Assembly: GCA_029287435.1 (NCBI GenBank)
Contig: JARFRD010000175.1
Location: 1 to 39,878 of the forward strand
Direction of reading: 5' to 3'
Length of the DNA: 39,878 nt
DNA from: Gammaproteobacteria bacterium
Lineage (GTDB): Bacteria; Pseudomonadota; Gammaproteobacteria; SZUA-229
Position 1 is the stretch's first letter, and each line of letters starts with the position of its first letter. The notes below the pieces were generated by a model. It made no database searches and was not told the DNA's origin. It saw only the letters and a program-made list of their open reading frames with translations. The translations under genes were made by a program, and so were the position numbers. Below, piece by piece: positions 1 to 39,878 of the stretch.

Positions 1-962
1 CGGTGCATATCCGACACCATCATCACGCCCATTTCGCGTTGCGGGAATTTGCTGGCATAGCCCAGGATGTTGCCGTGTACTTTTGCAGCATCGTCGCTGT
101 CCTTGGCGCGGATGGCGCGGCCGACCAGGGCTGAGGCAACAGCGTACTGCAGGTCAATTTCTTTGGGCGCCGGGATGTCTTCGCCGTTGATGATGGCATC
201 AAGGTCGGGCATTTGATCCAGGCTTTCGATGAAGGCCTTGAGCTCGATGCCGGCTGCGTTGCCGACGCAGGCCTGTAATGCGCCTGTGAGCAGGTCGTGG
301 TTGTCTTCGAATTTCTGCAGCGCACGGTGGGCAAACTCCCAGGAACGTGGTGACGGGAATGCGACCGGGTTGTGCGATGGATCGAAATCAAATAACAGGT
401 CCTGGCGAAAACGCAGGAAGGCGATGACGCGCTCGTCGATGCCGTTGGCATAGGCCCAGTGCACCCAGTCATCCATGTTGACATCGACTTCGTAATGCGA
501 GAAGCGGTTAGCCAGGGGGGCAGGCATGCTGTAGGTAACACCACGGTCACCCTGCCGGTTACCCGCAGCGATGATGGCCCAGCCTTTCGGTACTTCGTAT
601 TCACCGAGCTTGCGGTCCAGGATCAGCTGGTAAGCAGCCGCAGACACACTCGGCGGTGCCGAGGTAATTTCATCGAGAAACAGGATGCCCTCTTCTCCAT
701 GTCGTTTAGCGTTTGGCAGCATCGCGGGCACAGCCCACTCTACTACATCCTCAGCACGAAACGGGATACCACGCAGGTCACTGGGCTCCATTTGCGAGAG
801 TCGGATATCGATCAGGGTGGCATCGTGGCGATCAGCAATCTGCGCCACCATCTGTGATTTACCCACACCCGGCGGCCCCCACAACATAACCGGTGTGTGG
901 TGGCCTTCGAGGGTGCTCTGATATTCTTTTTCGATGACAGTTAAGAGATGTGCAGGACGCAT
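1..962 (-). CDS. MoxR-family AAA+ ATPase (partial, runs off the left edge of the window)
   Basis: Reverse-strand reading from ATG at 962: MRPAHLLTVIEKEYQSTLEGHHTPVMLWGPPGVGKSQMVAQIADRHD...ILFLDEITSAPPSVSAAAYQLILDRKLGEY; Walker A GPPGVGKS, Walker B ILFLDE. Not in the ORF track because no stop lies in the window. Confidence 0.9.
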   Translation of the reverse strand, partial: MRPAHLLTVIEKEYQSTLEGHHTPVMLWGPPGVGKSQMVAQIADRHDATLIDIRLSQMEPSDLRGIPFRAEDVVEWAVPAMLPNAKRHGEEGILFLDEITSAPPSVSAAAYQLILDRKLGEYEVPKGWAIIAAGNRQGDRGVTYSMPAPLANRFSHYEVDVNMDDWVHWAYANGIDERVIAFLRFRQDLLFDFDPSHNPVAFPSPRSWEFAHRALQKFEDNHDLLTGALQACVGNAAGIELKAFIESLDQMPDLDAIINGEDIPAPKEIDLQYAVASALVGRAIRAKDSDDAAKVHGNILGYASKFPQREMGVMMVSDMH

Positions 963-1027
963 AATTTAATATTTTTTAATAACTTATGTTTCATTGTAAA
1001 AGTTGATTATCTATCCAGGACAACGCT

Positions 1028-1471
1028 CTAGAAGCCTGCTTTCTTGTATAGCTCCCTGGCTTTCTCGGGATCTTTATCTACCCCAATACCTTCATCGTAC
1101 ATCATGGCCATGGTTGTCAGCGACCCCACCAGACCCTGCTCGGCAGCCTGGCCGAACCACTTCAAGGCCTGCTGGCTATCCTGCTCAACACACTCGCCTT
1201 CCATGTACATGAAGCCAAGGCCGTGCTGGGCAACCGCATGGCCCTGCTCTGCTGCTGCACGCATCATTTCTGCCGCCTTCTGCTCGTTGGCTACAACACC
1301 AAGACCATTCTGGTACATGATGGCGCAGCGGTGCTGCGCTTCGGCATCGCCACTTTCGGCAATCGGCGACAGAAAGCGCATGGCCTGGGTAAAATTCTTG
1401 GCTTCAAAAGCTGCCATACCGCTGGCGTAGGATGCCTCGATATCTTCAACATCTGGTTTTTCGCTGGACAT
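1028..1471 (-). CDS. Sel1/TPR-like repeat protein
   Basis: Repeats of the type A..G...A...L......GDAEAQ...A.MYQNGLGV / AAEQGHAVAQHGLGFMYMEGECV / AAEQGLVGSLTTMAMMYDEGIGV typical of Sel1-like repeats. Confidence 0.85.
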   Translation of the reverse strand: MSSEKPDVEDIEASYASGMAAFEAKNFTQAMRFLSPIAESGDAEAQHRCAIMYQNGLGVVANEQKAAEMMRAAAEQGHAVAQHGLGFMYMEGECVEQDSQQALKWFGQAAEQGLVGSLTTMAMMYDEGIGVDKDPEKARELYKKAGF

Positions 1472-1736
1472 ATATCACCCCGAAATAAAAATTGTTCGCA
1501 TTTTAGCACGGCTGAATCCTGCGCCACCGTCGTTACAAATAGCGCTATCGCGGTATACGCACAGCCATTATGCCTCCCCAAAGGGATATAAACAGGCAGT
1601 TAACCCCGCACTTCGATTACGGTATAATTTGCGCCCAGTTCAGCGGCTCTAGTCTTAGATCTAGGCTGCGATATGTAATTAACGCCGCATGGCTCTGTCA
1701 GGTGGTGAAACAAAATCTAACAGAGGATTTTTTAAG

Positions 1737-1931
1737 ATGAACCAAGATTACTACAATGCAGTCACCAAGATGGAAGAAGCTGGTGTAGATCCGGAATACA
1801 TTTGCGGCTGGGAAGGCGGTTACGTACTTAACCCACCTCGCGAAGAGCAGCGTGTAACTGAAGCTTATGAAGCTGGTTACGAAGACGGCAAGGAAAAGAA
1901 CGCTGACAACTACAGCAACTGGGTCAAGTAA
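1737..1931 (+). CDS. small acidic hypothetical protein (64 aa)
   Basis: ATG at 1737 (MNQDYYNAVTKMEEAGVDPEYICGWEGGYVLNPP...YEAGYEDGKEKN...) preceded by purine-rich AGAGGA; followed by a strong terminator. Start is internal to the listed ORF 1689-1931. Confidence 0.7.
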   Translation: MNQDYYNAVTKMEEAGVDPEYICGWEGGYVLNPPREEQRVTEAYEAGYEDGKEKNADNYSNWVK

Positions 1932-1974
1932 TTACTGATCATCCTGTGCCGGGTATCCTGCATACCCAAACAGT

Positions 1975-2006
1975 AAAAAAGGCCGGAAATTCCCGGCCTT
2001 TTTTTA
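1975..2006. terminator. intrinsic terminator between convergent genes
   Basis: AAGGCCGG-AAATTC-CCGGCCTT followed by T-tract; A-tract on the other side makes it potentially bidirectional. Confidence 0.8.
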
Positions 2007-2042
2007 TGCCTGGCTTTTTCAGCCCCGGGCGCAGTTTGCCAA

Positions 2043-2594
2043 CTAGATCAGGCCCCGCACCACACGCTTGAACGCTTTTAACGCGTCTGGCAGCTCGATA
2101 TCCATCACCTGGTCCGGTACCCACTTGTTGTCTTTTTCGCCCATCACAGCCTGCACATGCTCCCCTACCCGACGCCTGAGCTGGAATCCCGGTTCATTGT
2201 CGATATAGGCGAAGCCAGCGTATTCCGACATGCGCGCATTCAATAGTTCGACAAAGGCCTGGCTATGGTCACCTTCGCCATCAAAATCCACACGGTTGTC
2301 CTTGACGGTTTTCGCCAGGCCCATCGCCAACGACACGATCATCTGGCGTCGCTTGTCTTCATCGTAATTCTTGTCTGCCAGCAGGCGATCTACGACGTGC
2401 ACGTAAAAGGCAACCAGCTCGGCAATCACGTCGACACGCTGGCTCTGGCTGTCGGTCTGAAAGCCTTCGTTTTCCAGGTTGAGCACGTTTGCGCTAGCGA
2501 TTTTCCATAAGTTGAACGCGATGACGCCCGCTGTATCCTCGATACTGCGTTCCTTGTTCTTGTCATTCCACTTGTTTTTGACTCGTAATCTCAC
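2043..2594 (-). CDS. conserved-looking hypothetical protein (183 aa)
   Basis: Long uninterrupted ORF, no overlap with other credible ORFs; no recognised domain. Confidence 0.7.
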   Translation of the reverse strand: MRLRVKNKWNDKNKERSIEDTAGVIAFNLWKIASANVLNLENEGFQTDSQSQRVDVIAELVAFYVHVVDRLLADKNYDEDKRRQMIVSLAMGLAKTVKDNRVDFDGEGDHSQAFVELLNARMSEYAGFAYIDNEPGFQLRRRVGEHVQAVMGEKDNKWVPDQVMDIELPDALKAFKRVVRGLI

Positions 2595-2674
2595 GAAATC
2601 CTCTATTTGAAACTCTTACACATCTTTAGGCTCGAATAGTATACTAATTTACTAGGTTATTAACTACAGAATCT

Positions 2675-3715
2675 ATGAGCCCTTCTCACCGACAACTTGT
2701 TGAAGCGGTGCAATATAACTGCAACATCTCGGATGCTCGCTATGCAGGCAACTACACCATGTGCGTATACCTGCTCAAAATGCGTGAATATTTTCGCTGG
2801 GAGATGGAACAGGATTTCAACTCCAGCCTGACCAAAGATGATGTCGGCCGTTGGCTGGTTGAACGTGAACAGCTCTGGTCAGATATCGAAGACAGCGAAT
2901 ATGCGCACATTCACATCAATGGCGAGAACCACGACCCGTTCGATTCTGATCAAATCAACCGCAAATTGATCAACCACGGGCTCGTATACAGTGCCGGCAT
3001 TGGCGTAAAGTCGAAGCCACATTTCTTTCTCGGTGACCTCGTACGTCACGACAGTCTGAATGGTTACAACATTTTCATCTCGTCTCGCGAGTATGCACGC
3101 GACCTGACCTCACCGCCCGCGATGAGCCAGAATCAAACCATCTACATACGACGCGAATCATTCAAGCGCATGCTGTGGGAAAAAATCGAAACCTGGCGCT
3201 GGAGCAAACCCGAAAATGCCATGGCCCGTGCGATTGCATGTTACGACTTTGACGATGCCCTGGACCAATCTCTCGAAAACATGACAGACAATGAGCTCGA
3301 GTCCGCTATCCTGCATGAAATCGGTGAAATCAAGGCAGGCGAGCATCTTCAAGGCTGGCAGGAAATGATGTCGCAGATCATGTTCACCCAGGCAGAGATC
3401 ATGGCACGCGCTGTTCGTGATCACCTGGCTGATGCGCTGTCAACATTACCCGCACTGTTAGAGCAACAGAATGACGCATCTATCCATTTCTACATGGCCA
3501 ATCTCACCAACATGCGTAGACATATTTTCCCGTCGCTAATGGAGGCCTATCAAGACTGGGAAAACAGCAATGACGTATCTGCACTGCAACAACTGGTTGA
3601 AAAAGGCCGAACGCACTGGCTGCAACAGTCAAAACAGATACTGGCATTATTCAATCAATACGGCGACAATAGCCACGAACACATTGAACAACTCGTCAAC
3701 AACAATACCCTGTAA
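2675..3715 (+). CDS. hypothetical protein (346 aa), resembles the family labelled Sfum_1244-like in annotations
   Basis: Long ORF MSPSHRQLVEAVQYNCNISDARYAGNYTMCVYLLKMREYFRWE...; family label is from memory and unverified. Confidence 0.7.
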   Translation: MSPSHRQLVEAVQYNCNISDARYAGNYTMCVYLLKMREYFRWEMEQDFNSSLTKDDVGRWLVEREQLWSDIEDSEYAHIHINGENHDPFDSDQINRKLINHGLVYSAGIGVKSKPHFFLGDLVRHDSLNGYNIFISSREYARDLTSPPAMSQNQTIYIRRESFKRMLWEKIETWRWSKPENAMARAIACYDFDDALDQSLENMTDNELESAILHEIGEIKAGEHLQGWQEMMSQIMFTQAEIMARAVRDHLADALSTLPALLEQQNDASIHFYMANLTNMRRHIFPSLMEAYQDWENSNDVSALQQLVEKGRTHWLQQSKQILALFNQYGDNSHEHIEQLVNNNTL

Positions 3716-3727
3716 CGGCCTCACCCT

Positions 3728-4336
3728 ATGAACGCAGAACATGCGGTACGTAAACCGCTTTCTACAATACACGAAGTCAAACGCGACACCTTTATTTACG
3801 AAAAGCACAATGCATTACCGCTGGACATATGCAATGAAATGATTCGGCGTTTTGAACAATGCAAAGATGAACAGTATCAAGGCCGCATTGGTCAGACGGT
3901 TTCAAAAGACAGGGGTATCAAGCACACCACCGACCTGGTCACCAGCGGCAAGGAACACTGGAAGGACCTCGATACCGAACTGTTTCGCTCATTGAGTACA
4001 GCCATTCATGAGTTTCGTGAAACCTTTCCTTTTTTTAAAGGCCCGTTTAAGGACATGGGTTATAACCTGCAACGTTATCTGCCTGGTGAGTATTACCACT
4101 GGCATATCGATGGTGGCAGCCATGAATTCAGTCATCGACAGCTCGTGGCACTATGGTATCTGAATGATGTGGAAGGCCCTGGCGGCGAAACCGAGTTTTT
4201 GTACCAGGACATCAAGATCAAACCCGAAGCCGGCAAACTGGTTTTATTCCCGCCATTCTGGACACATGAACATCGTGCTTGTGAAGTGATAGAGGGTGTG
4301 AAATATATTGCGACGACCTGGGTTGTATTTGCTTAA
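3728..4336 (+). CDS. 2OG-Fe(II) oxygenase, prolyl-4-hydroxylase-like
   Basis: YHWHIDGGS (HxD) ... GGETEFLYQDIKIKPEAGKLVLFPPFWTHEHRA..I.GVKYIATTWVVF, typical P4Hc/2OG-FeII_Oxy_3 pattern. Confidence 0.85.
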   Translation: MNAEHAVRKPLSTIHEVKRDTFIYEKHNALPLDICNEMIRRFEQCKDEQYQGRIGQTVSKDRGIKHTTDLVTSGKEHWKDLDTELFRSLSTAIHEFRETFPFFKGPFKDMGYNLQRYLPGEYYHWHIDGGSHEFSHRQLVALWYLNDVEGPGGETEFLYQDIKIKPEAGKLVLFPPFWTHEHRACEVIEGVKYIATTWVVFA

Positions 4337-4342
4337 TTTAAT

Positions 4343-4371
4343 TCACCGCAAAGGCGCAAAGTGCGCAAAGT
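4343..4371. repeat. short GCGCAAAG tandem-like intergenic repeat
   Basis: CACCGCAAAGGCGCAAAGTGCGCAAAG; same word family as the arms of the 6431-6594 element. Confidence 0.5.
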
Positions 4372-4388
4372 TTTTTGTTGTCTAATCA

Positions 4389-4823
4389 TTGGACTTTCAG
4401 TTAAAACAACCGCAATCTGAAGACGAGCTCGAGCGTTATTACGAGCTGCGTTGGCGCATCTTGCGTGCACCCTGGCATGAACCCAGGGGTAGCGAGGTCG
4501 ATAACATTGAAGACCAGTGCTTTCATATCATGGCAACCGATGCCAACAAAGTCATTGGTGTTGGTCGCTTGCAATATAATTCAACCAATGAAGCTCAAAT
4601 ACGTTACATGGCTGTGGATGATAGTTATGAAGGCAACGGTATAGGTTCCATCATCGTCAATGCGCTTGAACAGGAAGCAGCAAGAACAAAACATAACCTG
4701 ATTGTGTTAGATGCAAGAGAACCTGCTGTAGGCTTTTACGAAAAGCTGGGCTACAAAGCAAAACAAAAAAGCTATTTGTTATTTAACAGTATCCAGCACT
4801 ATCAAATGATCAAGCATCTGTAA
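4389..4823 (+). CDS. GNAT-family N-acetyltransferase
   Basis: IRYMAVDDSYEGNGIGSIIVNALEQEA...LIVLDAREPAVGFYEKLGYK, GNAT motif A and B. TTG start is uncertain. Confidence 0.85.
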   Translation: MDFQLKQPQSEDELERYYELRWRILRAPWHEPRGSEVDNIEDQCFHIMATDANKVIGVGRLQYNSTNEAQIRYMAVDDSYEGNGIGSIIVNALEQEAARTKHNLIVLDAREPAVGFYEKLGYKAKQKSYLLFNSIQHYQMIKHL

Positions 4824-5160
4824 CACCATAACTTGAAGCTATCCTGGCTATGACCCTGCTGTCTGGATATGCATCGGGATTCTGTACTCGCCAGGTTTGC
4901 CACTCGGCATATTCATTCGCCAGATCAGCATCCGTACCACGACAACCCAGCACATAAAGTATGTGATCGTTTATCTTCCACGGCCCGTCACCGTTCAACT
5001 CACCTTTAACCAGATGTATCCGAGCCTCATGATCTTCGTGCCAGTACAGTTCAAAATAAACAATACCTTCTGGATGTTTAAAGAGTTCGGCAACCACTTG
5101 CTGGCTACCATCAGGTAAACGAATCTTCAGCGGTGCAGTTACAGAAAAAAGATCAGCCAT
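4810..5160 (-). CDS. hypothetical protein (116 aa)
   Basis: ORF MADLFSVTAPLKIRLPDGSQQVVAELFKHPEGIVYFELYW...; converges with and overlaps the GNAT gene by 14 nt at the 3' ends. Confidence 0.65.
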   Translation of the reverse strand: MADLFSVTAPLKIRLPDGSQQVVAELFKHPEGIVYFELYWHEDHEARIHLVKGELNGDGPWKINDHILYVLGCRGTDADLANEYAEWQTWRVQNPDAYPDSRVIARIASSYGVTDA

Positions 5161-5173
5161 TGTATAGATGTAC

Positions 5174-5300
5174 TTGCCAAAGAGACACAGGGCGCACAGA
5201 GATAATTTTTGGTTTGTGCGAATCTACCAATCGACTTGTGTGAGATATGGCGAGCAATACATCTAATTAACCTCTGTGTACTCTGTGCCTCTGTGGCTAA
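5174..5300. repeat. imperfect inverted repeat, REP/MITE-like
   Basis: Left arm TTGCCAAAGAGACACAGGGCGCACAGAGATAATT and right arm AATTAACCTCTGTGTACTCTGTGCCTCTGTGGCTAA are imperfect reverse complements. Confidence 0.6.
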
Positions 5301-5331
5301 TTATTTTTGCAGCGCGGTGACGAGATAAATA

Positions 5332-5700
5332 CTAACTGAAGATTGGACCCAGCGGCCGGTTATCTTCATGCCCCATGATGATATCGGTTTCATTCATATC
5401 ACCGGTTACATCGATATTAACACCGGTAACACCCGGCATGGTACGAAGAATATAAGCCGCCATCATCATCAGTAATTTTTCGTTATCGTTCTCAATGGCC
5501 GTAAGTATTTTATCGGCTGCAATCTGGCAACGCTGTTCTGCATCGGGACAGTCAACCCAGTCACGGCTCATTTGCCAGCCTTTATCCATATCGGCATCCA
5601 TCTTTTCAAAGAATTCAGTTGCTTCCGTCAGCAGGTTATCCGGCACATCAAATGCATTGGTGCGACCGTCAACAATAATATTAAGTTTCATAGTACTCAC
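5332..5700 (-). CDS. hypothetical protein (122 aa)
   Basis: ORF MSTMKLNIIVDGRTNAFDVPDNLLTEATEFFEKMDADMDKGWQMSRDWVD...; divergent from the PiuC-like gene. Confidence 0.65.
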   Translation of the reverse strand: MSTMKLNIIVDGRTNAFDVPDNLLTEATEFFEKMDADMDKGWQMSRDWVDCPDAEQRCQIAADKILTAIENDNEKLLMMMAAYILRTMPGVTGVNIDVTGDMNETDIIMGHEDNRPLGPIFS

Positions 5701-5744
5701 CTGTTAAGATTGACATCATTATACGTGAAACCCGGTAATGAATA

Positions 5745-6419
5745 ATGCTGATAACCATCCCTGACGTCCTCGATAAAAAAGAACTTGACGTCGTACATGA
5801 TTTTATTTCGCAAGCCAACTTCGTAGATGGCAAACTCTCGGCCGGAAGTGAAGCTATCGACGTTAAAAACAACCTTGAAATGCAGACATCTGACCAGCTA
5901 ATGGCACAGCTGAACAACCTGGTCATGGGCAAACTTGTCAGACATCCCGTGTACCTGAATGCAGCCATGCCTGCAAAGATCGCCTCACCCTTTTATGCCA
6001 AGTATTCCAAAGGCATGCAATACGGTAACCATATTGATGATCCCATCATGGGTCCAGCCGGCCAGCGTTATCGTACCGACCTGTCTATCACCGTGTTTTT
6101 GAACTCACCGGAAGACTACGATGGAGGCGAGCTTGTGGTGCAAACCGCATATGGTGAACAGCGCGTCAAACTCGAAGCTGGTAATGCCGTAATGTATCCC
6201 TCGGGTAGTACTCATCGTGTGGCTGAAGTAACGAGCGGAGAACGCATCGTTGCTGTTACCTGGCTACAAAGTATGGTGCGCGACCCTGCACAGCGTGAAC
6301 TGCTTTACAGACTGTCTCAGGCGCGTGATATTTTGCTGGATAAATCGAAAGGCGAAGAAGAAACCGAACTGGTCAGCAATGCGTATATCAACCTCGTACG
6401 CATGTGGAGCGATTTGTAG
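5745..6419 (+). CDS. Fe(II)/2OG-dependent PKHD-type hydroxylase, PiuC-like
   Basis: MLITIPDVLDKKELDVVHDFISQANFVDGKLSAGS...FYAKYSKGMQYGNHIDDPIM...RTDLSITVFLNSPEDYDGGELVVQTAYGEQRVKLEAGNAVMYPSGSTHRVAEVTSGERIVAVTWLQSMVRD. Confidence 0.92.
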   Translation: MLITIPDVLDKKELDVVHDFISQANFVDGKLSAGSEAIDVKNNLEMQTSDQLMAQLNNLVMGKLVRHPVYLNAAMPAKIASPFYAKYSKGMQYGNHIDDPIMGPAGQRYRTDLSITVFLNSPEDYDGGELVVQTAYGEQRVKLEAGNAVMYPSGSTHRVAEVTSGERIVAVTWLQSMVRDPAQRELLYRLSQARDILLDKSKGEEETELVSNAYINLVRMWSDL

Positions 6420-6430
6420 TTAAACCTGAT

Positions 6431-6594
6431 AGTTTTAACGCAAAAGCGCTAAGGCGCAGAGGTCGCCAAGATACATTTCCAATGTAGGGTGGGCACTGCC
6501 CACCATTGTCGCCACAACATAACAGGTGGGCAGTGCCCACCCTACAGATAATCATCTTTGCGTGCTTGGCGCCTTAGCGCCTTTGCGTTAAAAA
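6431..6594. repeat. nested palindromic REP/MITE-like element
   Basis: Outer arms GTTTTAACGCAAAAGCGCTAAGGCGC / GCGCCTTAGCGCCTTTGCGTTAAAAAC; inner perfect 22-bp inverted arms TGTAGGGTGGGCACTGCCCACC (6483-6504) and GGTGGGCAGTGCCCACCCTACA (6525-6546). Confidence 0.85.
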
Positions 6595-6605
6595 CACCCG
6601 AAAAC

Positions 6606-6636
6606 AAAAAAAGCCGCGATAAACGCGGCTTTTTTA
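6606..6636. terminator. bidirectional intrinsic terminator
   Basis: AAAAAAGCCGCG-ATAAA-CGCGGCTTTTTT. Confidence 0.85.
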
Positions 6637-6656
6637 GATTTGAAGTTGGTTAAAGC

Positions 6657-6869
6657 TTAGCGCTCTGAACCTGCTTCTTCATGAGCCATATCTACAACTT
6701 CCATTGCCAGCTCCATGTACTTCTGACGGTATCCGTCCAGCTCATGACCTGAATCAGGCTTGAAGTAATCTTTAGGATCAACACCGTTCTTGTGTTCATA
6801 CTCGATGAATTTTTTCTGCATTTCGAGCATCTCTTTGATCTTTGCTGCTTTATCGCTCATGTTGTTCAC
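6657..6869 (-). CDS. small hypothetical protein (70 aa)
   Basis: MNNMSDKAAKIKEMLEMQKKFIEYEHKNGVDPKDYFKPDSGHELDGYRQKYMELAMEVVDMAHEEAGSER; start may be the second Met; followed by terminator. Confidence 0.65.
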   Translation of the reverse strand: MNNMSDKAAKIKEMLEMQKKFIEYEHKNGVDPKDYFKPDSGHELDGYRQKYMELAMEVVDMAHEEAGSER

Positions 6870-6977
6870 CTTTGTTGATTGACTAAGTTTTAGCCAGTCT
6901 GTGTAAAATTAGTGGCCAAAGTCTAGCATTTGGCCAAATCTGAACCATATACCCCATAAGGGTTAAGGTTCAATTGA

Positions 6978-7301
6978 TTAATAGCCGCCTTTACGCGTAC
7001 TCTGTGGGCATCCGCCGATTTTCAGGCCCTGCTTGGAAGGCATGCCGGGGAACATTTCATACATCAGCTTGGATGAGACTTTCTCGCCCCAAAGCTTACC
7101 CATGGCTTTCATGATGCTACGTTCGTTAGGCTCATCACCAGCCAGTGTCTGTTCGCGAACATACTTCACAATATCCCAATGCCTTTCTGTCGGCTCGATA
7201 CCTTCTTCGGCGAAGAGTTCTGTAGCGATTTCTTCATTCCAGTCGCTTGAATTTACCAGATAGCCATTTTCAGTTCTTTCTACTGAGTCAAGTGCAGACA
7301 T
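6978..7301 (-). CDS. DsrC/TusE-family protein with non-canonical C-terminus (RspA-like paralogue)
   Basis: NGYLVNSSDWNEEIATELFAEEGIEPTERHWDIVKYVREQ...KLWGEKVSSKLMYEMFPGMPSKQGLKIGGCPQSTRKGGY aligns by eye with the DsrC at 13297; both canonical C-terminal Cys positions are absent. Confidence 0.88.
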   Translation of the reverse strand: MSALDSVERTENGYLVNSSDWNEEIATELFAEEGIEPTERHWDIVKYVREQTLAGDEPNERSIMKAMGKLWGEKVSSKLMYEMFPGMPSKQGLKIGGCPQSTRKGGY

Positions 7302-7410
7302 AGTGTTCTTACCCTTTTATCTCTTAAAAAAATAAATGCTTAAAATTTCGAGGCCGAATATTAAAACAGATTAATACAGGATTCCAGACTCCCTACCTGA
7401 AAGGGATATA

Positions 7411-8124
7411 TCAGGTGCCTGTGAAGTGAGACTTGTCTTCAGTTTCACCCACAGCGCGAATACCCTTGTGCGGCAGGAAGATTCCACAACCCAGGTGACG
7501 ACCTTCACCCACACCTTTTTCCTGTAATTTCAAGGAGGTAGGCTTATCCAGATCAGCGATCATAACACTGCGTGTCGCATGCTCAGCTTCTGGTGTGGTG
7601 ATCGAATGACCGATGCCACAGAGCATTTTGCGCACAGCAATATCGCGCTGCTTGAGCTCTTCAACCAGCCACTCAACAAAGGCGTTCTCATCATCTTCGC
7701 TGACGCCTTCAGGTACGATGATATAGCGGGAAAAAATAGTTTGAATCGGACTAAGCAGCTTTACTGTTGCTTCACCCACCTCCACACTGCAACCGGCAAT
7801 GTCGAGCGTTTGCCCGGTTAGCGATTTGGCATCTTCGATTTTGTCTTTGGGAACACGCAAGTTCATTTTGGCGCGGCGTGACAGATGCATCAGTTCGCCG
7901 TCAGGTGGACGTTCCCAACCATTGCCGGTGGTCGCTCCGTGTATCTGGTGAATGCCGACTTCGGCATCCTGCTCAAGCCAGGGCAAAGCCTGAAACATCG
8001 CCTGGGAGAGTTCCCACGCGTGCATGGTCGGAATCTGTTTACAGTTAATCTTGAAACACAGATCAACTACATTATCCGGTACCTGAAACTCATCTTTTTT
8101 CTTGTCGTCGTCTTCCCAGAGCAC
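7411..8124 (-). CDS. Cas6/Cmx6-like protein (type I-MYXAN Cas6-like), orphan
   Basis: VVDLCFKINCKQIPTMHAWELSQAMFQALPWLEQDAEVGIHQIHGATTGNGWERP...LMHLSRRAKMNLRVP...TLDIAGCSVEVGEATVKLL...RDIAVRKMLCGIGHSITTPEAEHATRSVMIADLDKPTSLKLQEKGVGEGRHLGCGIFLPHKGI; the C-terminal glycine-rich GxGxxxGCGIFLPHK is Cas6-like. GTG start. Confidence 0.72.
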   Translation of the reverse strand: MLWEDDDKKKDEFQVPDNVVDLCFKINCKQIPTMHAWELSQAMFQALPWLEQDAEVGIHQIHGATTGNGWERPPDGELMHLSRRAKMNLRVPKDKIEDAKSLTGQTLDIAGCSVEVGEATVKLLSPIQTIFSRYIIVPEGVSEDDENAFVEWLVEELKQRDIAVRKMLCGIGHSITTPEAEHATRSVMIADLDKPTSLKLQEKGVGEGRHLGCGIFLPHKGIRAVGETEDKSHFTGT

Positions 8125-8154
8125 TTTAACTACCTGAATTTGATTGGTTAATTA

Positions 8155-8346
8155 TTAATCCTGTCTCGCGGTAAAGGCCGCTTCCAGTTTGTCTTCCCAG
8201 TCGTTTGGCGTATCAGGAAACGGTGGTTTTACATCCATGCGAAAAAAAAGCTCACCATCGCGGGCACGCTTCTTCAGTTCCTCTTTAAGGTCTTCGAATG
8301 ATTCAAGGTCTTTGCCCTGAATAAGCACTTCACTTAACCACAGCAT
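8155..8346 (-). CDS. small hypothetical protein (63 aa)
   Basis: MLWLSEVLIQGKDLESFEDLKEELKKRARDGELFFRMDVKPPFPDTPNDWEDKLEAAFTARQD; tightly packed between the dioxygenase and the Cas6-like gene. Confidence 0.65.
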   Translation of the reverse strand: MLWLSEVLIQGKDLESFEDLKEELKKRARDGELFFRMDVKPPFPDTPNDWEDKLEAAFTARQD

Positions 8347-8349
8347 GGC

Positions 8350-9291
8350 TTAAATCACCTCTTCCTGCTCGTTGAGTCCTGTATTGGAAATACGGTCATA
8401 ATAACGCGCGCGATATATCAAACGTTTCTGTGACGGGCTATCCTGAAATCCGTCACGCTTGTGTAAAACATTGTTACAGATCAAACCTTCGCCCGCATTT
8501 AGCTTGTAGATATAGGCATTTTCCGGATTTTCAAGCTCTTTAGTAATTAGAGCCGTAGCCGCACGGGTGAGTTCATCATCTCGCCATTCTATGTTTCTTT
8601 TTCGCGCCGAGTAGCGCATGTGCAAACTACCCGTGTCAGCATCCACAGAAAATACCGGGCCGACGGATGCACCGCGTATTTCTGTTCCTGAGTCGATATT
8701 AGGCGGTATGGTCATCGCGCCGGGGCGCATAAGTGACTGAATATATTCTGGATTTTCATCTCGCAGGCGAATATAGAGCAGTTCATGATCAATCAGGCCG
8801 CTGATTCCACCTTCCGCCGCTGGATTCACACAATGCACAATAAAACCCCTGACCTGCCGTTCCGGCTCATTATAATAACCATCAGCATGCCAGCTGAGCG
8901 GTCGGTTGGTGTAGGGTATGTACCTGTTGCCCTGCTGCTCCCTGACCTCAATGCTGGTAATGTCATCCTCATCGGAACGCAGGTTATCGTCCAGGTGGCT
9001 CAAGCCCAGCTGCAGCCCCAGCTGGTGAACCAGTTTTTTATCCGCAAACTGGTCCTCATTTGAGACCTTATATATAGCCATGTTGCAAACGGCGTTCAGG
9101 TGTACGATTCGATCCCGTTCTTCCCGGGTTAATTTGAAGGGATTATCCAGCTGAACCAGCAAATCTTCGAGGGCCGGTCGCTGATCGAGCTTGCGCTGGC
9201 GCCACTCACGGTAGCCGGACTCATTGGCCAGGTAGAACGGGCTGTCTTCAGCGGGCGTAAGCAGTACACGATTATGCAGATGTATATTCAT
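8350..9291 (-). CDS. TauD/TfdA-family 2OG-Fe(II) dioxygenase-like protein
   Basis: RPLSWHADGYYN (HxD) ... INAxEGLICNNVLHKRDGFQDS..QKRLIYRARYYDRI (distal His/Arg motif). Confidence 0.85.
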   Translation of the reverse strand: MNIHLHNRVLLTPAEDSPFYLANESGYREWRQRKLDQRPALEDLLVQLDNPFKLTREERDRIVHLNAVCNMAIYKVSNEDQFADKKLVHQLGLQLGLSHLDDNLRSDEDDITSIEVREQQGNRYIPYTNRPLSWHADGYYNEPERQVRGFIVHCVNPAAEGGISGLIDHELLYIRLRDENPEYIQSLMRPGAMTIPPNIDSGTEIRGASVGPVFSVDADTGSLHMRYSARKRNIEWRDDELTRAATALITKELENPENAYIYKLNAGEGLICNNVLHKRDGFQDSPSQKRLIYRARYYDRISNTGLNEQEEVI

Positions 9292-9373
9292 AGGCGAAGC
9301 AGAATGCCCACATCACCGGTAAAATACAATAGTCCCGATAGGAGACCATATAGAGTCAGCAATTACTCCATAT

Positions 9374-9392
9374 AATAGTGATAATCACTCTC
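9374..9392. promoter_or_regulatory. Fur-box-like sequence upstream of the dioxygenase gene
   Basis: AATAGTGATAATCACTCTC matches 15/19 of GATAATGATAATCATTATC by hand count; core AGTGAT-A-ATCACT is a perfect inverted repeat. Confidence 0.55.
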
Positions 9393-9594
9393 ACTAAAGA
9401 AGCAGCGGATCTCACCCTTGTTTACATAAGTTGCTGATTAATAGCCAGTTATTCAATATATTCCAAATACGTCAAATATGAACAAAATATTTCACTATCC
9501 CATTCGAGATAAAGCGTATTGCCCCTGCTCTCCCAAGGGTAGGATTCTGACTTCGAGTGCCCCGCCCTACAATTGCACCACCTAAAATTCAGTC

Positions 9595-9614
9595 CCCTTA
9601 TAGTGGTATAAGGG
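9595..9614. promoter_or_regulatory. perfect inverted repeat upstream of dsrA (candidate operator)
   Basis: CCCTTATA-GTGG-TATAAGGG, 8-bp arms, about 87 bp upstream of the dsrA start codon. Confidence 0.45.
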
Positions 9615-9700
9615 ATATTGAGAACAAAAAGTTTTAGGATTAGAATTTGCGTCCCGAATCTAATCTTGCTTGCAAGCAGCTTAGCCAATAGGAGAAACCC

Positions 9701-10963
9701 ATGGCCAAAAAGATTTATGAAACCCCCATGCTGGATGAACTCGAAAACGGCCCCTGGCCAAGTTTCATCTCAGGTATCAAAAAACTCCGTGATGAGCATC
9801 CTGACGAACGCATCCAGGAAGTAACCAGCAGCCTGCTAGGTCAGCTGGAACACTCATACGAAACTCGTAAGGGTTACTGGAAAGGCGGTACCGTATCTGT
9901 ATTCGGTTACGGCGGCGGTATTATTCCTCGCTTCTCTGAAGTCGGTTCTGCTTTCCCTGAATCAAAAGAATTCCACACTATTCGTGTACAGCCGCCTGCA
10001 GGCAACCACTACACCACTGACATGCTACGTCAGCTGGGTGACAGCTGGGAGAAACACGGTTCCGGCCTGCAGACCTTCCATGGCCAGACCGGTAACATCA
10101 TGTTCATCGGTACTACTACAGAAGGCACACAGCACTTCTTTGACGAAATCAACGATTACGGTTGGGACCTCGGTGGTGCCGGCCCATGCGTACGTACTGC
10201 AATGTCATGCGTAGGTGCTTCTCGCTGTGAAATGTCATGCGCAAACGAGCACGGTATTCACCGTCACCTGGTAAACAACTTTACTGATGACGTTCACCGC
10301 CCTGCACTGCCATACAAGTTCAAGTTCAAAGTTTCCGGTTGCCCAAATGACTGCCAGAACGCAATCGAGCGTGCTGACATGGCTGTTATCGGCACATGGC
10401 GCGATGACATGAAAGTTGACCAGGAAGAAGTTAAGGCATATGTCGCTGCCAAGGGTCGCCAGTATATTATTGACAACGTTGTTACACGTTGCCCGACCAA
10501 TGCACTGTCTCTGAATGACGACGACACACTGGCTGTTGATAACCGTAACTGTGTTCGTTGCATGCACTGCCTGAACGTTATGCCTAAAGCACTGCATCCT
10601 GGTGATGACAAAGGCGTAACCATTCTTATCGGTGGTAAGCGTACACTGAAGATTGGTGACTTGATGGGTACAGTAGTTATTCCATTCAAGAAGCTCGAAA
10701 CAGAAGACGATTATGAAAACCTGATCGAAATGGCTGAAGAAATCATCGATTTCTGGGCAGAAAACGGTCTTGAGCATGAGCGTTGCGGTGAGATGATTGA
10801 ACGCATCGGTCTTGTTAACTTCCTTGAAGGTGTCGATTTCGACCTCGACGTTGATCCAAACATGGTTTCTCACCCACGTCAGAGCTCATACATTCGTATG
10901 GACGGCTGGGACGAAGAAGCTGAAAAATGGTTCGAACGTAAAATGGAAGAAGCGGCTGCTTAA
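9701..10963 (+). CDS. dsrA: reverse-type dissimilatory sulfite reductase subunit alpha
   Basis: CVRTAMSCVGASRCEMSCANEHG, VSGCPNDCQNAIERADMAVIG siroheme/4Fe4S motifs, inserted ferredoxin domain NCVRCMHCLNVMPKAL; operon context. Confidence 0.98.
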   Translation: MAKKIYETPMLDELENGPWPSFISGIKKLRDEHPDERIQEVTSSLLGQLEHSYETRKGYWKGGTVSVFGYGGGIIPRFSEVGSAFPESKEFHTIRVQPPAGNHYTTDMLRQLGDSWEKHGSGLQTFHGQTGNIMFIGTTTEGTQHFFDEINDYGWDLGGAGPCVRTAMSCVGASRCEMSCANEHGIHRHLVNNFTDDVHRPALPYKFKFKVSGCPNDCQNAIERADMAVIGTWRDDMKVDQEEVKAYVAAKGRQYIIDNVVTRCPTNALSLNDDDTLAVDNRNCVRCMHCLNVMPKALHPGDDKGVTILIGGKRTLKIGDLMGTVVIPFKKLETEDDYENLIEMAEEIIDFWAENGLEHERCGEMIERIGLVNFLEGVDFDLDVDPNMVSHPRQSSYIRMDGWDEEAEKWFERKMEEAAA

Positions 10964-10992
10964 TCGTTTTACAAAGACACAAAGCTACATGG

Positions 10993-11010
10993 AAGGGGCC
11001 TCGGCCCCTT
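10993..11010. terminator. hairpin in the dsrA-dsrB intergenic region (probable mRNA stability/processing element)
   Basis: AAGGGGCC-TC-GGCCCCTT, no long T-tract. Confidence 0.55.
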
Positions 11011-11053
11011 TCTAACAACAAATATACATTTATATATACATTGAGGAATAACC

Positions 11054-12127
11054 ATGGCTGATAAACCTCGTTCGCCAATTGAATCCGGATGTCCGGACGC
11101 ATTCCAGTACATGCACCCCGTTATGCGCAAGAATTACGGGCAGTGGAAATACCACGAGCATCCAAAACCAGGTGTACTTCGTCACGTTGCTTATAGCGGC
11201 GACGAAATCTGGACAGTACGTTGTGGTACACAGCGTATTCTCGACATCTTTACACTGCGTGAGCTGTGTGACATCGGTGACGAGTATGCTGATGGTTACA
11301 TCCACTTCACTATTCGCAGTAACGTTGAGTACATGGTTTCTGACGAATCCAAAGTTGAGCCACTGATCAAGGCAATTGAAGACGCTGGCTACATCGTTGG
11401 TGGTACCAAGAACTCTGTAACCATGATTTCTCATACACAGGGCTGGTTACACTGTGACATCCCTGGTACTGACGCATCAGGTGTTGTTAAGTCCATGATG
11501 GACGAGCTCATTGACGAGTTCCGTGAAAACAACATGCCTAACCGTGTACATATCACTACTTCTTGCTGCCAGATTAACTGTGGTGGCCAGGGTGATATAG
11601 CTATCAACGTACAGCACACCAAGCCACCCAAGATTAACCATGACCTGGTTTCCAACGTATGTGAGCGTCCTTCTGTTGTTGCTCGCTGCCCGGTTGCTGC
11701 TATTCGTCCTGCAATGGTTAACGGCAAACCTTCACTTGAAGTTGATGAGAAGAAGTGCATCTGCTGTGGTGCCTGCTTCCCTCCTTGTCCTCCAATGCAG
11801 ATCAACGATGCTGAGCACACCAAGCTGGCTATCTGGGTAGGTGGTAACCACTCAAACGCTCGTGGCAAACCTACGTTCCAGAAACTGGTTGCTGCTGGTA
11901 TCCCTAACAATCCACCTCGCTGGCCTGAAGCAAATGCCATCGTTAAGAGCATCCTGAAAGCATACAAAGAGGACGCCAAGGATTGGGAACGTATTAATGA
12001 CTGGATCGAGCGTATCGGTTGGCCACGTTTCTTCGAAGTTACTAACCTGCCGTTCACCAAGTACCATGTTGATACATGGCGCGGTGCTCGTAACAGCCTT
12101 AACGCTTCAACTCACATTCGTTTCTAA
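11054..12127 (+). CDS. dsrB: reverse-type dissimilatory sulfite reductase subunit beta
   Basis: THTQGWLHCDIPGTDASG, HITTSCCQINCGGQGDIAINVQHTKPP, ferredoxin CICCGACFPPCPP. Confidence 0.98.
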   Translation: MADKPRSPIESGCPDAFQYMHPVMRKNYGQWKYHEHPKPGVLRHVAYSGDEIWTVRCGTQRILDIFTLRELCDIGDEYADGYIHFTIRSNVEYMVSDESKVEPLIKAIEDAGYIVGGTKNSVTMISHTQGWLHCDIPGTDASGVVKSMMDELIDEFRENNMPNRVHITTSCCQINCGGQGDIAINVQHTKPPKINHDLVSNVCERPSVVARCPVAAIRPAMVNGKPSLEVDEKKCICCGACFPPCPPMQINDAEHTKLAIWVGGNHSNARGKPTFQKLVAAGIPNNPPRWPEANAIVKSILKAYKEDAKDWERINDWIERIGWPRFFEVTNLPFTKYHVDTWRGARNSLNASTHIRF

Positions 12128-12136
12128 GGAGCTATT

Positions 12137-12529
12137 GTGAAGTTCAGTATTCAAATTAACGAAGGGCCATACCAGCATCAGGCATCTGATTCTGCATTGC
12201 AGTTCACCAAGGCTGCACTGGCCAAGGGACATGAGATCTTCCGCGTCTTTTTCTATCACGACGGCGTGAACAACGCGACTCGTCTTGCTGTTCCACCGCA
12301 GGATGACCGCAACATCACGCAGCTGTGGCAGGAGCTGCAGAAAGAACATGATCTTGATCTTGTTGTATGTATTGCTGCAGCACAGCGTCGCGGCCTGCTC
12401 GACGAAGACGAAATGAAACGTCAGGGCAAGGACGCGAACAATATCGCTGAAGGCTTCCGCATTTCAGGCCTGGGCCAGCTCATCGAAGCCGGCATCGAGT
12501 CTGACAAGCTGGTTACATTCGGGGGTTAA
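12137..12529 (+). CDS. dsrE: sulfurtransferase DsrE
   Basis: First gene of the DsrEFH set; MKFSIQINEGPYQHQASDSALQFTKAALAKGHEIFRVFFYHDGVNNA...DLDLVVCIAAAQRRGL with conserved Cys. Confidence 0.96.
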   Translation: MKFSIQINEGPYQHQASDSALQFTKAALAKGHEIFRVFFYHDGVNNATRLAVPPQDDRNITQLWQELQKEHDLDLVVCIAAAQRRGLLDEDEMKRQGKDANNIAEGFRISGLGQLIEAGIESDKLVTFGG

Positions 12530-12541
12530 GGGAGAAATATC

Positions 12542-12943
12542 ATGTCAAAGAAATTTATGTACCTTAATCGCAAAGCACCATACGGCACTGTCTACGCACT
12601 CGAGTCACTCGAAGTTGTATTGATTGGCGCTGCCTTTGAACAGGACGTAAGTCTGGCTTTCATTGGTGATGGTGTTTACCAGCTGACCAAGGGTCAGAAC
12701 ACAGATGGCATCGGCATGAAGAACTTCTCGCCGACCTACTCTGCGCTGGGAGACTACGACGTAAACAAGATTTATGTCGAAAAAGAATCGCTTGAAGAAC
12801 GTGGTTTAACTCTGGACGACCTGCAGCATCTTGTTTGGGAAGACGAAGATGAAGATTGGGCTGAGAAGGATTCTATCCGCCTGGTAAGTCGTGCAGAACT
12901 GGCTGATGTTCTCGACGATCAAGACGTAGTACTGAGCTTCTAG
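12542..12943 (+). CDS. dsrF: DsrF (DsrEFH complex subunit)
   Basis: KKFMYLNRKAPYGTVYALESLEVVLIGAAFEQDVSLAFIGDGVYQL; position between dsrE and dsrH. Confidence 0.96.
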   Translation: MSKKFMYLNRKAPYGTVYALESLEVVLIGAAFEQDVSLAFIGDGVYQLTKGQNTDGIGMKNFSPTYSALGDYDVNKIYVEKESLEERGLTLDDLQHLVWEDEDEDWAEKDSIRLVSRAELADVLDDQDVVLSF

Positions 12944-12954
12944 GAGATATAACT

Positions 12955-13257
12955 ATGGCAATGCTTCACACTGTAAACAAATCTCCGTTTGAAAGTAACT
13001 CTTTCGAAACCTGTCTGGGTCTTGCAAAGAGCGGCTCAACCGTACTGCTCTTTGAAGATGGCGTTTATGCTGCAACCGCCGGCACGTCAGCTGCCGATGC
13101 AATCAGTAACGCTAATGGCATTACCTTCGCTGTACTTGGTCCTGATGCACAGGCCCGTGGCATTGACGGTAAGTTAGCTGACGGTATCAAAGTCGTTGAT
13201 TACGACGGTTTTGTTGATTTAGTGGCTGAGTCTGACCAAGTTCAGGCCTGGCTTTAA
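12955..13257 (+). CDS. dsrH: DsrH (DsrEFH complex subunit)
   Basis: MLHTVNKSPFESNSFETCLGLAKSGSTVLLFEDGVYAA; DsrH/TusB-like. Confidence 0.95.
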   Translation: MAMLHTVNKSPFESNSFETCLGLAKSGSTVLLFEDGVYAATAGTSAADAISNANGITFAVLGPDAQARGIDGKLADGIKVVDYDGFVDLVAESDQVQAWL

Positions 13258-13296
13258 TTTAATTTTTTATTTCGTTCTCAACGAGGAGCGCACATT

Positions 13297-13629
13297 ATGC
13301 CTATCGACGTAAACGGTAAAAGTCTTGAAGTAGACGAAGAAGGTTACCTTTCTAACCTTAACGAGTGGGAACCAGCTGTTGCTGAAGTTATGGCCAAGGC
13401 TGAAGACCTTGAGCTGACTGATGACCACTGGGAAATCATCAACTTCCTTCGTGAATACTACGAAGAGTACCAGATTGCTCCAGCAGTACGCGTACTGACT
13501 AAAGCGGTTGGTAAGAAGCTGGGTAAAGAAAAAGGTAACAGCAAGTACCTGTACGAACTGTTCCCATATGGTCCAGGTAAGCAGGCTTGTAAATACGCCG
13601 GCCTTCCTAAGCCAACTGGTTGCGTATAA
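13297..13629 (+). CDS. dsrC: sulfur carrier protein DsrC
   Basis: C-terminal KQACKYAGLPKPTGCV with both redox-active Cys residues. Confidence 0.98.
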   Translation: MPIDVNGKSLEVDEEGYLSNLNEWEPAVAEVMAKAEDLELTDDHWEIINFLREYYEEYQIAPAVRVLTKAVGKKLGKEKGNSKYLYELFPYGPGKQACKYAGLPKPTGCV

Positions 13630-13654
13630 GTAACCTGATCTTTATTGATCACCC

Positions 13655-13697
13655 CGGGCGGGGGTCACAGACCCCTGCTCGACAAACATTTTTTTAA
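13655..13697 (+). terminator. hairpin plus T-run in the dsrC-dsrM intergenic region (candidate attenuator/partial terminator)
   Basis: CGGGCGGGGGTC-ACA-GACCCCTGCTCG imperfect 12-bp stem followed by ACAAACATTTTTTT. Confidence 0.5.
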
Positions 13698-13721
13698 CGG
13701 TTTAAACGAGATATTACTGAA

Positions 13722-14483
13722 ATGACCGCCTTAAGTATTTTGTATGTCATAGCATTTTATGCAGCCATCATCGTTCTAGTTGGCGGCATCATATACAAGG
13801 TGCGTCAGTATATGAGCGTTCCTGCACCGTTAAAAATCGCCGTCACGCCAGCTCCTCTGACCAGGAGCGGTGTTGCATGGCGCCTGACAACTGAAATTGT
13901 CTTCTTTAACAGCCTGTTCCGCTCCACCAAGTGGACCTGGATCTTTGGCTGGATATTCCATGTTTCATTGCTGCTCGCCTTCTTCCGTCACCTGCGATAC
14001 GTGATCAGCCCTGATAGCTTCCTGTGGCCTATCGTCAGCCTGCAGGTCGTGCAGACCTTTGGTAAGTATGCTGGCTTTGCCATGGTATTTGGCCTGTTGG
14101 GCCTGCTTGCACGTCGCATCTTTGTTGATCGTGTACGTTACATCTCTTCACCATCGGATTATTTGATGCTGCTGCTGATCATTGCAATAGCCGGCAGCGG
14201 CCTCATGATGAACTATGTTGCCCACACAGACATCGTTCAGTTAAAAGCATTTATTCTCGGTCTGTTCTACTTCGACTGGCAGAACCTGCCTAATGACACA
14301 ATTTTACTTGTGCACTTAACACTGGTGCTGTTGCTGAGTTTTATATTCCCGATGAGCAAGCTGCTGCACATGCCAGGGCTGTTCTTTGCACCAACACGTT
14401 ACCAGGTAGATAACCCGCGTGAACAGCGTCACCTGTCTGATTGGGGCGCCGCAATTGAAGCTGAAGACGGCCGTAACGCTTAA
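13722..14483 (+). CDS. dsrM: DsrM, membrane heme b subunit of DsrMKJOP
   Basis: Multiple hydrophobic segments, nitrate-reductase gamma-like FNSLFRSTKWTWIFGWIFHVSLLLAFFRHLRY; operon position. Confidence 0.96.
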   Translation: MTALSILYVIAFYAAIIVLVGGIIYKVRQYMSVPAPLKIAVTPAPLTRSGVAWRLTTEIVFFNSLFRSTKWTWIFGWIFHVSLLLAFFRHLRYVISPDSFLWPIVSLQVVQTFGKYAGFAMVFGLLGLLARRIFVDRVRYISSPSDYLMLLLIIAIAGSGLMMNYVAHTDIVQLKAFILGLFYFDWQNLPNDTILLVHLTLVLLLSFIFPMSKLLHMPGLFFAPTRYQVDNPREQRHLSDWGAAIEAEDGRNA

Positions 14484-14528
14484 GCGTTATCGATAACAAG
14501 AACATTATATTGTCAGGAACATTGAATA

Positions 14529-16064
14529 ATGGCTGAATACGAAATACCGGAAACTCATGAATTTCCCGTGATTCCTACCGTTATGGAAGGCGTTATGTCA
14601 CACAGTGCTCCATTCCTGGCAAAAGCACAGTTCCAGGAGCCTCTGGGTTTTCCCGGTGATGCAGGACTGGTCGATGGCTGGAAGGAAATGTTCATCGAAG
14701 AGCTTGGCAACATGCTCAAGAAATACCGCTCGCTGCAGGTATTCATGGATATCTGTGTCAAGTGCGGTGCCTGCACGGACAAATGCCATTATTTCCTGGG
14801 TACTGGTGACGCGAACAACATGCCTGTTGCTCGTCAGGACCTGCTGCGTAAAGTTTATCGCCGCTATTTCACCCTGCCCGGTAAGTACTTCCCGAAACTG
14901 GTTGGCGCTGTCGACCTGACGGAAGAAGTTGTCAATGAAATGTACAGCTACTACCACCAGTGTTCAGAGTGCCGTCGCTGTTCTGTATTCTGTCCTTACG
15001 GTATTGATACTGCCGAAGTCACCATGGCTGCTCGCGATATCCTCGCCAAGATAGGTATGGGGCAGAAATACTCTAACGAGATTATCGGCAAGGTATTCAA
15101 GATTGGTAACAACCTTGGCCTGCCCGAGCCCGCGCTTGTAGACACGATGGAAGGCCTCGAAGAAGAAGTCGAAGAAGATACTGGCATAAAAGTCCGCTAC
15201 CCCGTCGATGAAAAAGGCGCTGACATTCTACTGGTGACACCATCAGCTGACTTCTTTGCTGAACCACACGTTGACGGCCTGATTGGCTATGGCAAGGTAT
15301 TCCATGCGGCAGGTGTTAGCTGGACTGTCAGCTCAAAAGCATCAGAAGCAGCTAACTTTGGCCTGTTCATTGGTAACTACGAAAACATGCGTGAAATATC
15401 ACTGCGTATTCGTGAAGCTGCCAAAGAGCTTGGCGTTAAGCGCATTATCTTTGGTGAGTGTGGACACGCATGGCGTGTTGCCTACAACTTCCTGAACACA
15501 CTGGCCGGACCCTGGGACTTCCTTGACCCGAACTACCCTGTGCCACAGCACATACTCGAATTCACCTCGGACTGCATCGACAAAGGCATTCTGAAACTGG
15601 ATCCGTCCGAGAACGACTGGATGACCCTGACGTTCCACGATTCATGCAACATTGCACGTGCATCTCGTATCGGCGACTACCCGGGAAGCCAGTTTGAAAT
15701 ACCACGCAAGGTAATCAAGGCAGTTTGTAACAATTTCCATGACATGGCTGACGAAACCATCCATGACAGAACTTTCTGTTGCGGCGGTGGCGGCGGCCTG
15801 TTGACAGACGACCTGATGGAGCTTCGTTTGAAAGGCGCTTTACCGCGTATGGAAGCTCTGAAAAATGTAATTGAAGATAAGGGTGTTACCCACATGGCAG
15901 CAATTTGCGCCATCTGTAAATCCCAATTTACCAAGGTACTGCCCTACTACGGCATGACCATGGACCAGATTGTCAGTGTTCACCAGTTGGTGAGCAACGC
16001 TATCATCCTCGACGGACAAGACGATGATGAAGCTGAAAACGCTGAAACTGACGAAGCAGCGTAA
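14529..16064 (+). CDS. dsrK: DsrK, HdrD-like FeS subunit of DsrMKJOP
   Basis: CVKCGACTDKCHYFLG and CSECRRCSVFCPYGID ferredoxin motifs; CCG-domain elements FHDSCN...FCCGGGGGLL, AICAICKSQF. Confidence 0.97.
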   Translation: MAEYEIPETHEFPVIPTVMEGVMSHSAPFLAKAQFQEPLGFPGDAGLVDGWKEMFIEELGNMLKKYRSLQVFMDICVKCGACTDKCHYFLGTGDANNMPVARQDLLRKVYRRYFTLPGKYFPKLVGAVDLTEEVVNEMYSYYHQCSECRRCSVFCPYGIDTAEVTMAARDILAKIGMGQKYSNEIIGKVFKIGNNLGLPEPALVDTMEGLEEEVEEDTGIKVRYPVDEKGADILLVTPSADFFAEPHVDGLIGYGKVFHAAGVSWTVSSKASEAANFGLFIGNYENMREISLRIREAAKELGVKRIIFGECGHAWRVAYNFLNTLAGPWDFLDPNYPVPQHILEFTSDCIDKGILKLDPSENDWMTLTFHDSCNIARASRIGDYPGSQFEIPRKVIKAVCNNFHDMADETIHDRTFCCGGGGGLLTDDLMELRLKGALPRMEALKNVIEDKGVTHMAAICAICKSQFTKVLPYYGMTMDQIVSVHQLVSNAIILDGQDDDEAENAETDEAA

Positions 16065-16116
16065 AACAATATTTTAACGATACTCACTCTGTAACGGTAT
16101 TTAACAGGAGAACGAC

Positions 16117-18084
16117 ATGGCAACCTCCAGTGATGACATGAACACTAAGCTGACCTTCAGAAAATATGAAGAAGGTGACACTGATTGGGGCGGTTTTGAA
16201 AACAAGATTTTCAAAGAAGACACTTCACACAAGTGCCCTACCTACGTACACCGTACTCCACCATGCCAGGGCAGCTGTCCTTCTGGTGAGGATATTCGAG
16301 GCTGGCTGGACATCGTGCGTGGTATTGAAACACCACCTGAAGGTGTCAGCATGCAGGAATATGCTTTCCGTCGTTCAACAGATGCCAACCCGTTCCCATC
16401 TATGATGGGTCGTGTATGCCCTGCGCCATGCCAGGACGGTTGTAACCGTAACAACGTTGAAGACTTCGTTGGCATCAACTCTGTTGAGCAGTACATTGGT
16501 GACACTGCATTTGCTGAAGGCTTCAAGTTTGACAACAGCGCCGAGATGACTGACAAGAAAGTCGCCATCATCGGTGGTGGTCCTGCGGGTATGGCTGCTG
16601 CTTACCAGCTACGTCGCAAGGGTATCGCTTCAACCATCTTTGATGATCACGACGAACTTGGCGGCATGATGCGTTACGGTATTCCAGGCTATCGTACCCC
16701 ACGTGATTTCCTCGACAACGAATGTCAGCGCATCCTGGACATGGGTCACATCGAAACACGCATGAACACTAAAGTTGGTACTGACGTTAGTGTTGAAGAC
16801 CTCGAAAAAGAATACGACGCCATCTTGTGGGCCATGGGCTGCTGGACAGGTCGTGACCTGCCACTCGAAGGCTGGGACGAAACACCGAACTGCGTATCTG
16901 CAGTTAAGTTCCTTGAGCAGTTCAACAAGGGTGAAATGAAATACACCGCACCACGCGTACTCTGCATCGGTGGTGGTGATACTTCTATCGACGTTGTATC
17001 TGTTTCACGCCGTATCGGTACTGTTGAAGGCTACAGCGACGCACCTGAAGCTGTGGTTAATGGCGAAGCAAGCCATGCGGATCACGATCCATCTGCCAAC
17101 ATTCCATGCACCCAGGTAACTCTGACTGCGCTGTTCAAGAAAGAAGAAATGACAGCTGCACAGCACGAAGTTGAAGACGCTACCATCGAAGGCGTTAACA
17201 TCATGAACGAAGTAATGCCTGTTGAAATCATTCGTGATGACAGCGGTCGCGCTACCGGCATGAAGTTCGTTGACTGCAAATGGGAAAACAACGCACCGGT
17301 TGCTGTCGAAGGTGGTAAAGAATATACCGTTGAAGCAGACGTTATCGTTGCTGCGATTGGTCAAAGCGGTAACATGCAGGGCGTTGAAGATTTCGACAAT
17401 GGTCGTAACCTGATCGACTCAGACAACGTTTACCGTGTACCTGGCAAGGAAAACCACTTTGTCTGTGGCGACATCGTCCGCCCTCACCTGCTGACTACAG
17501 CTATCGGTCAGGCATACATCGTTTCTGACACCATCGAGAAGCACTTCCAGAATATTGAAGTCAGGAAACGTCCTAAAGTCGACGTTCACCACTTCAACCT
17601 GTCAGACAAGCTGGTAGAAGCTGGCCTGGGTGTAGACAGCTATAGCGCTAATGACTATCACGAAGGTGAACAGCGCGGCACTGACAAGCAGAGCTATGCC
17701 ATTCATAACTATGAAGATCGCTCTGCACAGGAAATCATCTCGACAGAAAAGATGTTCCTCGGTCACTTCGAATATACCCCGCGCAACCTGCGTGATACCG
17801 ATGTACCTTCTTCTGACGAAGTTCTGGGTCATTTCGCTGAACGTCAGAGCAACCTGACAGAAGAAATGGCCATCGAAGAAGCCAACCGCTGCATGAGCTG
17901 CGGCATGTGTTTCGAATGTGACAACTGTGTCATCTACTGCCCACAGGATGCTGTGTTCCGCGTCAAGAAAGACCAGCAGACAACCGGTCGTTATGTAGAT
18001 ACGGATTACAACAAGTGCATCGGTTGCCACATCTGTTCAGATGTATGCCCAACCGGTTACATCGACATGGCACTGGGTGAGTAA
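16117..18084 (+). CDS. dsrL: DsrL, FAD-dependent NAD(P)H:acceptor oxidoreductase
   Basis: GltD-like: KVAIIGGGPAGMAAAYQLRRKG; C-terminal ferredoxin CMSCGMCFECDNCVIYCPQDA, CIGCHICSDVCPTGYI. Confidence 0.97.
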   Translation: MATSSDDMNTKLTFRKYEEGDTDWGGFENKIFKEDTSHKCPTYVHRTPPCQGSCPSGEDIRGWLDIVRGIETPPEGVSMQEYAFRRSTDANPFPSMMGRVCPAPCQDGCNRNNVEDFVGINSVEQYIGDTAFAEGFKFDNSAEMTDKKVAIIGGGPAGMAAAYQLRRKGIASTIFDDHDELGGMMRYGIPGYRTPRDFLDNECQRILDMGHIETRMNTKVGTDVSVEDLEKEYDAILWAMGCWTGRDLPLEGWDETPNCVSAVKFLEQFNKGEMKYTAPRVLCIGGGDTSIDVVSVSRRIGTVEGYSDAPEAVVNGEASHADHDPSANIPCTQVTLTALFKKEEMTAAQHEVEDATIEGVNIMNEVMPVEIIRDDSGRATGMKFVDCKWENNAPVAVEGGKEYTVEADVIVAAIGQSGNMQGVEDFDNGRNLIDSDNVYRVPGKENHFVCGDIVRPHLLTTAIGQAYIVSDTIEKHFQNIEVRKRPKVDVHHFNLSDKLVEAGLGVDSYSANDYHEGEQRGTDKQSYAIHNYEDRSAQEIISTEKMFLGHFEYTPRNLRDTDVPSSDEVLGHFAERQSNLTEEMAIEEANRCMSCGMCFECDNCVIYCPQDAVFRVKKDQQTTGRYVDTDYNKCIGCHICSDVCPTGYIDMALGE

Positions 18085-18117
18085 ACGCTGTATCTACAGA
18101 CCAACAAGGTTGAAATC

Positions 18118-18582
18118 ATGACAAACCGCTTTCTGCGTATCACTTTTTTACTGGTTGGACTAGGCCTGCTGTACCCTGTATTGGGTTCAGCAGATACGCC
18201 CAAGCCCGTCATTCACGAGCCTGAAGGTGAAGGTGTGAAGTGTGTGCACCCAGAAGAAGAGATGAAAAGAAACCATATGAATTACATCCTGCATCAACGC
18301 GATGACACGATGTATGACGGTATTCGCACAGAAAAGCACAGCCTTGCTAACTGCATCGACTGTCATGTTCAGCCAGGTAAAGACGGCAAGATCGCCAGCA
18401 TCGAGACAGAGGAGCACTTCTGCAAAGGCTGTCACGAATATGCGGCAGTCACCATCGACTGCTTTGAATGTCATGCTGACCGTCCACAGAAGTTTATTAA
18501 TCGCGGCGGCAAGAATAACGCATCTCTTCAACAGGACTTGCAGACTATGTTATCTGCAGGCACTGCGTCGGGAGACCAATAA
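18118..18582 (+). CDS. dsrJ: DsrJ, periplasmic triheme cytochrome c
   Basis: N-terminal signal-like segment; three CxxCH motifs: CIDCH, CKGCH, CFECH. Confidence 0.96.
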   Translation: MTNRFLRITFLLVGLGLLYPVLGSADTPKPVIHEPEGEGVKCVHPEEEMKRNHMNYILHQRDDTMYDGIRTEKHSLANCIDCHVQPGKDGKIASIETEEHFCKGCHEYAAVTIDCFECHADRPQKFINRGGKNNASLQQDLQTMLSAGTASGDQ

Positions 18583-18584
18583 CA

Positions 18585-19340
18585 ATGAGCGCCAACAAAA
18601 GTAAAGTTGCTGTGAATAATTCAAGACGCGCCTTTCTGAGCAAAACAGCCAGTACTGCGGGTATGATTACAATCGCACCCGGTGTACTTCTGCACCAGGT
18701 AGCTAATGCAAAACCTGACGATCAGCCGATCTCGGAAAAAGTTCGCTGGGGTATGCTGATTGATACCAACAAGTGCGAAAAAGGCTGCACCGACTGTATC
18801 GACGCCTGTAATGCAGAACATAGTCTGACTGATAATGGTCGTCCCGAGTCAGATACTCAGTATATTCGTAAAGTCACCTTGCGTGACAAATCAACGGGGC
18901 ACGAGCTGTCATTGCCACTGATGTGCCAGCACTGCGAGACAGCACCTTGTGTCGATGTCTGCCCTACTGGCGCTTCTTTCACGCGTAAAGACGGCATTGC
19001 GCTTGTCGACAAGCATATCTGCATCGGCTGTCGTTACTGCATGATGGCTTGCCCGTACAAGGCACGCTCGTTCGTCCACGAAGCAGTGAAAAACCAGACC
19101 TTGAGCGCACCGCGCGGTAAAGGCACAGTTGAATCATGCACCATGTGTGTTCATCGTGTAGACAAGGGTGAGACCCCTGCATGTGTCGAAGCATGCTCCA
19201 AAGGCATGCACGACGCGATGATCTTCGGTGATCTGAATGATCCCAACAGCAAGATCTCAAAATCACTTGCACAGTATGGTGGCAAGCAGCTGCGCGCTGA
19301 CCTGCAACTGAATACCGCCGTTCGCTATCGGGGCATATAG
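18585..19340 (+). CDS. dsrO: DsrO, periplasmic ferredoxin-like FeS protein
   Basis: Tat-like N-terminus NSRRAFLSKTAST; multiple ferredoxin motifs CEKGCTDCIDAC, CQHCETAPCVDVCPTGA, CIGCRYCMMACPYKA. Confidence 0.97.
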   Translation: MSANKSKVAVNNSRRAFLSKTASTAGMITIAPGVLLHQVANAKPDDQPISEKVRWGMLIDTNKCEKGCTDCIDACNAEHSLTDNGRPESDTQYIRKVTLRDKSTGHELSLPLMCQHCETAPCVDVCPTGASFTRKDGIALVDKHICIGCRYCMMACPYKARSFVHEAVKNQTLSAPRGKGTVESCTMCVHRVDKGETPACVEACSKGMHDAMIFGDLNDPNSKISKSLAQYGGKQLRADLQLNTAVRYRGI

Positions 19341-19361
19341 GAAGAATTTAGAGAAATCACG

Positions 19362-20549
19362 ATGAAAAAGATTGAATACTCTGCAATCAAAGGTAACAGC
19401 CTGGGCTACTATGGGTTACTGGGTGGTTTAGGCTTATTGATGCTTATTGGCCTGCTCGCCGTTTGGCATATGGAGCACCAGGGCCACTGGGTTACGGGCA
19501 TGAACAACCAGATCGTCTGGGGCATGCCGCACGTATTTGCCGTGTTCCTGATTGTTGCTGCCTCTGGCGCACTCAACGTTGCTTCGGTTGCATCCGTATT
19601 CCGCAAAGAAGAGTATGAGCCATTGGCCCGTCTCTCAGGCCTTCTGGCTATCGCCCTGCTCGCTGGTGGCCTGGTTGTTCTTCTACTCGATCTGGGTCGC
19701 CCTGACCGCCTGATCGTTGCGATGACTTACTACAACTTCAAGTCAATCTTCGCCTGGAACATCATTCTCTATACCGGTTTCTTCGCTATTGTCGGCATTT
19801 ACATCTGGTTCATGATGGACCACAACATGTACAAGTTTAAGAAAACAGCCGGCATGGCAGCCTTTGTCTGGCGCCTGATACTGACGACTGGTACCGGTTC
19901 TATTTTCGGCTTCCTGGTTGCACGCTCAGCCTATGACGCAGCGCTGCTGGCACCGATGTTTATTGTCATGTCCTTTGCCTTTGGTCTTGCCATCTTCATT
20001 CTCGTTCTGATGGCTTCCTACCACTGGTCAGGCCGTGAACTGGGCGATGAAATCGTGGCACGCCTGCGTAACCTGCTGGGTGTATTCATCGCTGCGGTAC
20101 TCTATTTTGTAGCGGTATATCATCTGACAAACCTGTATATCACTGAACATCATGGATTTGAAAAATTCATCCTGATGGAAGGTGGCAGCTATACCAAGAT
20201 TTTCTGGATTGGTCAGATCATCCTCGGCGGCCTGATTCCGCTGGCACTGGTCTATGCGCCAGGCGTAAAGAACTGCCGCAAGACGCTAAGCCTGATCTGT
20301 GCACTGGTTATCCTTGGTGGTCTTGCTACCATGTACACCGTCATCATTGCTGGCCAGGCTTACCCACTGCAGATATTCCCGGGCTATGAAGTTACCAGTT
20401 CATTCTTTGATGGTGTTGTAAACGACTACACGCCGTCAATTTATGAGATTGCTCTTGGCGTTGGTGGTGTCGCTGTTTCCCTGCTAATTGTTGCATTCGT
20501 TATCAAGGTACTGCCTTTCCTGCCAAAGAGCCTGGCTGATTCCAAGTAA
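19362..20549 (+). CDS. dsrP: DsrP, NrfD-like membrane subunit
   Basis: About ten hydrophobic segments, NrfD/PsrC-like; operon position. Confidence 0.96.
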   Translation: MKKIEYSAIKGNSLGYYGLLGGLGLLMLIGLLAVWHMEHQGHWVTGMNNQIVWGMPHVFAVFLIVAASGALNVASVASVFRKEEYEPLARLSGLLAIALLAGGLVVLLLDLGRPDRLIVAMTYYNFKSIFAWNIILYTGFFAIVGIYIWFMMDHNMYKFKKTAGMAAFVWRLILTTGTGSIFGFLVARSAYDAALLAPMFIVMSFAFGLAIFILVLMASYHWSGRELGDEIVARLRNLLGVFIAAVLYFVAVYHLTNLYITEHHGFEKFILMEGGSYTKIFWIGQIILGGLIPLALVYAPGVKNCRKTLSLICALVILGGLATMYTVIIAGQAYPLQIFPGYEVTSSFFDGVVNDYTPSIYEIALGVGGVAVSLLIVAFVIKVLPFLPKSLADSK

Positions 20550-20623
20550 GTCATCAGCCGGCCGACCGTTAGCGGCTACGGCTACTCTGCAGACATACCT
20601 GCTTCTATGGTGCAGAATGCATC

Positions 20624-22027
20624 ATGAGTGTAACCACGATGTCCAGACTCTTCATATCCGCGTCGCGTAAGTCTTCCGGTAAAACCTCAATTTCGATTGG
20701 TTTATGTGCCGCCCTGCACGCTCGGGGTCATAAGGTACAACCCTATAAAAAAGGCCCTGACTATATTGACCCACACTGGCTGGCAGAAGCTGCCGGTAGA
20801 AACTGCTACAACCTCGATTTCTACACCATGCAGCATGAAGAAATACTTGCTGCGTATTCCCGCTATTCTTCTGACGCTGATATCTCGCTCATCGAAGGAA
20901 ACATGGGGCTCTATGATGGTCTCGATCTCGATGGCAGCAACAGCAATGCTGCACTTGCCAGGTTACTCAAGGCCCCCGTGGCACTGGTACTCGACGCCCG
21001 CGGCATGACACGAGGTATCGCCCCCCTGATACTCGGATACAAGGCATTCGATACGAACATCGATATAAAAGGCGTCATACTGAACAAGCTCGGTGGCTAC
21101 CGACACGAAGACAAACTGAGAAATATCATAGAGCACTACACAGATGTAAAAGTCCTCGGTGCTGTGCATAACAGCGCTGAGCTGGATATAGAAGAACGTC
21201 ACCTCGGGCTCGTACCCAGCAATGAAGACAATGCCTGCCTGGACAAGATCAGCCAGCTCAGGACTGCTGTCGAAAATCAGGTAGACCTCGATGCCGTACT
21301 GGATATCGCCTCACAGGCAAAGGCCTTACCCGCTATACCGGTTGAAGTTACACCACACGTATCTGCAGCTGATGTCAGAATCGGAATCATTAAAAACTCA
21401 GCCTTTGGCTTTTACTACCCAGATGATCTGGATGCAATTCGTGACGCTGGTGCTGACCTGGTTACAATTGACAACCTGACCGCAACAGACTTGCCTGAGC
21501 TCGACGGCCTGTTCATTGGTGGCGGTTTTCCTGAAACCCACATGGAAAAACTGGAAAATAATACTGCCTTCAGAGAGCAGCTCAAGCAGGCGATCGAGGC
21601 CGGATTACCCGTGTATGCCGAATGTGGTGGCCTTATGTACCTTGCGCGCTCCATCAGCTGGAAAGACACCAAATGCGACATGGTTGGCGCCATACCAGCA
21701 GATATCACCATGGAGAAACGTCCGCAGGGTCGGGGTTACGTGCAGCTAGAGGAAACAGATGACAGCTTGTGGCCAGATGCAGAGAACAGGATCATAGCTG
21801 CGCACGAATTTCATTATTCAAGATTTATAAATCTTGATAAAAATGCTAAGTTTGCATTTCGAGTTTTGCGTGGCACGGGAATAGATGGTCAGCATGATGG
21901 CTATGTCCACAAAAATATGCAGGCTAATTACACCCACCTACGCAACACTAACAGCAATCAATGGGCGAAACGATTCGTCGATTTTGTACGCCAATGTAAA
22001 CATCAGGCCAATACGAAAACACCATGA
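20624..22027 (+). CDS. dsrN: DsrN, cobyrinic acid a,c-diamide synthase-like (siroheme amidation)
   Basis: LFISASRKSSGKTSISIGL P-loop, GLYDGLDLDGSNSNAALARLLKAPVALVLD, glutaminase domain LPVYAECGGLMYL. Start may be the second Met (20639). Confidence 0.95.
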   Translation: MSVTTMSRLFISASRKSSGKTSISIGLCAALHARGHKVQPYKKGPDYIDPHWLAEAAGRNCYNLDFYTMQHEEILAAYSRYSSDADISLIEGNMGLYDGLDLDGSNSNAALARLLKAPVALVLDARGMTRGIAPLILGYKAFDTNIDIKGVILNKLGGYRHEDKLRNIIEHYTDVKVLGAVHNSAELDIEERHLGLVPSNEDNACLDKISQLRTAVENQVDLDAVLDIASQAKALPAIPVEVTPHVSAADVRIGIIKNSAFGFYYPDDLDAIRDAGADLVTIDNLTATDLPELDGLFIGGGFPETHMEKLENNTAFREQLKQAIEAGLPVYAECGGLMYLARSISWKDTKCDMVGAIPADITMEKRPQGRGYVQLEETDDSLWPDAENRIIAAHEFHYSRFINLDKNAKFAFRVLRGTGIDGQHDGYVHKNMQANYTHLRNTNSNQWAKRFVDFVRQCKHQANTKTP

Positions 22028-22338
22028 TTACAGTAACTGAAGCCGCTGCAGAACAGATTAAAAAATCCGCCAAACAGGGTAAATCGGAAGGTATGCCGCT
22101 GCGTATTGCAGCCACTCGCAACAGCGATGAAAGCATCCATTACGGAATGGGTTTTGACGATAGTAAAGAAGACGACATCACCATCAGTTCAGAAGATGTC
22201 GACATTGTTATCTCGCCTGTTAGCGCAGAAATTCTCAAGGATACTGTTCTTGATTTTGTTGAACTCGAACCGGGAAAGCAGCAGTTTATTTTCATGAATC
22301 CAAATGATCCTGCCTACACACCCCCTCAGGATAATTAA
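22024..22338 (+). CDS. dsrR: DsrR, A-type carrier-like protein lacking Cys
   Basis: IscA-like MITVTEAAAEQIKKSAKQGK...DDITISSEDVDIVISPVSAEIL...; contains no Cys, as described for DsrR; ATGA overlap with dsrN. Confidence 0.92.
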   Translation: MITVTEAAAEQIKKSAKQGKSEGMPLRIAATRNSDESIHYGMGFDDSKEDDITISSEDVDIVISPVSAEILKDTVLDFVELEPGKQQFIFMNPNDPAYTPPQDN

Positions 22339-22378
22339 TTACCAGCTTCCTGCGCGTTTATATTCCCATTCCACTATT

Positions 22379-23533
22379 TTGGATAAATCAGATCAAAACT
22401 GGAGCCAGGCGTCTCTCGAAACCCTGTACAAACTCAGCTCCGCCATCAATGCTGCAAGGTCACGCGAAGAACTTCTGTGTGACTTTCTCGAAGTACTTTC
22501 TAATGACAATGACCACATCAAGGCAAGTCTTATCCGACTATTGACTGATGACGGCTGGATGGAACTGGCAGCGACCTATGATATTGATAATACAGCACTG
22601 GCAAATCATCATAGAACACCCATAGACGGCTCTATGTTCAGCCGCTCCAGCGATAGTATCAGTGAAACCCAGGAGCCTTTTCTAAAGGGCATTGTTGAGA
22701 GTGACTCATGTAAGGTACTCGCAATACCCATTCGCTATCATGTACGTACCCTGGGCGTAATTAATCTCTATATTGATAAAAACATCGAAATAGATACCGA
22801 AACCTCGAAGATGTGGCTGCGTGCAGGTGAACACCTGGCACTTGAACTGGACAAGTTACTCGAGGATATGGAAATCAAGGAGCAGCTCATCCAGGAAGAA
22901 CGCAATATCATTGCAAATGAGTTGCATGATTCGCTGGCGCAGACCCTGGCTTCTCTTCGCTTCCAGGTGCGTATCCTCGACCAGACATTGCAGCTAACCA
23001 GTGAGTTCAAAGCTATCAGCAGTATTGAACAGGTAGAGCATGGCCTCGACGAGGCTTATACTGACCTTCGAGAGCTGATTGCCCACTGCAGGATTCCCAT
23101 TGATAAACAAGGACTTATACCATCCATACAACGAGTTGTTGATAAATTCCGCGAAGAGACAAACATACATATCCTGTTACAATCCGAATGTCAGAATCCG
23201 GACATCCCGGCAAACATGGAAATGAACGTCTATCGAATTGTTCAGGAGTCACTGACCAACATCAGGAAACATGCGGACGCACATATCGTACGCGTGCTCC
23301 TGCAATGCGATAATGATGGTAATTACAAGATCCTGATCGAAAATGACGGTAAGGGTTTCGACAAAGAAGCAATTCACAGCGATGCTGGCAAGCACCTCGG
23401 ACTCACGATCATGCAGGAACGTGCAAGGCATATTGGCGGCAAGCTCAAAATTGATAGCGAGCATGATGAAGGCACACGTGTTGAACTTCGCTTTCAATAC
23501 AAGCCGGCTGGCATCGCAAAAGATAAACAATAA
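22379..23533 (+). CDS. cytoplasmic GAF-containing NarX/LiaS-type sensor histidine kinase
   Basis: HisKA_3 H-box ERNIIANELHDSLAQTLASLRFQVRIL; HATPase YRIVQESLTNIRKHADA, NDGKGFD, GLTIMQERARHIGGKL; no TM segment. TTG start at 22379 is preferred over the listed 22304, which overlaps dsrR by 35 nt. Confidence 0.9.
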   Translation: MDKSDQNWSQASLETLYKLSSAINAARSREELLCDFLEVLSNDNDHIKASLIRLLTDDGWMELAATYDIDNTALANHHRTPIDGSMFSRSSDSISETQEPFLKGIVESDSCKVLAIPIRYHVRTLGVINLYIDKNIEIDTETSKMWLRAGEHLALELDKLLEDMEIKEQLIQEERNIIANELHDSLAQTLASLRFQVRILDQTLQLTSEFKAISSIEQVEHGLDEAYTDLRELIAHCRIPIDKQGLIPSIQRVVDKFREETNIHILLQSECQNPDIPANMEMNVYRIVQESLTNIRKHADAHIVRVLLQCDNDGNYKILIENDGKGFDKEAIHSDAGKHLGLTIMQERARHIGGKLKIDSEHDEGTRVELRFQYKPAGIAKDKQ

Positions 23534-23548
23534 TCAACGATTACACTT

Positions 23549-24199
23549 ATGCGCGTACTAATAATTGACGATCACGCCCTTTTCCGTGTCGGGTTACAGG
23601 GCTTGCTGGAACAACGTGATATCGAAGTCGCGGGTGCTGTCTCCTCCGGTGAAGAAGGTATCAAGCTGGCTGAAGAAATCAATCCTGATATTATCCTGCT
23701 CGACCTGCGTATGCCTGATATGGGCGGCCTTGAAGTTCTGCAAAAACTGCGTGAAAACAAATCAAGTATTCCAGTCGTCATGTTAACCACAAGTAATGAA
23801 GAAGCCGATCTCATCAAGTCACTTCGCTCAGGCGCCCAGGGCTACCTGTTGAAAGATATGGAGCCTGACGAACTCGTCAGTGCCCTGCGTGATATCGAAA
23901 ACGGCAAGAATGTCGTTGCCCAGGATCTGACCGATGCCCTCGCCCGCATGGTACAGGGCGAGACCAATGTTGACGATGATGATGGCCCTTTTTCAGAACT
24001 CACACCGCGCGAAATGGAGATTCTCTGCCTGCTCGCAGATGGGCAGAGTAACAAACTGATCGCGCGCAACCTGGGAATATCAGATGGCACGGTCAAACTC
24101 CACGTAAAAGCTATCCTGCGCAAGCTTGGTATTCATTCTCGCGTTGAAGCCGCGGTTATCGCAGTCGAACAGGGTTTAAGAAAAAGCAGTCAGAAATAG
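23549..24199 (+). CDS. NarL/FixJ (LuxR-type HTH) response regulator
   Basis: MRVLIIDDHALFRVGLQGLLEQ...ILLDLRMPDMGGLEVL...LTPREMEILCLLADGQSNKLIARNLGISDGTVKLHVKAILRKL. Confidence 0.96.
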   Translation: MRVLIIDDHALFRVGLQGLLEQRDIEVAGAVSSGEEGIKLAEEINPDIILLDLRMPDMGGLEVLQKLRENKSSIPVVMLTTSNEEADLIKSLRSGAQGYLLKDMEPDELVSALRDIENGKNVVAQDLTDALARMVQGETNVDDDDGPFSELTPREMEILCLLADGQSNKLIARNLGISDGTVKLHVKAILRKLGIHSRVEAAVIAVEQGLRKSSQK

Positions 24200-24201
24200 C
24201 C

Positions 24202-24687
24202 ATGAAAACTTTCAAGCAACTCATTGAAGCAGCCAGCAAAGACATCAAGGAAGTGTTTCCATGGGATGTTGAAGTACGGCGCGAAGAAAACAAGGACTTG
24301 TTGATCCTGGATATTCGTGAAGAATGCGAGTTTTCCGCATACCATATCAAGCACTCCATGCTGGTACCACGCGGTATCCTGGAAACAGCCTGCGAAGAAG
24401 AATACGAAGATGCAGTACCAGAACTGATCGAGGCACGTGATCGCGAAATTGTCGTAATCTGTCGTTCGGGTAACCGCAGCGTACTCGCTGCTCAAACCAT
24501 GCAATGGCTGGGCTACAACAATGTCAGCTCGATGAAAACCGGTTTACGTGGCTGGAATGACTATGAACTGCCGCTGTATAACCTGCGTCATGAAGTGGTA
24601 GATCCAGACGACGTAGAAGAAATGCTCGCTGCCGGTTTCTGCTCAACCATGATGCACCCGGATCGCAGAACTATCGTAGATGAATAA
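24202..24687 (+). CDS. rhodanese-domain sulfurtransferase
   Basis: LLILDIREECEFSAYHIKHSMLVPRG...VVICRSGNRSVLAAQTMQWLGYNNVSSMKTGLRGWNDYELP; active-site loop CRSGNRS. Confidence 0.94.
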   Translation: MKTFKQLIEAASKDIKEVFPWDVEVRREENKDLLILDIREECEFSAYHIKHSMLVPRGILETACEEEYEDAVPELIEARDREIVVICRSGNRSVLAAQTMQWLGYNNVSSMKTGLRGWNDYELPLYNLRHEVVDPDDVEEMLAAGFCSTMMHPDRRTIVDE

Positions 24688-24694
24688 TCATGCC

Positions 24695-24759
24695 CGTAGG
24701 AGCGGCTTCAGCCGCGAATATCTACGGAATAATTTTTCGCGGCTGAAGCCGCTCCTACG
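24695..24759. repeat. REP-type palindrome
   Basis: CGTAGGAGCGGCTTCAGCCGCGAA (24695-24718) and TTCGCGGCTGAAGCCGCTCCTACG (24736-24759), perfect 24-bp inverted arms. Confidence 0.9.
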
Positions 24760-24765
24760 CACAAC

Positions 24766-25089
24766 TTAACGGTCGTAGTGCTTATGATCCTTGCGTCTAC
24801 GGCCTGCTTTCTGTGCAACCACGCCTTTAACATCATCCAGGCCGCTGATTTCGACTGTATCGTAGAGATCATTCAGCGGCTGTAAATAATATTTATCTTC
24901 GACGATACGCAGTTGCCTGAAAATGTATTCATCATCGTGTATCGCGATAACGTAGCTACCGTCCTTGATGGCGCCACCCGGATCAATCACGATGATCGCA
25001 CCTTCAGCAAACTCGGGCAGCATGCTGTCGCCGAGCACACGAAGTGCATAAGGTTCGTTCTCTGCACAGCCAGACTGGGGAAAACTCAT
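24766..25089 (-). CDS. stand-alone S24/LexA-CTD-like protein without HTH
   Basis: YALRVLGDSMLPEFAEGAIIVIDPGGAIKDGSYVIAIHDDEYIFRQLRIVEDKYYLQPLNDLYDTVEI; no N-terminal DNA-binding domain. Confidence 0.88.
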   Translation of the reverse strand: MSFPQSGCAENEPYALRVLGDSMLPEFAEGAIIVIDPGGAIKDGSYVIAIHDDEYIFRQLRIVEDKYYLQPLNDLYDTVEISGLDDVKGVVAQKAGRRRKDHKHYDR

Positions 25090-25231
25090 AATAAAAAACC
25101 GTAGTAAGTGTATGTTTTAATTCGACAAATTATACCTCTAATTTACATTAACGACTATCCCCCGGTATACCTTGGCGCCGCCCTGTGTGAAAATAAAGCA
25201 TCCCAGAATTCAACGACGCTACTGTGTTTCA

Positions 25232-25711
25232 ATGAAAGATCAAATCCAGCAAGACAAGTTTGTTGCGCTTACCTACACCATTACCGATGAAAACAATGAA
25301 ATTCTTGAACGCATCGAGATGCCGATCGACTATATCCATGGTCGCGACAGCCAGGTCATAGATAAAATCGAAAATGCTCTCGAAGGCTGCCATGCTGGTG
25401 ATGAAATCAGCGTTGAAATCAGTCCAGAAGAAGGTTTTGGTGAACACCAGCAGGAACTCACCTTCACCGACGATATAGACAATGTGCCGCCTGAATTCAG
25501 GCAGATCGGCGCTGAAGTCGAATTCCAGAACGACAAGGGTGAAACCAAAATCTTTCGTGTCACCAGCATCGAAGACGGCAAACTCACTGTCGATGGCAAC
25601 CACCCGTTTGCCGGCAAGACCATAACCTACAACATCACGATTGCCACCGTGCGTGACGCCACAGCTGAAGAGCTGGCCGATGGTGCCGCCCGAAGCCCTT
25701 CACTCCACTAA
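25232..25711 (+). CDS. FKBP-type peptidyl-prolyl isomerase, SlyD-like
   Basis: DKFVALTYTITDENNEILE...PIDYIHGRDSQVIDKIENALEGCHAGDEISVEISPEEGFGEH...VDGNHPFAGKTITYNITI. Start placed at internal Met of ORF 25172. Confidence 0.93.
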   Translation: MKDQIQQDKFVALTYTITDENNEILERIEMPIDYIHGRDSQVIDKIENALEGCHAGDEISVEISPEEGFGEHQQELTFTDDIDNVPPEFRQIGAEVEFQNDKGETKIFRVTSIEDGKLTVDGNHPFAGKTITYNITIATVRDATAEELADGAARSPSLH

Positions 25712-25874
25712 AAATCAATACCCGCAATCCGGGCAAATAAAACTCATTTGCAGCTGCGGGACAATTTAGCCTCCAATAGCTGCATTTTATGGCGCCATAA
25801 GGCCGTTTTTACTGAAAACCTGCCGTTTTTAGGGTATCCTTCGCCCTCCATAATAATCTCGGACTCAGGTTTAA

Positions 25875-26006
25875 ATGCCTTCAGTACCCGATATTACAAA
25901 TGCAGAACACTGGGCTGTTGAAACCACGTTTAAAAGAACGCTGGACTCAGACGTAACAGATTATGTAGTCGCCATGCTACAGATTCATGCCGACAAAGAA
26001 GCATAA
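25875..26006 (+). CDS. small ORF (43 aa), hypothetical, upstream of the PPi-PFK gene
   Basis: MPSVPDITNAEHWAVETTFKRTLDSDVTDYVVAMLQIHADKEA; below the ORF-track size cut-off. Coding status uncertain. Confidence 0.5.
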   Translation: MPSVPDITNAEHWAVETTFKRTLDSDVTDYVVAMLQIHADKEA

Positions 26007-26068
26007 GATCCGGGCATGACAGATAACGAACATATAAAAACAGACATTTATATTCCAGAGGAAATCCA

Positions 26069-27328
26069 ATGAGCAAGAAAAACGCTTTTTATGCACAATC
26101 AGGCGGTGTAACCGCTGTGATCAACGCGTCTGCATGTGGTGTGATTGAAACTGCACGCAAGCATAAAGACAAAATCGGTAAAGTCTATGCAGGCCGTAAC
26201 GGTATTATCGGCGCATTGACCGAAGACCTGATTGATACCAACAAGGAATCAAAATCAGCCATCGCCGCCCTGCGTCATACACCTTCCGGCGCATTCGGTT
26301 CATGCCGTTTCAAACTGAAGAGTCTTGAAGACAACCAGCGCGAGTACGAGCGCCTGATCGAAGTATTCAAAGCACATAACATTGGCTACTTCTTCTACAA
26401 TGGTGGCGGCGACTCCGCTGACACCTGCCTCAAGGTTTCTCAGATCGGTGAAAAAATGGGTTACCCGATTACGGCTGTACACGTACCCAAGACCGTCGAC
26501 AACGACCTGCCGATTACCGATAACTGCCCGGGCTTTGGTTCAGTCGCCAAATACATTGCTGTATCAACCATGGAAGCCAGTTTTGACGTTGCTTCTATGT
26601 GCGCCACATCTACCAAGGTATTCGTTCTCGAAGTAATGGGGCGACATGCGGGATGGATTGCAGCAGCAGGCGCCATGGCCTCAACGGATGATCACGAAAT
26701 TCCGATCGTTGTTCTGTTTCCGGAAGTCGAGTTCGACCAGAAAAAATTCCTCGCATCTGTCGACGAAAAGGTCAAGAAGTTCGGCTACTGCTCAGTTGTC
26801 GTTTCTGAAGGCGTACACTGGCCTGACGGTCGCTTCCTCGCTGAAACCGGCCTCAAGGATGCTTTCGGTCACAGTCAGCTGGGTGGTGCAGCCCCGGTTG
26901 TTGCCAACATGATCCAGGACGGCCTCGGCTACAAGTACCACTGGGGTGTTGCTGACTACATGCAACGTGCTGCACGTCATATCGCTTCCAAGTCGGACGT
27001 CGATCAGGCATACGCTACCGGTAAAGCTGCTGTTGAGTTCGCCCTCAAAGGCCATAACTCTGTTATGCCTGCAATCAAGCGCACCAGCAACAAGCCTTAC
27101 CGCTGGAAAATCGAAATGGCTCCACTGAGCAAGGTAGCAAACGTTGAGAAGATGATGCCAAAGAACTTCATTTCCAAAGACGGCTTCGGCATCACCAAGA
27201 AGTGCCGTGAGTACCTGGCTCCGCTGATGAAGGGCGAAGACTACCCTCCATACAAGAATGGCCTGCCTAAATACGTAACCCTGAAGAAGGTTGCAGTGCC
27301 CAAGAAGCTGGATTCTTTCGAAATTTAA
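26069..27328 (+). CDS. pfp: pyrophosphate-dependent 6-phosphofructokinase
   Basis: AQSGGVTAVINASACGVI, YAGRNGIIGAL, NGGGDSADTCLKVSQ, HVPKTVDNDLPITDNCPGFGSVAKY; SD AGAGGAAA upstream. Confidence 0.92.
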   Translation: MSKKNAFYAQSGGVTAVINASACGVIETARKHKDKIGKVYAGRNGIIGALTEDLIDTNKESKSAIAALRHTPSGAFGSCRFKLKSLEDNQREYERLIEVFKAHNIGYFFYNGGGDSADTCLKVSQIGEKMGYPITAVHVPKTVDNDLPITDNCPGFGSVAKYIAVSTMEASFDVASMCATSTKVFVLEVMGRHAGWIAAAGAMASTDDHEIPIVVLFPEVEFDQKKFLASVDEKVKKFGYCSVVVSEGVHWPDGRFLAETGLKDAFGHSQLGGAAPVVANMIQDGLGYKYHWGVADYMQRAARHIASKSDVDQAYATGKAAVEFALKGHNSVMPAIKRTSNKPYRWKIEMAPLSKVANVEKMMPKNFISKDGFGITKKCREYLAPLMKGEDYPPYKNGLPKYVTLKKVAVPKKLDSFEI

Positions 27329-27357
27329 TTCGCTTAAATGACGAGCAAGGATATTAA

Positions 27358-28023
<666 letters not shown>

Positions 28024-28032
28024 GTAGTTTAG

Positions 28033-28067
28033 AAGCCGGTCATTCAACAAGATGACCGGCTTTTTTA
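28033..28067 (+). terminator. intrinsic terminator after adk
   Basis: AAGCCGGTCAT-TCAACAAG-ATGACCGGCTT plus T-tract. Confidence 0.9.
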
Positions 28068-28101
28068 TTTTTTTATTTCTGTAACTTTAGGGGAGACTCT
28101 T

Positions 28102-30120
28102 ATGTCAACCGCTCTTATGTTTGCACTTGCATGTGCATTTGTCGGCATCGGCTACGGCGTGATATCCATCTTCAGTATTCTGAACAAGCCTGCTGGTGAT
28201 GCTGAAATGGTCCGTATTCAGGGCGCTATCCAGGAAGGCGCGACTGCCTACCTCAAGCGTCAATACACCGCTATCGCGGCCGTAGGCCTGGTTGTGTACT
28301 TTGTGATTATGTTCACACTGGATACGCTTACTGCGATGGGCTTTGCCATCGGTGCTGTTCTGTCCGGCCTGGCTGGCTTCATCGGTATGCACGTTTCCGT
28401 ACGTTCCAATTCCCGTACAGCTGAAGCCGCAAAATCCGGTATCAATCCGGCTTTGAACATTGCTTTTAAAGGCGGCGCCATCACCGGTATGCTGGTTGTT
28501 GGCCTGGGTCTGCTGGGTGTTGCCGGCTACTATGCAGCTCTGAGCACCATGGATCTGACCACTGACCAGATTCTGCATGCCCTGGTTGGTCTGGCCTTTG
28601 GTGGCTCCCTGATCTCGATCTTTGCTCGTCTGGGCGGCGGTATCTTTACCAAGGGTGCTGACGTAGGCGCAGATATTGTGGGTAAGGTTGAAGCCGGAAT
28701 TCCGGAAGATGATCCACGCAACCCGGCTGTTATCGCTGATAACGTTGGTGACAACGTGGGCGACTGTGCCGGCATGGCTGCCGACCTGTTCGAAACCTAT
28801 GCAGTAACCATCATTGCTACCATGCTGCTCGGTGGCCTGCTGCTGGGCGACGTCGGTGAACTGGCTATCACCTACCCGCTGGTTCTGGGCGGTATCTCTA
28901 TCCTGTCTTCGATCATCGGCACCTTCTTCGTGAAGACCAATGAAGGCGGCAAGATTATGACTGCCCTCTACAAAGGCTCGATTATTTCTGCTGTTATCTC
29001 AGCTATCGCGTTCTATTTTGTGACTGACAAGATGATGTTTGGTGTTGGTAATTACAGCACAATGGCATTGTATGGCTCTGCCTTGATCGGTCTTGCCTTA
29101 ACAGTTGCCATGGTTGCGATTACCGAGTACTACACCGCGACCGAGTTCAAACCTGTGCGTCATATCGCTGAAGCCTCCACAACCGGCGATGGTACAAACG
29201 TGATTGCAGGCCTGGGCGTTTCGATGAAATCGACAGCTCTGCCCGTGCTGGCAGTTTGTGCTTCTATCTGGGGCGCACACTACCTGGCAGGCCTCTATGG
29301 TATTGCGATTGCAGCAACATCCATGCTGTCCATGACCGGTATCATTGTTGCTCTCGATGCCTATGGCCCGATTACTGACAACGCTGGCGGTATTGCTGAA
29401 ATGGCCGAACTGCCGGAAGACGTCCGTAATACCACTGACGCACTTGATGCGGTTGGTAACACGACCAAGGCTGTTACCAAGGGCTACGCGATCGGCTCAG
29501 CCGGTCTGGCCACCCTGGTGTTGTTCGCTGACTATACCAATTCCCTGAGTAAGGCGGGTATGGATATCAGCTTCAACCTGTCTGACCACATGGTAATCAT
29601 CGGTCTCTTCATAGGTGGCCTGGTACCATTCCTGTTTGGTGCCATGGCGATGGAAGCTGTCGGCCGTGCTGCTGGCGGTATCGTCAACGAGGTACGTCGC
29701 CAGTTCAGGGAAATGCCGGGCATCATGGATAAAACCCAGAAGCCGGATTATTCCCGTGCTGTGGATATGCTCACGCGTGCGGCCATCAAGGAAATGATTG
29801 TTCCTTCGCTGCTACCAATTGCTGCTCCAATTATCGTTGGACTGGTTCTGGGCCCTGCAGCCCTGGGTGGCATGCTTATCGGTACCATCGTAACCGGTCT
29901 GTTCGTTGCGATTTCAATGACCACCGGTGGTGGCGCCTGGGATAACGCCAAAAAATACATCGAAGATGGAAACTTTGGTGGTAAAGGCTCGGATGCTCAT
30001 AAAGCGGCCGTTACTGGCGACACCGTTGGCGATCCGTACAAGGATACAGCTGGCCCAGCCATTAACCCGCTGATCAAGATCATCAACATCGTTGCCTTGA
30101 TGCTGGTTCCATTGCTGTAA
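28102..30120 (+). CDS. hppA: membrane H+-translocating pyrophosphatase, K+-independent type
   Basis: [74 protein letters not shown] carries Lys (and downstream Thr) typical of K+-independent H+-PPases. Confidence 0.98.
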
Positions 30121-30151
30121 TAAGTTAAGGAGCCCGTGACAAGCTGTCACT

Positions 30152-30184
30152 AAAAAGAGCCCTGCACTTGCAGGGCTTTTTTTT
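30152..30184 (+). terminator. intrinsic terminator after hppA
   Basis: AGCCCTGC-ACTT-GCAGGGCT plus T8. Confidence 0.92.
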
Positions 30185-30232
30185 GCCTGATAGTCTCTCA
30201 GAATCCCTGATATTATGAGACATGGCCTGTTA

Positions 30233-30246
30233 TTGATCTGAATCAA
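30233..30246. promoter_or_regulatory. FNR/Anr-type box
   Basis: TTGAT-CTGA-ATCAA, exact match to TTGAT-N4-ATCAA, 82 bp upstream of the start codon at 30328. Confidence 0.7.
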
Positions 30247-30327
30247 TATAGCCATACACAGTAAACCGCATTCTGAACTTATATCAGTAGATATTCTGCT
30301 CAACATACAATATATAAGAGAACAGCT

Positions 30328-30813
30328 ATGAACGATGTATTGGAAGTCACCACCACCTGCACCACTCTTCTCAAAGAAAATATTAATGAAGAAGAATGCA
30401 GGGTTCTTGCTGATGCTTTCCAGTTAAGAAAGCTGGCATTAGATGATGTCCTGTTACGTGAAGGTGAAAAAGATGACGCACTGCACATCGTCATCGATGG
30501 TGACATTATTGCCACGCGTGATGCAGGCGGTGGCGAACATGTTACCCTTCATCACCTGAAACCAGGTGAAGTTGCGGGCGCGATGGGCTTCATTGACGGT
30601 AGCGCCCATTCTGCAAGCTTGTCCGCCACCAGGGATTCTCATGTATTGACACTGCATCGTGATGCACTCGAGGCCATGCTCGATGATCACCCCCACCTGG
30701 TCTACAAGGTCATGAAGATGATTGTTCGTTCCGTACACGGCACCATGTTGCACATGAATCGACAGTTTGTCGAAATGAATAACTATATTATGAAAGAACA
30801 CGGTAGATACTGA
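30328..30813 (+). CDS. cyclic-nucleotide-binding-domain protein without HTH
   Basis: LLREGEKDDALHIVIDGDIIATRDAGGGEHVTLHHLKPGEVAGAMGFIDGSAHSASLSATRDSHVLTLHRDAL; ends before any HTH. Confidence 0.88.
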   Translation: MNDVLEVTTTCTTLLKENINEEECRVLADAFQLRKLALDDVLLREGEKDDALHIVIDGDIIATRDAGGGEHVTLHHLKPGEVAGAMGFIDGSAHSASLSATRDSHVLTLHRDALEAMLDDHPHLVYKVMKMIVRSVHGTMLHMNRQFVEMNNYIMKEHGRY

Positions 30814-30891
30814 TTGCCGGGTAACTGCCGGTGCAGTCCTTCCTGAATAATCCGGGCTGCTTATCAAGTCACACAACCCAGAAATACACTT

Positions 30892-31227
30892 ATGACATCA
30901 AACGAAGATTACAAACAGAGACTGCTGTCTCTACGTAAAGAGTACGAAAAAAAGATTGGCGCTATCGATGCCGACGTTCACCATAAAAACGAGCCTGTTG
31001 AAAAGGATTTTGCTGAGCAGGCAACACAACGTGAAAACGATGATGTACTCAATGCACTGAATGAAGATGCCAAGGTAATTGTCAGTCAGATCAATAGCGC
31101 ATTACACCGAATCGATACCGAAGAATACGGTATTTGCATGGAGTGCGGTATAGATATCTCAAAAGAAAGACTCGACGCTGTACCCTATGCCACCTTATGT
31201 ATCGAGTGCGCTGAAAAAGCAGATTAG
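30892..31227 (+). CDS. DksA/TraR-family C4 zinc-finger protein
   Basis: INSALHRIDTEEYGICMECGIDISKERLDAVPYATLCIECAEK. Confidence 0.92.
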   Translation: MTSNEDYKQRLLSLRKEYEKKIGAIDADVHHKNEPVEKDFAEQATQRENDDVLNALNEDAKVIVSQINSALHRIDTEEYGICMECGIDISKERLDAVPYATLCIECAEKAD

Positions 31228-31258
31228 CAGCATCCAGAGTAGCCGTAGATACAAACGC

Positions 31259-31921
31259 ATGTCTGTCAAACTTCCAGCGTTCATACTATCACTGCTGCTG
31301 ACAAGCCTGCTCTCACAATCGGTTACAGCTTCGGATTTACGCAGTGGCAAGTGGCAGGTTTCCCTGAATCCCAACTTTACCAATTCAAAAGTGATTCAGT
31401 TTGAAGGCGGCGCTGAAGCCGATATTAATGAACATTCCGGATTTAGCATCGGCGTTGGCTACAACTTTGACCAGCATCTCGAACTGGAGCTGGATTTCGG
31501 TAGTGCGAATGGTAACTATACCGGCACACGTATCCTCGATGATGGCAATAACACTGCAGAAAAATACAACGGCTCGTTCTATTCGAGCCATATGAACCTG
31601 GGGCTGTCATATAACTTCCTCAAATCATGGATCACCCCCTATGTAAAAGGCAACATCGGCCTGAATTACACAGACTCGGGCATACCAACGGGTAATCTCG
31701 GCACAGTGTGCTGGTGGGATCCGTGGTGGGGATATTTTTGCGGCCCCTACGCACAAACTTACACCTCTTCTGATTTGAGCTACGGCTATGATCTCGGACT
31801 ACGTGTTGATGTAAACCCGAAGCTCTATCTCAAAGGTCAGGCAGGGAAAAATTACATTGATTACGATAGCGGCTCTCAGGATTTCGTTCGCTACCAGCTC
31901 ACTATCGGCTTCATGTTCTGA
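31259..31921 (+). CDS. outer-membrane beta-barrel protein, OmpW-like
   Basis: Signal-like MSVKLPAFILSLLLTSLLSQSVTAS; GFSIGVGYNFDQHLELELDFGSANGNYTG...MNLGLSYNFLKSWITPYVKGNIGLNY...RYQLTIGFMF ending in F. Start moved from 31187 to 31259. Confidence 0.8.
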   Translation: MSVKLPAFILSLLLTSLLSQSVTASDLRSGKWQVSLNPNFTNSKVIQFEGGAEADINEHSGFSIGVGYNFDQHLELELDFGSANGNYTGTRILDDGNNTAEKYNGSFYSSHMNLGLSYNFLKSWITPYVKGNIGLNYTDSGIPTGNLGTVCWWDPWWGYFCGPYAQTYTSSDLSYGYDLGLRVDVNPKLYLKGQAGKNYIDYDSGSQDFVRYQLTIGFMF

Positions 31922-31987
31922 CCTTTAAAGCAAGAACGAAACCATTTAATCGGATCACTGTCACACCTCAGTAACCCGGGAGGTGAT

Positions 31988-32593
31988 ATGGCCGTGCAAG
32001 TAAAGACACTCTTGTTATTATCGCTATCGCTGATATTCAGCGGATATGCGTTTGCCGAGACCAGGACTGCTACTTTTGCTGGTGGCTGTTTCTGGTGCAT
32101 GGAGCCACCTTTCGACAAACTCGATGGTGTCATATCGACTACCTCTGGTTATATCGGCGGTCATCTGAAAAACCCGACCTACAAACAGGTATCAGCCGGC
32201 TCAACAGGTCACACTGAAGCTGTTCAAATCGAGTACGACCCGGGCAAAATAAGCTATGAAGAGCTGTTGAACGTTTTCTGGCAAAACATCGATCCAACCA
32301 CACCGGATCAGCAGTTTTGCGATCGCGGCAGTCAATATCGCAGCGGAATTTTCTACCATGGTGCCCGGCAAAAACAGCTTGCTGAAGCATCCCTGCAGGG
32401 CATCATCAAAAACAAGCCGTTTGATCAGCCTGTTGTTACCGAGATCACTGCCGCCACGACATTCTTCCCCGCTGAAGAATACCACCAGGATTACTACCAG
32501 AAGAATCCTTTGCGCTACAAGTACTATCGCTTTGCCTGTGGTCGGGACAGCCGTCTCGAGGAACTCTGGGGCGAGCCCAAAAGCCAGCCATAA
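31988..32593 (+). CDS. msrA: peptide-methionine (S)-S-oxide reductase with signal peptide
   Basis: TATFAGGCFWCMEPPFDKLDGVISTTSGYIGG...YKQVSAGSTGHTEAVQIEYDP...FCDRGSQYRSGIFYH; N-terminal hydrophobic signal ending GYAFAE. Confidence 0.96.
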   Translation: MAVQVKTLLLLSLSLIFSGYAFAETRTATFAGGCFWCMEPPFDKLDGVISTTSGYIGGHLKNPTYKQVSAGSTGHTEAVQIEYDPGKISYEELLNVFWQNIDPTTPDQQFCDRGSQYRSGIFYHGARQKQLAEASLQGIIKNKPFDQPVVTEITAATTFFPAEEYHQDYYQKNPLRYKYYRFACGRDSRLEELWGEPKSQP

Positions 32594-32843
32594 TTTGACA
32601 ATTTACGCCTGATAGCGCGCTGCAATGCCTGCTGCAGCCGTGGGGCGGCCTGACTACGAAAACCACACGCTTTAATGTAGAATACGCCCCACTAAATTCA
32701 GGCCGGCCATCAGAAACGTACGAGCCGCTGTCCTGGTAAAGAATTGGCCACCAATCGCTACTTCAACTCATATAGCGAAAAAAAGATTTTTTAATAGGGT
32801 GCTGGCTAAGATGCCGGCATGTAAGTTACTTGGGAGACATTAC

Positions 32844-34040
32844 ATGATTAAACCTCATGGTTCTGACGAACTGAATCCGTTGTTTGTTTACGATTCAGCT
32901 GAAAACGAAGCGCTTCACCACGAAGCTGAAAGCCTGCCTTCTATTGTTGTCAGCTCGGCAACTGCTGCAAACGCTGTCATGATGGGCGCTGGATACTTCA
33001 ATCCATTAACCGGTTACATGACCAAGGCTGATGCGCTGTCTGTCGCCAGGGAAATGAAAACCGCTTCAGGTCTGTTCTGGCCTACCCCTGTACTGAACCT
33101 GGTCGAAGACGCAGGTGACATCAAGGCTGGTGACCGCATTGCACTGCGTGATCCTAACGTTGAAGAAAACCCGGTCCTGGCCGTTATGGATGTTGAAGCC
33201 GTTGAGGAATTCAGCGACGAAGAAATGGCCATGATGACCCAGGAAATCTATCGTCCGGCTGAAGGCGAAGACCACATCGGCGCAACCACCTTCAATTCAC
33301 AGGGCAAGGTCTGCCTGTCTGGCCCGATCAAGGTGCTGAACTTCTCTTACTTCCAGAGCGAATTCCCGGATACATTCCGTACCGCGGTTGAAATTCGTAA
33401 CGAAATCGCTGAGCGTGGCTGGAATAAAGTGGTTGCTTTCCAGACGCGTAATCCGATGCACCTTGCTCACGAAGAACTGTGCCACATGGCAATGGATCGC
33501 CTTGGCTGCGATGGCCTGGTAATCCACATGCTGCTCGGCAAGCTGAAGAAAGGTGATATCCCGGCTCCAGTGCGTGATGCTGCAATCCGCAAGATGGTTG
33601 AACTGTACTTCCCGCCAAACAGCGCCATGGTAACCGGCTACGGTTTCGACATGCTGTACGCTGGTCCCAAGGAAGCTGTGCTACACGCCGTGTTCCGCCA
33701 GAACATGGGCGCTACCCACTTCATCATCGGTCGTGACCACGCGGGTGTTGGTGACCACTACGGCGCTTTCGACGCACAGGAAATCTTCGAGAAGGAAGTA
33801 CCTGCCGACGCTCTGGATATCGAAATCTTCAAGGCTGACCACACTGCATGGTCGAAGAAACTGAACAAGGTTGTGATGATGTGCGAAGCACCGGATCACG
33901 AAAAAGATGACTTTGTTCTGCTTTCAGGTACCAAGGTACGTGAAATGCTGGTCCAGGGCATTTCACCGCCAAAGGAATTCTCACGTCCCGAAGTGGCTGA
34001 GATCCTGATTCAGTACTATCAGAGTCTTGATGCAGCGTAA
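32844..34040 (+). CDS. sat: sulfate adenylyltransferase (ATP sulfurylase)
   Basis: VVAFQTRNPMHLAHEELCHMA, ATHFIIGRDHAGVGDHYGAFDAQEIF, LSGTKVREML; start at internal Met MIKPHGSDEL. Confidence 0.97.
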   Translation: MIKPHGSDELNPLFVYDSAENEALHHEAESLPSIVVSSATAANAVMMGAGYFNPLTGYMTKADALSVAREMKTASGLFWPTPVLNLVEDAGDIKAGDRIALRDPNVEENPVLAVMDVEAVEEFSDEEMAMMTQEIYRPAEGEDHIGATTFNSQGKVCLSGPIKVLNFSYFQSEFPDTFRTAVEIRNEIAERGWNKVVAFQTRNPMHLAHEELCHMAMDRLGCDGLVIHMLLGKLKKGDIPAPVRDAAIRKMVELYFPPNSAMVTGYGFDMLYAGPKEAVLHAVFRQNMGATHFIIGRDHAGVGDHYGAFDAQEIFEKEVPADALDIEIFKADHTAWSKKLNKVVMMCEAPDHEKDDFVLLSGTKVREMLVQGISPPKEFSRPEVAEILIQYYQSLDAA

Positions 34041-34060
34041 ATAAATCATCATTCTGAGCA

Positions 34061-34097
34061 AGAAACGGCAGCTTTCGGCTGCCGTTTCTTTTTTTCA
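34061..34097 (+). terminator. intrinsic terminator after sat
   Basis: AGAAACGGCAGC-TTTCG-GCTGCCGTTTCT plus T-tract. Confidence 0.92.
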
Positions 34098-34148
34098 CTG
34101 CTCTGGATTGTCTAAAATACTCTTCCCGGATTGATATACCCTACAACC

Positions 34149-34691
34149 ATGATTACAGCAATAACCGTTGGCATATTATCGGACACGCATGGCTTCCTTG
34201 ATCCACGCATCGCTGAAACTGTAAACCAGTGCGATTACATCATCCATGCCGGTGACATTATGGGTGCGCATGTACTCAGGGCACTCGAGCCTGGACTGCA
34301 GCTGCATGCGGTAGCAGGAAACAATGACAATGCAATGGTCTGGATTGATGAAGAAGCCGATGTGGTTAACTCATTACCCAGCAAGTTAAAGCTGAATCTA
34401 CCAGGCGGACTGTTGATCATCGAACACGGCCATCGCCTGGGAAATAATCCTGAACACGATCAGCTACGCTGGGACCATGCTGAAGCAAGACTGGTCATAT
34501 ATGGGCACACACATAAGCGTGTCATCGATACCAGTGAATCGCCCTGGGTGGTTAATCCTGGTGCTGCGGGTAAAGTAAGGACAAAAGGCGGCCCCTCATG
34601 CCTGGTACTCAATGCCAGCGAAAGCGATTGGCATATAAAAGAAATTGTCTTCCCGGACAGTGAGATAAATACTCGCGATCAGGCCGCTTAG
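34149..34691 (+). CDS. YfcE/MJ0936-type calcineurin-like phosphoesterase
   Basis: VGILSDTHGFLD...CDYIIHAGDIMG...AVAGNNDN...LLIIEHGHRLG...LVIYGHTHKRVID....WVVNPGAAGKVR. Confidence 0.93.
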   Translation: MITAITVGILSDTHGFLDPRIAETVNQCDYIIHAGDIMGAHVLRALEPGLQLHAVAGNNDNAMVWIDEEADVVNSLPSKLKLNLPGGLLIIEHGHRLGNNPEHDQLRWDHAEARLVIYGHTHKRVIDTSESPWVVNPGAAGKVRTKGGPSCLVLNASESDWHIKEIVFPDSEINTRDQAA

Positions 34692-34733
34692 CACCACTGG
34701 TCGTTAGTCATATACCACCTGGTCTGAGGACAA

Positions 34734-35468
34734 TCAGACTTTTATATAAACCCAGCCTTTCTCCAGTCGCTCGGAGATTAATTCCTGTGCCGTTTTGGAT
34801 GTCACAGCTTTTGGCATCATGACAATCTCCTTCCCTTCCCTTTGCATAGCCTTGAGAATTGAACGCTGACAGGCATAAAAAGCCACGTTCTCATTGGTTT
34901 CGATAATTTGCTCAATTCTATTTACGTAAGGTGAAACATCGGCTCGTAACATATTAATACCTTCCTTATTGGTAATAATATCGAGCTTCATCGGCCTGTT
35001 TGCCTTGCTGTAGCTGGCGAGAAGATGCTCAGCCTCATTCAGCGCATCATGTACTGCAGCAATATCACCTGTTGTTACGTGCAATACGATTTTTCGCTCT
35101 GCCCGTTCGACAGTGGATGAATTCTTGAAATAGTCAAAAACTTCAGTAGCAGATGCTATCTTATTTGGCCGGGCTGTTTCATTCACCGCCCACCCGGTTA
35201 ATACACCGAGCGCAATCAACAAGCTCGCAGCCAGTGCCTTGAAGCCAAGAATATTGAAATTAGATGTATTTTCGTGATGTGATTCAGTCTCGGGCACACT
35301 ATTGTAGGCATAGCTGATTAATTCCCTGACCGCCCTGAGCTGGCATACGCGTTCGCGTAAATCATTATCATCAAGGATAGCCTTGTGGATTTCATCCATC
35401 TCAGGCTTATCAAGCTGCTTATCGATAAACAGATTTAACTTTTCATCGGTATATTGATTTTCCGTCAT
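34734..35468 (-). CDS. transmembrane anti-sigma-factor-like protein with C-terminal periplasmic DsrE-like (COG1416-type) domain
   Basis: N-terminal TDEKLNLFIDKQLDKPEMDEIHKAILDDNDLRERVCQLRAVRELI; one TM FKALAASLLIALGVLTGWAV; C-terminal ERKIVLHVTTGDIAAVHDALNEAEHLL...PMKLDIITNKEGINMLRADVSPYVNRIEQIIETNENVAFYACQRS...LISERLEKGWVYIKV. Start overlaps sigma stop (TAATG). Confidence 0.8.
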   Translation of the reverse strand: MTENQYTDEKLNLFIDKQLDKPEMDEIHKAILDDNDLRERVCQLRAVRELISYAYNSVPETESHHENTSNFNILGFKALAASLLIALGVLTGWAVNETARPNKIASATEVFDYFKNSSTVERAERKIVLHVTTGDIAAVHDALNEAEHLLASYSKANRPMKLDIITNKEGINMLRADVSPYVNRIEQIIETNENVAFYACQRSILKAMQREGKEIVMMPKAVTSKTAQELISERLEKGWVYIKV

Positions 35469-36016
35469 TATTTCACCCTCTTTAATCTGATAGGGACTCC
35501 GCCGTCTCCTGCCAGATCGAGTAATTGCTCCTTTAAATTCTGTCTTGCCCTGTATAAGCGACTCATCACTGTGCCGATTGGTATATCAAGAATCTCTGAT
35601 ATTTCTGCATAACTAAAACATGCAAAATCCGCCAAAGTGACGACTTCTCTTAACGACATCGGTAATTTTTCTATCGAGCTACGTACACGGTGAATAATTT
35701 GCGATTGCTGATAATTATCACTGTGTGAATTCTGCTCGTCATCACCAACATCGAAAAGCTCAACATCTCTGCCTTTTACTCGCAGGTAATCATGCCAGTT
35801 ATTTAGAAGTATTCTATATAGCCACGTATCAAGCGTTGCATGATTTTTCAATCTTTCAGCATTTTTTAATGCTTTCAGCATCGTTTCCTGAACCAGATCA
35901 TCGGCAAGTGAAGCATTGTGACACCAGGAATACGCAACTCTGTATAGCTTGGTCCGACGTCGGGCAAACTCCTGTTTCAGCTTCGTCGCTGCAAACAGGC
36001 TTTTAACTTTATTCAT
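35468..36016 (-). CDS. ECF-type RNA polymerase sigma factor
   Basis: LYRVAYSWCHNASLADDLVQETMLKALKNAERLKNHATLDTWLYRILLNNWHDYLR (region 2) and LPMSLREVVTLADFACFSYAEISEILDIPIGTVMSRLYRARQNLKEQL (region 4). Start MNKVK at 36016 favoured (GGAG upstream) over listed 36034. Confidence 0.95.
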   Translation of the reverse strand: MNKVKSLFAATKLKQEFARRRTKLYRVAYSWCHNASLADDLVQETMLKALKNAERLKNHATLDTWLYRILLNNWHDYLRVKGRDVELFDVGDDEQNSHSDNYQQSQIIHRVRSSIEKLPMSLREVVTLADFACFSYAEISEILDIPIGTVMSRLYRARQNLKEQLLDLAGDGGVPIRLKRVK

Positions 36017-36041
36017 GTAATCTCCAGCCTCCACTCATATA

Positions 36042-36066
36042 GACGCAGCCAGCCATGATTTATTCC
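36042..36066 (-). promoter_or_regulatory. ECF-type promoter-like motif upstream of the sigma gene
   Basis: On the minus strand GGAATAAATCATGGCTGGCTGCGTC (GAATAAAT-N12-CGTC). Confidence 0.6.
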
Positions 36067-36195
36067 ATGGCTCAATGCTACCACGCTTAAAAAAATAAAC
36101 GCAGAAATGTGCACAACAGTAACTTGAAGCATTCTGTTAATTTCATTATTCACAATATTAATAACTACTAACTTAAAAAAGAGTGAAATTATTTT

Positions 36196-36220
36196 TGAAT
36201 AAATTTCTAACTGTCTCGTC
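36196..36220 (+). promoter_or_regulatory. ECF-type promoter-like motif upstream of the first DsrE-like gene
   Basis: TGAATAAATTTCTAACTGTCTCGTC (GAATAAAT-N12-CGTC), same spacing and -35 word as the divergent motif at 36042-36066. Confidence 0.6.
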
Positions 36221-36261
36221 TTCTTACCTAAACACAAATCACTAATCAGGAGGTGATGAAA

Positions 36262-36750
36262 ATGCGCAAAGCTAATCTCAATATCGTAGTTGTAGCAATG
36301 GTAGGTGTGTTGATGATGTTAAACAGCAACATATTTGCAGGAAGCGGTTATAGCAAACAAAAAGTTGTTTATCACATCAACTATGACAATCCTAAAAAAC
36401 AGGCGGGTGCACTTAGAAATATTCAAAACCACATCAATGCTGTTGGTGCTGAGAACATGGATATCAAAGTCGTATTACACGGAAATGGTCTTTCGCTGCT
36501 TGTTGATCCTGATTCACTCGAAAGACTTACCAAATTCAAACACGCCAATGCAACAGACAAAATGACCGCCAAGATCGATGGCCTTAAAAGTCAGGGCGTG
36601 AGTTTTGAGGTTTGCGCAAATACGGTTAAAGGACGAAAAGTAGATATGAGCAATGATCTACATGATGTTGACCAGAGCAATATAGTGCCAAGCGGCGTTG
36701 CCGAAGTCGCAAAACTTCAGCTTGAAGGCTATGCATATATCAAACCATAA
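36262..36750 (+). CDS. secreted DsrE-like (COG1416-type) protein
   Basis: Signal MRKANLNIVVVAMVGVLMMLNSNIFAGS; KQKVVYHINYDNPKKQAGALRNIQNHINAVGAENMDIKVVLHGNGLSLLV...GVSFEVCANTVKG...NIVPSGVAEVAKLQLEGYAYIKP. SD AGGAGG at 36248. Confidence 0.85.
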   Translation: MRKANLNIVVVAMVGVLMMLNSNIFAGSGYSKQKVVYHINYDNPKKQAGALRNIQNHINAVGAENMDIKVVLHGNGLSLLVDPDSLERLTKFKHANATDKMTAKIDGLKSQGVSFEVCANTVKGRKVDMSNDLHDVDQSNIVPSGVAEVAKLQLEGYAYIKP

Positions 36751-36790
36751 GCCAGCAACTATTTTTATTAATCAGATACTGGAGAAATAA

Positions 36791-37231
36791 ATGATCAAGA
36801 TCATAAAAACAATAATGTTGCTACTGCTATTTACCCTAGCATCAAACATATATGCGGCTAATAGCGACAAACCTTTTGCCGAGCAGAAAATCGTTCTTCA
36901 AATCAGTGATGCAGATCCAACAAAACAAACTCTTGTTCTCAATGTTGCGACCAACCTGATTAAGGCATACGGGCCAGACAAAGTCGATGTTGAAATCGTC
37001 GCTTTCGGCCCTGGCCTGAGGCTTATGTTTGATGACAACCATAACAAGGGTCGTATCAATGGTTTGACAGATAATGGTGTACGTTTTGCCGCCTGTTCCA
37101 ACACCATGAAGAAGATGAGTAAAAAACTGGGTAAAGAACCAACACTTAACAGCCAGGCAACAGTGGTTTCTGCAGGTGTAGTACGCATCATCGACCTGGT
37201 CAACGAAGGATATTTACTGGTTAAACCCTGA
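36791..37231 (+). CDS. secreted DsrE-like (COG1416-type) protein
   Basis: Signal MIKIIKTIMLLLLFTLASNIYAANS; EQKIVLQISDADPTKQTLVLNVATNLIKAYGPDKVDVEIVAFGPGLRLMF...GVRFAACSNTMKK...ATVVSAGVVRIIDLVNEGYLLVKP. Confidence 0.85.
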   Translation: MIKIIKTIMLLLLFTLASNIYAANSDKPFAEQKIVLQISDADPTKQTLVLNVATNLIKAYGPDKVDVEIVAFGPGLRLMFDDNHNKGRINGLTDNGVRFAACSNTMKKMSKKLGKEPTLNSQATVVSAGVVRIIDLVNEGYLLVKP

Positions 37232-37293
37232 TTAGAAACCTCGTTGTGACAAAAATATAAATACCAAAATATATATGAACTGGAGGATGTAGA

Positions 37294-38685
37294 GTGATTT
37301 CTATTATAAAAAGCAATATAGCAGTGATGGCAGGACTTGCTGGCATTATGCTGCTACCATCTGCACACGCCGCAAACTGGTTGATGTTACAAGGAACAGA
37401 AGCCCATAGAGAGGGCCAGGCACCACGCGCACATGTTTGGGGATTTATTCAGGCACAATATCAACACGACACAAGTGACCCTAGCCCCATAACCAATGCA
37501 TATATCCCGCCGATGCTAATTGGCCCCAATTTGGAATCGCAGCAACAATTTAATGTTAATCGCGCTCGTGTTGGAGTTCGCGGTACAGGCTTTCCGTTGG
37601 ATTCAAAAGTTAACTATTTCATACTTGCCGAATTCGGCAATAACGCTATTACAGCGCCTGGTGGTTATAATGCAGCGTTAACGGACGCCAGTATTACATT
37701 GAATCACATTCCACATGCGCGCGTGCGTGTGGGCACGTTCAAATACCCGGGTGCAGAAGAAGGCCTGCAGGCTATTCATGTATTCGATTACATCAACTTT
37801 ACTACTGTAACCAACCAGATGCTGTTGGAAAGATTCCCAAACCATACATACACGGACAACGTTCCCGCACAAACACTACCAACAGATACGCCATTAACAG
37901 AGTTTGGATATGATCAGTCGGTTGGTGCTTTTCGCGACACCGGCATCCAGGTTTTTGATATGTTCAAGACTAACAACTGGGAACATACCTACGCCGTGAT
38001 GTACGGCAATGGTAACGGCATCAACTTTGCTGATGATGATGACAACAAGGACCTGTATCTTTACTGGTCATCGGAACTCGTTTTCGGCGGCAAGGGTGGC
38101 AGACGCGAAGGTCTGAAAATGTTTGCCTGGAACCAGGACGGCAAACGTTGGCTGGATAATACCAATGATTTGACACACAACCCCCAAGAGTTCGATCGTA
38201 AGCGCAGTGGTTTGGGTTTTAAATACCTGAAAAAACCATTCCGCGTTTCTGCCGAGTACATGATGGGCAAAGGGATGATCTTTGTCGGCCCTGATAAACC
38301 ATCAATGTGGGTCAACGATGCAGCTGGCGCAGTCGCCCAGGGCGTTGGTAATGGCGCTGATGGCGAGGCTGATGGTTACTACCTTGAAGGCGGCTGGTAT
38401 ATTCCGAACACCAAGTGGGAAATTGACCTGCGCTACGATGTCTATAACCGCCTCACAGACGATCCAAAAGGTACCGCCGGCCCTCTCCTTGGACGGTCAC
38501 TTGAAGTACAGTTCAACACCTTCACATTAGGTACACAATATCATTTCAACAAGAAGACTCGCTTGAATGCTGAAGTAGCATTCAGGGATTACGAAGCGGG
38601 TGACTGGCCATCTGGTGAAGGACCAAACTCTAACCTCGATAATGTTAACGAACGTTACGCTATACAGGTAACACATATTTTCTAA
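37294..38685 (+). CDS. outer-membrane porin (phosphate-selective porin O/P-like)
   Basis: Signal peptide; AHVWGFIQAQYQHD...QQFNVNRARVGVRGTGFPLDSKVNYFILAEFGNN...TLGTQYHFNKKTRLNAEVAFRDYE...NERYAIQVTHIF with terminal F; GTG start. Confidence 0.85.
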   Translation: MISIIKSNIAVMAGLAGIMLLPSAHAANWLMLQGTEAHREGQAPRAHVWGFIQAQYQHDTSDPSPITNAYIPPMLIGPNLESQQQFNVNRARVGVRGTGFPLDSKVNYFILAEFGNNAITAPGGYNAALTDASITLNHIPHARVRVGTFKYPGAEEGLQAIHVFDYINFTTVTNQMLLERFPNHTYTDNVPAQTLPTDTPLTEFGYDQSVGAFRDTGIQVFDMFKTNNWEHTYAVMYGNGNGINFADDDDNKDLYLYWSSELVFGGKGGRREGLKMFAWNQDGKRWLDNTNDLTHNPQEFDRKRSGLGFKYLKKPFRVSAEYMMGKGMIFVGPDKPSMWVNDAAGAVAQGVGNGADGEADGYYLEGGWYIPNTKWEIDLRYDVYNRLTDDPKGTAGPLLGRSLEVQFNTFTLGTQYHFNKKTRLNAEVAFRDYEAGDWPSGEGPNSNLDNVNERYAIQVTHIF

Positions 38686-38732
38686 AAACTATAACAAGTG
38701 TCTCCTGCCTTGGTTAAACAAGGTTGACTCCA

Positions 38733-38758
38733 CAGGGCCCGCAAGGGCCCTGATTTTA
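38733..38758 (+). terminator. intrinsic terminator after porin
   Basis: CAGGGCCC-GCAA-GGGCCCTG-ATTTT. Confidence 0.75.
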
Positions 38759-38792
38759 TAGTTAACTTCGGAAATTAACGGGAGCTAAATAA

Positions 38793-39254
38793 ATGAAATC
38801 CTTTATCTGCCTGATCGCAATACTGTTCATCTCTTCCAGTTATGCTTATGCATCTTCCGATGAGTCCGGCGGTGTTATTAACATCAAAAGCAATCATACA
38901 GTTGAACAAACCATAACCAAGCTGGAAACAGAACTGAAGAACAAGGGTATGACGATTTTCAAGCGTGTATCGCACTCGGAAGGTGCCGCCGGTGTTGGCT
39001 TGAAACTCAGACCGACTGAGATTTTGATATTTGGTAATCCAAAAATTGGTACTAAACTGATGCAGTGTGAGCAGCTTGCCGGGCTCGACCTGCCTTTAAA
39101 GGCCCTGGCATACCAGGATAGCGAAGGCCAGGTTTGGCTTGCCTATAACAACCCTGACTACATAGCGAGGAGATATGACATAAAGGGATGTGCAGAGGTT
39201 ATAACGAAGATGACCAACGCGCTGTCTAACTTCTCGAAAGCAGCAACACAATAA
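38793..39254 (+). CDS. secreted DUF302-domain protein
   Basis: Signal MKSFICLIAILFISSSYAYAS; HTVEQTITKLETELKNKGMTIFKRVSHSEGAAGVGLKLRPTEILIFGNPKIGTKLMQCEQLAGLDLPLKALAYQDSEGQVWLAYNNPDYIARRYDIKG. Confidence 0.9.
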   Translation: MKSFICLIAILFISSSYAYASSDESGGVINIKSNHTVEQTITKLETELKNKGMTIFKRVSHSEGAAGVGLKLRPTEILIFGNPKIGTKLMQCEQLAGLDLPLKALAYQDSEGQVWLAYNNPDYIARRYDIKGCAEVITKMTNALSNFSKAATQ

Positions 39255-39277
39255 CAATTTGTTAGCCAACCGTTAGA

Positions 39278-39878
39278 CTAGAAAAGCCCCTGAAATGGAA
39301 TGTAAGGTAATAAATCGCCTTTCTTTACTTGTGTGTCGATCTCTACCACAACCAGACCATCTGCCCAGCTGGCCGAACTCAAAACACCCGAACCCTGATG
39401 TGGATAAAGCTCTGCTACAGGACCCTCTGCTGCCTGCTTTATTTTTACCCGCAAGTATTCCTCGCGTTTGACCTTTTTCCACGAGAAATCAGATCTTATC
39501 GTTAGTAAATCTGCAAGGAATCTGTTTGCGCCCTGCAACTTCAGAATCAAGGGTCGCGCAAAAATCAGGAAGGTCACAAATACGGAAACCGGATTACCCG
39601 GCAGTCCCATGAACAGACAGTCGCAAATTTTACCAAAAGCGACAGGCTTTCCAGGTTTCATCGCAATACGCCACATATTCAACTGTCCTAACTGCTCAAG
39701 TGCTATACGCACATAGTCTTCGTCACCGACCGAAACCCCACCACTGGTCAATACCAGGTCAGCATTCGAAGCAGCCTCACTCATCACAGCTAATGTAGCT
39801 TCGAGTGTATCGGGTACGATACCGTAATTGACAACATCGCAACCCACCGATTGCAACAGGCCGGCAAGGGTATACTGA
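39278..39878 (-). CDS. moeA: molybdopterin molybdenumtransferase MoeA (partial, runs off the right edge)
   Basis: LAGLLQSVGCDVVNYGIVPDTLEATLAVMSEAASNADLVLTSGGVSVGDEDYVRIALEQLG...WRIAMKPGKPVAFGKICDCLFMGLPGNPVSVFVTF; frame remains open to position 39878. Confidence 0.93.
   Translation of the reverse strand, partial: QYTLAGLLQSVGCDVVNYGIVPDTLEATLAVMSEAASNADLVLTSGGVSVGDEDYVRIALEQLGQLNMWRIAMKPGKPVAFGKICDCLFMGLPGNPVSVFVTFLIFARPLILKLQGANRFLADLLTIRSDFSWKKVKREEYLRVKIKQAAEGPVAELYPHQGSGVLSSASWADGLVVVEIDTQVKKGDLLPYIPFQGLF

Follow-up and report, generated by a model that had tools for sequence, protein, structure and literature searches.

An ECF26-like sigma factor with a DsrE-domain anti-sigma factor probably uses a matched pair of divergent promoters in a gammaproteobacterium

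Two matched ECF-type motifs point away from each other in a 237-bp gap of a gammaproteobacterial draft genome, one towards a sigma gene and the other towards a gene for an exported DsrE-like protein. Are they promoters, which sigma factor would read them, and to what would such a system respond? The DNA analysed is the stretch of 39,878 nucleotides of contig JARFRD010000175.1 (assembly GCA_029287435.1), referred to as the window; features of the locus are collected in Table 1. The explanation favoured here, with a probability of roughly 0.8, is that an ECF26-like sigma factor uses both divergent promoters and that its anti-sigma factor, which carries a DsrE domain, is the likely sulfur sensor. 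The promoter pair, the target genes, the domain structure and the family assignment are supported by comparison with related loci.

Table 1. Features of the sigma locus and its surroundings, in window coordinates.
Feature	Position	Strand	Details
Peptide methionine sulfoxide reductase MsrA	31988-32593	plus	near sigma locus
ATP sulfurylase	32799-34040	plus	near sigma locus
Anti-sigma factor P0002, 244 aa	34734..35468	minus	helices 1-56; membrane helix 74-98; predicted periplasmic DsrE domain 123-244
ECF sigma factor P0001, 182 aa, MNKVK start, ECF26-like	35468..36016	minus	Pfam Sigma70_r2 1e-15, r4_2 1e-14
Sigma/anti-sigma operon promoter (predicted)	36042..36066	minus	-35 GGAATAAAT 36066-36058, N12, -10 CGTC 36045-36042, then T; complete motif (36066-36042) GGAATAAATCATGGCTGGCTGCGTC
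DsrE-like/porin operon promoter (predicted)	36196..36220	plus	-35 TGAATAAAT 36196-36204, N12, -10 CGTC 36217-36220, then T; complete motif (36196-36220) TGAATAAATTTCTAACTGTCTCGTC
Exported DsrE-like protein A, P0003	36262..36750	plus	likely ATG 36262 after AGGAGG 36248-36253; Pfam DsrE 6.7e-13
Exported DsrE-like protein B, P0004	36791..37231	plus	Pfam DsrE 2.2e-4, just under cut-off; anti-sigma profile 9.7e-17
Outer-membrane porin P0005	37294..38685	plus	Pfam Porin_4 0.0012, weak; most related loci have a porin of 35-70% identity
Terminator-like hairpin, porin/DUF302 gap	38733..38752	plus	
DUF302 exported protein P0006	38793..39254	plus	Pfam DUF302 5e-21

The initial annotation had placed the two motifs at the positions and on the strands given in Table 1, with an identical 8-nt -35-like word and 16 nt between GAAT and CGTC, and all of this was found on the sequence. 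The common word is GAATAAAT, and the first G of GAAT is followed by the C of CGTC 20 bases later in both motifs (offset 20). The full eight-base identity is partly coincidence, positions 6-8 being variable among relatives; the core kept across them is [GT]GAATAWW-N13/14-C[GA]TCT. The MNKVK start favoured earlier for the sigma protein agrees with its predicted leader, in which the ATG at 36016 has GGAG just 5' of it. Among 20 loci of the family, the distance from CGTC to the start of the sigma gene is 23-29 nt in 19 and 17 nt in the remaining one.

The pattern GAATAWW-N13-CGTC occurs four times in the 2.62-Mb draft genome (77% complete), against six matches of a reversed-pattern control. Two of the four are the divergent pair, and the chance of finding at least two of four matches in one given gap of 237 bp is about 5e-8; no gene is clearly placed behind either of the other two exact matches (C89, C152). 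A loose whole-genome scan, GGAATAAAT-N12-CGTC with two mismatches, returned 55 matches against 70 for the control and hence no enrichment. The loose motif alone therefore proves nothing, and the case is carried by position and conservation. A chance likeness of two words in an AT-rich gap would be in keeping with the unenriched loose scan, but not with half of the strict matches in the genome lying inside that gap, nor with the conservation described below.

Anti-sigma genes of the P0002 family occur in many gammaproteobacterial genomes. Relatives of P0002 were present in 61 of 145 genomes, and the named ones belong to uncultured Gammaproteobacteria, including Thiotrichales and Arenicellales. 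Forty related loci were extracted, and 20 family loci were scored for motif offsets. GAATA...CGTC stands 5' of the sigma gene at exactly offset 20 (G to C) in all 20, with at most one match at any other offset from 12 to 24 on the sigma strand; on the side of the divergent gene, offset 20 is seen in 14/20 and offset 21 in 9/20. The spacers differ freely between these loci while both boxes stay. The rule was then applied to a held-out, class-wide set of 60 new loci (62 sigma/anti-sigma pairs) that had no part in defining it, with the search reaching 160 bp 5' of sigma. Offset 20 or 21 was occupied in 51 of 62 sigma upstream regions (9 at 20 and 42 at 21), the 24 other offsets within 10-35 gave eight matches combined, and the exact motif was absent from offsets 20/21 in the remaining 11. 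Where a divergent dsr, porin or tlpA gene was present in the held-out loci, the motif was found on its strand in 20 of 31 cases, and no motif pointed towards the divergent genes in 11. Common descent of these loci means that raw probabilities computed from the counts overstate independence and are indicative only. Conservation upstream of orthologous loci, on which the earlier reading had been made to depend, thus extends to every family locus and to most held-out ones. At the level of sequence conservation, with offset-specific retention over many genera, chance resemblance is refuted and may be set aside. Judged from this conservation, the two motifs very probably represent genuine promoters that an ECF26-like sigma factor uses.

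The family of this sigma factor can be placed from its own sequence and from its promoter type. P0001 is an ECF sigma factor with regions 2 and 4 only, and it is similar in sequence to ECF26. Rhizobial sigma factors, including that of the rpoE6 region of Sinorhizobium meliloti pSymA, are 38-41% identical to P0001 (38% for the RpoE6 region, 40% for those beside S8 proteases). Against the sigma profile of the P0001 family, the rpoE6 region scores 133.6 bits, and together with the rhizobial plasmid sigmas beside S8 proteases the range is 129-137 bits. The GAAC-like -35 element assumed by the initial annotation was not borne out; the element is the ECF26-type GGAATA, and the -10 is the GT(C) of this group, in which autoregulation is common and published offsets are also 20-21. 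The same boxes recur in S. meliloti, at offset 21 in the ECF26 promoters of rpoE4, the rpoE1 operon and SMc01022 and at offset 20 in RpoE6-linked promoters; ECF26 promoters linked to their targets by overexpression share these boxes and offsets 20-21 (PMC6180224). The rpoE4 promoter itself reads GGAATAAG-N13-CGTCT (PMC3511301, PMC6180224). The sulfite-responsive promoters of RpoE4 and of SigE of Starkeya novella carry -35 GGAAT and -10 CGTC with spacings that differ by 1 bp, as do the promoters compared here (PMC6527743). On sequence similarity and promoter type, the P0001 system is ECF26-like.

Is the adjacent sigma factor the one that reads the pair? Some loci carry CATC in place of CGTC, often at both promoters. 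Residue 76 of the sigma protein is D in 69/70 CGTC loci and other than D in 16/17 CATC loci, and in the held-out set it is the sigma position that separates the two best. We take this residue to be the counterpart of N84 in E. coli sigma E. The covariation of D76 with the second -10 base is suggestive, the changes on the tree (about five) being too few for a phylogeny correction. Recognition of the motifs by some regulator other than the adjacent sigma factor, whether of ECF26 type or not, would be in line with the cross-activation known between RpoE1 and RpoE4 (PMC6180224) and between SnRpoE1 and SnSigE (PMC6527743), and two such sigma/anti-sigma pairs adjoin in some genomes (L121, L126). Such an arrangement is nevertheless improbable, given that the motif stands 5' of the same sigma gene family-wide and that the second -10 base varies together with residue 76 of the adjacent sigma factor.

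The initial annotation overlooked the DsrE domain encoded by the anti-sigma gene. The ATG of P0002 overlaps the stop codon of the sigma gene. P0002 alone has no Pfam match; a profile of 39 relatives matches the DsrE-like structures 1l1s (E=1e-17) and 2pd2. An AlphaFold2 model of P0002 (pLDDT 86) shows anti-sigma helices, a single membrane helix and a DsrE fold, and its top Foldseek matches are DsrE/F-like (1l1s, TM 0.90 on the target). C200 is kept in 39/39 and 62/62 relatives and, together with W239, is invariant in all 101 aligned anti-sigma sequences; 1l1s has a cysteine at the equivalent place. The C-terminus of P0002 is thus predicted to belong to the DsrE/DsrF-like superfamily by fold and conserved cysteine. 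The fold is that of MTH1491 (1l1s), ST0148 (2pd2), YchN (1jx7) and DsrEFH (2hy5), which are free-standing, whereas in P0002 it follows an anti-sigma domain and a membrane helix in one polypeptide.

The layout of P0002 is otherwise that of ECF26 anti-sigma factors, with a co-transcribed gene, an N-terminal anti-sigma domain and, as in the S. meliloti EcfR proteins, a single membrane helix followed by a C-terminus on the (predicted) periplasmic side. The N-terminus of its family matches the EcfR6 region at 3e-9, that is, ECF26-associated anti-sigma factors. The periplasmic domain of the EcfR proteins is described as RsiW-like with DsrE unmentioned (PMC6180224, PMC3511301), and in P0002 a DsrE domain stands in its place; the system is therefore a variant of the ECF26 kind, one in which, by sequence, the periplasmic domain of the anti-sigma factor has been exchanged. 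The RpoE6 and rhizobial plasmid systems likewise have a sigma gene divergent from the gene of an exported protein. There the partner is an S8 serine protease, the anti-sigma factors match the P0002-family profile in the N-terminal part only, and no DsrE domain was detected in them. A plasmid search yielded no full-length copy of a P0002-type anti-sigma factor. No description of DsrE with an anti-sigma factor, or of DUF302 or soxB with an ECF sigma factor, was found in literature that takes in few subscription papers and not the main ECF classification paper, and a DsrE-bearing anti-sigma factor as a sensor architecture is apparently undescribed before.

What would the sigma factor control? The minus-strand promoter would give autoregulation of sigma and anti-sigma, and the plus-strand promoter would drive an operon of the two exported DsrE-like proteins and the porin. 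Control by the sigma factor of both its own operon and the divergent DsrE-like/porin genes had been proposed earlier, and the proposal is supported by comparison, through the conserved pair and through the motif at an unlinked dsrA: in G001, G005 and G006 (L299, L177, G006:C5) it stands 5' of a dsrA copy outside the direct neighbourhood of sigma. Co-transcription of the DUF302 gene with the porin is doubtful, because a terminator-like hairpin separates them; no motif of its own was found for DUF302, and the porin-DUF302 gap had none in 11 loci.

The target set first proposed holds for the genes of the locus and is too narrow, as relatives add a TlpA-like thioredoxin gene and soxB. Between sigma and dsrA, most close relatives have a gene for a TlpA-like periplasmic thioredoxin with its own motif, a gene absent from this gap in the window. 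In one locus (L057) the TlpA-like gene at this place appears to be split in two frames, at bases 161-704 from the sigma start, through assembly error or decay. Upstream of soxB the motif is at offset 20/21 in 13 of 30 relatives, with one match at other offsets; the positive cases include the same-genus relatives G001, G003 and G005, and no motif was found for soxB in G002 and G006 of the same genus. The window's own genome (77% complete) yielded no soxB. A YeeE/YedE-type sulfur transporter gene is preceded by the motif in two genera. The same sigma factor in relatives would probably also drive the TlpA-like thioredoxin and soxB, and with these among its targets the regulon would therefore concern periplasmic sulfur compounds.

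As a further target, soxX was rejected, its upstream regions giving two matches at offset 20 and three at offset 18, hence no enrichment. In the own genome, a motif with one mismatch, TGAATAAATTGCGCTTACAACAGTCT, lies about 350 bp 5' of soxX (L238, G000:C217:3198). The G001 genome contains 20 matches of the pattern (control, 4), many of them inside genes; several matches inside reading frames were left uncounted. Small secreted proteins of unassigned family are encoded downstream of motif copies in L292 (G001:C1:1215000-1218400; no Pfam match) and L184 (G007:C71). Another copy, GAATAATCACCTTGTCCACGCGTCT, lies about 250 bp 5' of an rpoD-like primary sigma gene (L286, G001:C1:296400-299800).

The surroundings in the window are those of sulfur metabolism. 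A reverse-Dsr operon, dsrABEFHCMKLJOPN, occupies 9701-22338 on the plus strand. Its dsrA, dsrB, dsrM, dsrK, dsrO and dsrP were identified by family models (dsrM and dsrP under the cut-off), and dsrE, F, H, C, L, J and N were assigned by position or related matches. Because the window holds this operon together with ATP sulfurylase, the source organism very likely oxidises sulfur through the reverse-Dsr pathway. The cytoplasmic dsrE of the operon is not among the matches of the anti-sigma DsrE profile, and the exported DsrE-like genes therefore represent a different subfamily. They are exported paralogues in a separate operon, unlike the canonical cytoplasmic dsrE-dsrF-dsrH of a dsr operon.

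The anti-sigma profile does match the exported DsrE-like proteins of the window, at 9.7e-17 (P0004) and 4.7e-6, and the P0002 domain therefore shares a superfamily with the proteins under its putative control. This homology bears on how the switch would work. DsrE-family proteins assemble into oligomers, and the domain might dock the exported DsrE-like proteins, reporting their free level or loading as feedback; alternatively a protease step might be the real switch, the promoters and the regulon being right in either case. ECF26 sigma genes are often divergent from genes of exported proteins, with a serine protease as partner (PMC6180224; L170, L172), as a docking or protease step would lead one to expect. 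Docking is harder to reconcile with the domain's own invariant cysteine in all 101 aligned sequences, needless for a pure docking module, or with loci that have no DsrE gene inside the fetched flanks (e.g. L114-L117, L128), and these schemes are considered rather unlikely.

In the preferred reading, the anti-sigma factor would keep sigma at the membrane, and the periplasmic DsrE domain with its invariant cysteine would be the likely sensor of sulfite, thiosulfate-derived or sulfane sulfur. The sulfur species would react with the domain or bind to it, and sigma would be released. We infer the transcription itself, the identity of the signal, the chemistry of the cysteine and the route of sigma release, and sensing of sulfur through the DsrE domain of P0002, from the comparisons above and from known systems. 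RpoE1/RpoE4 of S. meliloti and SigE of S. novella answer to sulfite (PMC3511301, PMC6527743), the latter in a sulfur-oxidising bacterium (PMC6527743). The S. meliloti regulon is, as here, small, comprising the own operon and periplasmic sulfur genes; the target there is the sulfite oxidase SorT, and here DsrE-like proteins, porin and SoxB take its place. S. novella sigE, beside sorAB, is not autoregulated, unlike the motif-preceded sigma gene of this locus (PMC6527743). That the whole family of DsrE-domain anti-sigma factors senses sulfite or sulfane sulfur directly and, via an ECF26-like sigma factor, controls periplasmic sulfur handling including soxB is put forward tentatively, at slightly less than even odds.

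Sulfite sensing by ECF26 anti-sigma factors has been stated as an open question (PMC6527743), and the DsrE domain, with its single invariant cysteine, is a concrete, testable candidate for the ECF26 sulfite sensor. The promoter pairs and sigma residue D76 lend themselves to direct reporter testing. If the proposal is true, DsrE sensing would fill the missing step of ECF26 sulfite responses and, with an ECF sigma factor tied to soxB in uncultured relatives, would represent a new mode of regulating Sox thiosulfate oxidation.
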